64,000 nt of DNA from the NCBI RefSeq assembly GCF_025717555.1, contig NZ_JAJIRP010000005.1:1-64000 (forward strand), written 5' to 3'. Positions 1 to 64,000 of the stretch are shown here, piece after piece. Each line of letters opens with the position of its first letter. Position 1 is the stretch's first letter. The notes beneath the pieces are model-generated. The model saw nothing but the letters and a program-made list of their open reading frames with translations, was not told where the DNA came from and searched no databases. This DNA is from Paucibacter sp. B2R-40. Its GTDB lineage: Bacteria; Pseudomonadota; Gammaproteobacteria; Burkholderiales; Burkholderiaceae_C. The position numbers and the translations under genes were made by a program.

Positions 1-305
1 AGTGGTTAGTGTGTTGCACCGACCAGTTGAATCCGCCGCCCAAAGCTGACCTTCAGCGCAATCTTCGGCTGCCGACCCGCTGGCCTCCCGCAGACCACCG
101 ACTCAACCCTGTACGAAAGCGTGGGCCAGAGCATTTTGCAGCGTCCACTTCGCCGCAACGAGGCTATGCTTGACCGACGCGCGTGCGAACCACCTTGGAA
201 AATGACTGGGCCAGATCAGCTGGACTTGAGTAGATTTAGGGCCGGTCCAAACGTTAAGCTTGGCGCCCCAGTTGCGCCATTACTGGGCGCAACTTTTAGG
301 TAAAT
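1..305. other. Left-edge stretch without a recognised gene
   Basis: I find no convincing coding sequence here; the short open frames lack recognisable features. The last part contains a perfect inverted repeat, listed separately, directly in front of the GGDEF-like gene. Confidence 0.5.
270..297 (+). terminator. Hairpin followed by four T, just upstream of the GGDEF-like gene
   Basis: Arms AGTTGCGCC (270-278) and GGCGCAACT (286-294) are perfect 9-bp complements around a 7-nt loop and are followed by TTTTA. The hairpin ends about 10 bases before the ATG at 306, next to a weak AGG ribosome binding site. It looks like an intrinsic terminator of a gene left of the window, or a structure that controls translation of the next gene. 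The T tract is short. Confidence 0.45.
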
Positions 306-896
306 ATGGAAATGAACGATCACGTACATTCTGCCCATGCCGAGAACAATTCAAGTATGAATTTGCTTGATCGAAAGAGTTTTGACCTTGTCGCCGAAAT
401 GGCCGAAACGAGGGCAAAACAATTGGCGGAACCCTTGTCATTTTTTGAAATCTACATCTACAGCGCGACTTCAATCGGCAATTCCTTTGGGTGGGATCGT
501 TTTGAAGATTTGGTCATTGAATGCGCGACAGTAGTCTCGAAAAGTGTGCTCGTTCCAGGAGCCAAACATACCCGTTGCGGACCTGTAGCATTTATGACTT
601 TGTTGCCTGGTGTCCATATTGACGAAGCAGTTCGCATCGCTTTGCTGGTTCGAGATGGGCTTGTGCGAACCTTTGATGCAACTCCAGATCGGGCTGGATT
701 GACCGTCAACATCGGTGTCGCGTGCAGCCCATCTAGCTCAGACTGGACTATTTGGGAATTAATCAACCTAGCATCTGACAGAGTTCAGGGTGCGCACAAC
801 AATGGGGAGAACTCGGTACTTGCATGTGACAACGAACCTTTTGGCAGCGCGCGGTATGCCGACTGGCCTCATGTTCCTTACATTGGAGGGCGCTGA
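306..896 (+). CDS. Degenerate GGDEF-domain protein (probably no diguanylate cyclase activity)
   Basis: The 196-residue product follows the order of a GGDEF domain: an LLDRKSFD stretch (about 20-27) where cyclases have the LPNRRxFD entry, a beta-hairpin at 90-100, LTVNIGVA (132-139) for the SxGVA strand, and a closing helix LASDRVQGAHNNGENSV that resembles the ADxALYxAKxxGRNRV end of the fold. The signature itself is replaced: residues 92-96 read GPVAF instead of GGDEF, so the metal- and GTP-binding residues are missing. There is no PAS, HAMP or membrane sensor. From family knowledge such proteins can act as c-di-GMP or GTP receptors or be inert; which applies is unknown. The gene is visibly AT-richer than its surroundings, which could mean transfer. 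The ATG at 306 was chosen because it follows an AGG motif; a second Met lies at residue 3. Confidence 0.6.
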   Translation: MEMNDHVHSAHAENNSSMNLLDRKSFDLVAEMAETRAKQLAEPLSFFEIYIYSATSIGNSFGWDRFEDLVIECATVVSKSVLVPGAKHTRCGPVAFMTLLPGVHIDEAVRIALLVRDGLVRTFDATPDRAGLTVNIGVACSPSSSDWTIWELINLASDRVQGAHNNGENSVLACDNEPFGSARYADWPHVPYIGGR

Positions 897-1048
897 GATC
901 ATTGAGACGGCTAAGGTGGAGACAGAGGCACAGTTTCAGCAAGTGTTGACCCTGATCGGGAGGCCGGCATGCAGCGACTGCAACCCTTCTACCGGTGCGG
1001 CCAGACCCTCGCTGTCGCTTGCATCACGGTCGCTGATTTGCTCAGCGC

Positions 1049-1528
1049 CTAGTCCGGCGAGCCACCAGTCCGTGGGCGCCGGTGCGCGCCCCTCTCAAGT
1101 GCAAGGCGCGCCCGACGTTTCTCCTTCTCGACGAAATGCAGCGCTTCAAGTTTCAAACCGTCGGGATCCTGGAAATAGACGGCATAGTAGCCCTCCCCAT
1201 AATCAGGATAGACCGCCGGGGAATCGACGATCTCCGCTTTCATCTCCAAGAGAAAGTCATAGAGCTCATCAACCTGCGCGCGGGCAGCTAACTCGAAGGC
1301 GTAATGGTGATAGCCGATATTGCCGGTCCGATGCTTGTGGTGCAGACCCGCTGCATCAGCTTGTGTGATCCAGAACATGGTGTCGCCATTATTCCAACCG
1401 ACGACCTCGCCGAATTCCCATTCCCGCTCGAAGCCCATGAAGCCGAGCAGCTTGTCGTAGAAACATCTGGACCGGGCGAGGTCGCTGACCCGGATGGCGA
1501 GATGATCGATGGCGACGACACTGACCAT
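1049..1528 (-). CDS. VOC-family (glyoxalase/bleomycin-resistance fold) protein
   Basis: From the chosen start the product begins MVSVVAIDHLAIRVSDL, the first beta-alpha module of a vicinal oxygen chelate domain. Candidate metal-ligand positions are the His in IDHLAI, the His pair in GYHHYAFEL and the Glu in DGLKLEALHF, the usual His/His/Glu spacing. The length, about 159 residues, fits one VOC domain with a basic C-terminal tail. The frame stays open upstream, but GGGGA lies five bases before the ATG at 1528, which decides the start; an ATG two codons upstream is the alternative. The substrate cannot be told, since the family includes glyoxalases, dioxygenases and resistance proteins. No operon partner is adjacent. 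Confidence 0.8.
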   Translation of the reverse strand: MVSVVAIDHLAIRVSDLARSRCFYDKLLGFMGFEREWEFGEVVGWNNGDTMFWITQADAAGLHHKHRTGNIGYHHYAFELAARAQVDELYDFLLEMKAEIVDSPAVYPDYGEGYYAVYFQDPDGLKLEALHFVEKEKRRARLALERGAHRRPRTGGSPD

Positions 1529-2241
1529 ACTCATCCCCACTGCCTGTTGAACTCTTCGCCCGTTTGGAGGGCAATGCGTTGATGAGCCATGCTGCGGTCC
1601 TTGATAGAGGTGGTCAGCAGCTGGTGATTTTGCTGGGGGAGTTGTGGGTGGTTTGCTGCCAGCCGCCACGACGCGACGGATTGGCGAACGTTGAACGGAA
1701 ACTTCAAATCAAGGCCCCGACCCGTTCTGGCGATCGGGTAGCCCGGGATCAGCAGGGGTGTGCAGTGCTTGCAGCATTCGCCACGTAGCCGACCACGTCA
1801 ACGCCAGAAACCCAGCGTCGGCGGTGACGAAGTCCATCGCAACAAAGAAGACTGTCTTGAATGAAACCATGGAACATGGTGGCTCTGGCGCAGAACGGCG
1901 TCTGTGCGTCACCGTACCGGTAGCGCGGGCAGCCTGTCCTTCGTCGGTTGGCACGGACACAGCATTGAGAATATTTGGCCGCCGCAGCCGAATTGCCGAT
2001 GACCAGCAATGCCACCAGAGAGCCACGATGCCTACGGGACTCAACCCCGATGTGCATGCTTAAGCCGTCAATCGGCGCCCTCGTAATTTGGGACGCACGG
2101 CCCTACAGACGCACCACATCTCGGGTTAGCGGGCTAGCCAGTTGACCGGAAACCGTCATTGGCGACCGACGGCTCCTGGCCGATCTGCTACAGCCGCAAG
2201 TCGGCCAGTCCGCTCCATCGGCAACTCAGGTCCCCAGTAGC
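1529..2241. other. About 700 bases without a recognised gene
   Basis: Open frames of about 100 codons exist on both strands between 1709 and 2063, but they overlap each other, show no known motif and have no clear ribosome binding site. I see no tRNA, repeat or terminator that I can defend. Confidence 0.4.
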
Positions 2242-2859
2242 CTAGCCCTTGGACACCGCCGGCGCTGCGGCACGCAGCAGCTTCGGTATCTCGCCCTCAC
2301 ACATCGTTTGGCTCTTGGCGTATTCCTCCGGACTGTCGAAGAGCACTTGGCGGTACTCAAGCCGCTTCCATTCCAGCTTCGCGAACCGCATCACAAAGGC
2401 CGAACTCAGCGGCCCAAAGCCGTGATATTTGAGATGTCGGAACTCGTGCGCCATCTCGCGGTAGATCCTGACGTGGGTCCACTCGTGCCCGCGGACCAGC
2501 GCCTCGGCACACGAGCCGGGAGGCAAGTTGCTCGCAATACGCAGGACCGGCTTGACAAACTTCAAGATTACTTGAAGGCCTGAGCAAGTCGCCTGCGGCA
2601 CGACGGAAATCTCCGTCTGAACGATCACGTGACCCAGATGGACGCCCCTTTCGGATGCCCCAACGGCATTGCCGAGCTGCGTGATCTCCGCCGTCGATTT
2701 CGAGGTGTCGACTTCCGGGTCAGCAAAGTATTCCGCCGAGAAGCGCACCGGGACGTCGCAAGGCCGAAGCGGTGGCTCGGGCGGCGATACCGTCGGATCA
2801 GCGGCGTGCGCAAGTCCGTAAAAACAGGTCAATGCGAGCAGCGCCGGCCGTAGCTGCAT
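2242..2859 (-). CDS. Secreted protein with two HExxH motifs, DUF922-like
   Basis: The 205-residue product starts with a signal peptide (residues 1-19, MQLRPALLALTCFYGLAHA), so it should be exported. The core contains HEWTH at 125-129 and a second HExxH, HEFRH, at 138-142. The arrangement resembles the DUF922 group of putative secreted zinc proteases, where a conserved HExxH sits in a helix after a cysteine-containing strand; Cys34, Cys92, Cys117 and Cys187 could form disulfides. Family assignment is by resemblance and protease activity is not proven. Two HExxH motifs 13 residues apart are unusual, and only one need bind metal. It stands alone; the next gene on the same strand begins in the flagellar-rod-like ORF upstream. 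Confidence 0.65.
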   Translation of the reverse strand: MQLRPALLALTCFYGLAHAADPTVSPPEPPLRPCDVPVRFSAEYFADPEVDTSKSTAEITQLGNAVGASERGVHLGHVIVQTEISVVPQATCSGLQVILKFVKPVLRIASNLPPGSCAEALVRGHEWTHVRIYREMAHEFRHLKYHGFGPLSSAFVMRFAKLEWKRLEYRQVLFDSPEEYAKSQTMCEGEIPKLLRAAAPAVSKG

Positions 2860-2865
2860 GGCGCG

Positions 2866-3165
2866 TCAACCGGAGATGTTCAGTAGCGAGCACATCATCT
2901 TGTCTTGCGTCCTGAAGACCGTCAGGATGGCAAGAAACGAATTCTTCGCTGGTACCTCTGCTACGACATCTGTCTCAGGTGCATCGCCCGGCACGGCCGC
3001 CCGCGATGGTGTGGTGGTCACACCGGCTGCGCCTGGCTCCGACGCCTGCTGCACCTGCTGGCGCCGAAAATTGGGCGCGTTGAGGTTCGCGATATTGTGA
3101 GCCGTCGCGCCGAGGCTGGTCTGGGCGGCGTTCATGCCTGAGAGGCTGATGGAGGAGGTCGACAT
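2866..3165 (-). CDS. Small flagellar basal-body-rod-like protein
   Basis: The product is about 99 residues from the ATG at 3165 (MSTSSISLSGMNAAQTSLG). The N-terminal segment with SGMNAAQTSLGATAHNIANL and NAPNFRRQ is the signature of flagellar rod/hook proteins (FlgB, FlgC, FlgG families), in which this helix forms the D0 domain. The C-terminus FLAILTVFRTQDKMMCSLL resembles the matching C-terminal D0 helix, so this is a minimal protein made almost only of the two D0 helices, much shorter than FlgC. Similar short proteins are often annotated in Burkholderiales as flagellar basal body rod proteins of unknown role. No flagellar operon is near. The stop lies only a few bases before the start of the HExxH protein, suggesting co-transcription. 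Confidence 0.65.
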   Translation of the reverse strand: MSTSSISLSGMNAAQTSLGATAHNIANLNAPNFRRQQVQQASEPGAAGVTTTPSRAAVPGDAPETDVVAEVPAKNSFLAILTVFRTQDKMMCSLLNISG

Positions 3166-3911
3166 GGCGGTGCGCGTGTGAGAGCCATGGTACCGGGGCG
3201 GCCCGCCTTGACGCATGCGGGCTGCATGACAAAGTCGAGAGGACTGCGGCGCAAGTCACGCCGTGCCCGACGGCGCCACCTGAATCACCCCGGTTTCGAG
3301 GAGGCCAATTGGGTAAGTCTCAAGCTACGGCGCCGTTGACCAAAATGGTCGGCAAACCGAACGTCAGCTATGCGGCGCTTGTTTCAACTGTCGTCCTAGC
3401 GCAGGCCGGGGCATTTCGGGGGCATTGACTCCGTGGCAACTCAGTGCACAAAGCGGAAGCTCGTCCACATTCAGCGTTAGGCTGATCGGGGTCGCTGCAG
3501 TCTAGTGCCTGAGCTGCATCAAGCGCCAACACCAGTCATTGAACCCCACCCGGTGCTGACTGCCAGCTTCTTCCTCGGAATCGGTCGCTCAATGCCGGAG
3601 CGGCCTGCGCACAGGCCCGAACGACAGCTTCTGAGCTGTCGCGACAGACTCACTTCGCTGCAAGGCAGCCGGCCCAATGCGGCCATAGGCGATGGCCACA
3701 TCGTTTCCCTGAATCGGTGAACCCGTGTCAAGCGGCTCGGGCGCCATTCCGCTTTCATAACGAACAGCCTTGCCCCTGTAGCATGGAGGGCCCCACAATC
3801 GGCAGAGTTACTCAATTGGCACAATGCCCGATCTAGCTTCTTTGCGTCCCGGGCCTGTTGCCGGCCCTTTTCTTTCTCCCAGCTGTCGCCCTTTTGAAAA
3901 AGCACCTCTCG
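3166..3911. other. Gene-free stretch of about 750 bases with one copy of a dispersed repeat
   Basis: No credible CDS was found between the rod-like gene and dacA. A very long open frame on the minus strand (3519-5756) lies antisense to dacA, has arginine-rich low-complexity translation and is rejected. The 125-bp repeat at 3332-3456 is listed separately. Confidence 0.5.
3332..3456. repeat. Dispersed 125-bp repeat, copy 1
   Basis: This segment and 8761-8885 align over their whole length at about 85% identity by eye, with one single-base gap. Both begin GCCGTTGACCAAAA and both contain GTCAGCTATGCGGCGCTTGT. The start holds a small palindrome (GACCA, AAA, TGGTC). Both copies lie in gene-free DNA and I see no protein or tRNA in them. 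They may be remnants of a non-autonomous mobile element. Confidence 0.7.
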
Positions 3912-5162
3912 ATGAATTCCCGCTTCCACCCTGCCTTCCAGCTTTCCGTCATGCTTGCCAGCGCTTTCTTGGTCGCAGCGCCCACGACGGCCCTCAGCGC
4001 CCAGCACGCCAAGCCGCGCGCCGCCGCGCACAAACAAAAGGCCGCTGCCCCCGCTGAACCGGCGATGACCACCGACGCCAACGGGCAGTCGGTGCCGGTC
4101 CTTGCCAACAAGGCCTGGGTCCTGATGGATTTCAATACCGGGCAGCTCCTGGCCTCGTCGAACCCGGACGAGCCGCTGCCGCCGGCGTCGTTGACCAAGA
4201 TGATGACCAGCTACCTGGTCGAGCAGGCGCTCAAGAACGGCAAGGTCAAACCCAACGATCCGGTCACCATGAGCCTCAGCGCCTGGTGCCGCGGCGGCAA
4301 GGAGGGTGACAGCTGCATGTTCGTGCCACTCAACGCGCAGGCGTCCCTGATGGACATGCTGCGCGGCGTGGTCATCGCCAGCGGCAATGATGCGTCCAAG
4401 GCCTTGGCAGAGCACATTGGCGGTTCGGAGGCCGGCTTCGCGGCGATGATGAACACCGAGGCGCAGAAGCTGGGCATGACCAAGACCCATTTCGCGAACG
4501 CGGCCGGCCTGCCCGACCCCAACAACAAGGCATCGGCCCGCGACTTGGCGGTGCTGGCGGCCGCCATCATCCGCAACAGCGCCGAGTACTACCCCATCTA
4601 CGCCGAGCGGGAGTTCACCTACAACGGCATCAAGCAAGGCAACCGCAATGCGCTGCTGTACACCGACCCCACGGTCGACGGACTCAAGACCGGGCACACC
4701 GACGAAGCGGGCTACTGCCTGACCGCATCGGCCAAGCGCAACGGCATGCGCCTGATCTCGGTCATCCTGAATGCCGACAGCAAGCAGGCCCGCGCCGACC
4801 AGACGCGCGTGCTGTTCAACTGGGGCTACGCGAACTTCGAGGAAGCCTCCCCCGCGCAGGTTGGCGCGACGCTGACCAGCGCGAAGGTCACCTACGGCGT
4901 GGCGCCCACGGTCAGTGCAGGCATTGCACAGCCATGGACGCTGGTCGTGCCCAAGGGCCAGGCGGCCGCTGTCCAGACGGCAGTCACGCTGAATCCTGCA
5001 CTCGAGGCGCCGATCGCCAAGGGCGCCGTGATCGGCAAGGTCGTCGCCACGGCCAACGGAAAGCAACTCGGCGAGGCCCCCGTGGTTGCGCTCGCAGACG
5101 TGGAGCGCGCGGGCTTCTTCGCGCGCCTGCGCCAGCGCGTCTCCGGCTGGTTCTCGAAGTAA
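3912..5162 (+). CDS. dacA: D-alanyl-D-alanine carboxypeptidase (PBP5/6 type)
   Basis: This low-molecular-weight penicillin-binding protein removes the terminal D-Ala from peptidoglycan pentapeptides in the periplasm. From the ATG at 3912 the 416-residue product has a signal peptide (1 to about 30, ending ALSA), an Ala/Lys-rich linker, and all three serine-penicilloyl motifs: SLTK (93-96, nucleophile Ser93), SGN (157-159) and KTG (259-261). A beta-rich PBP5 C-terminal domain follows, and the last 20 residues (ERAGFFARLRQRVSGWFSK) look like the amphipathic helix that anchors DacA-type enzymes to the outer face of the inner membrane. An upstream in-frame TTG at 3858 is less likely because the signal peptide begins at 3912. 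No operon partner follows. Confidence 0.93.
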   Translation: MNSRFHPAFQLSVMLASAFLVAAPTTALSAQHAKPRAAAHKQKAAAPAEPAMTTDANGQSVPVLANKAWVLMDFNTGQLLASSNPDEPLPPASLTKMMTSYLVEQALKNGKVKPNDPVTMSLSAWCRGGKEGDSCMFVPLNAQASLMDMLRGVVIASGNDASKALAEHIGGSEAGFAAMMNTEAQKLGMTKTHFANAAGLPDPNNKASARDLAVLAAAIIRNSAEYYPIYAEREFTYNGIKQGNRNALLYTDPTVDGLKTGHTDEAGYCLTASAKRNGMRLISVILNADSKQARADQTRVLFNWGYANFEEASPAQVGATLTSAKVTYGVAPTVSAGIAQPWTLVVPKGQAAAVQTAVTLNPALEAPIAKGAVIGKVVATANGKQLGEAPVVALADVERAGFFARLRQRVSGWFSK

Positions 5163-5182
5163 AGCACCTGGTGAGCGTGGAC

Positions 5183-5208
5183 GTCGAGCTGTCGCTGTCA
5201 AGCTCGAC
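5183..5208. other. Inverted repeat after dacA
   Basis: GTCGAGCT (5183-5190) and AGCTCGAC (5201-5208) are perfect 8-bp arms around a 10-nt loop, 20 bases after the dacA stop. No T tract follows, so at best it is a 3'-end stabilising hairpin. Confidence 0.35.
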
Positions 5209-5431
5209 GGCGCGAACAGGCTGATAGGAGCCGTTCGAATCGGAGAGGTCATCGGATGGCTGCAATCTCCAAGAATCAGCATTGAAGGATGTCCGCAGCC
5301 ATTGCCGGCGACCACCCCGACCCTGGCCCTTCGCGACGATTCGCCGGGCCTCCAGGCAAAATCTAGATGATCGGGGCGAGCCCGGCAGCAGGCCTGCCGG
5401 GAAGCCCACCTTGAAGAATGGAGCAGCATCA

Positions 5432-5872
5432 ATGGCACTGACGAAGAAAGGCGAGTTCTGGTACGGGACGACGTCCGGCGACACCCAAGCCGAGCTGCGC
5501 AGCTACAGCCTTGCGAATCGCCATGAGGCCGTCCGGTTTGCCGCGTCCAAATGCGATTGCGGGTGCCGGACCTTCGCGCTGCAGACCGATGAAGAAGCCG
5601 GCGTGGCAATCCGCACCTGCACCGACTGCGGGCAGGAACACCTGATGGGTGACAGCGCGGACCACGTTGAAGAAGCAGCGCCCGAGGCGCACGAATGCGT
5701 GTGCGAGAACGAGGTGTTCGAGCTGATGTCCGGCGTCTGCGTGTACGAGGGCACACATGACGTGCGCTGGTACTACATCGCTTGCCACTGCGTGGAATGC
5801 AATCTGGTCGGGGTCTTCGCAGACTGGAAGTGTGAAGCTGGGGATGCGGCGGCCTTCCTCGCCAAGGTATGA
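5432..5872 (+). CDS. Cysteine-rich orphan protein, probable zinc-ribbon
   Basis: I do not recognise this 146-residue protein. It begins MALTKKGEFWYGTTSGDTQAE and carries clustered cysteines: CDCGC near residue 41, CTDCG near 63, CVCEN near 89 and CHCVEC near 120, plus one in WKCE. The spacing suggests one or two structural zinc sites formed by CxC/CxxC knuckles. The acidic linker between the second and third clusters is probably flexible. There is no signal peptide or membrane segment, so it is likely cytoplasmic. The ATG at 5432 was chosen over an upstream in-frame start because the upstream part is low-complexity and overlaps an obvious non-coding stretch. It stands alone between dacA and polB; no function is proposed. 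Confidence 0.6.
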   Translation: MALTKKGEFWYGTTSGDTQAELRSYSLANRHEAVRFAASKCDCGCRTFALQTDEEAGVAIRTCTDCGQEHLMGDSADHVEEAAPEAHECVCENEVFELMSGVCVYEGTHDVRWYYIACHCVECNLVGVFADWKCEAGDAAAFLAKV

Positions 5873-6173
5873 GCGGCCGTACTCTGCAGAGATCAGGCTC
5901 TCAGGCTCGGGGTCACGCAAGGCTTAAAGTCAGGGCTCAAGTCTCAGGCCCTAGCTTGAACAATACCTGACCCTCTCGCGCCGGAGAAAGAAGCCGCCAA
6001 TCATGGGGCGGAACATTTGACCGTAGACCGCCAAGCTAAAGGGCATTGCATATATTGGCTGAATTCAACGAATCGTCCAGCAAGTTGCGCACCTAAATTA
6101 GTCGTTATGACTGCCAGTGCATTCCCGAGCTTCGTATCAGCAAATTGCTAGCACTTTTCATATCAGGGGGCAG
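5873..6173. other. Gap between the Cys-rich gene and polB
   Basis: The two genes converge here. I see some imperfect short repeats around 5890-5960 but no clear terminator, RNA gene or further ORF. Confidence 0.4.
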
Positions 6174-8597
6174 TCAGAAGAGATTCTGCTGCCGGCTTGT
6201 GATGGCGGCAAAGTTCTCGCCAAGCGGCGTCAGCATTGCATCGGCAATCGGTTGTAGCTGTTTGCTGATGTAGTGCTCATAGTCGATGCGGGATTGGCGC
6301 ACTTCCAGCGGTTCCGGACCGCTCTGGGTCATCACGTACTCGATCCAGCCGCCATGCTGGTATTGCTTTCGCCGGTTGACACGTTCGTTGTACTCATCAG
6401 CCATTCGCGCGGCGCGAACCTGAGGCGGCGTGTTTGCGTGGTACTCGTCGAGACGATGGCGCAAACGCTTTCGATACACCAGCAGCCCGTCCTTCTTGCC
6501 GGCAAGTGTTTCGTTGACGTAGTCCACGATGAATCCGGTGTGAGGCTCGCCGTGGAATATGCGGGACAGCAGTCCTTCCTGGAACTGACGGGCGAGCAAT
6601 GTCCAGTCGCTTCTGACCGTCTCCAATCCGCGATAGACCATTTCCTCCCTGCCATTGACGTCGACGCTCAGACCTGCATAGCGCTTCTTGCTGCCGATTT
6701 CGGTGCCCCGAATCGTCGGCATGAAAAACTTCTTGTAGTGGGTGTCGAACTCGATCTCCAAAAAACTCTCAAGGCCTTGCTCTGCCAGCAGGCGCTCTTT
6801 CCACCAGGCATTGATCCCGGAACTCAGTTCGGCCGCGACGGAAAGCGCTTCTTGGGGGATGTGTTGGCGTCCGAGCCAAATGAAAATAGAGTCGGTGTCG
6901 CCGTAAATGACGCCGTAGCCCCGCTGCTCGACGAAGTCGCGGGTGAGGCGCATCAATTCATGGCCGCGCAAGGTGACCGCGGAGACGAGTGCGGGGTTGA
7001 AAAAGCGGCAATCGACGGCCCCGAGTACGCCGGCAAAGGAATTCATCACCAATTTCAGTGCCTGTGACAGAGGCTCATTGCCCGCCCGCTTGGCGTCGTC
7101 GCGGGCACTGGAAAGGGTGTTCACGATCTCGGGAAGGCAGTGCTTGTCCCGGGAGAATAATGTGCCTTGAGGTCCGCGGACCAGGCCCTGCCGCTCAGGG
7201 GTGTTTTGCCCTTCGATGAATCCGACCGGATCTACGAGGTAAGTTCTGATGATGCTTGGATAGAGACTCTTGTAGTCCAGCACGATCACGGAGTCATAGA
7301 AGCCCGGCTTGGAGTCCATCACATAGCCGCCGGGGTATGCCTTGCTGGTGATTTCGCCTACGTTGGGGGCGACATAGCCGAGTCGGTGCATGCGTGGCAG
7401 GTAGTGGTGGCTGAACGCGGCGATTGATCCGCCCCAGTGGTCGGCCGCCAGGCCGGTCGTATGCGCGCGCTCCATCACGAAGGCCAGCAGTTTCACCTTT
7501 TCGAAGATGCGCAGCACCAGTTCGCAGTCGCGGATGTTGTAGATCGCCAGCGCCGGTTTGTCTTCCTGAAACCTGCGCTCGATTTCAGCCATCTTGTCGT
7601 AGGCGTCGCCGATGGCTTTGCCTTCACCAAGCAACTGTTGCGACACGGACTCCAAGCTGAACGAGGCGAAGCTTCGCCCGGCTGCTCTCAGGGCTTCAAT
7701 GCCGTCGATGACAAGCCGACCGACGATCGGTGCAAACAAATACCCCTGCTTGCCGGGGTGTTTGCGCCATTCGATCCCCTGCCGATCGCGACCTATCAGC
7801 AAAGGCACCCCGCAAGCATCGGCATTCTTTTGCAGGACGCGCAAGTCGAACTGGATGACGCTCCAGCCGATGATCACGTCTGGGTCGTACTTCTCGAACC
7901 AGTCGTTCAGCCGCTTGATCATGTCATGGCGGCTGGGGCAATAAACCAGCGAGAAGTCCGCAGGGATGACGGGTTGATCTGGCGCGTGGCCCAGCATGAA
8001 AACGACCCGGTCATCGGCGCAATCCAGAGCGATCGAATACAACTCCTCGTGCTCGCTGGTTTCGATGTCCAAGGAGACCATCTTCAGCACTGGCCGGTAG
8101 TCCGCCGAGGGCTTTAGCCTGCAGTCAAAAATGATCCCTCCTTCTTTTGCTCCCCCCTCGATCAGCACGCCCGCCGTGATGAATCGCTCCATAAGGTAGC
8201 GCTCGTGTGGTCGCACATCGGCCTCGAAGAGGGGAATTTTCTGCGGCGCGAGTGCCCGAGCCAACTTTGTCAGTTGTCGGTGCTGCTTTGCATACACGCC
8301 GACGACGGGATCTTGCTGAAAAGTTTTGAGTTCCAGCGCCCGGATCTCGATGCCTGGGAGTCGTAAAGCGTGGGTCTCCACCGCTTGCCGATCGGCCGCC
8401 CTGGCGAACGCAGTGGATACATGCCCGGTCAGCAGAATCTTTCGCGGGCCGGTTTCGGTGGCAACCCAGTACTCGAGCTCGGTGCCACAAGGAAGATCCC
8501 TAGACCGCCGCGTCAGAATGAATCCCTGGAGGTCGTCAGGGTGCACGACAGTCTGAGGAATCGAAGGTTTTGCTGAGGTCGGATTGGGCACTCCCAA
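6174..8597 (-). CDS. polB: DNA polymerase II (family B), with altered motif B
   Basis: The 807-residue product aligns end to end with E. coli Pol II (783 aa), a repair and translesion polymerase. Exonuclease motifs: Exo I SLDIETS, Exo II GWSVIQFDL (Asp251 present, but Ser246 where E. coli has Asn) and Exo III YNIRDCEL. Polymerase motifs: A, DYKSLYPS with Asp441; B, KLVMNSFAG (515-523); C, YGDTDS (565-570). In motif B the expected NSxYG/NAFYG tyrosine is Ala522, read directly from a GCC codon at 7034-7032. The C-terminus QQNLF looks like a beta-clamp-binding QxxLF motif. The frame begins at a TTG (8597); homology to E. coli begins only near residue 25, so GTG codons at residues 3, 17 or 18 are also possible. 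I see no LexA box (CTGT-N8-ACAG) upstream. The gene is single and flanked by gene-free DNA. Confidence 0.93.
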   Translation of the reverse strand: MGVPNPTSAKPSIPQTVVHPDDLQGFILTRRSRDLPCGTELEYWVATETGPRKILLTGHVSTAFARAADRQAVETHALRLPGIEIRALELKTFQQDPVVGVYAKQHRQLTKLARALAPQKIPLFEADVRPHERYLMERFITAGVLIEGGAKEGGIIFDCRLKPSADYRPVLKMVSLDIETSEHEELYSIALDCADDRVVFMLGHAPDQPVIPADFSLVYCPSRHDMIKRLNDWFEKYDPDVIIGWSVIQFDLRVLQKNADACGVPLLIGRDRQGIEWRKHPGKQGYLFAPIVGRLVIDGIEALRAAGRSFASFSLESVSQQLLGEGKAIGDAYDKMAEIERRFQEDKPALAIYNIRDCELVLRIFEKVKLLAFVMERAHTTGLAADHWGGSIAAFSHHYLPRMHRLGYVAPNVGEITSKAYPGGYVMDSKPGFYDSVIVLDYKSLYPSIIRTYLVDPVGFIEGQNTPERQGLVRGPQGTLFSRDKHCLPEIVNTLSSARDDAKRAGNEPLSQALKLVMNSFAGVLGAVDCRFFNPALVSAVTLRGHELMRLTRDFVEQRGYGVIYGDTDSIFIWLGRQHIPQEALSVAAELSSGINAWWKERLLAEQGLESFLEIEFDTHYKKFFMPTIRGTEIGSKKRYAGLSVDVNGREEMVYRGLETVRSDWTLLARQFQEGLLSRIFHGEPHTGFIVDYVNETLAGKKDGLLVYRKRLRHRLDEYHANTPPQVRAARMADEYNERVNRRKQYQHGGWIEYVMTQSGPEPLEVRQSRIDYEHYISKQLQPIADAMLTPLGENFAAITSRQQNLF

Positions 8598-8651
8598 TTT
8601 TCGCAGATGATCCCATGCGTCACATTGGAGCTGCTCGCCGAAGTCAGCTTC

Positions 8652-8683
8652 GTGCCCTCATGTAAATCTACACATAAGGGCAC
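8652..8683. promoter_or_regulatory. Inverted repeat upstream of polB, possible operator
   Basis: GTGCCCT (8652-8658) and AGGGCAC (8677-8683) are perfect 7-bp arms; inside them ATGTA and TACAC/ATA extend the symmetry imperfectly. It lies 55 bases upstream of the polB start. It could be an operator or a transcript hairpin. It is not a LexA site. Confidence 0.35.
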
Positions 8684-8760
8684 CCTGCTGGCGCCCACTC
8701 TGCGCACTCGAATGGCAGGAACTGGCCGGGAGCGTGAGGCTGCATCATCGCCAGTAAGCC

Positions 8761-8885
8761 GCCGTTGACCAAAACGGTCGGCTAACCGACGTCAGCTATG
8801 CGGCGCTTGTTCGAACTGTCGGCCTGCCGCAGGCAGGGACATTGCGAGGGCACTGACCTCATGGCAACCCAGTGCCCAAAGCCGA
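8761..8885. repeat. Dispersed 125-bp repeat, copy 2
   Basis: Same orientation as copy 1 (3332-3456) and about 85% identical by eye. It lies between polB and the sigma-factor cluster, so the two copies flank the dacA, Cys-rich and polB genes. Confidence 0.7.
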
Positions 8886-9021
8886 CGTCGCCGAAATGAC
8901 CACGACCTGCTGCTTTGCTCTTCAGCTGACTTTCATTCCTCACTCACGGTAGGACCCTTGCGGTCCAACAGCCGCAACCAAGGCGGACGGCGGCTCTTTC
9001 GCGGGCAGGTGTTGACATGGG

Positions 9022-10302
9022 TCAGCTCGCCAGGCGCGCCGCACGCTCCTGCAGCAGGCCGCGCTGGGCCTCGTTCTCGGTCATCGCGGCCGCTCGTAAA
9101 TAGGCCTGACGTGCTTCGCTTGAACGGCCCAGGCGTTCCAGCACATCGGCCTGTGCGCCAGCCAGGAAGGGGTAGCGGCGCAGCTGCGGCTCGCCATCCA
9201 GCGCCTGCAGCAGTGGCCAGGCGACCGCAGGGCCGCGCGCGAAGCTGATGGCCACGGCGCGGTTCAGCGCCACCACGGGCGAGGGATTGAGCGCCAGCAG
9301 TCGGTCGTAACCCGCGACGATGGCGCGCCAGTCGGTGTCCTCGGCGCGCGCCGCACGCGCATGGCAGGCGGCGATCGCAGCCTGTAGCGCGTAAGGCCCT
9401 GGCTCACGCCCTGGCTCGCCCAGCGCCTCGGCATGCGCCAGCGCCTCCAGGCCGCGCTGAATCAGCAGGCGGTCCCAGCGGCGCCGGTCCTGGTCGGGCA
9501 GCAGCACCGGGCGGCCCCGCGCATCCAGCCGGGCGGGCAGGCGCGAAGCCTGGATCTCCAGCAACGCAGCGAGGCCATGGACTTCAGGTTCAAGGGGCAG
9601 CAGGTGCTGCAGCTGGCGCGCCAGGCGCAGCGCCTCGTCGCACAGCGCCGGGCGCAGCAGCTGGGCGCCGCTGCCGGCGCTGTGGCCCTCGTTGAAGATC
9701 AGGTAGACGACGGCCAACACCGCACCTAGCCGCGCGGCTCGCTCGTCGGGCGCCGGCAGCTCGAAAGCCTGGCAGTGCAGGGCCTTCTTGGCCCGCACGA
9801 TGCGCTGCGCCACGGTGGCCTCGGCCACCAGGAAGGCGCGTGCAATTTCGGCCGTCTCCAGACCGCCGAGCAGCCGCAAGGTCAGCGCCACCTGGGCCTC
9901 GCGCGGCAACACCGGATGGCAGGCGATGAAAATCAGGCGCAGCAGTTCATCGCCGATCGCGGCCTGGTCGCGCGCCGCGTCGAGTCGATCGACGAAGTCG
10001 GGCTCGATATGGGCCAGGCTTGCCGCGCCGTCGGCCGCCAGCGCTTCGTGCTCGCGCCGCAGCATGGCGCGGCGGCGCAAGCGGTCCAGCGCCTTGTTGC
10101 GTGTGGCCGTCATCAGCCAGGCCGCCGGGTTGGCGGGAATGCCGTCGCGAGGCCACGCGTCCAGCGCAGCGAGCAGCGCGTCCTGGGCGCAGTCCTCGGC
10201 CTCGTCGAGGTCGCGCAGCAACTTGGCCCCCGCGCCGATGAGTCGGCTGCGCTCGATGCGCCAGATGCCGGCGGCGAGTTCGGCAAGGTCGGCATGGCTC
10301 AC
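9022..10302 (-). CDS. ECF42-type RNA polymerase sigma factor with C-terminal extension (DUF6596)
   Basis: The 426-residue product is far longer than a classical ECF sigma factor. Residues 1 to about 160 hold region 2 (LRDLDEAEDCAQDALLAALDAW, PAAWLMTATRNKALDRLRRR) and region 4 (LTLRLLGGLETAEIARAFLVAEATVAQRIVRAKKAL). The long helical extension with VYLIFNEGHSA and TPR-like repeats is the DUF6596 tail of the ECF42/SigJ-like group. That group is known to be encoded beside DGPF (YCII-related) proteins, and two such genes lie upstream here. There is no anti-sigma factor; the C-terminal extension is thought to control these factors. The GTG at 10302 was chosen because it starts six codons before the recognisable helix and follows the preceding stop by 7 bases; the longer frame would overlap that gene. 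Confidence 0.88.
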   Translation of the reverse strand: MSHADLAELAAGIWRIERSRLIGAGAKLLRDLDEAEDCAQDALLAALDAWPRDGIPANPAAWLMTATRNKALDRLRRRAMLRREHEALAADGAASLAHIEPDFVDRLDAARDQAAIGDELLRLIFIACHPVLPREAQVALTLRLLGGLETAEIARAFLVAEATVAQRIVRAKKALHCQAFELPAPDERAARLGAVLAVVYLIFNEGHSAGSGAQLLRPALCDEALRLARQLQHLLPLEPEVHGLAALLEIQASRLPARLDARGRPVLLPDQDRRRWDRLLIQRGLEALAHAEALGEPGREPGPYALQAAIAACHARAARAEDTDWRAIVAGYDRLLALNPSPVVALNRAVAISFARGPAVAWPLLQALDGEPQLRRYPFLAGAQADVLERLGRSSEARQAYLRAAAMTENEAQRGLLQERAARLAS

Positions 10303-10309
10303 GCAGGCC

Positions 10310-10798
10310 TCATCCCGTGTAGGCGCGCTGCAGGCCCGCGAGGTCGATCTTCTCCATGTTCCAGATCGCCTGAAAGACACGCTGCACCCGAGCGGGGTCG
10401 GGGTCGCGGATCATGTCGAACCAGGCCGCCGGGATGATCTGCCACGACAAGCCCCAGGCGTCCTTGACCCAGCCGCACGATTGAGACTTGCCGCCACCGG
10501 TGGGCAGCTGCTCCCAAAGGTGGTCGATCTCGGCCTGGTCCTTGGCGGCGACGGTCAGCGAGAAGGCCTCGTTGAGCTTGAAGTGCGGACCGCCGTTGAA
10601 GGCCGTCATCTGCAGACCGAGCAGCTCGAAATTGAGCAGCATGACCGTGCCGGCGGCGCCTGGCGCGTTTTCGCCCCAGTGCTGCGTGAGGGTGACACGG
10701 CCCCGGTCGGCGCCGAACACGTTCAAGTAGTGAGCCACCGCGTCTTCGGCGCCGCTCTGGTACCAGATGAAGGGGGCAAGCTGTTGCTGGATCTTCAT
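10310..10798 (-). CDS. PhnB-like VOC-fold protein
   Basis: This 162-residue protein begins MKIQQQLAPFIWYQSGAEDAV, the typical PhnB/3-demethylubiquinone methyltransferase-like opening (DUF/Pfam 3-dmu-9_3-mt; the name does not imply methyltransferase activity). The GGPHFKLNEAFSLTV and CGWVKDAWGLSWQIIP segments are characteristic of the family. It has one extended VOC domain, no signal peptide, and is expected in the cytoplasm. Such proteins are regular partners of ECF42 sigma factors. The sigma gene begins 7 bases after its stop, and the next VOC gene ends 13 bases before its ATG, so it is clearly in one transcript. Confidence 0.85.
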   Translation of the reverse strand: MKIQQQLAPFIWYQSGAEDAVAHYLNVFGADRGRVTLTQHWGENAPGAAGTVMLLNFELLGLQMTAFNGGPHFKLNEAFSLTVAAKDQAEIDHLWEQLPTGGGKSQSCGWVKDAWGLSWQIIPAAWFDMIRDPDPARVQRVFQAIWNMEKIDLAGLQRAYTG

Positions 10799-10811
10799 GG
10801 TGGAGGCCTGC

Positions 10812-11216
10812 TCAGCATTGCGGCGGCGTGCCGCTCATGTGAACCAACTCCCAGATGTGACCATCCAGATCTTCGAAACCGTGGGCATACATGAAGCCAT
10901 GGTCCACCGGCGGGCGTGGCACGCTGCCGCCAGCGGCAGCGGCCTTGGCGACAAGCTGATCGACCTCCTCGCGGCTTTCGCAGGACAGGCACACCAGCAC
11001 CTCGGTCGCGGTCTTGGCGTCGACCAACGGCTTGGCGGTGAAGCCCTTGGCGAACTCCTCGGTCAAGAGCATGGCATACAGGTTCTCGCCCAGCACGAGC
11101 CCGGCACCGGCTTCGCTGGTGAACTGCGGGTTGAAGTGGTAGCCCAGCGCTTCGAAGAAGGCCTTGCTGGCGGGCAGATTCTTGCAGGGCAGGTTGACGA
11201 AGATTTGCTTGTGCAT
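10812..11216 (-). CDS. VOC-family protein (glyoxalase/extradiol dioxygenase fold)
   Basis: This 134-residue protein starts MHKQIFVNLPCKNLPASKAFFEALGYHF, the usual opening of small VOC proteins of this type. The C-terminal GFMYAHGFEDLDGHIWELVHM carries the closing His/Glu-containing motif. The N-terminal metal His is not obvious (the first strand reads IFVNLP), which is common in this subgroup, so metal binding is uncertain. It lies in the sigma-factor cluster with 13-base spacing to the next gene. The exact substrate is unknown. Confidence 0.85.
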   Translation of the reverse strand: MHKQIFVNLPCKNLPASKAFFEALGYHFNPQFTSEAGAGLVLGENLYAMLLTEEFAKGFTAKPLVDAKTATEVLVCLSCESREEVDQLVAKAAAAGGSVPRPPVDHGFMYAHGFEDLDGHIWELVHMSGTPPQC

Positions 11217-11305
11217 ATTGAAGATCCTTCAGTGGGTGGATTCGGTCAGTGGCTTCAGGCGCAGCGGCGCCGGCGATCAGGTAGTGCGCAGGAGGTCGAA
11301 AAAGG

Positions 11306-11848
11306 TCATGGCGCCTGTCCCTCGGCGATTTGGCGCAGATTCTGCAGCCCGTCCTCGAAATCGCGTCCGACCATCTTGTCCATGTTGAAAAACATGCCCA
11401 TCAGCTTACTCATGAAGTTGGCGGGTCCGTGCATCTGCCAGCTCACTTCGGTCGCGCCGTCAGGCATGGCTTGCAACGCAAATTCGGCCTGGTTGTGGGC
11501 CTCGAAGGGTTTCACGAAGTCCAGCCTCATCTGCACGGCGCGACCGACCTGCTGGCCCGTGATCTCAAGGCTTCCGGTACCCACCTTGTCGCTTGCCCAC
11601 GCATAGCGGGAGCCAATGCCGCTGGACGTGCCGGTGTACTGGCCCTTGATCAAAGGGTCCTTGCGCTCATAGGGGTTCCAGCGGTTGAAGCCGCGCAGTT
11701 CGCTGACCAGCGGCCAGAGCCGCTCGGCAGGTGCTGCGATGCGCAGGCGGCGCTCGACACGGAATTCGTCAGGGCGCGTCGATGCGTAGGCCAGCAGGGC
11801 GAGCACAGCAAGCGCAAGGGCTGAAAAGAAGTAGCTCAAGATACTCAT
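11306..11848 (-). CDS. SRPBCC-family (polyketide cyclase/START-like) protein with N-terminal membrane segment
   Basis: The 180-residue product has an N-terminal hydrophobic segment (about 5-22, YFFSALALAVLALLAYA) followed by an SRPBCC fold: VERRLRIAAPAERLWPLVSELRGFNRWNPYE opens the domain, and the C-terminal helix FFNMDKMVGRDFEDGLQNLRQIAE closes it. The fold binds hydrophobic ligands, but the ligand here is unknown. The hydrophobic N-terminus suggests membrane anchoring. It is in the same minus-strand cluster as the sigma factor; an 89-base gap separates it from the VOC gene downstream. Confidence 0.82.
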   Translation of the reverse strand: MSILSYFFSALALAVLALLAYASTRPDEFRVERRLRIAAPAERLWPLVSELRGFNRWNPYERKDPLIKGQYTGTSSGIGSRYAWASDKVGTGSLEITGQQVGRAVQMRLDFVKPFEAHNQAEFALQAMPDGATEVSWQMHGPANFMSKLMGMFFNMDKMVGRDFEDGLQNLRQIAEGQAP

Positions 11849-11860
11849 AGTCGCTCCTGC

Positions 11861-12262
11861 TCAATCCGCCAAGGCCATGTCGCCGCCGGGCGCGAAGTCG
11901 GCCTCCTCGTAGAGCTGGCGCACCTCGATCTCGCAGACCTGGCCCGGGAAGGGGCTCGGGAAGCGCGCCGCCCACGCTTGGGCCTCTTCAACCGAGCGCA
12001 CCTGGATCAGCGTGTATCCGGCAATCAACTCCTTGGTCTCGGCGAAGGGGCCGTCTACTATCTCGCGGCGGCCGTCCGGGTGGTAGCTTTGACGCCAGCC
12101 CTGACGGCTGGGGCGCAGGCCGGCGGCGTCCAGCAGAACTCCGGCGCGCGCCAACTCTTCGTGGAAGGCTCCCATCTCCTCGAACAGAGGCTTCAGTTCG
12201 GGGCCGGGCGGCTCGCCGCGCGAGCTGCTGACGGTGGCGCGGACCTGGATCATGAATCGCAT
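11861..12262 (-). CDS. DGPF-domain YCII-related protein (first copy)
   Basis: The product is about 133 residues from the ATG at 12262 (MRFMIQVRATVSSSRGE), preceded by GGAGATCCACC, a clear ribosome binding site. The motif DGPFAETKELIAGYTLIQV is the family signature: YCII-like ferredoxin-fold proteins that accompany ECF42 sigma factors in many bacteria. Their biochemical role is not established. An upstream in-frame start would add a basic, unlikely N-terminus. The SRPBCC gene starts 12 bases after its stop. Confidence 0.88.
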   Translation of the reverse strand: MRFMIQVRATVSSSRGEPPGPELKPLFEEMGAFHEELARAGVLLDAAGLRPSRQGWRQSYHPDGRREIVDGPFAETKELIAGYTLIQVRSVEEAQAWAARFPSPFPGQVCEIEVRQLYEEADFAPGGDMALAD

Positions 12263-12365
12263 GGTGGATCTCCTGGGTGAAATGAGGCAGTCCGGATTCG
12301 GCCTGCCTTCATCCCCTCGACGATCCGGTGCGGTGCGAATCGACAGCATCCGGGTCATTACCTAC

Positions 12366-12713
12366 TCAGGTATAGCAGGGTCCGACGCCGCGGATTTCCA
12401 CCGTCGCCCATTCTGCCGCCGGACAGCGCTCAGCCCAGCCTCTTGCCACGGCGGCGTCTTCGGTGTCGAGCAGAAAGTAGCCACCCACCATCTCCTTGGC
12501 CTCGGCGAAGGGGCCGTCCCAGACTTGAGTGCCGCCGTCACGCTTGCTCACACGCTTTGCCGCCGTGCCCAGCGAGTTAACGCCGAGCAGCAAGCCGGCA
12601 GCCTGCAGCTCAGCGGAAAAATCCACCATGCGTTGGTAGACCGCTTCCCCGGCCACAGGGCCACGTTCAGCGCGCTGGCCCAGAGGTTCGACGATGAGCA
12701 GCATGTGGGGCAT
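12366..12713 (-). CDS. DGPF-domain YCII-related protein (second copy)
   Basis: This 115-residue protein (MPHMLLIVEPLGQRAERG) carries WDGPFAEAKEMVGGYFLLD, the same DGPF signature as its neighbour. The two share only the core, so they are old paralogues rather than a recent duplication. The closing VEIRGVGPCY segment is the last strand. It is the first gene of the tight part of the sigma cluster. An inverted repeat and a TTGACA sequence lie upstream (12774-12807), so transcription may begin there. Confidence 0.87.
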   Translation of the reverse strand: MPHMLLIVEPLGQRAERGPVAGEAVYQRMVDFSAELQAAGLLLGVNSLGTAAKRVSKRDGGTQVWDGPFAEAKEMVGGYFLLDTEDAAVARGWAERCPAAEWATVEIRGVGPCYT

Positions 12714-12773
12714 GGCGTGTTGAGTCCTTTTGCGGCACCGCGGCAGTGTGGCGGCGGGCTGGATTGATCGGAG

Positions 12774-12807
12774 CTGACTGTCTCACAGTCAGGCGTCGCA
12801 GTGTCAA
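12774..12807 (-). promoter_or_regulatory. Inverted repeat and TTGACA box upstream of the DGPF/ECF42 genes
   Basis: CTGACTGT and ACAGTCAG (12774-12781 and 12785-12792) are perfect 8-bp arms with a 3-bp spacer, a typical dimeric operator. On the minus strand TTGACA lies at 12807-12802 and would put the -10 region within the repeat, although the -10 sequence itself is poor. The start codon of the second DGPF gene is about 60 bases downstream. Confidence 0.4.
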
Positions 12808-12933
12808 TCAAGGCCAGGCAGAAAGCAATCACCAGCCGGCCTGACTCGTCCATTTCGCGATGCTGATCCTCAGGCTCGCCCAGAGATGCCAGCCGCGAAG
12901 CGTGAAACATCTTGGGGGCGCCCCCCCCTCCTC

Positions 12934-13302
12934 TCAAGCCTTCACTTCAACCACCTGCTCAAAGCCGCCGAAGATCATGCGTTTGCCGTCGAAGGGCATG
13001 GGCGGATTGCCGGGTGTGGACGGATCCATGCGCGGATCTTCCATCATCTTCTTCATGCCTGCGTCGCGCGTGGCTTTGTCCGGCCATTCGACCCACGAAA
13101 AGGCCACCGTCTCATCGGCCGTGGCCTGGACTGCGCGGCGGAAGTCGGTGACCTTGCCGTCGGGGACATCGTCACCCCAAGCTTCGATCACACGGATTGC
13201 GCCCAGCTCGATGAACATCGAGTCGAAATGGCGCGCGTGGTCGATGAACTTCTGCTTGTTGGCGGCGGGGACCGCGATCACGAAACCATCGATGTATGAC
13301 AT
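12934..13302 (-). CDS. DUF1428 family protein
   Basis: The product is about 122 residues and starts MSYIDGFVIAVPAANKQKF, the standard opening of DUF1428, a dimeric ferredoxin-like (ABM-like) family with no established function. The motifs DFRRAVQATADETVAFSWVEWPDK and MPFDGKRMIFGGFE are characteristic and reach to the end, so the domain is complete. The ATG at 13302 fits the family length; the open frame extends further up but without homology. It lies 220 bases upstream of the DGPF genes on the same strand and may belong to the same regulon or to its own unit. Confidence 0.88.
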   Translation of the reverse strand: MSYIDGFVIAVPAANKQKFIDHARHFDSMFIELGAIRVIEAWGDDVPDGKVTDFRRAVQATADETVAFSWVEWPDKATRDAGMKKMMEDPRMDPSTPGNPPMPFDGKRMIFGGFEQVVEVKA

Positions 13303-13865
13303 GTCTGCACTCCTGTTAAGTCGAACCGTGGGCGCGCCCGCCTGAAGGGCTCCGCGTATCCTATCGACGAACGACGCGAAGCCAAATCGACATAGCGTGC
13401 CTGGCAAGAGGGCGTGCGCCCTGTGACCACGCTGGTGCAGCCACGCTGGTGCAGCTCCGCTGCAGAATGCCCGACAAGTCGGCCGCTGCAGCGCCCTCAG
13501 CAGCCAGGCTATTGCTGAAGTTCGTCGAACTTCGGCTTATGGCACTGAACTGACCAACTCGGGCACGTTCGCCGTTTACGCCAGCGGCGCCCTGATGCTA
13601 TTTCGCAGCCTGTGAAAGCTCTCGCTGGGTCAGCCTGCATCTAGCGCCCGGTTGGTCGCACACCCCGAATTCGTCGATCGGCAGCTTAGGAAGGTAAAGC
13701 AGAGATGCGTCCAACGAAACGCTCAGTTGCCGGCAACCCATTTCGGTACACGGTCCATCAAACTGAGCCGCAGATCGTCGCAAACATTTTGAAAGATGAG
13801 GGCTCTACTGCAATCATGTCTGGTATTGGCTTGCTGGCATTGACCTACCAATATGGAGATCTAAG
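13303..13865. other. Gap between the sigma cluster and the S41-like gene
   Basis: No gene is supported. It holds a perfect 14-bp tandem duplication (CCACGCTGGTGCAG at 13427-13440 and 13441-13454) and a 17-bp perfect palindrome, GAAGTTCGTCGAACTTC, at 13517-13533. A small frame at 13705-13947 overlaps the next gene and shows no features. Confidence 0.45.
13517..13533. repeat. 17-bp perfect palindrome
   Basis: GAAGTTCG-T-CGAACTTC. No T tract follows on either strand. It could be an operator or the remnant of a larger element; no gene starts close by (the S41-like gene begins 330 bases later). Confidence 0.35.
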
Positions 13866-15218
13866 GTGCGATTTTCCCCTATTGTTTTCATACTTTTTGC
13901 TCTGGGTTCCAACGCAAGAGCAGGCGCAACTGATTCCCTACAGTTGACAGGCCAACTGGCCGATCTGGCTGCTATGCGTACCGGCTATGTACAGAGAAGC
14001 CCGGCTTTCACTCCAGAAAATCGCCAACGTGCGCTGGACTACATTGCAGACCTTGAAAATAGCCAGCGCCTGTTAACACCAGAGCAATTTCTTTTGGCCT
14101 GTCTGACCGTCTCCGCCTTTGCGCAGAACGGCCATGACGGCGTCGATACATTGCCAGGCAGCTGGTTCCCTGGCCAGCGTCTGCCTATGCGCTTGTTATG
14201 GCTGGATGATGGCATTGTGGTCGCGCGAGTAGCGGCAACCCATGCGGATCTGGCTGGCGCTGTTGTCGAGCGCATCGAAGGCGTCACACCAACTGACCTG
14301 ATGCATAGCCTGCGCGCGATTGGAGGAGGAGTGGACAATTTCAATGTCTGGAACCTCAACTGGGTGATCGAAAGCGCAGGCATGTTGCATGCCATGGGTC
14401 TGGCCGCCGCGCCGGACAAACTCAAGCTCGCGTTAAAGCGCGCTGACGGCACCCGCGTTGAGCGAGAAATCGCCTATGTGCCGAGTGATCGGGTTCCAAG
14501 TGGTGTGCTGCCGGGCCGGCTGTGGTCGCAGGCACCGCTACCAGTAGAAGTGGCACAAAATTGGAGCGTCCCAGTCCATCCTGAGCCGCTCGCATTGCAA
14601 GATCCAGAGAACATGTATCGCAGCATAGAACTACGGGACATCGACTCACTTTACGTGCAGATCCGCATCAACATTGATTTCGCCGGCCAGGAGATCGGCC
14701 CGTTTTCTCAACAATTGGAGCAGCAGCTTAGGCAGGCTGCGCCGCGCAATTTGATCTTGGACCTTCGCCAAAATACGGGTGGCGACAATGAAAAAACACG
14801 CGAGCTGATGCGGACCATTGCAAGGTCGATCAAAGGACACATCTATATGCTGGTCGGCGGCCAAACCTTCTCGGCTGGCATTGCCAATGCGGCTGCGCTC
14901 AAGCACGACGCAGGCGCGCGTGTCGTTATCGTCGGCACGCCAGTTGGCGACCGCCTGCAGTGGTGGTCCGAAGGACATCAACGCATCGAAATGCCCCATT
15001 CGCGGTATGCATTCCGTCTGAACGGTGGCTACTGGGACCTGGTGCAGGGCTGCGCAGACAAACCCCTATGCTATGGCGATAAATACGATGTGCAGGTCAC
15101 ATCTTTGTCCCCTCAGATTGCCGCGCCTATACGTGTAGCTGACTGGCTGGCTGGGCGTGACTCGGGCTTTGAGGCGGTCTTGAGCGATTTGCAAGTACGC
15201 GGCAGGAAAGACAGGTAG
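13866..15218 (+). CDS. S41-family-like (tail-specific protease-like) secreted protein
   Basis: The 450-residue product starts at a GTG preceded by GGAG at good spacing. A signal peptide spans about residues 1-18 (VRFSPIVFILFALGSNARA), so the protein is exported. The C-terminal half has the S41 peptidase layout: RNLILDLRQNTGGDNEKT, then an IYMLVGGQTFSAGIANAAAL segment where Ser of TFSAG occupies the nucleophile position, then GARVVIVGTPVGD. There is no recognisable PDZ domain. It resembles S41-like proteins of Gammaproteobacteria and Betaproteobacteria of unknown substrate. G+C content looks lower than in neighbours, which hints at acquisition. The next gene is convergent, 38 bases away. Confidence 0.75.
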   Translation: MRFSPIVFILFALGSNARAGATDSLQLTGQLADLAAMRTGYVQRSPAFTPENRQRALDYIADLENSQRLLTPEQFLLACLTVSAFAQNGHDGVDTLPGSWFPGQRLPMRLLWLDDGIVVARVAATHADLAGAVVERIEGVTPTDLMHSLRAIGGGVDNFNVWNLNWVIESAGMLHAMGLAAAPDKLKLALKRADGTRVEREIAYVPSDRVPSGVLPGRLWSQAPLPVEVAQNWSVPVHPEPLALQDPENMYRSIELRDIDSLYVQIRINIDFAGQEIGPFSQQLEQQLRQAAPRNLILDLRQNTGGDNEKTRELMRTIARSIKGHIYMLVGGQTFSAGIANAAALKHDAGARVVIVGTPVGDRLQWWSEGHQRIEMPHSRYAFRLNGGYWDLVQGCADKPLCYGDKYDVQVTSLSPQIAAPIRVADWLAGRDSGFEAVLSDLQVRGRKDR

Positions 15219-15256
15219 AAGCACAAGTTGCTGCGCAACGCGGGCCTATGTACAGG

Positions 15257-15481
15257 CTAACCTCGCAACAGCACTCGCAGACGGGCAACGGTAAGCTCCA
15301 CCGGCGCATCGCGCGAGACCTCCAGGCCCAACTCACGTGCGATCTGGTTCACCTTGGCCGGGAGCAGCGGGATGCCGCCAGCATCAATGGCCGCAATCAG
15401 AGCGCGGGCGCGCTCATGCTCGGGGCGGACGGGCCGCTGGGCGAGCAGGCGGCGCAGGGGTGAAGGCCTTGTGGGCGACAT
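15257..15481 (-). CDS. Small basic protein of unknown function
   Basis: I do not recognise this 74-residue protein (MSPTRPSPLRRLLAQRPVRPE). The C-terminal two thirds, ARALIAAIDAGGIPLLPAKVNQIARELGLEV, reads as a helix-turn-helix-like fold, and the composition is coding-like: low in Cys/Trp and ordered in charge. It may be a small DNA-binding protein, but the evidence is thin. It converges with the S41-like gene. Confidence 0.55.
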   Translation of the reverse strand: MSPTRPSPLRRLLAQRPVRPEHERARALIAAIDAGGIPLLPAKVNQIARELGLEVSRDAPVELTVARLRVLLRG

Positions 15482-15647
15482 TTGCGCTGTGATGATAAGC
15501 CCATCCCCGATGGCCACCCTAGACCATTGCACCTTCGCCCACCGAACAAGCCAATTTCAGCGACCGATCAATAGCAATTTGACCCTCGATCCGCTGATTT
15601 TCTTGATTCAACAATGCCAGATGAGCGAAGTGGCCACCACTCAAAAG

Positions 15648-15682
15648 CAAAAAGTCCGCGACAGGCGAACCCAGCGCGGACT
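15648..15682 (-). terminator. Intrinsic terminator of the Ala/Lys/His-rich protein gene
   Basis: On the minus strand AGTCCGCG and CGCGGACT (15675-15682 and 15653-15660) form a perfect 8-bp stem followed by TTTTTGCTTTT. It lies about 35 bases after the stop of the gene ending at 15717. Confidence 0.75.
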
Positions 15683-15716
15683 CTCATTCATGGGCATCAC
15701 TCGGCCCGAGGTACCC

Positions 15717-16112
15717 TTAGGACGTTTTGACAGCTGCGGGCGTGACCGTCTTGCTGCCGTGGGCTGCATGGTGCTTAGCCGGCTTCAAATCGGCCTTGGC
15801 GTGATGCTCTTGCTTCACTGCTGGCTTGGCCGCTTCAGGTGTAGTGGTAGCAGGCTTAGCCTCGCCCTTGCTCGCAACTGGTGCGGTTGCAGGTGTTGCG
15901 TTAGTTGCAGGCACCGATTTACTAGCAACGGGGGCAACTACCGCAGCGGTCTGCTTAACCTCTGTCTTGGCTGCCGGAGCAGTTGTCGTTGCCGCCACTG
16001 CCTTGGTCACCGCAGGCGCCGCCTTCACCTCAGCAGCGGCAGGTTGAGCCATTGCGGCGCCAACGGTCATTGCAAACAGAGCAGGAATCAAAGCCAATTT
16101 CAGTGCATTCAT
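15717..16112 (-). CDS. Exported Ala/Lys/His-rich low-complexity protein
   Basis: The product is about 131 residues from the ATG at 16112 (MNALKLALIPALFAMTVGAAMA), preceded by TGGAG. Residues 1-22 are a signal peptide. The mature part is almost entirely Ala, Val, Thr, Lys and Pro in irregular repeats, with a histidine-rich patch near the end (HHAKADLKPAKHHAAHGSK). Similar proteins in Burkholderiales are annotated only as hypothetical. Disorder, cell-envelope association and possible metal binding by the His patch are inferences. It has its own terminator downstream and is a single-gene unit. Confidence 0.65.
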   Translation of the reverse strand: MNALKLALIPALFAMTVGAAMAQPAAAEVKAAPAVTKAVAATTTAPAAKTEVKQTAAVVAPVASKSVPATNATPATAPVASKGEAKPATTTPEAAKPAVKQEHHAKADLKPAKHHAAHGSKTVTPAAVKTS

Positions 16113-16338
16113 CAGGTCACTCCAGGGTTGCAAAAGGTACTCGCACAACGAGGCCTGATGAGTTGGGGTTGACCACAAGGGATGGGTGTTGCAAAGGGTT
16201 ACAGGTGCATCTTGGGGATCATGCTGCGCACCAGCATTGGCAGAGCTTGCGTGCAGCAATCCGCAGTAAATGACCCTTAGCCAATTCTGAATTGCCAGCA
16301 AATTGCCAGATGGAGAGCTTTCAGTCCCCTGAAAGCCG

Positions 16339-16370
16339 AAAGGGCTAGCCCATTTCTGAGCTAACCCTTA
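16339..16370 (-). terminator. Probable terminator after tRNA-Pro
   Basis: On the minus strand AAGGGTTAGC and GCTAGCCCTT form a 10-bp stem with one mismatch, directly after the tRNA. Only a short T stretch (TTTCGGCTTT) follows, so it is a moderate terminator. Confidence 0.55.
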
Positions 16371-16378
16371 GATTCATT

Positions 16379-16456
<78 letters not shown>

Positions 16457-16468
16457 CTAAGCCTCACA

Positions 16469-16915
16469 TTATAGGGCAAATTTAGGGCTGAAATCAAGGA
16501 TCAGCAGATCTCGTATCGAAAGCAACTCCGCCCTGACCTGCTCGGTCGACAGTTCTGTTTGCTCGCGCGTTGATGGAGTCGGAATTTCAGATCCGTCCAG
16601 ACGATCCTCAGCGGCGTCAAATGCACCTGAAAATTCGACATCGGCGGCAAGCGGCGCTGAGTTGCCGTCGATCAACTGATTGCGGGCCCCGCTGATGGTG
16701 AAACCTTGGTCATAGAGCAAGCCCCTGATGCGCCGAATCAGCAGAACTTCGTGGTGCTGGTAATAGCGCCGATTGCCGCGCCGCTTCATCGGCTTCAGTT
16801 GGCTGAACTCCTGCTCCCAATAGCGCAGCACATAGGGCTTGACGCCGCATAGATCGCTGACCTCACCGATGGTGAAGTAGCGCTTTGCCGGTATCGCTGG
16901 GAGCGAGTTTTCCAT
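16469..16915 (-). CDS. MerR-family transcriptional regulator
   Basis: The 148-residue product ([22 protein letters not shown]) has a MerR winged helix-turn-helix: [25 protein letters not shown] then [42 protein letters not shown]. The acidic C-terminal third is variable and has no cysteine effector site, so it is not a metal sensor of the classical type. This gene follows ihfA in many Betaproteobacteria and Gammaproteobacteria, where it is a conserved but poorly understood MerR regulator. The ATG at 16915 was taken because the HTH begins 15 residues later, as in the family. Confidence 0.9.
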
Positions 16916-16949
16916 TGAAATCAAGGGCTTCAGGTCGGGAGGTCAGACT

Positions 16950-17333
16950 CTACTCGAAGTCATCCTCGGCGCACACTTCGCCTTGCACCAAAGCCTTGAG
17001 TTTGTTGCTGGCGTGAAAAGTCACCACATCGCGGGCATTGATTGGGATAGCTTCGCCGGTGCGGGGATTGCGCCCCGGCCGGGGCGCCTTGCGTCGAATC
17101 GTGAAGTTACCAAAGCCACTCAGCTTAACCTCGTCGCCGGCAACCAAGCTGCTGTGGATGATGTCGAAGAAGGCCTCGACCATGTCCTTGGACTCGCGTT
17201 TATTCAAGCCCAATTTGTCGAACAAGAGATCGGCCAATTCCGCCTTGGTCAAGGTCGGTGTATCCAAGCTTGCCAGCAACATCAAGGGCGCCGGCCCGCG
17301 ACCGTCCTGGCTGCCTGAATCTTCTGCGCTCAT
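16950..17333 (-). CDS. ihfA: Integration host factor subunit alpha
   Basis: IHF-alpha pairs with IHF-beta to bend DNA in recombination, replication and sigma-54 transcription. The core [36 protein letters not shown] and [45 protein letters not shown] is diagnostic, including the PGRNPRTG loop that intercalates in DNA. From the ATG at 17333 it has about 28 extra residues before the core ([19 protein letters not shown]), acidic and Gly-rich, not found in E. coli; a start at the Met at 17282 would shorten it. I prefer 17333 because it lies 11 bases after the pheT stop, the usual translational coupling. Confidence 0.93.
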
Positions 17334-17343
17334 CGCCCTGCCC

Positions 17344-19788
17344 TCAGCCGCGCAAACGCGCACCCAGGCGCCGACTCAAGGCCTCAATCACCGCCGCCAC
17401 CGTTTGCTCGATGCGCTCCTCGGTCAAGGTGGTCTCGTCGTCCAGCAACTCCAGCCGCACGGCCAGACTGCGCTCACCATCCTTCATGTCGGCGTTGGCC
17501 TGCGTCGGCTTGAAGACGTCGAACAATCTGGCGGAACGAATCAATCCGTCATGGGCACCGGCAATGGCTGCCATCAGGCCGTCGTGGCTGACCTTGTCAT
17601 CCACAATAACGGCCAGATCGCGCAGCACAGCTTGTTGACGCGGGATCGCCTGGGCGGCCGGCAGCTCGCGCTGCAAGGTTGCCGCCAGATCCAGCTCGAA
17701 CAGAATCGGCGCGCCACTACCCTGCGGCAAGTCATAAGACTGGCGCCATTTGGGGTGCAACTCGCCGATCACGCCGATGTCCTGACCGTCCAGTTCGATG
17801 CGCGCACTGCGGCCCGGATGCAATGCCGCATGTTCGGCCGGCACAAAACGCAACTGGCGCGGAGCAAACAACGCCTCCAGATCGCCTTTGACATCGAAGA
17901 AGTCGACATTGCGGTCGCGCTGACTCCATTGCTGCTGTTCAGCCGGGCCGTAGGCCAGACCCGACAGGCGCATCGGCTGAGCCACACCGGCGATGCTGGC
18001 GTCGCTCTCGAGCACCGTCGCGTCACGCAAAAACACGCGGCCAATCTCGAACAAGCGCACGCGCGTGGCCCGGCGCGCTAGGTTGTAGCGCAAGGTATTG
18101 ATGAGGCTGCCCAGCAAGCTGGTTCGCATCACCGCCAGCGGAGCGGCGATCGGGTTCAAGACCTGAATCGGCTGCTCATTGCCGGCTAACTCGCGCTCCC
18201 AGCGGGCTTCGACGAAGCTGAAATTGATGGTCTCGAAATAGTCGCGTGCGGCCACCGCGTGGCGCAAGGCATGCACCGAGCGGCGCGCCTCCGAGGCCAC
18301 CTTGCCCACCACCGGCGCCAGCGGCGGCGTCGAGGGCAGGTTCGGATAACCAATGACGCGAATGACTTCTTCGATCAGATCTTCTTCGATCTGCATATCG
18401 AAACGCCAGCTCGGCGGCGTCACGGTCAGCACGCCGGGTGCTTGCTCGAAAGGCAGGCCCAGGCGCGTGAACACGCGGGCGCAGTCTTCCTGCGTCACCG
18501 GCATGCCGATGATCTTGGACGCTCGCGCCACGCGCAGGCTGACCGGCGTGCGCGCGGGCAGTTGCGTGGTTTGATCGTCCAGCGGGCCGCAGCGCGTGTC
18601 CGCACCGCCGCAAATATCGAGAATCAACTGCGTGATGCGCTCGACATGCTGGGCCGTCAAGGCCGGGTCGACACCGCGCTCGAAACGATGGCCAGCATCG
18701 GTAGAGAAGTTGAACTTGCGCGAACGCCCCATCACTGCCTTGGGCCACCAGAATGCAGCCTCGACATAGATATTGATGGTGTCGTCCGAGACTGCGGTGG
18801 CGTCGCCGCCCATGATGCCGGCGAGCGATTCAACGCCTTGCGAATCGGCCACCACGCCCACCGTCTCGTCCAGCGCGACGGTGTTGCCGTTCAAGAGCTT
18901 GAGGCTCTCGCCCGACTTGGCCCAGCGCACAACCAACTCGTCATGGATTTTGTCCAGATCGAAGATATGGGAGGGCCTGCCAAACTCGAACATCACATAA
19001 TTGGAGATGTCGACCAAAGGAGAGACCGAACGCTGGCCGCAACGCGCCAGACGGTCCACCATCCAGGCGGGCGTCTGCACTTTGGTGTTGACGCCGCGGA
19101 TGATGCGGCCGGAGAAGCGACCGCACAAATCGGCCGCTTCGATGCGGACCGGCAGCTTGTCATCGATCTGCGGCGTAACCGGCGCAATAACGGGCAACTG
19201 CAGCGGTGCACCGGTCAAGGCGGAGACTTCACGCGCGATGCCGTACACGCTCAGGGCATGGGCCAGGTTCGGCGTCAGCTTAAGCGTGAACAGCGTGTCG
19301 TCCAGATTCAGGTGAGCGCGGATATCTTGGCCAATTTGCGCGTCGGCCGCCAACTCGAGCAGACCTCCATGCTCTTCGCTGAGCTTGAGCTCGCGCGCCG
19401 AGCAGAGCATGCCGAAGCTTTCAACACCGCGCAGCTTGCCGACATTGATCTTGAAGGGCTTGCCATCTTCGCCAGGAGGAAGCTCAGCCCCGACGGTCGC
19501 CAAAGGCACCTTGATGCCGACGCGTGCGTTCGGCGCGCCGCAGACGATTTGCAGCGGCTCCCCATTGTTGAAGGAGCCGCCGGCATTGACACTGCAGATG
19601 CGCAGCTTGTCGGCGTTAGGATGCTGTTCGGCCGTCAGAATTTCGGCCACCACAATGCCGTGAAAAGGCGGCGCGACCGGGCGAAGCTCTTCAACTTCCA
19701 GGCCCGACATGGTCAGCAGTTCGGCCAGTTCTTGGGTATTCAGCGCAGGGTTACAAAAGGCCCGCAGCCAGGATTCAGGGAATTGCAT
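17344..19788 (-). CDS. pheT: Phenylalanyl-tRNA synthetase beta subunit
   Basis: At 814 residues this is a full-length PheT, which pairs with PheS as an alpha2-beta2 enzyme charging tRNA-Phe. The N-terminal tRNA-binding (EMAP-like) domain is seen at about 40-150 ([41 protein letters not shown]), followed by B3/B4 editing and B5 regions, a class II-like central domain, and the C-terminal FDX-ACB domain ([23 protein letters not shown]). It is in the operon thrS-infC-rpmI-rplT-pheS-pheT-ihfA, 26 bases after pheS, so it should be co-transcribed with pheS and ihfA. Confidence 0.97.
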
Positions 19789-19814
19789 GGGATATCTCTC
19801 GAGCTACGGGGGGG

Positions 19815-20852
19815 TCACTTGAACTGGGACAGAAAGCGCAGATCGCCATCAAAGAACTGGCGCAGATCACCCACGCCATAGCGCAACATGGCCAGACGGT
19901 CGATGCCGGAACCGAAAGCGAAACCGATATAACGCTCAGGGTCCAGACCCATATTGCGAATCACCTGCGGATGCACCTGGCCGGAGCCCGATACCTCGAG
20001 CCAGCGGCCTTTCAGCGGGCCAGAAGCGAACATCATGTCGATCTCGGCGCTCGGCTCGGTGAAAGGGAAATAGCTGGGGCGGAAACGGATGTCCATTTCC
20101 GTGGTCTCGAAGAACTGCTGCAAGAAGTTCACATAGACCGACTTCAAATCCTTGAAGCTGATGTTCTCGCCCACCCACAGGCCTTCGACTTGGTGGAACA
20201 TCGGCGAATGCGTGGCGTCGCTGTCGACCCGGTAAGTGCGGCCCGGCGCAATCACGCGGATCTCAGGCATGGGCTGGCCGGCATCGATCAGGGCCCGGTG
20301 GCGCTTGACATGCTGGACCGCGTAGCGAATCTGCATCGGGCTGGTGTGGGTGCGCAAGACATGACCTCCTTCGACGTAGAAGGTGTCGTGCATCGAGCGC
20401 GCCGGGTGATCTTCGGGCGTGTTCAGCGCGGTGAAGTTGAACCAGTCGTTCTCGATCTCGGGGCCATCGGCCACGTCGAAACCCATCGAACCGAAGATGC
20501 CTTCGATGCGCTCCATCGCACGCGTGATCGGGTGCAGGCCGCCGGTGCCGCGCTGGCGCCCGGGCAAGCTGACATCCAAGGCCTCGGCCTTGAGCTGTAG
20601 GGCCAACTCGGCGTCGGCCAAGGCTTGGCGGCGCGCCGTCAGGGCCGCCTCTATGCCAGACTTCAAGACATTGATTTCGGCGCCGCGGGTCTTCTTCTCT
20701 TCTACGGCCAGGGCAGCCATGCCCTTGAGCAACTCGGTCACGCGACCGGTTTTACCGAGGAAGCGTGCCTTGGCATTTTCCAAGTCGGCGGGCGTGGTCG
20801 CGGCGGCGAATTCGCCTTGCGCCGTTTGCAGCAATTGATCGAGGTCGTTCAT
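19815..20852 (-). CDS. pheS: Phenylalanyl-tRNA synthetase alpha subunit
   Basis: Catalytic subunit of PheRS. From the ATG at 20852 it has 345 residues: an N-terminal coiled coil ([29 protein letters not shown]) that contacts tRNA-Phe, then the class II core with motif 2 region [16 protein letters not shown] and motif 3 [18 protein letters not shown]. An upstream in-frame TTG at 20888 would give a longer protein, but the coiled coil fits the ATG start. A strong terminator (20975-21008) lies between rplT and pheS, so some transcription must pass it or start locally. A 67-bp inverted-repeat element lies between that terminator and the start codon. Confidence 0.96.
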
Positions 20853-20902
20853 CGCGGAGCCGTTTTCATCAAGCAAGTCTTGAGGCAAGAATTAGAGGGG
20901 AA

Positions 20903-20969
20903 TAGGACTTACGCAAAATTGATACAAACGAGCAAATCATTTCGCCGTAACTGCCTTGCGTAAATCCTA
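20903..20969. mobile_element. 67-bp MITE-like element with 14-bp inverted ends
   Basis: Ends TAGGACTTACGCAA (20903-20916) and TTGCGTAAATCCTA (20956-20969) are inverted copies with one mismatch. The interior has no coding sequence, and no clear target-site duplication is visible. The ends resemble terminal repeats of known insertion sequences in style, but I cannot assign a family. It lies between the rplT terminator and pheS. Confidence 0.5.
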
Positions 20970-20974
20970 GGCAA

Positions 20975-21008
20975 TAAAAAAAGGCCGATCACCAGGGTGT
21001 CGGCCTTT
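20975..21008 (-). terminator. Strong intrinsic terminator after rplT
   Basis: On the minus strand AAAGGCCGA and TCGGCCTTT pair around an 11-nt loop, and the run continues as TTTTTTT. It lies 70 bases after the rplT stop and before pheS, and so separates the ribosomal part of the operon from pheST-ihfA, perhaps with partial read-through. Confidence 0.85.
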
Positions 21009-21077
21009 GGGTGCTGACCCCGAACCAGCGAGCCAGTTCAGGGCTGCCAACTACCGCCTTGCGGCGGCAGATGGACA

Positions 21078-21434
21078 TTAAGCGAGAGCGGCCTTGACCT
21101 TGGCGAAGATGCTGGCAAAACCAGCAGGATCACGCACAGCCAGATCGGCCAGGACCTTGCGGTCGATGTCGATCTGAGCCTTCTTCAGGCCAGCCACAAA
21201 CTTGCTGTATGTCAGGCCCAACTCACGGGAAGCCGCATTGATACGGGCAATCCAGAGTGCGCGGAACACACGCTTCTTGGCACGACGGTCACGGTAGGCG
21301 TATTGGCCTGCCTTCATCACTGCCTGTTTGGCAATGCGGAAGACATTCTTACGACGACCACGGTAGCCCTTGGCTAAAGCCAGGACCTTCTTGTGACGGG
21401 CACGTGCGGTAACACCACGTTTAACGCGAGGCAT
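21078..21434 (-). CDS. rplT: 50S ribosomal protein L20
   Basis: The 118-residue product [33 protein letters not shown] is diagnostic for L20, an early assembly protein of the large subunit. [33 protein letters not shown] follows, the usual length and ending. In E. coli L20 also represses translation of the rpmI-rplT mRNA by binding a leader structure. It starts 23 bases after rpmI and is followed by the strong terminator at 20975-21008. Confidence 0.98.
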
Positions 21435-21457
21435 AGTATTTCTCCTTCAGAAGTCGA

Positions 21458-21661
21458 TCAGAGGCCAGCGCCGGGCAACATTTGAGCCATATGGCCCATG
21501 TTGGTCTCGTGCACGCCGGTCGTGCCACGCAAGTGGCGCTTGTTCTTCGTGGACTTCTTCGTGAGGATGTGGCGCTTGAACGCCTGGCCGCGCTTAACGG
21601 TGCCACCCGGACGAACGCGAAAACGTTTCTTCGCGCTGCTCTTGGTCTTCATTTTGGGCAT
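21458..21661 (-). CDS. rpmI: 50S ribosomal protein L35
   Basis: The 67-residue basic protein [20 protein letters not shown] is typical L35, with [18 protein letters not shown] as the central basic helix. It lies between infC and rplT as usual, but about 250 bases after infC. That gap holds a long hairpin-forming palindrome (21771-21893) and a smaller inverted repeat (21739-21766), suitable places for L20-dependent control of rpmI. Confidence 0.97.
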
Positions 21662-21738
21662 GATTGCTCCTTCTTGTGAACGCTTCCAGGGGCGTCTGCA
21701 TTACTCATGCAGAACTTGGGGGCCTCTGGAGGCTAATA

Positions 21739-21766
21739 AGCCCGCTAACGACCAAATCAGCGGGCT
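21739..21766 (-). promoter_or_regulatory. Inverted repeat in the rpmI leader
   Basis: AGCCCGCT (21739-21746) and AGCGGGCT (21759-21766) form a perfect 8-bp stem with a 12-nt loop, followed on the minus strand by TTATTAG. It is terminator-like but U-poor, and could equally be a structured L20 operator or processing site. Confidence 0.45.
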
Positions 21767-21770
21767 GAAT

Positions 21771-21893
21771 TGAAAACTACTGCGGAGGCCATCTGCGTTG
21801 TTGCGCGGTGCTCGCTTCCTCAACATACCCAAAGTATGTTTCGGTCGCTGCGCGCCGTGCGCCTAGCAGCTGGCCTTCCTCGCTACGTTTTCA
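21771..21893. repeat. 123-bp imperfect palindrome between infC and rpmI
   Basis: The left arm starts TGAAAACTACTGCGGAGGCC and the right arm ends GGCCTTCCTCGCTACGTTTTCA; they are inverted copies at roughly 70% identity, meeting at a small central stem ACATAC/GTATGT. Transcribed, it would fold into a long hairpin in the infC-rpmI intergenic mRNA. The style is that of intergenic palindromic elements (REP/ERIC-like) seen in Burkholderiales; I cannot name a family. Confidence 0.65.
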
Positions 21894-21913
21894 GTAGCGT
21901 CAATTTCGCGGTC

Positions 21914-22459
21914 TTAGCGCTTTTTTGGCGCCAGGACCATGATCATTTGCCGGCCTTCCAGCTTGGGCATGTTCTCAACCACGGCCACATCGGACAACTC
22001 GTCGCGGATTCGTTCCAGCAGACGCATACCAATGTCTTGGTGGGTGATTTCACGACCACGGTAACGCAAGGTCACCTTGCCTTTGTCACCATCTTCGGCA
22101 ATGAAGCGGCGCAGATTGCGCATCTTGATCAGGTAGTCACCCTCGTCCGTACCCGGACGGAATTTGACTTCCTTGATTTCGATGACCTTCTGCTTGGACT
22201 TCGCCTCGGCAGCGCGCTTTTGCTCGATGTACTTGAACTTGCCGTAGTCCATCAAACGGCAGACCGGAGGGACGGCCGTGGCGGAGATTTCGACAACGTC
22301 CACATCCAACTCGCCCGCCATGCGGAGCGCTTCGTGGATGCTCACAATTCCGAGCGGCTCGTTTTCTTGGCCGTTCAAACGGACTTCAGGAGCCAAGATT
22401 TCGCGATTCAGCCGATGCTTGCGCTCAGGAATGGCTCGACGGTCAGCAAATGTAGCGAT
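21914..22459 (-). CDS. infC: Translation initiation factor IF-3, likely starting at ATC
   Basis: IF-3 prevents premature subunit joining and proofreads the initiator codon. [32 protein letters not shown] and [14 protein letters not shown] form the N-terminal domain, and [44 protein letters not shown] the C-terminal domain. No ATG precedes the conserved N-terminus in frame: a stop (TGA) lies just 15 bases upstream of an ATC codon at 22459-22457, and the frame between holds only ATC, ATT, CTG and TTG (22396) as potential starts. AAAGG lies 8 bases before that ATC, so I place the start there, giving 181 residues, the normal size. The TTG start would cut off the conserved basic segment [15 protein letters not shown]. 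coli infC starts with AUU, through which IF-3 limits its own synthesis; the same logic fits ATC. Confidence 0.93.
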
Positions 22460-22530
22460 GGTGCATACCTTTCAGCGAGCCCCAAGGCGAGGAGCCCAAA
22501 CAAAACAAAAGCGCGCCCTGTGCAGCGATC

Positions 22531-24450
22531 TCAAGCCTTTTGGGTGATGTCGGCGGAAATCTTCGCAATGAAGTCTTCCAAGGCCATCACACCCAGATCT
22601 TGGTTGCCACGGGCGCGCACCGCAACGGCTCCATTTGCCTTCTCCTTGTCGCCTACGACCAGGATATATGGAACCTTTTGCAAAGAATGCTCACGGATTT
22701 TATACGTGATTTTCTCGTTTCGCAAATCTGCGTGGACCCTAAGCCCTTGTTTCTGCAGAGATTTCACGATTTCGGCGACGTAATCGGCCTGCGCGTCGGT
22801 GATATTGGCGATCACCACCTGCGTCGGCGCCAGCCAAACCGGCAAAGCGCCGGCATGCTGTTCGATCAAAATTCCGATGAATCGCTCCAAGCTGCCGACG
22901 ATGGCACGGTGCAACATCACCGGCGTTTTGCGCTGACTGTCTTCGCCGACAAACTCTGCGCTCAAGCGCTCTGGCATATTCGAGTCGATCTGAATCGTGC
23001 CGCATTGCCACTGGCGACCCAGTGCATCTTTCAAGGCATATTCAATCTTGGGCGCGTAAAAAGCACCCTCGCCCACTGCGATCTCGAACTCGCAACCCGA
23101 GCGGCGCAGGCTTTCCATCAAGACCTGCTCGGTCCTGTCCCAATATTCGTCGGTACCGATGCGGGCCTCGGGGCGCGTCGCCACCTTGTAGACGATGTCG
23201 GTGAAGCCAAAGTCGGCATAAACCTTCTTCAGCAGGGTCGTAAACGCCTCGCACTCGGCCAGGATCTGGTCTTCGGTGCAGAAGATATGGCCGTCGTCTT
23301 GCGTGAAGCCGCGCACCCGCATGATGCCGTGCAGGCCGCCTGTAGGCTCATTGCGGTGGCATTGGCCAAACTCACCGAAGCGCAATGGCAGATCCCGGTA
23401 GCTCTTGATACCCTGGTTGAAAATCAGGATATGGCCGGGGCAATTCATCGGCTTGAGCGCGTAGTCACGCTTTTCCGACTCGGTCGTGAACATATTGTCC
23501 CGGTACTTGTCCCAGTGACCCGACTTTTCCCACAGGCTACGGTCAATGATTTGCGGACCCTTGACCTCCAGATAGCCGTTCTCACGATAGACCCGACGCA
23601 TGTATTGCTCGACCTCTTGCCAGACCGCCCAGCCCTTGGGGTGCCAGAACACGGTGCCGGGAGAATGCTCGTCGATATGGAACAGATCCAGCTCACGCCC
23701 CAACTTGCGATGGTCGCGCTTCTCGGCCTCTTCCAGGCGGATCAGATACTTCTGCAGATCATCCTTGCTGGCCCAGGCCGTGCCGTAGATGCGCTGCAAT
23801 TGCTCGTTACGGTGGTCGCCGCGCCAATAGGCACCGGCTACCTTCATCAACTTGAAATGCTTCAACTTGCCCGTCGACGGCACGTGCGGGCCGCGGCACA
23901 GGTCAGTGAACTTGCCTTCGGCATACAGGGATACATCCTGATCGGCCGGGATGCTCTCGATGATTTCGGCCTTGTAGGCTTCGCCCAGGTTCTTGAAATA
24001 GCTGACCGCCTCGTCGCGCGGCAAGACGCTGCGCGTGATGCGCTCGTCCTTCTTGGCCAACTCGCTCATCTTCGACTCGATCGCCGCCAGGTCCTCCGGC
24101 GTGAACGGGCGCTTGTAGGCAAAGTCGTAGAAGAAGCCGTTCTCGATCACCGGACCGATGGTGACCTGTGCCTCGGGGAACAATTCCTTGACCGCATAGG
24201 CCAGCAAGTGGGCGGTCGAGTGACGAATCACCTCGAGGCCGTCGGCATCCTTGTCGGTGATGATGGCCAACTGTGTGTCGACCTCTAACAAAAAGCTGGT
24301 GTCGACCAGCTTGGCATCCGCACCTGCGCCGACACGGCCGGCCAGCGCCGCCTTGGCCAGACCAGCGCCGATCGAGGCGGCCACTTCGGCCACGGTGACG
24401 GCTTGCGGGAACTCACGCTTGGAGCCGTCGGGCAATTGAATAGCGATCAT
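22531..24450 (-). CDS. thrS: Threonyl-tRNA synthetase
   Basis: The 639-residue product charges tRNA-Thr. It begins with a TGS domain ([28 protein letters not shown]), then the N2 editing domain ([24 protein letters not shown], with its HxxxH zinc/editing motif), and the class II catalytic core with motif 2 around [33 protein letters not shown]. The C-terminal anticodon-binding domain includes [19 protein letters not shown]. The ATG at 24450 follows AGGAG at a 7-base spacing. It is the first structural gene of the translation operon; the 5' leader contains a Thr-rich peptide and a terminator, listed separately. Confidence 0.97.
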
Positions 24451-24493
24451 GAAGAAACTCCTGAAGAAGGCGGCGGGGCTATGTTTGAGGTCG

Positions 24494-24521
24494 AAAAAAA
24501 ACGCGGGCTGTGCCGCGCTTT
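24494..24521 (-). terminator. Leader terminator upstream of thrS
   Basis: On the minus strand AAAGCGCGG and CCGCG-TTTT form a stem of about nine pairs with a 6-nt loop, followed by a run of eight T. It lies 43 bases upstream of the thrS ATG. A TACAAT box lies between the patatin stop and the leader, so this terminator falls inside the thrS transcript. Its 5' arm GCGCGGC (24518-24512) is complementary to GCCGCGC inside the leader ORF (24580-24574). Confidence 0.85.
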
Positions 24522-24598
24522 GATCGATGGCTGCCTGAGCAGCACTTGGAAGAGAAAGTTAAGTCGTGACGAGGCGCGGCCGACTAAACCCAGGTCGG
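24512..24598 (-). promoter_or_regulatory. Predicted attenuator pairing region of thrS
   Basis: Read on the minus strand, segment 1 CCGAC (24598-24594) can pair with segment 2 GTCGG (24584-24580); segment 2 extended, GCCGCGC (24580-24574), can pair with segment 3 GCGCGGC (24518-24512), which is the 5' arm of the terminator. Ribosomes stalled on the Thr codons at 24612-24601 would cover segment 1 and free segment 2 to form the anti-terminator. Sequence complementarity is seen; the mechanism is inferred. Confidence 0.7.
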
Positions 24599-24630
24599 GG
24601 TGTGGTCGTAGTTCGCGGTGTCATAACCAT
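24559..24630 (-). CDS. Threonine-rich leader peptide of thrS
   Basis: A 23-codon ORF on the minus strand starts ATG at 24630 after GAAAGG and ends TAA at 24561-24559. It begins MVMTPRTTTT; seven of 23 residues are Thr, including four consecutive codons ACT ACG ACC ACA (codons 7-10), and the last two codons are Thr as well. All four Thr codons are used, so it senses total Thr-tRNA. The ORF is too short for gene finders and has no other coding partner on its strand. The position between a TACAAT -10 box and an intrinsic terminator, 109 bases before thrS, is that of an attenuator leader peptide. Confidence 0.8.
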   Translation of the reverse strand: MVMTPRTTTTPRPGFSRPRLVTT

Positions 24631-24667
24631 GATGCCTTTCTCGCCCTTGTTCGTTGCTGATGGCCCA

Positions 24668-24673
24668 ATTGTA
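24668..24673 (-). promoter_or_regulatory. -10 box TACAAT for the thrS leader
   Basis: On the minus strand TACAAT lies 38 bases before the leader peptide ATG and 22 bases after the patatin stop. No good -35 hexamer is present at 16-18 bases. Predicted transcription would begin near 24661, giving a leader of about 210 nt. Confidence 0.45.
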
Positions 24674-24695
24674 GCCATGGATCAAGTCACTGCCC

Positions 24696-25784
24696 TTACA
24701 GCGGCAGCGCCGCGATGCTGGCTTGCTCGCAAGCGGCGGCAAATTCATCACGCAAACGCTGGCTCTCGGCGACGGCACGCAACCATTCGGCCGCACGCGC
24801 CTGCACATTGTCACCATGATGCTGGAAGTCGGCTCGGTCTGGCAGTTTGCCGCGCGGCAGCGTCCTAACCCAATCCGGATGCGGTACCAGCAGGACCACG
24901 TTGTCCAGAAAGGCACTGGAACGATGGCGGCGCTTCAACGCTTTATCCAGCCAACCCGGAATCACCTGGCGTTGAAAATGCGGATAGAGCACTACTCCAT
25001 CGCCCAGCATCGATGCATAGTTCAGATGCAAGTGATAGTCCGTGATGCCGCCATCCCAATAGGCCCCGCGCGGCGCACCAGGAATGTCATGCACCGCCTG
25101 CAGCCAAAACGGGATCGAGCAACTGGCCAGCAAGGCGGCCTGAAAGTTCTGCGGCGTCAGCGCCACCTGGCGACTGCGGTAGTCATGCAGCGGCATCGGC
25201 AGCTCAGCGCCCGGCGGCGAAAACACGACCCGCTCCAGGCTGCCGCCCATCAAGCGGCGACCGAGCAGGTTCGCCATGAAGGCGCCCGTGTAGCCCAAGG
25301 GTGTGCGCAGCCTGCCTTCGCGTGCCAATAGGTAGCGGCCGCGCGAAGTGAAAACATGCGGCCGGTAGCGCGGGTGGCTCAGCGCCAGCGCCTCGCGTCC
25401 ACCGAAGACCTCATCCAGCTTGGCCGCAAAGCCACGCGTCACCTCGGCGGCCGTCGGCATCTTGCCGGCCGGGCTGTCGTAATGCTGATGGATGTAATCG
25501 TGGGAAAGTCGCTCGAACTCGGCCGCGGTCTGCTGCGCGTTACGCCCCAAACAAGCGGTCACCATGCGCCAAGCGCCAATCGAGGCACCGAGCAAATGCA
25601 CTTCTTGGCTGCTGCGCGCCAACCAGTCCCCGAAGATGAACTGATCCAGGGGCCCCAGAATCAGTCCCTTGGGGCCTCCTGCCGCCGCCGGTACCACGCG
25701 CACATCGTCGGGGCGCAGGCCACGCTCGGCCAAGCGAGCTAGGGCCCTCGGTCCGGCAAAAATTTGTAAGGCCTGCATTGCCAT
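24696..25784 (-). CDS. Patatin-like phospholipase
   Basis: The 362-residue product has the patatin Ser-Asp dyad arrangement: an oxyanion-type glycine loop AAAGGPKG (33-40), the nucleophile elbow LLGASIGAWR with Ser68 in GASIG, and WDGG with the catalytic Asp at 244. These enzymes cleave acyl esters of phospholipids or other lipids. There is no signal peptide, so it is probably cytoplasmic. The ATG at 25784 is the first likely start; ATG 25778 two codons later is equal. It begins about 8 bases after the stop of the TonB receptor gene, suggesting one transcript. Confidence 0.85.
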   Translation of the reverse strand: MAMQALQIFAGPRALARLAERGLRPDDVRVVPAAAGGPKGLILGPLDQFIFGDWLARSSQEVHLLGASIGAWRMVTACLGRNAQQTAAEFERLSHDYIHQHYDSPAGKMPTAAEVTRGFAAKLDEVFGGREALALSHPRYRPHVFTSRGRYLLAREGRLRTPLGYTGAFMANLLGRRLMGGSLERVVFSPPGAELPMPLHDYRSRQVALTPQNFQAALLASCSIPFWLQAVHDIPGAPRGAYWDGGITDYHLHLNYASMLGDGVVLYPHFQRQVIPGWLDKALKRRHRSSAFLDNVVLLVPHPDWVRTLPRGKLPDRADFQHHGDNVQARAAEWLRAVAESQRLRDEFAAACEQASIAALPL

Positions 25785-25791
25785 CAATGAT

Positions 25792-28002
25792 TCAGAGCTT
25801 GATCTCCAGCGCCGCGCCAAAATTGGTGCGAGCCACCCGATCTGTCGTGCTGCCGTAACCGGAACCCAAGCTGATCGTCTGCTGCGTATCCAGCGGAGCC
25901 AAATTATTGGCCGACAAGCGCAGCGACAGCGTTTTGCTGAACGCCCATTGCGCAAACACATCCAGCGCTCGCGTGCGCGTCTGCTCAAGAGATTGCGAAA
26001 TCGTCTGCTGTGTGGTGTAGCCCGGCGTCACGGAAAAACTGGCGCCGGTCGTCAGCGGCAGGCTGCTCAAGCGGTAGTCAAAGCCGAGATTGCCGGACCA
26101 AGGCTGCTGCCCATCCAAGCGGTTGTTCGGGCCTGGAACGGCATCGACATTCGAGTGATAAAAGCTCAGCGAGCCGCGCAGATTCAAAGCCAGTTTGGGG
26201 TCGAACAACGAAGGCAGCAACTCCCCGGCACGCCCTTTAACTTCCAATTCCAGGCCACTGGTCTGCGCCTTGGAGTAGTTGACAGGCTGTGTCACCCATC
26301 GCTGCACCGGCGACCATTCCACCGTTTGCAAGTTGGTCGTGCTGCGGATCAAATCATTGATGCTGCGATGAAACAGGCCAACGCTGAACATGCCGCCGCC
26401 GGTGAAATACTTCTCGAACGCGATGTCCAGGCCGGTGGCCAACTCAGGCTTGAGCTCGGGGTTGCCGACGCGGTCGGGCGACAACTCGGTATTGGGCTTG
26501 CTCGTGTCCGGGAACTGACCACTCAAAGACGGCCGGGCCAGCAGCGCGTTCAAATCCGGCGCCTTGTAGCTGCGTGTCAGGCTGGCGCGAATCAGATCGC
26601 GGCCCTTGGGGTCTAACTTGTAATTCAAATGCCACAGCGGCGTCACCACTTGGCTGGTGTTGCGCACCGTCTCCGCGTTGCCCCGGCTTTCTGTCGCAAT
26701 GCGCTCGGCGCGCAGGCCAAGATAGGTCGACCATTGCTTGGACAGCTCCCACTCATCCTGCACAAACAGCGCCTGGCGCTGGATATCGGCCGAGAAAGGC
26801 TGGCCATCGTACTGCGGCAGTTGCACCACACCGTTCTCGGTGACCGTGCGCAGCTCGTCACGCTTGCGCCATTCCAAATCCCAACCCACGGTCAAGCTGT
26901 GATCCTCTCCCAGCAATTGGCCAAACTTGCCGGCCTGAGTCAGGCTGCGATCATGGTTATTGCCGACCGTCTGCCGCTGCACCGCACCGCTGCGAAAAGT
27001 CTCGCTATTGAAGGTACCTTTAGAGTCCTGCACGCCGGCCTTCAACTCCAGTCGCTGAGCGTCATTGAAGCGATTGACCCATTGAACATTGCCGCGCAGG
27101 TTCTGCCAGGTGCCGTGGCTGGCGCTGTCGTCGTCGAGGCTGGGCTTGCCCGAGAGCACCGTGTTGACGTAGTCGGTCTTGTTGTTCCAGAAACCCTTTT
27201 GCGCGAAGGTCTGAAAGGACGCGCTCTCGTCGTCGCTGATCTTCCAATTGACGCGCGGCGCAATATTAAAGCCATGGCCCCAGTTCGGCTGCTCGGCATG
27301 TTGGATAACCTGCGAGTCCTTCAACTCTATGCCCTGCGCAAAACGCTCGGTCGTGAAGCTGTTCTGATTGCGCCACTCAAAGGCCGAAATCGGCAGCGAA
27401 AGCGCCAAGGGGCCCAGCGTTTCGCCCAAGGTGAAATTGGCATTTGGCGTCGGTCGCTCAATGCTATAGCCTACCCCCAGCCGCAGATCGCGCTGCGACA
27501 CCCGCGGCGCGTCTTTCAAAATGATGTTGATCGCGCCGGCCACCGCCTGCGCACTCTGGTCGGCGGTCGGGCCCTTGGTGACCTCGATGCGCTCGACCTG
27601 CGAGGGGCTGAGCTGATCCAAGGCAAAACCGGGCGGAGCCGGATCACCATTGATCAGAATCAGCGTGTAGCCCGCACCCAGGCCGCGCATGCGCGGTGAG
27701 CCGTCTTGCACCGACACGCCGGGCAGGCGCTTGAGCACATCGGACACATTGGTGTCACCGTACTTGTCCATCTCCTCGCGGCCATAGATCTGCTTGGCCA
27801 CTTGCGATTTGCGGCGCAGGTCGGTGTCGGATTGCTGGCGCGAGCTGAGCTCCACCCGCTCCAAGCGGCTGCCCTGCTGCGGCCGCGCTGGGGTGTCGCC
27901 TATGCCAACCGGCATATCCTGCGCCAAAACCAGCCTCGGGCAAATCAACAAAGCCAGCGCAGCGCAAGCTGCGGGCACGGCACGCAATGAGAAGGATGTC
28001 AA
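25792..28002 (-). CDS. TonB-dependent outer-membrane receptor
   Basis: From a TTG start at 28002, preceded by CCGGAG at ideal spacing, the 736-residue product has a signal peptide ending ICPRLVLA. A plug domain follows (VSDVLKRLPGVSVQDG, RMRGLGAGYTLILINGDPAPPGF, ERIEVTKGPTADQSAQAVAGAINIILK), then a long beta-barrel with alternating aromatic strands to the C-terminus FGAALEIKL. The final residue is Leu rather than the usual aromatic, which is tolerated in some receptors. The region between the signal peptide and the plug (RLERVELSSRQQSDTDLRRKSQVAKQIYGREEM) is a short TonB-box-containing linker. The substrate (siderophore, vitamin or carbohydrate) cannot be inferred. An upstream GTG frame start at 28083 is less supported. 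Confidence 0.9.
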   Translation of the reverse strand: MTSFSLRAVPAACAALALLICPRLVLAQDMPVGIGDTPARPQQGSRLERVELSSRQQSDTDLRRKSQVAKQIYGREEMDKYGDTNVSDVLKRLPGVSVQDGSPRMRGLGAGYTLILINGDPAPPGFALDQLSPSQVERIEVTKGPTADQSAQAVAGAINIILKDAPRVSQRDLRLGVGYSIERPTPNANFTLGETLGPLALSLPISAFEWRNQNSFTTERFAQGIELKDSQVIQHAEQPNWGHGFNIAPRVNWKISDDESASFQTFAQKGFWNNKTDYVNTVLSGKPSLDDDSASHGTWQNLRGNVQWVNRFNDAQRLELKAGVQDSKGTFNSETFRSGAVQRQTVGNNHDRSLTQAGKFGQLLGEDHSLTVGWDLEWRKRDELRTVTENGVVQLPQYDGQPFSADIQRQALFVQDEWELSKQWSTYLGLRAERIATESRGNAETVRNTSQVVTPLWHLNYKLDPKGRDLIRASLTRSYKAPDLNALLARPSLSGQFPDTSKPNTELSPDRVGNPELKPELATGLDIAFEKYFTGGGMFSVGLFHRSINDLIRSTTNLQTVEWSPVQRWVTQPVNYSKAQTSGLELEVKGRAGELLPSLFDPKLALNLRGSLSFYHSNVDAVPGPNNRLDGQQPWSGNLGFDYRLSSLPLTTGASFSVTPGYTTQQTISQSLEQTRTRALDVFAQWAFSKTLSLRLSANNLAPLDTQQTISLGSGYGSTTDRVARTNFGAALEIKL

Positions 28003-28100
28003 ACGGAACTCCGGAGAATGCACAACAGGTGCGGCACCATAGCTTGCCTTGACTGCGATTGCAGCAGGCAAGCGATCAAGCACCGAATCAGTGGGGCGAT

Positions 28101-30476
28101 TTACGAAGCGCCGCCCTTCAGCTTGGCCAAATTGGCAAAGGCAGCCGCCATCGCACCGCCCGCCGGAGCCGCAGCGGGTGCGGACGCCCGGCCCCCTCCT
28201 CCACCACCGCCACCACCGCCGCCGCTGCGCTCATTGCGTCCGGCTGGCCGGTAGCTGTTGTCGGGCTTTGCCCCGCCACGCTGCACCGGCGCATCCAGCT
28301 TCATCGTCAGCGAGATGCGTTTGCGGGCGATGTCCACCTCTTGCACGCGCACCTTGACGATGTCGCCGGTCTTGACCACCTCGCGAGCGTCGGTGACGAA
28401 TTTGTTGGACAACTGGCTGACATGCACCAGCCCGTCCTGATGCACGCCCAGGTCGATGAAGGCGCCGAACTGGGCGACGTTGGAGACCGTGCCTTCCAAA
28501 ATCATGCCTTCAACCAGATCCTTGATGTCGTCGACACCCTCATTGAAACGCGCCACCTTGAAGTCGGGCCGTGGGTCACGGCCGGGCTTTTCCAGCTCGG
28601 CAAGAATGTCCTTAACCGTGATCGCGCCGAACTTCTCGTCGGCAAAGGCCTCCGGCTTCAATGTGCGGATGACGTCGCTCTTACCCATCACTTCAGCGGC
28701 AGGCCGGCCGACGGTCTTCAGAATACGCTCGACCAGCCCGTAGGTTTCCGGGTGCACGCCGGAGAAGTCGAGCGGGTTCTCGCCCGCGCGGATACGCAAG
28801 AAACCAGCCGACTGCTCGAAGGTCTTGGGCCCGAGGCCCGCCACATCGAGCAATTGCTTGCGGTTCTTGAACGCGCCATTGGCATCGCGCCAGCGCACGA
28901 TGGACGAGGCGACATTGGCCGAGAGACCCGACACGCGCGACAGCAGCGGCGCCGAGGCGGTGTTCAGGTCCACGCCGACCGAGTTCACGCAGTCTTCCAC
29001 CACCGTGTCCAGCATCTTGGCCAACTCGCTTTGGTTGACGTCATGCTGGTACTGGCCGACACCAATGCTCTTGGGATCGATCTTGACCAACTCGGCCAGC
29101 GGGTCCTGCAATCGACGGGCGATCGAGACCGCACCGCGCAGCGTCACGTCCATATCCGGCAGCTCTTTGGACGCGAACTCGGAGGCCGAATAGATCGACG
29201 CACCGGCTTCGCTGACAACCATTTTTTCGATCACCACATCCGGTGCCAGCTGCTGCAGGCGCTTGATCAGGTCGCCGGCCAGCTTGTCGGTCTCGCGGCT
29301 GGCCGTACCGTTGCCGATCGCGATCAAATTGACGCCATGCGTCGCGCACAGACGCCCCAGCGCATGGATGGAACCGTCCCAGTCCTTGCGCGGCTCATGC
29401 GGGTAGACCACCGCCGTGTCCAGCACGCGGCCGGTGTCGCTGACCACTGCGACCTTGACGCCGGTGCGGATGCCGGGGTCCAAGCCCATCACCACGCGCT
29501 TGCCGGCCGGTGCGGCCAAGAGCAGGTCGCGCAGGTTCTCGGCAAACACCTTGATGGCGACGTTCTCGGCCGACTCGCGCAGGCGCGCAAACAGGTCGCG
29601 CTCCAAGCTCATCGACAACTTGACCTTCCAGGTCCAGGCCACGGTCTTGCGAATCAGCGCGTCGCCAGGGCGCGTGCCCATGGTCCAGCCCAGGTGGCGG
29701 GCAATGCGGCCTTCGGCCAAGCCTGGCTTGCCGGCCACAACTTCTTCGTCCAGCGCCAGCTTGGCGTCCAGAAACTCCAGCGCGCGGCCCCGAAAGACCG
29801 CCAGCGCCCGGTGCGACGGCACGGTGCGGATAGCCTCGTCGTAATCAAAATAGTCGCGGAACTTGGAGATATCCGGGTTGTTCTCGTCTTTGCCTTCCAT
29901 CAGCTTGGAACGGAACAGCCCTTCCGCCCACAGCCATTCGCGCAGCTTGCCGATCAAGACCGCATCTTCGGCCCAGCGCTCGCTGAGCAGATCGCGCACG
30001 CCGTCCAGCACCGCGAAGGCATCGGCGAAGCCCGCATCTGCATTGATGAAGGCGCCCGCCTCGACTTGCGGATCCAGATTCGGGTCGGCAAACAGCTTGT
30101 CGGCCAAGGGCTCCAGGCCGGCTTCGCGGGCAATCATGCCCTTAGTGCGGCGCTTTTGCTTGTAGGGCAGGTAATGGTCTTCGAGCTCTTGCTTGGTCGG
30201 CGCGGCTTCGATCTTGGCGCGCAGCTCCGGTGTCAGCTTGCCCTGCTCCTCAATGCTCTTGAGCACGGCGGCGCGGCGATCTTCCAGCTCACGCAGATAG
30301 GCCAAGCGGGCCTCCAGATCGCGCAGCTGGCTGTCATCCAGGCCGTCGGTCACTTCCTTGCGGTAACGGGCGATAAAGGGCACGGTGGCGCCGCCATCGA
30401 GCAGCTCCACGGCTGCATTGACTTGGGCCGGCCGAACTTTCAGTTCAGCGGCAATTTGAAGCAGGATCTTGTCCAA
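28101..30476 (-). CDS. tex: Tex family RNA-binding transcription/translation accessory protein
   Basis: The 791-residue protein has the standard Tex order: helical N-terminus with ATVPFIARYRKEVT, a YqgF/RuvC-like domain (RVVMGLDPGIRTGVKVAVVSDTG), helix-hairpin-helix repeats (LNTASAPLLSRVSGLSANVASSIV and VAGLGPKTFEQSAGFLRI), and an S1 RNA-binding domain (LVEGMILEGTVSNVAQFGAFIDLG, followed by VHVSQLS). The tail is glycine-rich, with a run of 11 Gly, then Ala-rich to AMAAAFANLAKLKG, common in Burkholderiales Tex. It starts at a TTG (30476), since no ATG lies closer to the conserved N-terminus. Tex is implicated in transcription, stress and toxin regulation, but its exact activity is unsettled. 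Confidence 0.95.
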   Translation of the reverse strand: MDKILLQIAAELKVRPAQVNAAVELLDGGATVPFIARYRKEVTDGLDDSQLRDLEARLAYLRELEDRRAAVLKSIEEQGKLTPELRAKIEAAPTKQELEDHYLPYKQKRRTKGMIAREAGLEPLADKLFADPNLDPQVEAGAFINADAGFADAFAVLDGVRDLLSERWAEDAVLIGKLREWLWAEGLFRSKLMEGKDENNPDISKFRDYFDYDEAIRTVPSHRALAVFRGRALEFLDAKLALDEEVVAGKPGLAEGRIARHLGWTMGTRPGDALIRKTVAWTWKVKLSMSLERDLFARLRESAENVAIKVFAENLRDLLLAAPAGKRVVMGLDPGIRTGVKVAVVSDTGRVLDTAVVYPHEPRKDWDGSIHALGRLCATHGVNLIAIGNGTASRETDKLAGDLIKRLQQLAPDVVIEKMVVSEAGASIYSASEFASKELPDMDVTLRGAVSIARRLQDPLAELVKIDPKSIGVGQYQHDVNQSELAKMLDTVVEDCVNSVGVDLNTASAPLLSRVSGLSANVASSIVRWRDANGAFKNRKQLLDVAGLGPKTFEQSAGFLRIRAGENPLDFSGVHPETYGLVERILKTVGRPAAEVMGKSDVIRTLKPEAFADEKFGAITVKDILAELEKPGRDPRPDFKVARFNEGVDDIKDLVEGMILEGTVSNVAQFGAFIDLGVHQDGLVHVSQLSNKFVTDAREVVKTGDIVKVRVQEVDIARKRISLTMKLDAPVQRGGAKPDNSYRPAGRNERSGGGGGGGGGGGRASAPAAAPAGGAMAAAFANLAKLKGGAS

Positions 30477-30583
30477 AACGTCGAATGTTGCTCAAAAACA
30501 CAGAGCTGCGCAGTTTGCCACAGGCCTGATTTTGGCCTTGAAGCGACGCTGCGCCCCCCGCCCCGCCCCCTGTGCGAGGCGGC

Positions 30584-31795
30584 TCACTTCTCGACGCTGA
30601 GCCGGCTGGCTTCAAGGGCGGCTTGACCGGGCACCCAACGGGCCAGACCGGCCAGTTGCCGGCCCACGCGCAAGTCTTTGGCCGAGCTGCTCACAAAGCG
30701 CGTGGTGCTGCTCCAGTGCAGCAGCATTCCGCCCACGTTGATGGTCTGGCGCAACACGTCAAGCGCGTCGATGCGGCCGCTGAACTCCAGCGGCTCGGCC
30801 GCTTGCGCATGCACCTCGCGCGCCACCAGCAGCCCGCCACTCATCTTGCCCGACACCGAGGCTTCGGCACCCACGGCGAGGTTTGCCAGCCCCTCGAACA
30901 CCGCCTGCGAGGCGTCGACCGCCACGCCGTCGAGCGCAAAGCGCTGCGCACTGCTGAATTGCGTGACACGGCCCTCCAACTCCACCCGTGAGCCTTCGGG
31001 TGGGCGCACCGCATCCTCGCGCAGCACCAGTAGCGCCAAACTGCCGTCGGCACGCGCAGCCCCCACCACCAGCCGCACCACGGCGCCAAGCTCAAGCCCC
31101 GCAGGCAGCATGGCCGCATCTGCGGCGTAGGCTTGCAAACTGCCGACCTGCACGGTGCCGGCAGCGCGGTCGATGCCGGAAAGCAGGCCGCGCAGCATGT
31201 CGGTGTCGCCCGGACGGGCCAGCGCCACGCGCGAGGCCACGACCTGGGAGCGGGCCAAATCGAGCTGCCCCCAGACCCGCAAATTGCGGCCGGTGCCACC
31301 CGCGCCGATGCCGCTGAGGCCCGGTACCGAAGGCGGCAGCTTGACCCGCTGGCCCAGAATGATGGCGGTCTGGGCATCGAGCCAGGTGGCCTCGCCGCGC
31401 AATTGGGTGTCGACCTCCAGCGACTTCGCCAGCGCCAAGTTCCGGCCGGCCACGGTGATGATCTGCCCCGCCCGCACCCGCGCCGTCATGCCAGGCTCGA
31501 TCTCGTTCTCGCGCAGGCTCTGCCCGTCACCGTCCGTCAGCAGCGCGCCGCCGGTGGCCAGTTGCACGCCGCCTACGTTGATCGGCCCCACCGCATTGAT
31601 CGCCGCACTCAAAAAGCTGCTCCTCACGATGCCGGTGCCGCCCGCGCCTATGCCCAGAGGATGACTATTGGGCTGCTCGCTCAAGGCTTCGCCGCTATCG
31701 CCCCCGCCGCAGGCCGATAGCGCGGCGCCACCGGCAATTGCCAACAACAATTGGCGCCGGGATGGGTTCAACTCAGGGCTTGGCTTCATGGTCAT
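30584..31795 (-). CDS. DUF5666 lipoprotein
   Basis: This 403-residue protein has a lipoprotein signal (RRQLLLAIAGGAALSAC, lipobox LSAC) and then repeated DUF5666 modules: IGAGGTGIVRSSFL, INAVGPINVGGVQLATG, VELEGRVTQFSSAQRFALDGVAVDAS, GRIDALDVLRQTINVGGMLLHWSSTTRF. Each is an OB-like beta-barrel repeat (three to four in the chain). Function unknown; the position at the outer surface of a membrane is inferred from the lipobox. It overlaps the end of the upstream DUF6502 gene by a few bases, and the pair is almost certainly co-transcribed. Confidence 0.85.
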   Translation of the reverse strand: MTMKPSPELNPSRRQLLLAIAGGAALSACGGGDSGEALSEQPNSHPLGIGAGGTGIVRSSFLSAAINAVGPINVGGVQLATGGALLTDGDGQSLRENEIEPGMTARVRAGQIITVAGRNLALAKSLEVDTQLRGEATWLDAQTAIILGQRVKLPPSVPGLSGIGAGGTGRNLRVWGQLDLARSQVVASRVALARPGDTDMLRGLLSGIDRAAGTVQVGSLQAYAADAAMLPAGLELGAVVRLVVGAARADGSLALLVLREDAVRPPEGSRVELEGRVTQFSSAQRFALDGVAVDASQAVFEGLANLAVGAEASVSGKMSGGLLVAREVHAQAAEPLEFSGRIDALDVLRQTINVGGMLLHWSSTTRFVSSSAKDLRVGRQLAGLARWVPGQAALEASRLSVEK

Positions 31796-32597
31796 TCTCT
31801 GGTTCGCTGAAACTAAAAAGACCTAGGCGAGCGCGGTGCGTCCCGCTGCGGCCTGCGGCTTGATCCTCGGCCACGCGGCGCTCCAACTCGGGCACGACCT
31901 CGGCCAACACGCGTTGCCATTGCTGTGCCGCAATCTCCCGAATCGCGGCCGCCGTGGGCTCGCTGAGTTCATCGGCAAAAATGGCCTGCTCGAAATGCCG
32001 CCGGTCGCGGTGGATGACGTTGGCACTGGCCGCGGCGAGATGGTCGCCGACATTGGCGCCGAGAAAACCGAACATCTGGGCGTCGTCCTTCTCGGGTACA
32101 TAACGGTCGGGCTCCAGGTATACGGTCTGGCCGTCCTCGCTCAGGCGCGCCATCCCCAGGCGCAGCATCTCGTCAAGCAAGCTGCGTGGGTGCACGTGGC
32201 GGGTGATGGACCCCGCCAGCGTTTCGAAACTTGGCGCTTTGCCGGTGCGCGGCAGAGCGCGCGGCTGGCCGGACTCGTCACGCAGCTTCTTGGCCGTGCT
32301 CCAGCGCAGATAGAGCTGGTTGACGGCCGAGGGCTTGGCCGCCGCGCTCGCATCCGGCGCCGCACTCAGCCTCGCCACCTCGCGCCGGCTCAGACCCGTC
32401 GCCGTCGCGACCTGACTCACGTCGCGCGCCCCGACGCCGCCGGCGGCGCGCTTGGCCTCGCGAGCGGCGTCCACAAAAGCCTGCTTGAGCGCCTCCTCGG
32501 CCCGGTCATAGGCCAGCCCCTGCGCCACGCAAAGGCGCGTGAGCGGCAGCAACACAGCCTCGAGGGCCCGCAGTAACAACTCATTGCGTTTTTCCAT
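31773..32597 (-). CDS. DUF6502 family protein
   Basis: The 274-residue product starts MEKRNELLLRALEAVLLPLTRLCVAQGLAYDRAEEALK. The arrangement, with ATATGLSRREVARL in the N-terminal half (helix-turn-helix-like) and the RSLLDEMLRLGMARLSEDGQTVYLEPDRYVP winged segment, suggests a DNA-binding or regulatory protein; the family has no experimentally assigned role known to me. The ATG at 32597 fits the conserved start; an open frame upstream to 32666 would cross the promoter palindrome. It is translated directly into the DUF5666 gene. A palindrome upstream (32626-32650) could be its autoregulatory operator. Confidence 0.82.
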   Translation of the reverse strand: MEKRNELLLRALEAVLLPLTRLCVAQGLAYDRAEEALKQAFVDAAREAKRAAGGVGARDVSQVATATGLSRREVARLSAAPDASAAAKPSAVNQLYLRWSTAKKLRDESGQPRALPRTGKAPSFETLAGSITRHVHPRSLLDEMLRLGMARLSEDGQTVYLEPDRYVPEKDDAQMFGFLGANVGDHLAAASANVIHRDRRHFEQAIFADELSEPTAAAIREIAAQQWQRVLAEVVPELERRVAEDQAAGRSGTHRARLGLFSFSEPENDHEAKP

Positions 32598-32606
32598 TTG
32601 ACAGAT

Positions 32607-32650
32607 CAATTCTAAGCGCGCAAAGTGAAATGCGCAATTTGTGCATTTCA
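32607..32650 (-). promoter_or_regulatory. Promoter and near-perfect palindrome between DUF6502 and the 2Fe-2S gene
   Basis: On the minus strand TTGCGC and TAGAAT are separated by 17 bases, a good sigma-70 promoter for the DUF6502 gene. The palindrome at 32626-32650 has arms TGAAATGCGCAA and TTGTGCATTTCA, 11 of 12 matching, and covers the -35 region. It lies between two divergent operons and so may control both. Confidence 0.6.
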
Positions 32651-32677
32651 TCAAACGGTCAGCCAAAGGAGCTTCTC

Positions 32678-33118
32678 ATGCCCAGCTACACCCTCAACGT
32701 CAATGGCGTGGAACGCCCGGTCAACGTCAGCGCTGCCGACATGCCCCTGCTGTGGGTGCTGCGCGATGTGCTCAACCTCACCGGCACCAAATACGGCTGC
32801 GGCATCGAGGTCTGCGGCGCCTGCACCGTGATGGTCAACGGCGAGCCGCAGAAGTCCTGCGATATGGACGTCTCCTCGGCAGTTGGCAAACGCATCGTCA
32901 CCATCGAGGGCCTTTCGCCCGATCGCAGCCACCCGGCGCAAAAGGCCTGGATCGCCCACCAAGTGCCGCAGTGCGGCTACTGCCAGTCAGGCATGTTGAT
33001 GGCCACCGCTTGCGCGATGCAGGCCGGGCATCACGGCAGCTCGATCGCTTCGGAACTCAACAATGTCTGCGTCTGCGGCACCTACCAGCGCATCAAGAGC
33101 GCGGTGACCGCGCTTTAA
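32678..33118 (+). CDS. (2Fe-2S)-binding subunit of a molybdenum hydroxylase (IorA-like)
   Basis: The 146-residue product has two iron-sulfur clusters of the xanthine oxidase type: a plant-ferredoxin-like set Cys41, 46, 49 and 61 (YGCGIEVCGACTVMVNGE), and a second set Cys99, 102, 131 and 133 (CGYCQSGMLM, NNVCVCGTY). These clusters carry electrons from the molybdenum site. Its length and order match the small subunit of isoquinoline 1-oxidoreductase-like enzymes. The ATG at 32678 follows AAAGGAG. It is followed after 12 bases by the large subunit gene, so the two form one operon. Confidence 0.92.
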   Translation: MPSYTLNVNGVERPVNVSAADMPLLWVLRDVLNLTGTKYGCGIEVCGACTVMVNGEPQKSCDMDVSSAVGKRIVTIEGLSPDRSHPAQKAWIAHQVPQCGYCQSGMLMATACAMQAGHHGSSIASELNNVCVCGTYQRIKSAVTAL

Positions 33119-33130
33119 CCGGGACTCAAT

Positions 33131-35377
33131 ATGAACGCCCAACTTCAACGCCGCGAGTTCCTCGCCTCCACCGTCGCCAGCTCGGTGGCCTTTACCCTGG
33201 GTTTCCAGCTCGATGGCCGCGAGGCTCGAGCCGCAACGGCAAGCACCCCAACTGCCACCCAAGTCAACACCTGGCTGAGCATCGCCGCCGACGACAGCAT
33301 CACCCTCACTGTCGGCGCCTCCGACATGGGCCAGGGCTCGGTGCAGGGGCTGGCGCAGATCCTGGCCGAGGACCTGATGGTCAACCCGACGCGCGTGCGC
33401 ATCGCGCAGGGCGGGCCCACCATGGTCAACCCCGCGCCGGTGGGTGCGGCCATCAACACGGTCGGCTCCGGCGTCACGCGCAACAACTTCTGGCGCCTGC
33501 GCGATGCCGGCGCCATCGCCCGCGAGACGCTGGTGCAGGCGGCCATGAACACCCACGGGGACGCCAACCGCAGCAACTACTCGGTATTGGACGGTGTCGT
33601 CAGCCACAGCGGCGGCGCGCGCTACAGCTACGGCCAGCTGGCTCCGGCCGCCGCCCTGCTGACCCCGCCCGCCAGCGCGCCGCTGGTGCCCGGCGCGCAG
33701 CTGCGCTGGATCGGTCAGGCCATGGAGCGGCAAGACATTCCCAGCAAGGTGGACGGCAGCGCCCGCTACGGCCTGGATGTACGCCTGCCCGGCCAAGTGT
33801 TCGCGGCGGTCAAGCATTGCCCGAGCTTTGGCGGCAAGCTGGCCGCAACACCGACCAAACCCGCGGCGGCCATCGCGGTGGTGCCGCTGGCGGTGGCCGC
33901 CGGCACGGCGCGCGGCGCCGACCTTGCCGGCAATATCAACGCGGTGGCGGTCGTGGCCAGCACCAGCTGGGATGCGATGCGCTTGGCCCGTAACCTGAGC
34001 GTCAAATGGACGCTGCCCGCCAACGCCGCCGCGCTCAACAGCACCCAAATTCTGGCCGACGCCAAGGCCTTGCTGAAAAGCGCACCCGCCTATGTCGCCG
34101 GAGCCGCCAACCCGCCGGGCACCTGCTATACGGTCGAGGCCAGCACCGCCAACCCCGATGCGGCGCTGACCCGTACCGGCGTCAAGCGCCTGGACGCGAC
34201 CTACACCCTGCCCTACGTGGCGCATGCCTGCATGGAGGTGCTGAACTGCACGGTGGACTATGTCGCCGGCCAGCGCTGCGATGTCTACGCCCCCACCCAG
34301 TCCGCCCGCAATGCGCTGGCCATCACCATGCAGCTGACCGGTCTGCCCGAGAGCGCCGTGCACATCCACACCACCTTGCTGGGCGGCGGGCTGGGGCGCA
34401 AGGCCGAGGTGGACTTCATCGCCCAGGCCGTGCAACTCGGCATGGCCCTGGGTCGGCCGGTGCAGCTCTTCTACCCGCGTGAAGAAGACTTCGGTCACGA
34501 CCAATACCGCCCCATGGCCGCCGTGCAGGTGCGCGCCGCCCTCGACCCGGGCAATGCGGTGGCGAGCTGGATCTACCGCAATGTCTCGCCCTCTATCCTC
34601 GGCCAACGCGGCAGCGTGCTGGGCCCCAAGGGCGACAGCCAGGGCTATGAAGCCTCGCAAGGCTTGCCCTACGCCTTTGGTGCGCGGCGGGTCGAGTGGG
34701 TCAGTCACCCGGCGCCTATCCCGGTCGGTTTTTGGCGCTCGGTGGGCGCATCGATCAACACCTTTGCGGTGGAGTCGGCCATCAACGAGCTGGCGCAACT
34801 GGCCGGTCAGGACGCGCTGCAGTTCCGCCGCGCCCGTCTGACCGACCCGCGCTGGATTGCGGTGCTGGAAGCGGTGGCCGGCGCCAGCGGCTGGAACAGC
34901 GCGCCGAAAGCGGGTACCGCCCGCGGCGTAGCCATTGGCACAGCCTTCAATACCATCGTGGCGATGGTGGTCGAGATCACCGGCAGCAACCTTAGCAACT
35001 TCAAGCTGAGCCGCGTCTGGCTGGCCTGCGACTGCTACCTGACCGTCAACCCGCGCAACGTCGAAGCCCAGCTGATCGGCGGCGTGGTGCACGCGATCAA
35101 TGCGACGCTCTACGGCCAGCAGACCTTTGTAAACGGCGCGGCGCAGCGCAAGAACTTCAACACCAACCCGATGATCCGGCTGCAGCAGATGCCCACCGTC
35201 TCGGTCACCTTGATCCCGAGTCCGACGACGCTGGACCGCGCCCAAGCCATCGGCGGCGTGGGCGAGCTTGGCGTGCCGAGCTTTGCGCCGGCCTTGGCCG
35301 GCGCTCTGCTCAAACTCACCGGCCAGGCGGTGCGGAGCTTGCCCTTGTTGCCGAATGCGACGATGGGCGAAGCTTGA
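33131..35377 (+). CDS. Molybdopterin-binding large subunit (xanthine dehydrogenase family, IorB-like)
   Basis: The 748-residue product has a Tat signal with RREFLAS near the N-terminus followed by a hydrophobic stretch (ASSVAFTLGF), so it is exported folded, in line with cofactor loading in the cytoplasm. It shows the large-subunit motif SDMGQGSVQGLAQIL near residue 60, and later GLGRKAEVDFIAQAVQ and IGGVGELGVPSFAPAL as in the family. Such enzymes hydroxylate N-heterocycles or aldehydes, but the substrate is not determined here. There is no obvious Mo-cofactor maturation gene (XdhC type) adjacent. Confidence 0.9.
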   Translation: MNAQLQRREFLASTVASSVAFTLGFQLDGREARAATASTPTATQVNTWLSIAADDSITLTVGASDMGQGSVQGLAQILAEDLMVNPTRVRIAQGGPTMVNPAPVGAAINTVGSGVTRNNFWRLRDAGAIARETLVQAAMNTHGDANRSNYSVLDGVVSHSGGARYSYGQLAPAAALLTPPASAPLVPGAQLRWIGQAMERQDIPSKVDGSARYGLDVRLPGQVFAAVKHCPSFGGKLAATPTKPAAAIAVVPLAVAAGTARGADLAGNINAVAVVASTSWDAMRLARNLSVKWTLPANAAALNSTQILADAKALLKSAPAYVAGAANPPGTCYTVEASTANPDAALTRTGVKRLDATYTLPYVAHACMEVLNCTVDYVAGQRCDVYAPTQSARNALAITMQLTGLPESAVHIHTTLLGGGLGRKAEVDFIAQAVQLGMALGRPVQLFYPREEDFGHDQYRPMAAVQVRAALDPGNAVASWIYRNVSPSILGQRGSVLGPKGDSQGYEASQGLPYAFGARRVEWVSHPAPIPVGFWRSVGASINTFAVESAINELAQLAGQDALQFRRARLTDPRWIAVLEAVAGASGWNSAPKAGTARGVAIGTAFNTIVAMVVEITGSNLSNFKLSRVWLACDCYLTVNPRNVEAQLIGGVVHAINATLYGQQTFVNGAAQRKNFNTNPMIRLQQMPTVSVTLIPSPTTLDRAQAIGGVGELGVPSFAPALAGALLKLTGQAVRSLPLLPNATMGEA

Positions 35378-35569
35378 AGCTTGAGGGGCCGGGGAGGCGA
35401 TGGGGCGCGCCCGGCGCAAACCCGTCAACTCGGCCCCGCCGAATACCCTGACCTTTGGTGGGTGTCATGTGTAGCTGGCATAGTTCGGCCCTGCCGCGCA
35501 GACCGATTTGCGTGCCTTGATCCCGAATTCCTTGCCGAATTCCTCGCCAATACACAGAGAAAATTTTCA

Positions 35570-36376
35570 ATGACACCTAGCGCCCGCTCCCTGCTGAATA
35601 TCGCCTTGCTCAGTGGCTTGGCCCTCGCCGGCCAAAGTGCCTCCGCCCAAGCCTTTGACGCCGCGCGCATTTACGGTGCCATACCCGACCGTGACGGCGG
35701 CGCGCTGGGCCTGGGCGTATTTGGCGGCCAAAAGTACCTGGGCGCGAAAGAAACCCGCGTCTTGCCCATACCGGTGATCGACTACCAATGGAGCAACGGT
35801 TTCTTCGCGGGCACCGGCAACGGACTGGGCATCAATTTCTCCAAACAACCCAATATCAGCTATGGCCTGCGGGTCACGGCCGACTTCGGCCGCGATGAAG
35901 ATCTGTCGGACACGTTGAACGGCATGGGCGACATCAAGATTCGCCCCGAATTCGGCGGCTTCGTCAACTACAACCTGACTCAAAGCTTTGTGCTGACCTC
36001 GTCGCTGCGCTATGGCGCGGGCAATGACAGAAAAGATATGCAGTTGGATCTGGGTGCGGTCTACTCCACCATGCTGGCACCGCAATGGCGCATGGGCGTC
36101 GGTGCGGCGCTGACCTTGGTCAATGCGGACTATATGCAAACGAACTTTGGCGTTACGGCCGCGCAGTCTGCGCGCAGCGGACATGCCGTCTACACCCCAG
36201 GCGCCGGCCTGCGTGATGTGCGAGCCAACCTCTCGTTGACCTACGCCATTGACCAACGCATGGCCATCACCGGCGCCTTGTCGGCGCGCGCGCTGCAAAG
36301 CGATGCCAAGGACAGCCCAATTACCCGCAAGGCCAACAGCATTGGCGGCGGCGTGGTCGGCACTTACTTGTTCTGA
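35570..36376 (+). CDS. MipA/OmpV family outer-membrane protein
   Basis: The 268-residue product from the ATG at 35570 has a signal peptide (MTPSARSLLNIALLSGLALAGQSASAQA) and then the pattern of a MipA/OmpV beta-barrel: GLGVFGGQKYLGAKETRVLPIPVIDYQWSNGFFAG near the start, repeated amphipathic strands, and a C-terminal Phe (GGGVVGTYLF) as in outer-membrane barrels. MipA in E. coli scaffolds a murein-synthesising complex; OmpV homologues are immunogenic porin-like proteins. Specific role unknown. Upstream frame extensions lack the signal peptide and are rejected. Confidence 0.85.
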   Translation: MTPSARSLLNIALLSGLALAGQSASAQAFDAARIYGAIPDRDGGALGLGVFGGQKYLGAKETRVLPIPVIDYQWSNGFFAGTGNGLGINFSKQPNISYGLRVTADFGRDEDLSDTLNGMGDIKIRPEFGGFVNYNLTQSFVLTSSLRYGAGNDRKDMQLDLGAVYSTMLAPQWRMGVGAALTLVNADYMQTNFGVTAAQSARSGHAVYTPGAGLRDVRANLSLTYAIDQRMAITGALSARALQSDAKDSPITRKANSIGGGVVGTYLF

Positions 36377-36391
36377 CCGCTGAATTAAGCG

Positions 36392-37690
36392 TCAAACAGC
36401 GCTGCGGCTCTTCAACCAAGCCGCAGCACCGTCACCGGCCACTCGCCCGCTGGCCATGCTGGCGCTGAGCAGATAGCCGCCGGTGGGCGCTTCCCAGTCC
36501 AGCATCTCGCCGGCGCAAAACACGCCCGGCAGTTTCTCCAGCATCAGCTCGGGCGTCAGCGCCTCCAGACGCACGCCGCCGGCCGTGCTGATCGCCTCGG
36601 CCACCGGCCGCGCCGCCACCAAGCGCAGTGGCAACCGTTTCAAGGTAGCGGCCAAGGTGGCCGGGTCCCCGTACTGTTCCTTGTTCAAAACCTCGCGCAG
36701 CAGGCCGGCCTTCAAGCCCTCGATGCCGAGCCGGCTCTTCAGATGCGTAGAAAGCGAGCGCGGACCGCGCGGGCGCGCCACCTCTGCCGCCACGAAGTCA
36801 ACCGTGCGATCCGGCAAAAGATCGAGGTGAATCAAGGCCTGGCCAAATTCGGCGATTTCCTCGCGCAGCAAGGCGCTGGCGGCATAGACCAAAGAGCCTT
36901 CGATGCCGTCCTCGGTGATGACGAACTCACCTTGACGCGCGAACTGGCGTCCGCTTTGGCCCTCGAAATGCAGCGCCACCGGCTTGACCGGCAGGCCGGC
37001 AAAGCGCGCGGTAAAGAGTTCACTCCAGCCGACCGGTGGCACAGCTTGCTCCAGGGTCGGGTCTTGCCTAGGGCCCAATTCAAAGCCGCAGTTGGCCGCA
37101 CGCAGCGGCGCGATCTCAACACCCTGCTGCGCCAGCAATGGGGCCCAAGCGCCATTGGAGCCGAGCTGCGGCCAAGACGCGCCACCCAGCGCCAACACCA
37201 CGACATCGGCCTGGGCCGTCAGTTGGCCTGATTCCCCAGCAAAACGAAGACCGCCATCTTCGGCCCATCCCAACCAACGCTTGCGCATATGAAAGCGCAC
37301 GCCGGCCTCGCGCAAACGGCTCAACCAAGCGCGCAACAAAGGCGCGGCCTTCATCGAACTCGGAAAGACCCGGCCCGAGGACCCGACAAAGGTCTCGACG
37401 CCCAGCTCTGCGGCCCAGGCGCGCAGGCTCGGCCCATCCAAACGGTCAAGCCAAGCAGCGACCTCAGCGCTGCGTTCCGCAAAGCGCGAGTCAAAAAGCG
37501 GCCGCTCTTCGGAATGAGTCAAATTGAGTCCACCCTTGCCCGCCAGCAGAAATTTGCGCCCGACCGAGGCCATCGCGTCATACAGATCGACTTCGACACC
37601 GGCCGCCCGCAGCCGTTCGGCCGCCATCAGGCCAGCCGGCCCGCCTCCGATGACGATGGCTGTTTTGGACAAGGAGCTGGGCTGGGACAT
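36392..37690 (-). CDS. BaiN/RdsA-like NAD(P)/FAD-dependent oxidoreductase (TIGR03862 type)
   Basis: The 432-residue flavoprotein opens with a dinucleotide-binding Rossmann fold: AIVIGGGPAGLMAAERLRAAGVEVDLYD at residues 11-38. It has the family segment GRKFLLAGKGGLNLTHSE and a C-terminal CAGEMLDWEAPTGGYLLSASMASG, which closes the FAD site. Proteins of this group, HI0933-like, have no firmly assigned substrate in this lineage. It converges with the MipA gene and stands apart from the kinase upstream, with 43 bases between. Confidence 0.87.
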   Translation of the reverse strand: MSQPSSLSKTAIVIGGGPAGLMAAERLRAAGVEVDLYDAMASVGRKFLLAGKGGLNLTHSEERPLFDSRFAERSAEVAAWLDRLDGPSLRAWAAELGVETFVGSSGRVFPSSMKAAPLLRAWLSRLREAGVRFHMRKRWLGWAEDGGLRFAGESGQLTAQADVVVLALGGASWPQLGSNGAWAPLLAQQGVEIAPLRAANCGFELGPRQDPTLEQAVPPVGWSELFTARFAGLPVKPVALHFEGQSGRQFARQGEFVITEDGIEGSLVYAASALLREEIAEFGQALIHLDLLPDRTVDFVAAEVARPRGPRSLSTHLKSRLGIEGLKAGLLREVLNKEQYGDPATLAATLKRLPLRLVAARPVAEAISTAGGVRLEALTPELMLEKLPGVFCAGEMLDWEAPTGGYLLSASMASGRVAGDGAAAWLKSRSAV

Positions 37691-37732
37691 AGAACACGCT
37701 TTCGACTGGAATTGAGGCGGGAGTGTGACAGA

Positions 37733-40700
37733 TCAGTCCAACGGCAGAAACACCGCGAACCTGCTCCCCACCCCGACCTCACTCTCTACCGCTATGCGAC
37801 CGCGATGCTTGTCGACAATCTTGTTGACGATACCCAGGCCAAGGCCGCTGCCCTCGCCGACCGGTTTGGTAGTGAAGAAGGGATCAAAAATTCGGCCACG
37901 GATCGCTTGCGGGATGCCGCAGCCGTTATCGCCGACCGACACCACCAGGCTCTGAGCCTCCCGCCCAATCGAGATCGTCAACACACCCTGATGCTGCATC
38001 GCCTGCAGCGCGTTGTGGATCAAATTAGTCCAGACCTGATTGAGCTCATCGGGCAGGCAGGGCAAGAGCGGCAGGTCCGGCTCGTAACGACGAATCAGCT
38101 CGCATCCTTGCTTGAGCTGGTTTTGATAGATTGTCAGCACCGTCTCTACGCTCTCGACCAGGTCGGTCGGGCGCAACTCGCCACTGTTGTCAACACGCGA
38201 ATAACTCTTCAGTGCAAAAACAATCTTGGCGACCCGCTCGACCGCTATGTTGATATTGGCGGCACTACGCACCACCGTCGAGACGCCCTGCACCGCCTGG
38301 AGAATTCGCTCGCGTAGCGGGTGGCGTAGCAGCGGCAGCAGCGCCTCGGGCAGCGTCGTCAAGCCCAGTTGCGCCAGCAATATGGCCAGCGCACGGGGGT
38401 CGTCCATGCCAGCGCGACCCACGCCGGTCTGCGCAGTGGCGGCCTGCTCCAAGGCGAGCATCAAACCCTTCACCACCACCCGTTCCTCGCGCGAACTCCA
38501 GACCATGCCGGCGCGGCTGGCTTGTTCGATCAAGTCGACCAACAGCGCTTGACTGGGCGCATCCAGCAACTGCAACAGCGGCGGCAGACCGGCCAGCGTG
38601 TCGGCCAGCGACTCGACCATGGTGGCACCGCTGGATTTGATGGCGCCAATCGGCGTGTTGATCTCATGCGCAACATTGGCCACCAACTGGCCCAGCGACG
38701 CCATCTTCTCGGACTGGATCAGCTGCGCCTGCGCCTCGGCATTGGCCAGCGCGATGGCGCCGTAGGCGCACAGCGTTCGGAAGATCGCAACCTCGCGCTC
38801 GCCATAGGCTTGCGGGCGCGGCGACTGTATCGACATCAGACCCAATAGACGTTCACCGACCAGCAAGGGCGCGAACATCATGCTGTGGCATTCAACCGTC
38901 CCTGGAAGGGTGACCGATTGCCCCGGTTTGGACTCGACCACCACCTCGCGGCGCTCCGCGATACAGCGCCGCCCAGGCCCGCCCGGCCTTAGTTTATGAC
39001 TGACGGGGGGAAGTGGCTCACCTCCCTCCATGCCGAACAGCATCGTGACGGTCTCGCCATCCACGCCCAGCCGGTAGATCAGGAATGAAAAGGCGTCCAG
39101 CAAAGTATGGACATGCTTATCCAAGGCCGCAAAGATGGCGCCGGCGTCGAGGTTGCCGGTGATGTCGCGACCGATCGCGCCGAGTTGCTCCAGGGTGCTG
39201 TTGGCCCGCTCCAAGCTCGCTGCCCGCTCGGCATGGGCAAGAGCCAGCAAACGGTGCTGCTCGCCCTCGGCCTGCGCCCGCTCGGTCTGGTGCGCCACTT
39301 GCATCGCGATGGCGCGCTTACTGGCATTTTGGCTGTGGGTCTTTTCAAGCGCCTGGGCGGCTTGCAAGCTGATGTCATAGGCCCGTACATGATCGCCGGC
39401 CTTCGCGTATTCGCTCGCAAGGCTAGCCAGTAAGTCGGCGGGCACCAGATAGCCTTCTACTTCAGCGGCAATATCCAGCGCCATGTGCAAATAGTGCAAG
39501 GCCGGGCTGAGCGCCGTCACAGCTTGCTGCAGCAATTGCCGGTGAGCGCTCAAGATTTCGGCCATGACCTGCAAGGCAGCAATACGCAAGGTCGTACCAA
39601 CGCGCCGCCCTTCCAAGGCCAGCGTCGCCGCCTTTATGGCCTGAGCTGGGTTCCCACCGGCCAGCAGCGCGCGCGCCTGCCCGACTCGCGCCTGACAAAG
39701 CAGGTCGGGCGAATCCAATGCAATGGCCTTTTGCTCCACCCTTCGCAGCGCCTCCAGCGCAAGTTCGAATCGCCCACAGGCCAAGTCAAGCTCGGCCAAG
39801 TTCCGCAAAGCCATTGCATAGATTTTTGACTCTGCCTGCCCGGCCAGCATTTGCAAGCCCTCATTCAGCAATTCGCGGGCAGCCTCGTGACGTTTCAGGC
39901 GCTGAAAAATTTCGCCCGTCTGCATCAAGGCAAGCCCTGTTGCCGACCTCAAACCGCATCGCCGCGCCAGACTCAGTCCACGTTGGCTCCAGTCCAGCGC
40001 CGCCTCGAAGTCATTGAGTTCCTTGAAGCCGATACTGATGTTGGCTGCAGTACGGACAGCTCGCAAGGTTTGCCCGCCAGTCAAGGCTTGCGAATGGGCG
40101 TCAATGAATTTCAAAATTGCCTGCCCGGGGTCACCGAGCATGCCGGCCAGCAGGCCCTCCATTTCCTTGGCTGAAGCTCCGGCGAGCGCAGGGTAATCGG
40201 GCGCTCCAATTTGCCAGCGTTGATCCCAACGCTGCTTTCCCGCCACCACGTCCCGGAAGATCAGAGACTGCATCAACATCAGTTCGGCAAACTCAAGCCG
40301 CAACGGGTCAAATCTGACCGCTGCGGCGGCCACCGCCTGATACTCGGCATCACGACTTGCCTCGTCACCCTGCGCGCCGGCAATCAGCGCACGCAATGAA
40401 TGCGCGTCGGCGCGCCCGATCGCATCGGCGCTGGCCTCGAACTCGGCCAAGGCCTGCTGCGCCGCGCGAGCAGCGTCCTCCATCTCGGTTTGCTGACAAC
40501 TGATCTCGCCGCGAATCAACAGCAGGCGCGCGTTAGCGCTGCGCGACACAAGGTCGGGCCAAACGCCACCGGCGAGCAGTTCCTGCGCCTCGCCGGACAG
40601 CGCCAAGGCGCGAACCGAGTCGCGCTCGCGCAAATGCCAAGCCAGTGCGATCAGCGCCGGCAGGCGCTCGGCACCGCAGGCCGCCCGCAGCGCGGCCTCC

Positions 40701-40759
40701 AGCAGCGCAACGGTTTCATCGGTCGCAAAGAACTCCAGCATGGGCGCCGAGCCGGCCAT
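37733..40759 (-). CDS. Large hybrid sensor kinase: TPR, GAF and histidine kinase
   Basis: The product is about 1008 residues from the ATG at 40759. The first half is built of TPR-like helical pairs (for example ARALLAGGNPAQAIKAATLAL), probably a protein-protein docking or ligand region. A coiled coil (QTERAQAEGEQHRLLALAHAERAASLERANSTLEQL) leads to a GAF domain (about 520-670), then the dimerisation/H box NVAHEINTPIGAI with His698, and an ATPase domain (DELNQVWTNLIHNALQAM, DNGCGIP, GSGLGLGIV). About 190 residues separate the H box from the N box, longer than in simple kinases. There is no membrane segment, so it senses a cytoplasmic signal. Its start lies 6 bases beyond the stop of a single-domain response regulator, which is its likely partner. 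Confidence 0.87.
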   Translation of the reverse strand: MAGSAPMLEFFATDETVALLEAALRAACGAERLPALIALAWHLRERDSVRALALSGEAQELLAGGVWPDLVSRSANARLLLIRGEISCQQTEMEDAARAAQQALAEFEASADAIGRADAHSLRALIAGAQGDEASRDAEYQAVAAAAVRFDPLRLEFAELMLMQSLIFRDVVAGKQRWDQRWQIGAPDYPALAGASAKEMEGLLAGMLGDPGQAILKFIDAHSQALTGGQTLRAVRTAANISIGFKELNDFEAALDWSQRGLSLARRCGLRSATGLALMQTGEIFQRLKRHEAARELLNEGLQMLAGQAESKIYAMALRNLAELDLACGRFELALEALRRVEQKAIALDSPDLLCQARVGQARALLAGGNPAQAIKAATLALEGRRVGTTLRIAALQVMAEILSAHRQLLQQAVTALSPALHYLHMALDIAAEVEGYLVPADLLASLASEYAKAGDHVRAYDISLQAAQALEKTHSQNASKRAIAMQVAHQTERAQAEGEQHRLLALAHAERAASLERANSTLEQLGAIGRDITGNLDAGAIFAALDKHVHTLLDAFSFLIYRLGVDGETVTMLFGMEGGEPLPPVSHKLRPGGPGRRCIAERREVVVESKPGQSVTLPGTVECHSMMFAPLLVGERLLGLMSIQSPRPQAYGEREVAIFRTLCAYGAIALANAEAQAQLIQSEKMASLGQLVANVAHEINTPIGAIKSSGATMVESLADTLAGLPPLLQLLDAPSQALLVDLIEQASRAGMVWSSREERVVVKGLMLALEQAATAQTGVGRAGMDDPRALAILLAQLGLTTLPEALLPLLRHPLRERILQAVQGVSTVVRSAANINIAVERVAKIVFALKSYSRVDNSGELRPTDLVESVETVLTIYQNQLKQGCELIRRYEPDLPLLPCLPDELNQVWTNLIHNALQAMQHQGVLTISIGREAQSLVVSVGDNGCGIPQAIRGRIFDPFFTTKPVGEGSGLGLGIVNKIVDKHRGRIAVESEVGVGSRFAVFLPLD

Positions 40760-40764
40760 CTCAA

Positions 40765-41262
40765 TCAGTCCTTGCGCTCGGGGCATTCGCAAGCCACCAG
40801 CCGCTCGCTCAAGGCCTGCGTCTCGGCGCGCAGTTGCGCAATTTCCTCGACCGTCTGCCGGGCCTGGTCATAGGCGCCAGCGGCGCTGTTGACGGCCATG
40901 ACAAGATCGGCGTTATTAAAGGGCTTTTCCAGAAAGCGATAGAGCCGCGCCTCGTTGATCGCACGCCTGACGCCGTTCAAATCACTCTGCCCGGTCAACA
41001 TGATCTTGACCGTATCCGGCGAGCGCTCATGCAAACGCACCAGCAACTCGTCGCCTTTCATGCCCGGCATGATGTAGTCGGCGATCACGACGGCCAGCGC
41101 TTGACCGTCCTTTTGCAGATCGTCGGCAATTTCCAGCGCCTCTTCGCCGCTTTCGGCGATCTCGATCGTGGCGCTAGCTCCCGCATGCTGGCTCAGCAAA
41201 GAACGCAGCGCGGTCAACATGGTGCTGTCATCGTCGACACACAATATGGTCGTCTTACCCAT
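40765..41262 (-). CDS. Single-domain response regulator with C-terminal coiled coil
   Basis: This 165-residue protein has a receiver domain: acidic pocket VDDD near 9-12, phosphorylatable Asp62 in VIADYIMPGMKG, Thr in IMLTGQ and Lys in FLEKPF. After it comes only a short coiled coil (DQARQTVEEIAQLRAETQALSERLV), no DNA-binding or enzymatic output. It therefore probably acts by protein contact or relays phosphate. It is directly upstream of the TPR-GAF kinase gene. The ATG at 41262 follows AGGGGA at 6 bases; a GTG one codon upstream is an alternative. Confidence 0.9.
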   Translation of the reverse strand: MGKTTILCVDDDSTMLTALRSLLSQHAGASATIEIAESGEEALEIADDLQKDGQALAVVIADYIMPGMKGDELLVRLHERSPDTVKIMLTGQSDLNGVRRAINEARLYRFLEKPFNNADLVMAVNSAAGAYDQARQTVEEIAQLRAETQALSERLVACECPERKD

Positions 41263-41337
41263 CACGATTCCCCTGAAGATTCAAAGAATTATGCGGTTCA
41301 GCGCTGATGCGCAAAGCGGTGGCGCAGCGCCTGTCGA

Positions 41338-41347
41338 GGGGGGGGGG
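41338..41347. repeat. Run of ten G
   Basis: A homopolymer tract on the + strand in the intergenic gap between the response regulator and the SDR gene. Such tracts are slippage-prone but nothing is known to depend on it here. Confidence 0.6.
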
Positions 41348-41440
41348 CTTGAGCACGGACGGGAGATCAGCCCAAGGGCTTGTGCTTACGCTGCCATTCA
41401 CTTTCAATCCAGGTCGATTGAGCCCCGCCTGGCTGTGAAC

Positions 41441-42337
41441 TCAAACAGCGCGCAGCGCGGCTCGTAGCTTGACGCCTAACTCCGGCCGGTCCTGAAACGG
41501 ATCGGTCGGGTTACGCCGCTGCAGCACATCGTCCATGCGCGTTTGCACGCTGCTCAGCGCCTGCGGGTGGCTGAAGACATAGAACTGCTGCGCGGCCATC
41601 GCCGCAAACACCATCGCTGCCACTTCGGCCGCTGTCACCTTGCCCGAGTTGACTGCCTTGTCGCTCATCGCCTGCCCGATCAGCTGGCTCTGCGTGGGCC
41701 GGCTGCCTTTCAATTCCGCCGGGCGGTTGCGATGGCTTTGCGCAATGCCGGTGGGCACGAAAAAGGGGCACAGCAGTGAGCAGTGAATCTGCTCGGTGAC
41801 CAAGGCCAAGTCTTGATAGAGCGTCTCGCTCAGGCTCACCACCGCGTGTTTGGAGACGTTGTAAACGCCCATATTGGGCGCATTGACGACGCCGGCCATC
41901 GAAGCGGTATTGACGATATGGGCCTCAAAGTTCGGATCGGCGGCCGCTGCCGCCAACATCATCGGCGTGAACAGACGAATGCCGTGGACCACGCCCATCA
42001 CGTTGACGCCCAACACCCAGTCCCAGTCGGCTTGGCTGTTCTCCCAGATCAGCCCGCCAGAGCCCACGCCGGCATTATTGAAAACAAAATGGGGCGCGCC
42101 GAAGCGCAACTGGACGGCAGCCGCGAGCGCCTCCATCTCGGCCGCCTTGGCCACATCGACCCGCTGTGCCAGCAGCGGAAGACCATCGAATTCGGCCGCA
42201 GCGCGCTCCAGCGCGTCGGCCTGTACATCGCAAAGCACCAGGTTCATGCCGCGCGCGGCGGCGATGCGGGCGACCTCAAGGCCGAAGCCAGAACCCGCAC
42301 CGGTGATCACGGCAGTCTTGCCGGCGTAGTGTTTCAT
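41441..42337 (-). CDS. SDR-family NAD(P)-dependent oxidoreductase
   Basis: The 298-residue product has TAVITGAGSGFGLEVARIAAARG, the glycine-rich cofactor loop (TGxxxGxG), NNAG in FVFNNAGVGSG, catalytic Ser in IVNTASMAGVV and YNVSK (YxxxK). The order and length match classical short-chain dehydrogenases. The substrate is unknown; the family spans alcohols, ketones and acyl compounds. It lies downstream of the GST, GNAT and CurA-like genes on the same strand with a 15-base gap to the GST gene, so these four probably form one transcript. Confidence 0.9.
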   Translation of the reverse strand: MKHYAGKTAVITGAGSGFGLEVARIAAARGMNLVLCDVQADALERAAAEFDGLPLLAQRVDVAKAAEMEALAAAVQLRFGAPHFVFNNAGVGSGGLIWENSQADWDWVLGVNVMGVVHGIRLFTPMMLAAAAADPNFEAHIVNTASMAGVVNAPNMGVYNVSKHAVVSLSETLYQDLALVTEQIHCSLLCPFFVPTGIAQSHRNRPAELKGSRPTQSQLIGQAMSDKAVNSGKVTAAEVAAMVFAAMAAQQFYVFSHPQALSSVQTRMDDVLQRRNPTDPFQDRPELGVKLRAALRAV

Positions 42338-42352
42338 CGCTTGAACTCGTCC

Positions 42353-43276
42353 TTAAGTCTTGCGCAGGGCATAGCCGATGCGCGGGAAATGCACATGTAC
42401 CAGGCCGGCTCGCTCATCCACACGGCGCACGCTGATACGGCCTTGACTCAGGCCCACCAACTCGCCGCAGACGGGATCACGGGCGTAGTCGCTGGCGCTG
42501 ACCAGCACCTTGTCGCCGGGCTCGAAGCCCAGCCCGGCCTGCACGCTGACCGGCTCTTGCGGGCCAAGCTTGCGAGCGACCTCGATGGCGGCCAGGCTGT
42601 CCGATTTACTGCGCTGACCATGGCCAAAGGCGGCCATTCGCTCGAACCAGGCCTTCAAGCGCTGGAGGGGCGCAAGAATGCCCGCCACTGGCGGCGCCAG
42701 GCGAACAAACCAAACGCTTTGCGCAACAGCAAAGTCGGCCAACGTCGCTGCGGTGCCGAGCAAAAAGGGTCGGCCGTCGCTCAGCATGGCCTCCAGCCAG
42801 GCCCCGTAACTCTGTAGCTCAGCGGCGGCGTCCAGGCTGCTCGGCCGCACGTTGCCGGCGGTCATGGCCGCACGGTCGGCCGCGAAGGCCGCCATGAATT
42901 CGGGCGGCGCGCCGGCAAAGATCGCTGCCGCTCCGGCCGGCTGCAAGGTGTAGGACACTGCGGCCAAGAACAATGACTTATCGGCCCATTGCGCCAACAG
43001 CCGCTCGGCACCGGCGCTCTGCGGCGGGAACAAGCTGGGCGTCGCCTGGCGCGCCTCGATCAGCTCGCACATCAAGGCCGTATCGCAATAAATATCGCCG
43101 GCAATCTGCAAAAACGGTGTGCGCCTATAGCCGCCGGTCAGCGCCAGCACATCGGGTTTGGGGCAGATCACCGGCACCGTGACGCTCTGCCAAGCCAATC
43201 CTTTGTACCCCAGGATCAGGCGCATCTTCTGGGAGAACGGTGAGCCGGCATAGTGATGAAGAATCAGCTCCGTCAT
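42353..43276 (-). CDS. Glutathione S-transferase family protein with C-terminal extension
   Basis: From the ATG at 43276 the product has about 307 residues, longer than a typical GST (200-230). The N-terminal thioredoxin fold is MTELILHHYAGSPFSQKMRLILGYKGLAW, with SPFSQK at the usual catalytic position; the second domain is helical (AAAELQSYGAWLEAMLSDGRPFLLGTAATLADFAVAQSVWF, a classic GST-C motif). After about residue 220 comes an extra domain with ARDPVCGELVGLSQGRISVRRVDERAGLVHVHFPRIGYALRK, probably small beta-structured, not part of GSTs. The stop of the preceding GNAT gene overlaps its ATG (ATGA), so it is translationally coupled. Confidence 0.87.
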   Translation of the reverse strand: MTELILHHYAGSPFSQKMRLILGYKGLAWQSVTVPVICPKPDVLALTGGYRRTPFLQIAGDIYCDTALMCELIEARQATPSLFPPQSAGAERLLAQWADKSLFLAAVSYTLQPAGAAAIFAGAPPEFMAAFAADRAAMTAGNVRPSSLDAAAELQSYGAWLEAMLSDGRPFLLGTAATLADFAVAQSVWFVRLAPPVAGILAPLQRLKAWFERMAAFGHGQRSKSDSLAAIEVARKLGPQEPVSVQAGLGFEPGDKVLVSASDYARDPVCGELVGLSQGRISVRRVDERAGLVHVHFPRIGYALRKT

Positions 43277-43743
43277 GGCGATGGCGGCCTTTGCATATCG
43301 ATGTGGACGATGCCGTCTTCGTCGTAGGGCGCCGAGACGCTGACAAATCCCAGGCTCGAATAGAAGTCCAACAGATAGCTTTGCGCGCTGATGGCCACGG
43401 TCTGTCCGGGCCACAGCCTGGCGCATTCAAGCAGCGCACGCTGCATCAGCGCGCGGCCCGCACCGCTGCCGCGCGCGGCCGGCGCCGTGACGACGCGGCC
43501 GATCTCCGGCAGCAGATGCGCTGGGCCTTTCGCCAGCGGTGGCAATAAGCGGGCGCAGGCCAGCAACTCGCCGCTGCTCTCCTCATGCCCCAGCAGATGC
43601 CAAGCCAGCAGGTCCACGCCGTCGGGGTCGAGATAGACGCAGGCCTGCTCAAGCACAAACACGCGCGCGCGCAGCGCCAAGGCTTGGTAAAGCGCCAGCG
43701 GGCTCAAGTCGGCCAGCGGCGCGACGCTCCAGCGCAAAGCCAT
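43273..43743 (-). CDS. ElaA-like GNAT acetyltransferase
   Basis: This 156-residue protein resembles E. coli ElaA: ALRARVFVLEQACVYLDPDGVDLLAWHLLG near the N-terminus and the acetyl-CoA loop RVVTAPAARGSGAGRALMQRAL (V-x-x-x-x-R/G-x-G-x-G/A). The rest is the fold of a GNAT with SAQSYLLDFYSSLGF. The acyl acceptor is unknown. Its ATG shares one base with the stop of the upstream CurA-like gene (TGATG), and its stop overlaps the GST start, so it is in an operon. Confidence 0.9.
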   Translation of the reverse strand: MALRWSVAPLADLSPLALYQALALRARVFVLEQACVYLDPDGVDLLAWHLLGHEESSGELLACARLLPPLAKGPAHLLPEIGRVVTAPAARGSGAGRALMQRALLECARLWPGQTVAISAQSYLLDFYSSLGFVSVSAPYDEDGIVHIDMQRPPSP

Positions 43744-44762
43744 CAGACCAGCTTGACCAGCTGTTTGCCGAAATTCTTGCCCTTGAGCAGGCCCAGAAAG
43801 GCCTCGGGCGCAGCAGCCAGCCCCAAGGCCACCGATTCGCGGAACTTCAGTTTGCCCATGGCGACCATGCCGCCCAACTCCTTCAACGCTTCGGGCCAGA
43901 CCTCCATATGCTCGCTGACGATAAAGCCCTCGATCTTCATGCGGTTGACCAGGATCAGTTGCGGCGCGCTCATCGGAATCGGCTCACCGTTGTAGCCGGA
44001 AATCATGCCGCACATGGCGACACGGCTGAAGGCATTGGCGCGCAGCATGACCGCATCCAGAATCATGCCGCCGACATTCTCGAAATAGCCGTCAATACCG
44101 TCCGGGCATGCCGACTTCAGTGCCGCCGACAGCGACTTCACGTCCCGGTGTTCTTTGTAATCGATGCAGGCATCAAAACCCAACTCCTCGACCACATAAC
44201 GGCATTTATCGGCGCCACCGGCCAGGCCCACAGCACGCGCGCCGCGCGCCTTGGCCAACTGCCCCACGACCGAGCCCACCGCGCCGCTGGCGGCGCTGAC
44301 CACCACCGTCTCGCCCGCTTTGGGGTTGATGATTTTCACCAGACCGTACCAAGCGGTGACGCCGGGCATGCCGACCGCACCCAGATAGGCCGACAGCGGG
44401 ATATGCGTGGCGTCCACTTTTTGTATCACGCCGCGCTGGCTCGCATCGACGACGAAATACTCTTGCCAGCCGCCCATGCCGACCACCTTATCGCCGGCCG
44501 CAAATGCTGCATTCTTGGAGGTCACCACCTCGCCAACCGTGCCGCCCAGCATCACCTCATTGAGGCCTTGAGGCTGCGCGTAGCTCTTGCCCTCATTCAT
44601 GCGGCCGCGCATATAGGGGTCTAGGCTCAGGAAATGGTTGCGGATCAAGACCTGACCCTCGGCCAAGTCAGGAATTGCGGCTTCGACCAGCTTGAAGTTA
44701 TCTAAGCTCGGCTCGCCTTGCGGGCGGGAGATAAGTTGGATTTGCGCATTGACATGACTCAT
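43743..44762 (-). CDS. CurA-like NADP-dependent oxidoreductase (MDR superfamily)
   Basis: The 339-residue product is a zinc-independent medium-chain reductase: IRNHFLSLDPYMRGRMNEGKSYA is the typical CurA/leukotriene B4 12-hydroxydehydrogenase-like motif, the NADPH loop is SAASGAVGSVVGQLAKARGARAVG, and the C-terminal FRESVALGLAAAPEAFLGLLKGKNFGKQLV closes the domain. These enzymes reduce the double bond of enones such as curcumin or prostaglandins. It starts the likely four-gene operon MDR-GNAT-GST-SDR, whose members all suit detoxification of electrophilic or aromatic compounds. Confidence 0.9.
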   Translation of the reverse strand: MSHVNAQIQLISRPQGEPSLDNFKLVEAAIPDLAEGQVLIRNHFLSLDPYMRGRMNEGKSYAQPQGLNEVMLGGTVGEVVTSKNAAFAAGDKVVGMGGWQEYFVVDASQRGVIQKVDATHIPLSAYLGAVGMPGVTAWYGLVKIINPKAGETVVVSAASGAVGSVVGQLAKARGARAVGLAGGADKCRYVVEELGFDACIDYKEHRDVKSLSAALKSACPDGIDGYFENVGGMILDAVMLRANAFSRVAMCGMISGYNGEPIPMSAPQLILVNRMKIEGFIVSEHMEVWPEALKELGGMVAMGKLKFRESVALGLAAAPEAFLGLLKGKNFGKQLVKLV

Positions 44763-44880
44763 GGGGTACTCCTCAATTGGGGTCTGGCTTTAAAAGCAAA
44801 GATTGAATCATGCGGCAGCAGCTGGCTGCGTCCCTTGGGCGACATAAAAAAACCCGCAACTGGCATTTGACCCCGGCTGC

Positions 44881-44907
44881 TCAAGTTCTACAAACTCAGG
44901 CCGATAG
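44881..44907 (+). promoter_or_regulatory. FliA (sigma-28) promoter of the chemoreceptor genes
   Basis: TCAAGTTC, 11 bases, then GCCGATAG matches the sigma-28 consensus (TAAAGTTT-N11-GCCGATAA) in both boxes. The first chemoreceptor ATG is 74 bases downstream. Confidence 0.75.
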
Positions 44908-44980
44908 CCTCCCATGCGCAGCCGGGGCCCGAGCGGATGCTCTGTAGCCTTTTCACCCAGCGGGTCTTCAGGAGCAAACC

Positions 44981-46543
44981 ATGAATCTGTCGAATTTCAA
45001 GATCGGCACCAAGCTGATCGCTGGCTTTTTGATGGTTTCAGCCGTCGGTGCGCTGATAGGCCTGCTCGGCTTGTCCAAAATGGGGCAGATGAATCAGGCC
45101 GCCAGCGAGATGTACGAAAAGGAATTCATGGCCGTGTCCTTCATCAAGGAAGCCAATACCGACCTGATTTATGTTGAACGCGACCTGCGCAATGCGCTGC
45201 TCGCCACCAGCCCCGACTGGCGCAACAAATCGCGTGAATCCGTACGAAAGTACATCGCCACGGCCAAAAGCAATATCAAGCAGGCAGACCCCTTGTTCTG
45301 GACCGAAAAAGGCCGGGCCGAGATGGGCAAACTCAACAGCATGTGGGGCGCTTTTGAATCGGCCGTCGGCACCATGGACGGCAAAGTGGCGGACGAAAGC
45401 CCGGCCGGCCATGCAGCGGCGGTCGAGTTCATGTTCGGCACCTTGGCGCCATTGAGCACCCAGGTAGACGAGCAACTGAACGTGCTGGTGGACAACAAGG
45501 AAGCCAATGCCAAGCGCATCGATGCAAGCAATGACGCCCGCTATACAAGCAGCCGCAATCTGACCCTGGGCTTGATCTTGCTGGGCGTCGCTGCCAGCGT
45601 CGGCCTGGGCTTGATCATCAGTCGCAATGTAGTGGGCGCGCTGCAGCGCTCGCTGGCGGCGGCAGAGCGCATGAGTGACTTCGATTTGAGCGAAGCCTTA
45701 CAAGCCACGGGCAAGGACGAAAGCGCTGAGCTGCTGCGTGCCCAAGAGGCGATGCGTCAAAAGCTGCAAGACATCGTGGCCCAGGTGCGCGACAACGCCG
45801 AAAGCGTGGCCACCGGCAGCGGCCAGATTGCGCAAGGCAATGCCGACTTGAGCCAGCGCACCGAAGAGCAAGCCAGCGCCCTGGAAGAAACGGCGGCCAC
45901 CATGGACGAACTCAGCTCCACCGTGCGCAACAATGCCGACAACGCCAAACAAGCCAATCAGTTGGCGCTGGGCGCATCGACGGTGGCCAGCCAAGGTGGC
46001 GCGGTAGTGGGCCAAGTGGTTGAGACGATGAAGGGCATCAACGACAGTTCGCGCAAGATCTCAGACATCATCAGCGTGATCGACGGCATCGCCTTCCAGA
46101 CCAATATCCTGGCGCTGAACGCCGCCGTCGAGGCGGCCCGTGCCGGCGAGCAAGGGCGTGGCTTTGCTGTCGTGGCCAGCGAGGTGCGCTCGCTGGCGCA
46201 GCGCAGCGCCGAAGCGGCCAAGGAAATCAAGACCTTGATCAACGCCAGCGTCGAGCGGGTCGAACAGGGCACGGTGCTGGTCGACAAGGCCGGTGTGACG
46301 ATGAGCGAGATCGTCACTGCGATTCGCCGCGTCACTGACATCGTCGGCGAGATCAGCAGCGCCAGCACCGAGCAAAGTGCCGGTATCGCCCAGGTCGGAG
46401 AGGCGATCACGCAGATGGACAAGGTCACCCAGCAAAACGCTGCGCTGGTGGAACAAAGCGCCGCCGCAGCGGAAAGTCTGCGCCAACAGGCCGGCCAACT
46501 GGTGCAGGCCGTGGCAGTGTTCAAGCTCAGCCACAGAGTTTGA
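44981..46543 (+). CDS. Methyl-accepting chemotaxis protein (first of a tandem pair)
   Basis: The 520-residue chemoreceptor has a first membrane segment (about 11-31, [21 protein letters not shown]), a periplasmic four-helix-bundle ligand domain of about 155 residues, a second membrane segment ([20 protein letters not shown], 190-210), a HAMP domain, and the cytoplasmic signalling hairpin: [27 protein letters not shown] and the highly conserved tip [32 protein letters not shown]. Glu/Gln adaptation sites are visible in [10 protein letters not shown]. There is no C-terminal CheR-binding pentapeptide. A FliA promoter precedes it. It is 78 bases upstream of a paralogue. Confidence 0.95.
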
Positions 46544-46621
46544 ATGGGCACAGCAGAGTTTTCAAAACACCTGCAAAATCAACAAGCGCTACGCACAACC
46601 CCTCACCCCGGGAGAGTCCCA

Positions 46622-48175
46622 ATGCAGCTGACTGACTACAAGATCAACACCAAATTGATCGCCGCGTTCATCGCTGTTGCCTTGATCGGGGCAGCCTTAG
46701 GCAGCTTTGCCATCTTCAATATGAAGCGCATCAATGATGCCGATACGAGTTTGTACGAGAAGGAGCTGGTGGGTCTATCCTTGGTCAAGGAAGCCAATGC
46801 GCAGCGCTTGCAAGCCTTGGTCGCAGTGCGCGATACCTTGCTGGCCACCGACGCTCAAGAGCGTGAGCAAGCTTTGGCCTTGATGGCCGAATCGCGCAAG
46901 AAATACAGCGATTTGCTCGAGCAAGCCAGCAAACTTGCCAGCAGCGACAAAGCTCGCTCAGCCTTGTCCAACTTGCGCGTTTTGGCGGACAAAGATCAGC
47001 AGATTGCACAGGACTTGGTCAAACGAATCCAAACCACGGACTTGAGCGGGTCAAACGAAAGCATCAAATTCATCAAGTCCGACGTCACGCCGCACGGCAT
47101 CCAAGTTGATCAGGCGCTCAAGGCGCTGTCACAGTTGAAGGAAGCCGAGGCCAAAGCAGTCTCCGATACCAACAGCGAGCTTTACGAAAACAGTCGCAAC
47201 ATCACGATCGCCTTGATCGTGCTCGGCGTCGCGGCCGGCATCGCCTTGGGCACTGGCATCAGCCGCCATGTCACGGCGCCGCTGGCGCATGCTGCCGCCG
47301 GCGCTCGCGCGATGAGCGAAGGCGATATGACGCAAGACTTGAGCGTGGTCGGCAAGGACGAAACTTCGCAACTGCTGCAGGCCCTTGATGAAATGCGTCG
47401 GCGCCTGCAAGGCATCGTCAGCAGCGTGCGTGAGAACTCCGAAAGCGTCGCCACCGGCAGCGGCGAAATCGCGCAAGGTAACGCCGACCTCAGTCAGCGC
47501 ACCGAGGAACAGGCCAGTGCGCTGGAGCAAACTGCCGCCACCATGGACGAACTCAGCTCCACCGTGCGCAACAACGCCGACAACGCCAAACAGGCCAATC
47601 AACTGGCCCTCAGCGCCTCAACGGTTGCACAGCAAGGTGGCGCGGTGGTGGGTGAGGTGGTGGAGACCATGAAGGGCATCAACGACAGCTCGAAAAAGAT
47701 CTCCGACATCATCAGCGTGATCGACGGCATTGCCTTCCAGACCAATATCCTGGCGCTGAACGCGGCGGTGGAAGCGGCGCGGGCCGGCGAGCAAGGGCGC
47801 GGTTTTGCGGTGGTGGCCAGCGAGGTGCGCTCGCTCGCCCAGCGCAGCGCCGAGGCCGCCAAGGAGATCAAGACGCTGATCAATGCCAGCGTCGAGCGGG
47901 TCGAGCAAGGCACGACCTTGGTCGACAAAGCCGGCGTGACCATGACCGAAATCGTCAGCTCGATTCGGCGCGTGGCCGACATCGTCGGCGAAATCAGCGC
48001 CGCCAGCTCGGAGCAAAGCTCAGGCATCGCGCAGGTCGGCGAGGCGATCACGCAGATGGACAAGGTCACCCAGCAAAACGCAGCGCTGGTCGAAGAGAGC
48101 GCGGCCGCCGCAGAAAGCCTGCGCCAGCAGGCCGATCAGCTGGTGCAGGTGGTGGCGGTATTCAAACTGCGTTGA
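46622..48175 (+). CDS. Methyl-accepting chemotaxis protein (second of a tandem pair)
   Basis: The product is about 517 residues from the ATG at 46622 (GGGAGA upstream). Architecture is the same as in the first copy: TM1 ([21 protein letters not shown]), periplasmic four-helix bundle, TM2 ([22 protein letters not shown]), HAMP and signalling domain. The periplasmic domains of the two differ strongly, whereas the cytoplasmic domains are nearly identical, so each probably senses a different ligand but signals to the same CheA array. A C-terminal CheR docking site is absent here too. It is likely transcribed with the first copy. Confidence 0.95.
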
Positions 48176-48211
48176 GGCTCGCAGCTCAAGGGCAAGCCCA
48201 GCGGGGGCCGG

Positions 48212-48676
48212 CTAGTCGGCTCGCTGCAAGCTCTTGATGACCCGCCCGCGCCCCGGCAGCGCCTTCAGGTACTTGAAGGTAGCCGTCGCGTGCGCGCAGA
48301 GCTTGCCGTCTTCGCCGTAGATACTGCCCTCGCAAAAAGCCATGGTCACCGTGCTGTGCAACAGCTTACCCACCGCACGCAACTCGCCTTCGCCGGGCCG
48401 CATGAAGGAGGTCTTCATCTCGATGGTGACCACACCCGGCCCCATGCCTGCGGCTGTCATATGAGTGCTGCGCGCGGCATGCGCCATCGCCACGTCCAGC
48501 ATGGTCATCAAGACGCCGCCATGCGCAACCTCCCAGGAATTCAGATGCCCTTGCTTCAAGTCGACCCGCAGCTCGGCCTGACCATGGCCCATGCTGTGCA
48601 GCTCCAAACCCAGTTGCTCAACAAAGGGGATGTGAACCGGGAATTTCAGGCTTGGGGATGGTTTCGAATGTGGCAT
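48212..48676 (-). CDS. PaaI-family thioesterase
   Basis: The product is about 154 residues (MPHSKPSPSLKFPVHIPFVE...), a hotdog-fold thioesterase: VAHGGVLMTMLDVAMAHAAR carries the HGG motif with the catalytic region, and EMKTSFMRPGEGELRAVGKLLH is the typical second half. It hydrolyses acyl-CoA or aryl-CoA thioesters. It ends the beta-oxidation gene cluster and could release CoA from dead-end intermediates. It is separated from the small membrane protein by about 70 bases on the same strand. Confidence 0.88.
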   Translation of the reverse strand: MPHSKPSPSLKFPVHIPFVEQLGLELHSMGHGQAELRVDLKQGHLNSWEVAHGGVLMTMLDVAMAHAARSTHMTAAGMGPGVVTIEMKTSFMRPGEGELRAVGKLLHSTVTMAFCEGSIYGEDGKLCAHATATFKYLKALPGRGRVIKSLQRAD

Positions 48677-48743
48677 AGGCGAACATAGCTCCATAGATGA
48701 CAGCGACCCCGCAAGGATAGCCGCCCTGCGTGACTTGATGGCT

Positions 48744-49004
48744 CTACTTCCAGCGCGAGCGCAGCCAGATCATCAGCACACCGGCCGCCACAGCCAGCGC
48801 ACCCTTGCCCAGCAACAGGTAAGCCAATACTTCAGCGTCCGTCATGCCTTCTCCCTTGCCACCCAAACTGTGCGGGCCGAATTGCAACAGCGCCAAACCC
48901 AGGACAAAAACCAACAGCCCTGCGTAAATAAAGATCCAGACCAAACGCTCGACCCAGAGCAAGGTCTTTGGATTGACCCTCTTGTCACCCGCTTCTTCAC
49001 CCAT
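48744..49004 (-). CDS. Small two-helix membrane protein
   Basis: The 86-residue product (MGEEAGDKRVNPKTLLW) has two hydrophobic segments, about 17-40 (VWIFIYAGLLVFVLGLALLQ) and 59-80 (VLAYLLLGKGALAVAAGVLMIW), separated by a short acidic/glycine loop. No known domain recognised. It lies between the acyl-CoA dehydrogenase (stop 12 bases before its start) and the thioesterase, so it belongs to the same transcript. The function cannot be named. Confidence 0.7.
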   Translation of the reverse strand: MGEEAGDKRVNPKTLLWVERLVWIFIYAGLLVFVLGLALLQFGPHSLGGKGEGMTDAEVLAYLLLGKGALAVAAGVLMIWLRSRWK

Positions 49005-49015
49005 CGTTTGATCCC

Positions 49016-50809
49016 TCAAAACCATGCCTCGGGCATGTCCTTGCACAAGGCCTCTCGCCGGCTGACCACGCCCAGCCAGGCCTCTATTTTGGGCAATTCA
49101 TAGGCAAAGAAATAGCGGCAGGCCGCCTGCTTGCCCTGGGTGAACTCGCTTGCTTTTCCCTGCCCCGCTTTCAAGACCACATCCAGCCATATCCAGGCCA
49201 ACACAAGATGGCCAAAAGCCTGCAGGTAGGGCGTGGCATTGGCCAGCGCTTCTTCCGGCTTGCCGCTGCTCCAGGCATTCTTGGTCGCACGGCCCACATT
49301 GGCCAAGGCCGCCGCCAAGGCATTGCCGAGCTCCGCCAGCTCGGGCTGTTGAAGCGCGGTTTCAACCGTGAAGTTGATCCGCGCTGCCAGCGCCAACAAG
49401 GCTTCGCCGCCGTTCATCACGACCTTGCGTCCTAAGAGGTCAAGCCCATGGATGCCATGCGTGCCCTCGTGAATCATATTGAGCCGGTTGTCGCGCCAAT
49501 ATTGCTCGACCGGGAAATCGCGCGTGTAGCCGTAGCCGCCCAAGACCTGTATCGCCAGCGAGTTGGCCTCCAGACACCATTCACTGGGCCAACTCTTGAC
49601 GATGGGGATCAAGACCTCCAGCACCAGCTTGGCCTCTTTGGCCGCGTCGGCCGCGCCGCTGTGCTGCTCGTCGACCAAGCGCGCGCACAGCAGCGCCAGC
49701 GCCAGCCCACCCTCGACATAGCTCTTTTGCGCCAGCAACATGCGCTTAACGTCGGCATGTTCGATGATGGGACGCTGCGGCTGCGTGGCATCCTTGCCAG
49801 CAGGGCCGATTGCCCTGCCCTGCGAGCGCTGGCGCGCGTAGGCCAAGCTGGCTTCATAGCCCGCGTAACCCAACATCACCGCCCCCAGGCCGACGCCGAT
49901 ACGGGCTTCGTTCATCATGTGGAACATGCACTTGAGGCCTTCGCCAGGCTGGCCGACCAGATAGCCGACGGCGCCTGCCCCACCCTCGCCAAAGTTCAGC
50001 AAACAGTTGCTGGTGCCACGAAAGCCGAGCTTGTGGTTCAGGCCAGCCAGCCGCACATCATTGCGCTCGCCCGTCAACTGGCCATCAGCACCCACCATCT
50101 TCTTGGGCACGATGAACAAAGAAATTCCACGCGCGCCGGCGACGAGCTTGCCGTCCTGGCCGGGAATCTTGGCCAACACCAGGTGAATGATGTTCTCGCT
50201 CAGCTCGTGCTCGCCGGCCGAGATCCACATCTTGTTGCCCTTGAGCCTAAAGCGCTGTCCGAGCGGATCATCGGCAAATTCCAGCTCGGCCCGGGTCCTG
50301 ATGTCAGACAGGGACGAGCCGGCCTGCGGTTCGCTCAAACACATGGTGCCGAACCAGCGCCCTTCGAACTCGGCCGCCGCAAACACCTCGCGCTGTTTGG
50401 CCGTGCCATGCGCCATCAAGAGATTGGCATTGCCGGCGGTCAGCATTGCGTAGGCGCCAACGGCCACATTGGCCTTGCTGAAAAAGGCATTCGCTGCCAT
50501 CTCGATCACGCAGGGCAGCTGCATGCCGCCGATCGCGTAGTCTTGCGCGGCCGCCAACATGCCCGAGGCCACATAAGCATCGGTCGCGGCTTTGGTGGCG
50601 GCTGGCAAGTGCACGCGCTCGCCATCGAAGCGCGGCTCTTCGGTATCGGTCAGCCGGGCGATCGGTGCGAACTTTTCTCGGGCGATTTTTTCGCAGGTGT
50701 CGAGCACCGCAGCAAAAGTCTCAGCGCTGTGCTCGGCAAAGCGCGCGCGCAGGGTCAGGTCTTGCACCCCCAGCCAAACGTTCAGCAGAAAGTCCAGGGT
50801 TTGTCGCAT
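49016..50809 (-). CDS. Acyl-CoA dehydrogenase, DmdC-like (C-terminal extended family)
   Basis: This 597-residue enzyme is longer than the classic 380-residue type and matches the extended acyl-CoA dehydrogenase group: GGMQLPCVIEMAANAFFSKANVAVGAYAMLTAGNANLLMAHG in the N-terminal domain, GTMCLSEPQAGSSLSDIRTRA (flavin-binding), GLNHKLGFRGTSNCLLNFG, and a C-terminal domain after VLGGYGYTRDFPVEQYWRDNRLNMIHEGTHGIHGLDLLGRK. It introduces the alpha-beta double bond into acyl-CoA. DmdC-like relatives act on methylmercaptopropionyl-CoA, but a general fatty acid role fits this operon better. It follows the thiolase by 26 bases. Confidence 0.9.
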   Translation of the reverse strand: MRQTLDFLLNVWLGVQDLTLRARFAEHSAETFAAVLDTCEKIAREKFAPIARLTDTEEPRFDGERVHLPAATKAATDAYVASGMLAAAQDYAIGGMQLPCVIEMAANAFFSKANVAVGAYAMLTAGNANLLMAHGTAKQREVFAAAEFEGRWFGTMCLSEPQAGSSLSDIRTRAELEFADDPLGQRFRLKGNKMWISAGEHELSENIIHLVLAKIPGQDGKLVAGARGISLFIVPKKMVGADGQLTGERNDVRLAGLNHKLGFRGTSNCLLNFGEGGAGAVGYLVGQPGEGLKCMFHMMNEARIGVGLGAVMLGYAGYEASLAYARQRSQGRAIGPAGKDATQPQRPIIEHADVKRMLLAQKSYVEGGLALALLCARLVDEQHSGAADAAKEAKLVLEVLIPIVKSWPSEWCLEANSLAIQVLGGYGYTRDFPVEQYWRDNRLNMIHEGTHGIHGLDLLGRKVVMNGGEALLALAARINFTVETALQQPELAELGNALAAALANVGRATKNAWSSGKPEEALANATPYLQAFGHLVLAWIWLDVVLKAGQGKASEFTQGKQAACRYFFAYELPKIEAWLGVVSRREALCKDMPEAWF

Positions 50810-50835
50810 GCCTTGTCCCTCATCAAAGAAGACGT

Positions 50836-52011
50836 TCAGAGCACTTCAAAGATGCCGGCCGCACCCATGCCGCCGCCAATGCACATCGTTACGCATACCT
50901 TCTTGGCGCCGCGCCTGCGACCTTCGATCAGCGCATGGCCGGTCAAGCGCTGGCCCGACACGCCATATGGGTGGCCGACCGCGATCGCGCCGCCGTTGAC
51001 ATTGAGCCTGTCCATCGGAATACCCAAAGTGTCGGCGCAATACAGTACTTGCACGGCAAAGGCTTCGTTCAACTCCCAGAGGTCAATGTCGGCGACCGTC
51101 AGTCCCAGTCGCTTCAGAACCTTGGGGATGGCGTAGACCGGGCCAATGCCCATCTCGTCCGGCTCGCAGCCGGCCACCGCAAAGCCGAGGAAGCGGCCCA
51201 GCGGCTTCAAGCCATGCGCCTCGGCATAGCGCTCGCTGGTCAGCACACAAGCACCGGCCCCGTCGGAAAACTGGCTGGCGTTGCCCGCAGTCACAAGGCC
51301 GCCGGGCACGGCTGAGCGAAGATCCTTGATGCCCTCGTACGTGGTGCCCTCGCGCAGGCCTTCATCGACGCTAACGGTAACTTCACGCGTGCTCAGGCCC
51401 AACACCTTGTCGACCACGCCCATGGTTACGGTCATGGGGGCGATCTCCTGCGTGAAGAGGCCGGCGGCTTGCGCTGCGCAAGCGCGTTGCTGGCTTTGTG
51501 CGCCGTATTGGTCCATGCGTTCGCGGGCAATCTTGTAGCGGGTGGCCACGTTCTCGGCCGTTTGCAACATCGTCCAATAAATTTCAGGCTTGTTCTTGGC
51601 CAGCCAAGGGTCGCTGATCATGTGGCGATTGGCTTCGTTTTGCACGCAGGAGATGCTCTCCACGCCGCCCGCCACAAACACCTCGGCTTCGCCGACGATG
51701 ATGCGCTGCGCGGCAAGCGCAATAGCCTGCAGGCCGCTGGAGCAAAAGCGGTTGATGGTGAAGCCACCGACCGTGATGGGCAGACCGGCGCGCAGCGCGA
51801 CTTGGCGGGCGATATTGTTGCCGGTCGCACCTTCAGGGAAGGCGCAACCCATCACCACGTCCTCGATGTCCGAAGCATCAATACCGGCGCGCTCAACGGC
51901 GGCTTTGACCGCGTGGCCGCCTAAAGTGGCGCCATGGCTCATATTGAAGGCGCCCTTCCAGCTCTTGGCCAAAGGGGTGCGGGCGGTGGAAACGATGACG
52001 GCATTAGTCAT
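50836..52011 (-). CDS. Acetyl-CoA acyltransferase (thiolase)
   Basis: The 391-residue enzyme cleaves 3-ketoacyl-CoA. Catalytic features: the acylated Cys in [16 protein letters not shown], the His-containing [17 protein letters not shown] and the second Cys in [17 protein letters not shown] at the end. Start [20 protein letters not shown] and overall length match FadA-type thiolases. It lies between the multifunctional FadB-like gene (20 bases upstream) and the acyl-CoA dehydrogenase, forming a full beta-oxidation set. Confidence 0.95.
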
Positions 52012-52030
52012 GATGTGCTTTCACTCTCAA

Positions 52031-54136
<2,106 letters not shown>

Positions 54137-54193
54137 GCTGACTCCTTGTTGGAGAAGGAGCAGAGCCCGTGAATAAACAGGCCCCGCCTAAAA

Positions 54194-54214
54194 TAGAACG
54201 ATCGTTCGATTCTA
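54194..54214. promoter_or_regulatory. TetR-type operator, possibly for FadP/PsrA-like control of beta-oxidation
   Basis: GAACGATCGTTC (54196-54207) is a perfect 12-bp palindrome, with further TAGAA/TTCTA symmetry outward, about 60 bases upstream of the FadB-like start. The shape is typical of fatty-acid-responsive TetR regulators in Betaproteobacteria (FadP group). I cannot confirm the consensus from memory. Confidence 0.6.
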
Positions 54215-54288
54215 GGCAGCAAAACAAGCAGGATGATGTCGCTGCAGTGACAAATGGTCTCGGGGTTTACAGGGATAGCCCCCCGGCC

Positions 54289-55785
54289 TTAGGGGTCCAG
54301 CCCTAACTCTTGAATCTTGCGGGTGATGGTGTTTCGCCCGATTCCCAGTTTCTGCGCCGCCTCGATGCGCCGCCCGCGGGTCAAGTCCAAAGCGGCCAAG
54401 ATCAGGCTGGCCTCGAAGCGGCGCGTCAGGCTGTCCCACACATCGGTTTCGCCCGCCGCCAGCAAGCGCCGAGCTTCACGGGACACCTCAGCCACCCAGG
54501 CATCGGGGCCGGCGCCAAAGCTGGGCATAGCGGGCGCCGCTGCGGGCAGCGCCTGGGCTGCCTTGGACGCCAGTGGCAACGGTGCAGGCTCAGCGGCGGT
54601 CGCATCCAGCGGCTCGATGCTCAGACCCAAGCCCGGCTGCAAGAGCTCCTGCGGCAAGTCCTTGGGCTCCACCACTTGGCTGGGCGCCATCACGCTGAGC
54701 CAGTGGCAGATGTTCTCCAACTGCCGCACATTGCCGGGGAACTCGAATTCCAGCAGCAAGGCCAGCGCCGCGTCGGTCAAACGCTTGGGCTCCACACCCA
54801 ACTCCGCCGCGCTGCGCTGCAAGAAGAATTTGGCCAATACAGCAATGTCTTCGCGCCGCTCGCGCAGCGGCGGCAGGCGCAAGCGGATCACATTCAGGCG
54901 GTGAAACAAGTCCTCGCGGAACGCCCCTTGGCGCACCCGCGCCTCCAAGTTCTGATGCGTGGCCGCGATCACCCGCACATTGCTGCGCAGCGGGCTGTGG
55001 CCACCGACTCGGTAGAACTGTCCGTCGGACAGGACCCGCAGCAAACGGGTCTGCAACTCCAGCGGCATATCGCCGATTTCATCCAGAAACAGCGTGCCAC
55101 CGTCGGCCTGCTCAAAGCGGCCGCGCCTCGTCGCCTGCGCGCCGGTGAAGGCCCCGCGCTCATGGCCAAAGAGTTCGGACTCCAACAAATCCTTGGGGAT
55201 GGCCGCCGTATTGATGGCCACAAATGGGCCCTCGGAGCGCGGGCTGTGTTTGTGCAAGGCGCGCGCCACCAGCTCCTTGCCCGAGCCGGACTCGCCGGTG
55301 ATCAAGACCGTCACATGGCTTTGGCTCAGCCGCCCGATGGCGCGGAACACATCCTGCATCGCCGGCGCTTGGCCGAGCATTTCGGGCACCTCGGCGGCGG
55401 CGGCCTCGTCGACCGTCTCGCGCATGCTCTCGGTTTGCGCACGGCGGATCAACTCAACCGCAGCGGCCAAGTCGAAGGGCTTGGGCAAATACTCAAAGGC
55501 GCCGCCTTGAAAGGCCGAGACAGCGCTGTCCAAGTCCGAATAGGCGGTCATGATGATGACGGGCAGATGCGGCAAGCGCGCCTTGACCTTGGCCAGCAGA
55601 TCAAGACCTGAGCCACCCGGCATACGGATGTCGGACACCAGCACTTGCGGGCTGTCCTCGTCCAAGGCGGCCAGCAAATCGCGTGCATTGCTGAAGCAGC
55701 GCACCGGCAAGCCCTCGCGCGTCAGCGCTTTTTCCAACACGAAACGAATGGAATGGTCGTCGTCAACAACCCAAATAGATTTCAT
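54289..55785 (-). CDS. glnG: Nitrogen regulation response regulator NtrC
   Basis: The 498-residue NtrC activates sigma-54 promoters when nitrogen is limiting. Receiver domain: VVDDD near 6-10, phosphorylatable Asp52 in VLVSDIRMPG, Lys102 in YLPKPF. Central AAA+ domain: Walker A GESGSGKE (164-171) and GAFTGA (211-216), the sigma-54 contact loop. C-terminal Fis-type HTH: RGRRIEAAQKLGIGRNTITRKIQEL. The region between the AAA+ and HTH domains is Pro/Ala-rich and longer than in E. coli. It follows ntrB by 44 bases, both downstream of the glnA region. Confidence 0.96.
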   Translation of the reverse strand: MKSIWVVDDDHSIRFVLEKALTREGLPVRCFSNARDLLAALDEDSPQVLVSDIRMPGGSGLDLLAKVKARLPHLPVIIMTAYSDLDSAVSAFQGGAFEYLPKPFDLAAAVELIRRAQTESMRETVDEAAAAEVPEMLGQAPAMQDVFRAIGRLSQSHVTVLITGESGSGKELVARALHKHSPRSEGPFVAINTAAIPKDLLESELFGHERGAFTGAQATRRGRFEQADGGTLFLDEIGDMPLELQTRLLRVLSDGQFYRVGGHSPLRSNVRVIAATHQNLEARVRQGAFREDLFHRLNVIRLRLPPLRERREDIAVLAKFFLQRSAAELGVEPKRLTDAALALLLEFEFPGNVRQLENICHWLSVMAPSQVVEPKDLPQELLQPGLGLSIEPLDATAAEPAPLPLASKAAQALPAAAPAMPSFGAGPDAWVAEVSREARRLLAAGETDVWDSLTRRFEASLILAALDLTRGRRIEAAQKLGIGRNTITRKIQELGLDP

Positions 55786-55829
55786 GCAGAAGCTCTCTGT
55801 GGTGAATCAGCACCGTCTGAGCCAGCCAA

Positions 55830-56936
55830 TCAGGGTAATGGCAGGGTCAAACGGAAATCGGTTCGGCCCGGCTCGCTTTCACAATCAAGCATGCCTTGAT
55901 GCTGCTGAGCGATGGTTTGCGCCAGCGTCAGGCCAAGTCCCGAGCCGCCGTCTCGCCCCGACACCAAGGGGTAAAAGATGCGATCTCGGATCTCGACCGG
56001 CACGCCAGGGCCGTTATCTTCCACATGCAATTCCAATGCCAGGCGCCAACGCTGCTTGCCAATCGTGACCTGGCGCGCCACCCGCGTGCGCAGTGTGATG
56101 CAGGCCGGCTCACGTGGGTCGGCCTCGACGATACGCGGCTGCAGGGCCTGTGCAGCGTTTTGCACGATGTTCAAGACCGCTTGAATCAGCTGTTCGCGGT
56201 CACCGCGAAAGTCCGGCAGCGAGATGTCATAGTCGCGCTTGATGGTCAGGCCGCGCGGATGTTCGACCAAGGTCAGTTGGCGCACCCGCTCACAGATTTC
56301 ATGGATATTCACATCGCCCACCACCGGCGCATGCCGATGCGGCGCCAGCAGGCGATCGACCAGCGATTGCAGGCGATCGACCTCGTGGATGATGACCTCG
56401 GTGTATTCGGCCAACTCCGGACCCATCGCCGTGGGCGCCAATTCCAGCGCCAATAACTGCGCCGCGCCACGGATACCGCCGAGCGGATTTTTGATCTCAT
56501 GCGCCAAGTTGCGCGTCAGCTCCTTGGTCGCCTGGACCTGATCGAGCGTGCGCTCCTCGCGGTCCTGGCGAGTTTGCTGGGCGTTCTCGATCAACTCGAT
56601 CAGCACCTGGTCTTCGCAGTTATCCATCTGCGAGACGATCACATGCACCGGCAGTGGCAGCTCTTGCGGCAGGTTGCTGCGCCGCAGCAACGCGTCAAAT
56701 CGGCTGCTGGAGTAGGCGTTGCGGGCCACGCCGGTGACGGTGTCGCTGAGCCGGCCGGCGTCGACAAACCAGTCATACAAATTGCTGCGCTCCACCGCCC
56801 GGCGCGACAAGCGCATGACGTTCTCGAACGCGGCGTTGGCGAACAGACACTCACCATCGGAGCGCACCACGGCCACCATGGTGGCCAACATATCGAAGGC
56901 TTCAAAACCCGAGGGCTCACGGCGCAAGGGATTCAT
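55830..56936 (-). CDS. glnL: Nitrogen regulation sensor histidine kinase NtrB
   Basis: The 368-residue NtrB has a PAS-like N-terminal domain (MLATMVAVVRSDGECLFANAAFENVMRLS), then the H box TRNLAHEIKNPLGGIRGAAQLL with His146, N box REQLIQAVLNIVQNAAQAL, G1 box DNGPGVP and G2 box GGSGLGLTLAQ. It has no membrane segment, as in E. coli, and should be controlled by PII. The ATG at 56936 is the third-to-last possible start, chosen by alignment to the usual length. It phosphorylates the adjacent NtrC. Confidence 0.95.
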   Translation of the reverse strand: MNPLRREPSGFEAFDMLATMVAVVRSDGECLFANAAFENVMRLSRRAVERSNLYDWFVDAGRLSDTVTGVARNAYSSSRFDALLRRSNLPQELPLPVHVIVSQMDNCEDQVLIELIENAQQTRQDREERTLDQVQATKELTRNLAHEIKNPLGGIRGAAQLLALELAPTAMGPELAEYTEVIIHEVDRLQSLVDRLLAPHRHAPVVGDVNIHEICERVRQLTLVEHPRGLTIKRDYDISLPDFRGDREQLIQAVLNIVQNAAQALQPRIVEADPREPACITLRTRVARQVTIGKQRWRLALELHVEDNGPGVPVEIRDRIFYPLVSGRDGGSGLGLTLAQTIAQQHQGMLDCESEPGRTDFRLTLPLP

Positions 56937-56975
56937 CGCCGGCCCTCCCACTGAAATCCCTGCTGAGTTAATAGG

Positions 56976-57485
56976 CTAGGGTAGCTTGCTGATCTCGCGC
57001 TTGAGTGCTTGCACATCGACCTCTTGGCGGCTGATGCTGGCCTTGAGTTCGGCCATGCGGTCCAGGTATTTTTGATAATTTTTCTCATCTCCACGCCGCT
57101 CGGCATTGCCGCCGGCGTAGTCGCGCTGCAAAGCGTCGAGCCGCTCTTGCGCCTCACGCAACTCGGCCTCCAGGACGCGGCGGCGCTCGCCGTCACGCGA
57201 GCGTTGTTGATTGGGGTCGATGCGGCCATCATTGCTGCCCCTGCTTTCGCTGCCCGCCGAGTTCTGCGACGCAGCGGCATTGCTGCGCGGCCGCGTGGCC
57301 GGCAAAACCGTGATCGGCGTGCCTTCGATTGAGCGGCAGTCCTTGGCCTGTGCTTCTTTGGCCGTCAACGCATCGGTGTAGAGCACCGGGGGGCCGGGGC
57401 AACGATAAACAACGGACTGGGCTTGCGCGGCGTTCGCCAGCAAAACGGCCATGCCGGTGAGCAGAAAAGAAGTACGAATCAGCAT
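56976..57485 (-). CDS. DUF4124 domain secreted protein
   Basis: The product is about 169 residues. MLIRTSFLLTGMAVLLANAAQAQ is a signal peptide. SVVYRCPGPPVLYTDALTAKEAQAKDCRSIEGTPITVL is the DUF4124 core, a small periplasmic domain with a conserved Cys pair. A Ser/Asn-rich linker leads to a coiled coil (VLEAELREAQERLDALQRDYAGG, DRMAELKASISRQEVDVQALKREI). Role unknown. It sits between glnA and ntrB, typical for Burkholderiales, so it may share their nitrogen control. Confidence 0.85.
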   Translation of the reverse strand: MLIRTSFLLTGMAVLLANAAQAQSVVYRCPGPPVLYTDALTAKEAQAKDCRSIEGTPITVLPATRPRSNAAASQNSAGSESRGSNDGRIDPNQQRSRDGERRRVLEAELREAQERLDALQRDYAGGNAERRGDEKNYQKYLDRMAELKASISRQEVDVQALKREISKLP

Positions 57486-57526
57486 GGCAGGATTGTGGCT
57501 CAAGCAGCGGCGCCCAATGCACAAAG

Positions 57527-57553
57527 AAAAGGGACGGCCACAGCCGTCCCTTT
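57527..57553 (-). terminator. Intrinsic terminator after glnA
   Basis: AAAAGGGACGGC and GCCGTCCCTTT (57527-57538, 57543-57553) form an 11-bp stem with a short loop, flanked by A and T tracts on both sides, so it can act in both directions. It is 68 bases after the glnA stop. Confidence 0.85.
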
Positions 57554-57620
57554 CGCAATGTTGGCAATGCACAGCCAGCAAGCGACGTCACGTGAAATTC
57601 ACGCACGCCGCTATTGGCCA

Positions 57621-59036
57621 TCAGAGCGTGTAGTACATATCGAACTCGACCGGGTGCGTGGTCATGCGCACGCGCTGCACTTCTTGCATCTTCAGCTCGA
57701 TATAAGCGTCGATATAGGCATCGGTGAACACACCGCCCTTGGTCAGGAAGGCACGGTCCTTGTCCAGGCACTCAAGCGCTTGGTCCAGGCTGTGGCAGAC
57801 GGTCGGCACCAAGGCGTCTTCTTCAGGCGGCAAGTGGTAGAGATCCTTGGTGGCGGCTTCGCCCGGATGGATCTTGTTCTCGACGCCGTCCAGACCGGCC
57901 ATCATCAGCGCGGCGAAGCACAGGTATGGGTTGGCCAATGGATCGGGGAAACGTGCCTCGATACGGCGACCCTTGGGGTTAGCCACATAAGGAATGCGGA
58001 TCGAAGCCGAGCGGTTGCGCGCGCTGTAAGCCAGCTTGACCGGCGCCTCATAGCCAGGCACCAGGCGCTTGTAGCTGTTGGTGCCAGGGTTGGTGATCGC
58101 GTTCAGGGCACGGGCGTGCTTGATGATGCCGCCGATGTAGTAGAGCGCGAAGTCGCTCAGGCCGCCGTAGCCGTCGCCTGCGAACAGGTTCTTGCCGTCT
58201 TTCCAGATCGACTGGTGCACGTGCATGCCGGAGCCGTTGTCGCCAACGATGGGCTTGGGCATGAAGGTCGCGGTCTTGCCGTAGGCATGAGCGACGTTGG
58301 CGATCACATACTTTTGCAGTTGCAACCAGTCCGCGCGCTCGACCAGGGTCGAGAAACGCGTGCCGATTTCCATCTGGCCGGCGTTGGCCACTTCGTGGTG
58401 ATGCACTTCAACCGGGATGCCCAGTTGCTCAAGAATCAGGCACATTTCCGAGCGCATGTCCTGGCCCGAATCCACCGGCGGCACGGGGAAATAACCACCC
58501 TTGACGGCCGGGCGATAGCCCTTGTTGCCGTGCTCGTAGTCCTTGCCGGTGTTCCACGATGCTTCTTCGGAGTCAATCTTGACGAAACAGCCGGACATGT
58601 CGATGTTCCAGCGGATGCTGTCGAAGATGAAGAACTCTGGCTCGGGGCCGAAGTAGGCGGCGTCGCCCAGGCCGGAGGACTTCAGATAGGCTTCGGCGCG
58701 CTTGGCCAAGGAGCGTGGGTCACGCTCGTAAGCCTTGCCATCACCCGGCTCGACCACGTCGCAGCTCAGGATCAGCGTCGGCTCTTCAAAGAAGGGGTCG
58801 ATATTGGCGGTGTTCGGATCGGGCATCAAGAGCATGTCCGAGGCTTCAATGCCCTTCCAGCCGCCGATCGACGAGCCGTCAAACGCGTGGCCGGAAATGA
58901 ACTTGTCTTCATCAAAATGGGACACCGGCACGGACACATGGTGCTCCTTGCCACGGGTATCGGTGAAACGGAAGTCAACAAACTTGACCTCGTTCTCTTG
59001 CACCATCTTCATCACGTCGGCAACGGTCTTGGCCAT
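57621..59036 (-). CDS. glnA: Glutamine synthetase, type I
   Basis: This 471-residue enzyme makes glutamine from glutamate, ammonia and ATP. Signatures: [22 protein letters not shown] near 45-70, the ATP-binding [25 protein letters not shown], and [11 protein letters not shown]. The adenylylation site is present in [10 protein letters not shown] near 395, so it is regulated by GlnE as in enteric bacteria. From the ATG at 59036 (AGGAG upstream) the length is standard. Upstream lie a sigma-54 promoter (59180-59197), an NtrC site and three tandem hairpin repeats in the predicted leader. Confidence 0.97.
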
Positions 59037-59086
59037 CAAAAAACTCCTAGCTAGCGGGGAAAATTGTTTAGGGACTCTAAAAGACA

Positions 59087-59167
59087 TTGGCTCGCGCCGA
59101 TGTAAAGCTGATCTCGGCTTGCGCCGATGTTAAACAGATATCGGCTCGCGCCCATGTTTCAAGCGCC
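59087..59167 (-). repeat. Three tandem 27-bp repeats in the glnA 5' region, each a predicted RNA hairpin
   Basis: Units begin at 59087, 59114 and 59141 (exact 27-bp period). Each contains an inverted repeat of the type ATCGGC-TCGC-GCCGAT. On the transcribed strand the loops read GCGA, GCAA and GCGA, all GNRA tetraloops. Stems of 5-8 pairs have one mismatch in each unit. The sigma-54 promoter start is predicted near 59170, so these would be the first 80 nt of the glnA mRNA. Confidence 0.75.
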
Positions 59168-59179
59168 GCATCCTGTAAT

Positions 59180-59197
59180 AAGCACTTTATGTGCCAA
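59180..59197 (-). promoter_or_regulatory. Sigma-54 promoter of glnA
   Basis: On the minus strand TTGGCACATAAAGTGCTT has GG and GC separated by exactly ten bases, as required for the -24/-12 sigma-54 promoter (TGGCAC-N5-TTGCA consensus). It is about 145 bases upstream of the glnA ATG. Confidence 0.85.
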
Positions 59198-59258
59198 CAA
59201 GGTGCAGCTTAGAAGGCCGAGGAATTATCGCGCGCACCCACCTTGCATCCAACATCTA

Positions 59259-59275
59259 TTCACCATTGCGGTGCA
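59259..59275. promoter_or_regulatory. NtrC-binding site upstream of glnA
   Basis: The sequence reads TGCACC-GCAAT-GGTGAA on the minus strand, matching the NtrC consensus TGCACC-N5-GGTGCA in all but two positions. It lies about 97 bases upstream of the predicted start, the usual enhancer distance. Confidence 0.7.
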
Positions 59276-59287
59276 AAGCGCCCCACG

Positions 59288-60082
59288 TTAGCGCACCAAT
59301 TCGGTGCCTATTGTGGCACCAGATTGAAGCACGCCTTGTTTGAGGGCAGCATAGGCAGCGTCGAGTTGCGCGGCGTCACCCTTGACACCCAACTCGATGT
59401 GGCGACCCCATTGCGGGTGATCGACGCTCGGCAAGCTGAACACCTTGATGCCGGCAAACTCGGCCTCAACAGCCACCATCAAGGGCGTCAGCATCGACTC
59501 CATTGTGCTTTGCACAATCATCGACAACTCCAGCCTCTGCACCGCCCGGTGCAGGTCGGCGTGGCGCTGATCAAGTACCCATTCCATCATCGGGTGTGCC
59601 ATCACCGGGAAGCCGGGCGCGAAGTAGACCGTGCCGACCGAGAAACCGGGGATCTTGTTGAAGGGATTGGGGATGATCTCGGCGCCGGCGGGGAACATGC
59701 CCATCTCCAGGCGCCGCAAGGTGTCGGGGTGATCCGGGTCCGCCGTGACGCCCTGCTCCGCCGCCATCTCGCTGATGCGCTGCCAGATCAGCTCCCGTGC
59801 TTGCGGGTGCAGCGTCAGTTCGCGCCCGAGCGCTGCCGCGGCAGCTTGGCGGGTGTGGTCATCCGGCGTGGCGCCAATGCCGCCGCAGCTGAAGACCAGA
59901 TCACCACTGGCAAAAGCCTGGCGCAACTGCGCGATCAAATGCTCGCGGTCATCGCCCAGGTACTGCGCCCAATCCAGGCTCATGCCGCGAGCGGCTAGCA
60001 GCTCGATGAACTTGCTCAAGTGTTTGTCCTGGCGTTTGCCGGAAAGGATTTCGTCGCCAATGATGATCAGGCCGATTTTCAT
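59288..60082 (-). CDS. CinA-like molybdopterin-binding domain protein (competence/damage-inducible protein A family)
   Basis: The 264-residue product has the MoCF/MoaB-like fold of the CinA N-terminal domain: MKIGLIIIGDEILSGKRQDKHLSKFIELLAARGMSLDWAQYLGDD and FSCGGIGATPDDHTRQAAA. It lacks the C-terminal pyridine nucleotide deamidase domain that full CinA has, so it is the short (YgaD-less) type. The activity may be ADP-ribose pyrophosphatase-like, as found for related domains, but that is inference. It ends just upstream of the NtrC site region and is on the same strand as glnA, with an EI24 gene upstream. Confidence 0.83.
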   Translation of the reverse strand: MKIGLIIIGDEILSGKRQDKHLSKFIELLAARGMSLDWAQYLGDDREHLIAQLRQAFASGDLVFSCGGIGATPDDHTRQAAAAALGRELTLHPQARELIWQRISEMAAEQGVTADPDHPDTLRRLEMGMFPAGAEIIPNPFNKIPGFSVGTVYFAPGFPVMAHPMMEWVLDQRHADLHRAVQRLELSMIVQSTMESMLTPLMVAVEAEFAGIKVFSLPSVDHPQWGRHIELGVKGDAAQLDAAYAALKQGVLQSGATIGTELVR

Positions 60083-60091
60083 TTTTTTTGC

Positions 60092-60988
60092 TCACAGGGG
60101 AGGAATCAAGGGCACAGGCGCGGGCTGCAGCAGCTCATCGACCGTCGGCAGTTCGGGTTCAACAACGGTAGGCTTGCCGGCGCGCAGCTCACGCATCTCC
60201 TGCAGAGCGGTCAATGCGTAATGGGTAAACCACAGGGTAGAAAAAGCGAACACCAAGGTGTAGAGCCAGATCGACGCAATGATCAAAAACGGCGCCAAGG
60301 CCAGCGCCATCACGCCAAAGGCCCAAATGGCGGCTGGCGCGGCGCCCAGGTAACCCGTGACCAGACCGAGCATCATCAAAGGCAGCCGATGTTGGCGCAT
60401 CAGTTGCCGACGCTCGGCCACCGAGGCGTGCTCGGCCAACGCGTCAAAGCTGAAAACCTTATAGCCCAGCCAGCCCCAAATCAAGGGCGGCACGATCAGC
60501 ACCAAGGGCGGTATCAACCAGAATGGCATGCTGATCAAGAGCGCCAGCAGCGCCAAGGAAACATGCCAAAGTGACCAGCCCAAAGAGCGCCACCAAGATC
60601 CGCCCTGCTTGCGCTCGATCTGCGTGAAACGGCGCTGCGCCACCAGCTTGACCAGGCTTGGCGTCATCAACAAAGCCACCAGCAGCAAGCTCAAAACCAC
60701 AATAACCGGCAGGGCCAAAGCCAGCACGACAAGTGGCGCCAACACCGAGCGCAGGCCACTGCCGCCCATATGGTCCAGCCAGCCCAGCAAAGATTCGACC
60801 AAGCGCCAATTACCCAGCGTCGCCCTGACACCGTCTACGGCAGATTCCCAGAAAAAATAACCCAGGCCAAAAGCCAGGCCGGCCATCAAAACCAGAGGCA
60901 ATAGTGACAACAGCATCACCCTGGGATGCAGGCAATAAGCGGCGGCGCGCCAGAACGCATCGCCGATCCGACTCATGGAGTTGACCAT
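60092..60988 (-). CDS. EI24-domain membrane protein (CysZ-like)
   Basis: The 298-residue product has several long hydrophobic segments (about 22-48, 85-112, 140-175, 205-245), as in EI24/etoposide-induced family proteins. The conserved RMSRIGDAFWRAAAYCLHPRVM opening is typical for the Betaproteobacterial version. CysZ in E. coli supports sulfate uptake; whether this protein transports anything is not known. It lies 9 bases upstream of the CinA-like gene and probably shares its transcript. Confidence 0.82.
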   Translation of the reverse strand: MVNSMSRIGDAFWRAAAYCLHPRVMLLSLLPLVLMAGLAFGLGYFFWESAVDGVRATLGNWRLVESLLGWLDHMGGSGLRSVLAPLVVLALALPVIVVLSLLLVALLMTPSLVKLVAQRRFTQIERKQGGSWWRSLGWSLWHVSLALLALLISMPFWLIPPLVLIVPPLIWGWLGYKVFSFDALAEHASVAERRQLMRQHRLPLMMLGLVTGYLGAAPAAIWAFGVMALALAPFLIIASIWLYTLVFAFSTLWFTHYALTALQEMRELRAGKPTVVEPELPTVDELLQPAPVPLIPPL

Positions 60989-61027
60989 CTCTTGTTTCCC
61001 TCGACCCTGGCTACACAGTCGGCAATC

Positions 61028-62020
61028 TTAGCGAGCCTTGTTGAGCAGAGCTTTGGTCTGCGCCAGCAGCGCGGTGGCAGCATAAATGGCCGCGATATGC
61101 GGCGTCGGCGTGGCGGTGATGCGCCCTAGCTCCAAGACCGCGCCGACCAGTGCCTCCAACTCCAGCGCGCGGCCCCGCTCCAGGTCCTGCAGCATCGAGG
61201 TCTTGTGTGCTCCGACCGCCTCGGCACCGGCAATGCGCTGCTCAATCGTGACCTTGAACCTAACGCCAAGCTTCTCGGCCAGCGTTTGCGCCTCGGCCAT
61301 CATCGCTGCGGCCAGGTCGCGGGTCGGCTGGAAACGGCAAATATCTTCCAAGCTCGCTTGCGTCAACGCGGAGATCGGGTTGAAGCACAAGTTGCCCCAG
61401 AGCTTGACCCACAACTCGCTGCGGATATCTTTGGAAATCGGCGCCTTGAAGCCGGCCCGCATCAGCGCTTGCGAGAGGGCCTCAATGCGCGGGCTCCTGC
61501 TGCCGTCCAACTCGCCGAGCGAGAAACGATTGCCCTCGATCAGGCGCACCACGCCGGGCTCGACCAGCTCGGCCGCCGGGTAGACCACGCTGCCGATGAT
61601 GCGCTCGGCCTCGATTTGACTGGCGATCAGGCCGCCCGGATCGACGCTGTCCAAACTGCGGCCTTCATAGACGCCCGCCATTTTTTGGAAGTACCACCAG
61701 GGCAGGCCATTGATCATGCTAACGAGCAATGTCTGCGGGCCAAAGAGCGCACGCAAATCGGGCAAGACATCGCGCACCTGCTGCGCCTTCAGCGTCAACA
61801 GCACCACGTCTTGCGGTCCGGCCTCGGCCATGCTTTGCAGCGCCTGGACCTGGGGGGCATGCTGCTCGCTGCCGTCTTCCAGCAACAGGCGAAACCCGCG
61901 CTGATGTATGGCCGCCAAATTCTGATTGCGGGCTATGAAGACCACCTGCTCACCCGCCAGCGATAGCCTTGTCCCCAGCAGACCGCCGATCGCACCGGCC
62001 CCAACAACGGCGAACTTCAT
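61028..62020 (-). CDS. panE: 2-dehydropantoate 2-reductase
   Basis: The 330-residue product reduces ketopantoate to pantoate in CoA synthesis, using NADPH: MKFAVVGAGAIGGLLGTRLSLAGEQVVFIAR is the Rossmann glycine loop GxGxxG, and the C-terminal domain contains KLWGNLCFNPISALTQAS with the catalytic Lys region of the family. Family members include related reductases of unknown substrate, so panE is probable rather than certain. Its ATG overlaps the tctA stop (ATGA), so it is co-transcribed with the transporter genes, a linkage seen in many Burkholderiales. Confidence 0.87.
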   Translation of the reverse strand: MKFAVVGAGAIGGLLGTRLSLAGEQVVFIARNQNLAAIHQRGFRLLLEDGSEQHAPQVQALQSMAEAGPQDVVLLTLKAQQVRDVLPDLRALFGPQTLLVSMINGLPWWYFQKMAGVYEGRSLDSVDPGGLIASQIEAERIIGSVVYPAAELVEPGVVRLIEGNRFSLGELDGSRSPRIEALSQALMRAGFKAPISKDIRSELWVKLWGNLCFNPISALTQASLEDICRFQPTRDLAAAMMAEAQTLAEKLGVRFKVTIEQRIAGAEAVGAHKTSMLQDLERGRALELEALVGAVLELGRITATPTPHIAAIYAATALLAQTKALLNKAR

Positions 62021-63567
62021 TTCTTTGCTTGCTCCAAACGACTGGCGGGACCAAGTTTGCTGTCGGCCTCGATTTCACGCCGGCGCAGCCGTTCGCGCAG
62101 TAGCCCCAGCAAGGGCCAGCACAACAGCAACAGGGCCAAACTCATCAACGTGCCGACCAGCGGACCCGACCAGAAAATCCCCAAACTGCCCTGCGAGGAC
62201 AACATCGACTGGCGGAAATTGGTCTCTGCCATATCGCCGAGCACCAAGGCCAACACCAGCGGCGCCAAGGGATAGCGCAGCTTCTTGAACAAATAACCCA
62301 TCACCCCGAACACCAGCATCATGCCGACGTCAAACATCGAGCTGTGCACGGTGTAGGCGCCGACCGCGCACAAGACGATGATCATCGGCGCTACCAGCGA
62401 AAAGGGGATGCGCAGGATGGCGGCCCAGAACGGCACCGTCGTCAGCACCACAAGCAGGCCGACCAGATTGCCCAGATACATCGACGCGATGAGGCCCCAG
62501 ACGAATTCCTTTTGCTCGACAAACAGCATAGGCCCCGGCTGCAGGCCCCAGATCAGCAGGCCGCCCAGCAGCACGGCGGCTGTCGGTGAGCCCGGGATGC
62601 CCAGAGTCAGCATCGGCAACAAAGCAGCGGTGCCGGCGGCATGCGCAGCCGTCTCCGGCGCAATCACGCCCTCGATCGCCCCTTTACCGAACTTCTCGGG
62701 ATGTTTGGAAAAGCGCCTCGCCATGCCATAACTCATGAACGAAGCGGGTGTCGCGCCGCCGGGCGTGATGCCCATCCAGCAGCCGATCAAGGTACTGCGC
62801 AAGAACACTCGCCAATGCTTGATCAACTGAGCCCAGGTCTGCCAGACCACACGCGGATTGATGTGCGCGCTCTGCCCCTTGAAGGCCAGGCCCTCTTCCA
62901 TCGTCAGCAAAATTTCGCCGATGCCGAACAGACCGATCACGGCGATCAAAAAGTCAAAACCCTTCAGCAAAACCGTTGTGCCGTAAGTCATGCGCAACTG
63001 CCCGCTGACGGTATCCATGCCGACCGTGGCCAAGGCAAAACCGAGCAACATTGCGGCCAGCGTGCGCAGCGGCGGTTCGCGACTCATGCCGACAAAGCTG
63101 CAAAAGGTCAGGAACTGCACGGCAAACATCTGTGAAGGGCCAAAGTTCAGCGCAAAGCGCGCCAGCAGCGGCGCCAAAAAGGTGATCAGAATCACCGCGA
63201 ACAAAGCACCCACAAAGGACGAGGTAAAGGCAGTGGCCAGCGCCTGCGCCGCTCGGCCGTCGCGCGCCATCGGGTAGCCATCAAAAGTGGTCGCCACCGA
63301 CCAAGGCTCGCCGGGGATGTTGAACAAAATCGAGGTGATGGCGCCGCCAAACAAGGCTCCCCAGTAGATGCAAGACAGCATGATGATGGCCGAGGTCGGC
63401 GCCATCGTGAAGGTCAAGGGCAGCAATATCGCCACACCATTGGCCCCGCCCAGACCGGGCAGCACACCGATCAGCACGCCCAGCGTGATACCGATCAACA
63501 TATAGCCTAGGTTGGGCAGACTCATGGCCACGCCAAAGCCTTGCACCAGGTTGCCGAAGTCTTCCAT
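62017..63567 (-). CDS. tctA: Tripartite tricarboxylate transporter permease TctA
   Basis: The 516-residue permease has many hydrophobic segments and the TctA family motifs: GVLPGLGGANGVAILLPLTF near the N-terminus, and MGITPGGATPASFMSYGMARRFSKHPEKFGKGAIEGVIAPETAAHAAGTAALLPMLTLGIPGSPTAAVLLGGLLI in the middle. It imports tricarboxylates or other small organic acids with TctB and a periplasmic TctC receptor. TctC is not in the window; one lies upstream or elsewhere. The start is at 63567, 41 bases after tctB. Confidence 0.94.
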   Translation of the reverse strand: MEDFGNLVQGFGVAMSLPNLGYMLIGITLGVLIGVLPGLGGANGVAILLPLTFTMAPTSAIIMLSCIYWGALFGGAITSILFNIPGEPWSVATTFDGYPMARDGRAAQALATAFTSSFVGALFAVILITFLAPLLARFALNFGPSQMFAVQFLTFCSFVGMSREPPLRTLAAMLLGFALATVGMDTVSGQLRMTYGTTVLLKGFDFLIAVIGLFGIGEILLTMEEGLAFKGQSAHINPRVVWQTWAQLIKHWRVFLRSTLIGCWMGITPGGATPASFMSYGMARRFSKHPEKFGKGAIEGVIAPETAAHAAGTAALLPMLTLGIPGSPTAAVLLGGLLIWGLQPGPMLFVEQKEFVWGLIASMYLGNLVGLLVVLTTVPFWAAILRIPFSLVAPMIIVLCAVGAYTVHSSMFDVGMMLVFGVMGYLFKKLRYPLAPLVLALVLGDMAETNFRQSMLSSQGSLGIFWSGPLVGTLMSLALLLLCWPLLGLLRERLRRREIEADSKLGPASRLEQAKK

Positions 63568-63608
63568 CAGTGAGCCTTTGTTGGGCGCTCTAGTCTCGGG
63601 CTAAATAC

Positions 63609-64000
63609 TTAAAAGCCCAAAAGTTGTTCGAGTGGCCCCTTGGGTAGCGGCACCATAAAGCGCAATTCAAAAACAAAAAACAAAATCATCGACATCACAG
63701 GCGCCAACAACAGCGCCTTCCACCAGGCGTAGCCACCGTGGCGGCGCATGAAGAACACCAGCAATAGGGCTGAGGCGACATAGATACCCAAAGCTTGAAT
63801 AAGGCCGACATAGATCAGCATCGGCCAAAACACCGCCCAAACGCCAGCAGCCTCCGCTGGCTGGACGAAAACACGGGCGTCACCGCGCCAGCGCAGCAAT
63901 TGCTGCACAATCAACAGACCGCTGACCAGGGCCAAACCGATGCCGATATAAAAAGGGAAATAGCCGGCGCGCGGCCCGTCATCGGCCCAGCCGCGACCAA
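63609..64000 (-). CDS. Tripartite tricarboxylate transporter small subunit TctB (5' end beyond the window)
   Basis: The visible part, about 130 residues, begins inside the protein at GRGWADDGPRAGYFPFYIGIG, a highly conserved TctB segment, and continues with four hydrophobic helices to the C-terminus. The true start lies right of 64000. TctB is the small membrane subunit that pairs with TctA. The order tctB-tctA-panE is on the minus strand. Confidence 0.85.
   Translation of the reverse strand, partial: GRGWADDGPRAGYFPFYIGIGLALVSGLLIVQQLLRWRGDARVFVQPAEAAGVWAVFWPMLIYVGLIQALGIYVASALLLVFFMRRHGGYAWWKALLLAPVMSMILFFVFELRFMVPLPKGPLEQLLGF

Follow-up and report, generated by a model that had tools for sequence, protein, structure and literature searches.

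The thrABC biosynthesis genes of the Escherichia coli thr operon are governed by a Thr/Ile leader-peptide attenuator, pheST of the same species by a Phe-codon attenuator (pheM) in the rplT-pheS gap, and thrS of Firmicutes by a T-box, in which tRNA binds the RNA directly. The region upstream of thrS described here recalls the thr leader in that Thr codons in a short open reading frame (ORF), competing hairpins and an intrinsic terminator precede a structural gene, but the gene that would be regulated is thrS and the conserved part of the peptide comprises MTPRT and a few Thr. Like pheM, it would be a peptide attenuator on a synthetase gene which senses the cognate amino acid, although with Thr codons and at the head of thrS-infC-rpmI-rplT. 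With the Firmicutes T-box it shares the gene and the presumed tRNA-charging signal, but no Rfam T-box was matched, either at the gathering threshold in the window (the whole stretch of 64,000 nucleotides of Paucibacter sp. B2R-40 DNA that was analysed) or up to an E value of 5 in 24400-24750. The Thr operon leader and all other Rfam families equally gave no match up to E 5 in the latter interval, and a known Rfam element was dropped as a candidate since none matched.

In E. coli, thrS itself is under translational control, with ThrRS binding a tRNA-like structure of the mRNA (PMC9976931); here the same gene lies behind a leader ORF and its transcription terminator instead. For Bacillus hisS paralogs, a comparison of 5' terminators has predicted a His leader peptide (PMC2965389), likewise a predicted peptide leader on a gene of a synthetase family, although for another amino acid, gene and phylum. 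In Streptomyces lividans TK24, a thrL leader before thrS has been proposed as an attenuator from RNA-seq (PMC8079986). The thrL peptide, MKRVRPFLETTPGFVPAR, contains two Thr and stems from leaderless transcription, and its one hairpin is without a U-run, so that termination was called unclear by the authors (PMC8079986). Both systems place a short ORF with Thr codons ahead of thrS and share gene and signal. The thrL leader is actinobacterial; in the present one the terminator is strong, an antiterminator can be computed and many genera conserve the arrangement.

A Thr leader peptide on thrS therefore has a proposed precedent in S. lividans (PMC8079986). For the Burkholderiales, no report of a thrS peptide attenuator was found in searches of an open-access literature library; Lopatovskaya et al. 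2010, on attenuation of amino-acid and aminoacyl-tRNA operons, may already name thrS. What is described below is most probably classical attenuation on thrS with an unusually conserved core, and the idea is not wholly new given the S. lividans proposal. If the reading is true, it would imply, alongside the weaker Streptomyces case, that different mechanisms have repeatedly made one essential gene responsive to tRNA charging.

Results and Discussion

The thrS locus and its leader

Profile searches of the window gave the minus-strand gene order thrS, infC, rpmI, rplT, pheS and pheT. The thrS product contains the Pfam domains TGS, tRNA_SAD, tRNA-synt_2b and HGTP_anticodon, and the closest named relative in the ThrRS comparison was Paucibacter oligotrophus (90%). 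Within the 245 bases 5' of thrS are the hexamer TACAAT, a stretch suited to ribosome binding, the ORF MVMTPRTTTTPRPGFSRPRLVTT and an eight-T terminator. Based on its sequence and modelled folding, we consider 24673-24494 to be very probably a ribosome-mediated transcription attenuator of thrS; a Thr-responsive peptide attenuator, as initially annotated, is the best reading of the locus and is supported by the comparison across genomes. Those coordinates of the initial annotation that were compared with the sequence proved correct. The features are as follows, all on the minus strand.

22531..24450, minus strand: thrS, threonyl-tRNA synthetase, the gene predicted to be regulated (TIGR00418, 726.8 bits, cut-off 383.65)
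21914..22459, minus strand: infC (IF-3) with a probable ATC start, in the same direction and 3' of thrS (TIGR00168, 237.9 bits)
24668..24673, minus strand: -10 box TACAAT of the putative leader promoter (read from the sequence)
24634..24647, minus strand: ribosome-binding sequence AGGGCGAGAAAGGC ahead of the leader ORF (GAAAGG conservation)
24611..24627, minus strand: 17-mer GTTATGACACCGCGAAC, near-invariant, which surrounds the leader start and contains region 1, CCGCGAAC (family-wide conservation)
24559..24624, minus strand: leader ORF MTPRTTTTPRPGFSRPRLVTT, with 21 aa when read from the conserved start or 23 aa from the ATG at 24630 (in-frame Thr excess)
24601..24612, minus strand: four Thr control codons, ACT ACG ACC ACA (read from the sequence)
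24574..24580, minus strand: region 2, GCCGCGC, 5' half of the antiterminator (7-bp complement of 24512-24518)
24494..24521, minus strand: intrinsic terminator AAAGCGCGGCACAGCCCGCG-T8, the 5' arm of which (24518-24512) is region 3 (scripted terminator rule)

A mobile origin of the locus was dropped, there being no phage match and two weak plasmid matches with 13% and 20% query coverage.

The close set comprised 80 thrS loci from named records, 78 of which had at least 150 bases upstream (L071 and L079, with hardly any upstream DNA, were omitted), giving 79 with the window; its rows are related, so that counts from it are not independent. For the order-level set, 100 genomes from 69 genera were drawn, of which 99 had thrS and 90 were used, the window included, with nine genomes and the additional thrS copy of G144 and of G188 omitted. 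The set from other orders consisted of 40 regions used out of 105 genomes with thrS. Alignment A1 excludes L069, L075 and L076.

Putative promoter and start of the leader

The -10 box TACAAT is present at 24673-24668, as annotated, and 40 of 50 leaders, counting that of the window, have a -10-like hexamer 5' of the conserved ATG, in most cases 45-60 nt from it. Inspection by eye revealed a weak -35 box, and a consensus promoter scan of 24000-25000 found no promoter. The ribosome-binding motif GAAAGG, at -16 to -11, is conserved at approximately 80% or more per position in the 50 leaders. An ORF does begin at 24630, where the initial annotation had set the start, but it is the next ATG, at 24624, that relatives conserve as the start; the position of the first ATG is occupied by CTG, CCG, ACG or other non-ATG triplets in many relatives. 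Among the matches listed, GTG replaces the conserved ATG in at least three genomes, and in L013 the leader start codon has been lost. In the minimum-energy fold of the window's leader, the ribosome-binding GAGAAAG (24642-24636) pairs with CTTTCTC (24558-24552) just past the leader ORF, a modelled pairing which is a possible extra layer of control.

Threonine codons of the leader ORF

The ORF ATGGTTATGACACCGCGAACTACGACCACA...TAA spans 24630-24559 and has the 23 codons and seven Thr originally attributed to it, with the run ACT ACG ACC ACA at 24612-24601. Among 90 leaders, Thr accounts for 25.8% of codons in the eight-codon segment that begins at codon 6 when read in frame, while the two alternative frames give 1.5% and 2.6% (stop codons were included in these counts and duplicate leaders removed; L026 is without a terminator by rule). 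Codon 6, counted from the conserved start, corresponds to the second Thr codon of the window's run; 58/90 leaders have Thr at this codon, encoded by ACG in 26, ACA in 18, ACC in 12 and ACT in 2. The sequence 3' of the fixed block is variable and yet stays in frame across the 90 leaders, and the leader ORF looks translated on these codon statistics. A ribosome-binding site with an in-frame codon signal, as is characteristic of a leader-ORF attenuator, is thus present in the sequence, together with an excess of codons for the cognate amino acid, Thr. The excess noted in the window extends to its relatives, but the run is not strict: Thr residues number from two to nine per leader, and just two are present in 10 of the 90.

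A Thr-dense ORF was defined as one with at least four Thr in six codons and a purine-rich stretch ahead. Such an ORF lies 5' of thrS in 10 of the 90 Burkholderiales genomes (window included), where shuffled sequences lead one to expect 0.00, and every other amino acid passes the same density rule in at most one of the 90. When the strict rule was applied to the 40 thrS upstream regions of other orders, the one passing case for Thr was a translated tRNA gene and Arg passed in three; two regions passed a looser Thr rule. Different Thr-rich leader peptides precede thrS in other families, such as MFKRTTTTRISR, MFRTSTTTQS, MAVRTTTTHP and MLKTDTTTLMISG. With tRNA stretches masked, CGAAC (Arg-Thr codons) was found in 32/90 regions versus 4/40 in other orders.

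The core ATGACACCGC or a one-base variant of it occurs in 50 of the 79 close upstream regions (window counted). In the comparison within the Burkholderiales that had been suggested at the outset, neither the core nor a Thr ORF was present in 24/79 close and 60/90 order-level regions, in a tally that holds doubtful Thr ORFs in L119 and in L031 and L035, where they overlap the upstream gene.

Terminator and upstream transcripts

The terminator with eight T lies at 24521-24494, as initially described, approximately 40 nt ahead of thrS; the built-in scan missed it and scripts using another rule detected it. The sequence thus places an intrinsic terminator between leader ORF and gene, as in known attenuators. 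Terminators precede thrS in 61/90 Burkholderiales upstream regions (3.3% in shuffles) and in 70/77 regions of close relatives (5.2% in shuffles).

Terminators in this position could merely end an upstream transcript, that of a tRNA-Val gene in many families, in which case the short ORF would be incidental. A tRNA-like end is found upstream in 65/90 order-level regions, and ARAGORN identified tRNA-Val (GAC) directly before the leader region in all nine loci tested (L120, L121, L125, L129, L137, L157, L169, L108 and L112). Because of these tRNA-like ends, the terminators of the order-level set may belong in part to a tRNA transcript, and a terminator was also found in 12 of the 40 thrS regions from other orders. 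Genomes such as L015, L019 and L029 moreover have promoter and terminator without the ORF. In contrast, there is no tRNA near thrS of the window or of three close relatives tested, the tRNA pattern is present in just 5/79 close regions, the terminators of the close set coming after a -10 box that belongs to the leader itself, and neither an in-frame Thr excess nor a folding switch is expected of a transcript end. We therefore give this explanation a very low probability and retain attenuation as the preferred reading.

Two variations of the region were seen alongside. In L015, L019, L029, L031, L032 and L040 (Limnohabitans and other Burkholderiales), the -10 box (GCGTAAAATC) and a terminator of the form GCGCGGC...GCCGCGC-T persist while the leader ORF is gone, and in the tRNA-Val group the terminator often reads GTGCGGC...GCCGCAC-T.

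Predicted competing pairings

Region 2, GCCGCGC (24580-24574, from the end of codon 17 to codon 19), is perfectly complementary to the terminator arm GCGCGGC (24518-24512), as the initial annotation had proposed; in the window this 2:3 duplex has a computed energy of -16.6 kcal/mol and a shuffle p of 0.050. The 1:2 helix of the same proposal fared differently. Its halves CCGAC (24598-24594) and GTCGG (24584-24580) are present, but as a general helix the pairing was rejected, being private to the window and L001 (2/54 leaders). In the 1:2 helix that the leaders share, region 1 is CCGCGAAC(TAC), which sits at the leader start and covers codons 3-5 counted from the conserved start; the window's own helix of this shared type is weak (z 0.3). 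The leaders have in common the pairing of region 1 with region 2 (e.g. GTTCGCG), that of region 2 with GCGCGG, the 5' arm of the terminator, and the terminator hairpin itself. Region 2 lies at or 3' of the stop codon in 42/48 leaders; the exceptions are the window and five more leaders, which have it inside the ORF, and the ORF of the window runs through region 2 owing to a frame change. The leader fold of the window has a z of -3.12. In L070 an altered terminator, AGCAGCTT, and an altered region 2 (CAGAAGC) still match.

Folding and comparison suggest the following course of events. When Thr-tRNA is charged, the ribosome would clear the leader, region 1 and region 2 would pair, and the terminator would form. 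When charged Thr-tRNA is scarce, the ribosome would stall at the first Thr codons and cover region 1, whereupon region 2 would take the 5' arm of the terminator (region 3) and transcription would enter thrS, with read-through probably continuing to infC, rpmI and rplT. Such a switch would most likely raise ThrRS output when charged Thr-tRNA runs short.

The RNA of 90 leaders was folded to the end of the terminator loop, with masking as a stand-in for the stalled ribosome. Folding, which had been suggested at the outset, supported a switch of the proposed kind: masking the leader start through codon 5 raised the mean predicted probability of capture of the 5' arm by upstream sequence from 0.59 to 0.91, with an increase in 76 of the 90 leaders. 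When the middle segment was shuffled, capture went from 0.735 to 0.764, a difference of 0.029 (sd 0.015) as against 0.313 for the real leaders, and in the window itself masking raised it from 0.63 to 1.00. Masking with any of codons 1-11 in the A site gave 0.88-0.93, the effect fading from codon 12, and masking at codon 1 equalled masking at the Thr codons (0.93 versus 0.91). Any early stall suffices, and therefore the fold does not single out the Thr codons; it is the codon statistics that do so. With a ribosome parked at the stop codon, mean capture of region 3 was 0.77, and for this reason the off state probably arises, in the model, from 1:2 pairing once the ribosome leaves.

A set of 18 other loci (type B) was picked by hand, the choice being made by eye; three are from Ralstonia, and L143_G177, which has no terminator, was dropped. 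The difference on masking was 0.170 in this set versus -0.015 (sd 0.039) when shuffled, with 14 loci shifting in the same way, three in the opposite way and one unmoved. The computations thus point to mutually exclusive 1:2, 2:3 and 3:4 pairings set by the position of the ribosome, as in established attenuators.

Covariation of the pairs across species, for which the initial annotation had asked, was assessed by permutation. Over 28 order-level genomes each leader's own 2:3 duplex beat pairs made across species, with 75 of 20000 permutations as good; when L069 and L070 were added the count was 5/20000, and in the close set 33/20000. Split by type, the order-level 2:3 test was not significant (1004 and 1616 of 20000), nor was the 1:2 test over all 28 genomes (1917/20000), although type A alone gave 383 and the close set 48. 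Shuffling of single leaders gave p<0.05 for 2:3 in 18 of 62 type-A rows and 3 of 16 type-B rows, the type-B loci of these tests too having been chosen by eye, and for 1:2 in 16 of 62 and 1 of 16, respectively.

A near-invariant block at the leader start

Of 250 genomes sampled from the family, 194 contain the 17-mer GTTATGACACCGCGAAC with at most one mismatch, representing 111 of 135 genera, while the reversed 17-mer matched in two of the same 250. All 30 copies that were fetched lie directly 5' of thrS and, among the matches listed, the 17-mer is single-copy except in G249, which has two. It is lacking in 56 family genomes, and many of these are of small size (2.3-3.4 Mb). A 21-nt start-codon pattern allowing up to three mismatches matched once in the 5.6-Mb genome, as did its reversed control, and a genome-wide repeat was dropped as an explanation, the block being single-copy in the genome.

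Across the 50 leaders, positions -4 to -1 and +10 to +13 hardly change: -4 to -2, +10, +12 and +13 are invariant and -1 is altered once. The pattern with which the rows were chosen had itself fixed most of positions 0-9. In the same leaders codon 4 is CGA in 47 and codon 5 is ACT in 45, and codon 2 is ACA, which the selection pattern had nearly fixed. These three near-fixed codons make up 3.1%, 5.9% and 5.6% of the codons for their amino acids in thrS of the 80 loci. Conservation of the block thus seems, at the level of sequence, to exceed what the peptide alone requires. The untranslated and synonymous sites from -4 to about codon 5 are conserved and the rare codons ACA, CGA and ACT nearly fixed, and for this reason the block ATGACACCGCGAACT might have a second function, as a start-codon hairpin sensing initiation, as a place where ThrRS or some other factor binds, or as the seed with which a small RNA acts in trans; we regard such a function as rather unlikely. 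Were it to exist, the leader would be a two-input switch on thrS-infC-rpmI-rplT, and the near-invariant block in any event presents a concrete puzzle open to test.

The same block could be taken to mean that control is translational or protein-mediated rather than exerted by attenuation, with ThrRS or another factor binding it much as in the E. coli thrS operator. The invariance in the 50 leaders includes bases ahead of the start codon, and RNAalifold places a small hairpin at the block with the AUG in its loop, both of which accord with a binding site. Three of the four pairs of this hairpin hardly vary, however, and G163, G208 and G115, whose leaders are of type A, have a different base at -4. 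The block is furthermore approximately 160-175 nt from the thrS start, with the terminator between, and string comparison with two tRNA-Thr genes (among 30 of 53 tRNA loci) found no string common to them and the leader beyond chance. Control of this kind in place of attenuation appears highly unlikely to us. Within the scope of that string comparison, mimicry of tRNA-Thr by the block was dropped, and a possible complement to 16S rRNA was among the other ideas set aside.

The terminated leader could also act mainly as a small RNA on other genes, leaving attenuation secondary. Attenuator products acting in trans have precedent, peTrpL of Sinorhizobium reportedly being one, and the peptide would not seem to call for so strict a conservation of the block. 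Control in cis is favoured by the excess of Thr in frame and by the folding switch, and we hold the small-RNA explanation to be the least probable of those weighed here, cis attenuation of thrS remaining the preferred interpretation.

Genes downstream of thrS

If the genes are co-transcribed, attenuation would tie IF-3, L35 and L20 to the charging of Thr-tRNA. The initial annotation had extended this coupling to PheRS, which is doubtful because a terminator-like hairpin with seven T (CAAAGGCCGACACCCTGGTGATCGGCCTTTTTTTA, 21009-20975, minus strand) separates rplT from pheS. This hairpin was read by eye and is absent from the list of the terminator scan; no Phe-rich leader ORF was seen by eye in the same gap.

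Non-standard start codons are known for infC of E. coli. In the window, infC has an apparent ATC start rather than ATG, GTG or TTG; the mechanically called ORF begins later, at a TTG, and in the longer reading TIGR00168 spans residues 12-181. The infC-rpmI gap (21915-21765, minus strand) contains a long imperfect hairpin of -56.9 kcal/mol (z -3.68), a second partial copy of which is present elsewhere in the genome, at L246, with 78% identity over 90 bases.
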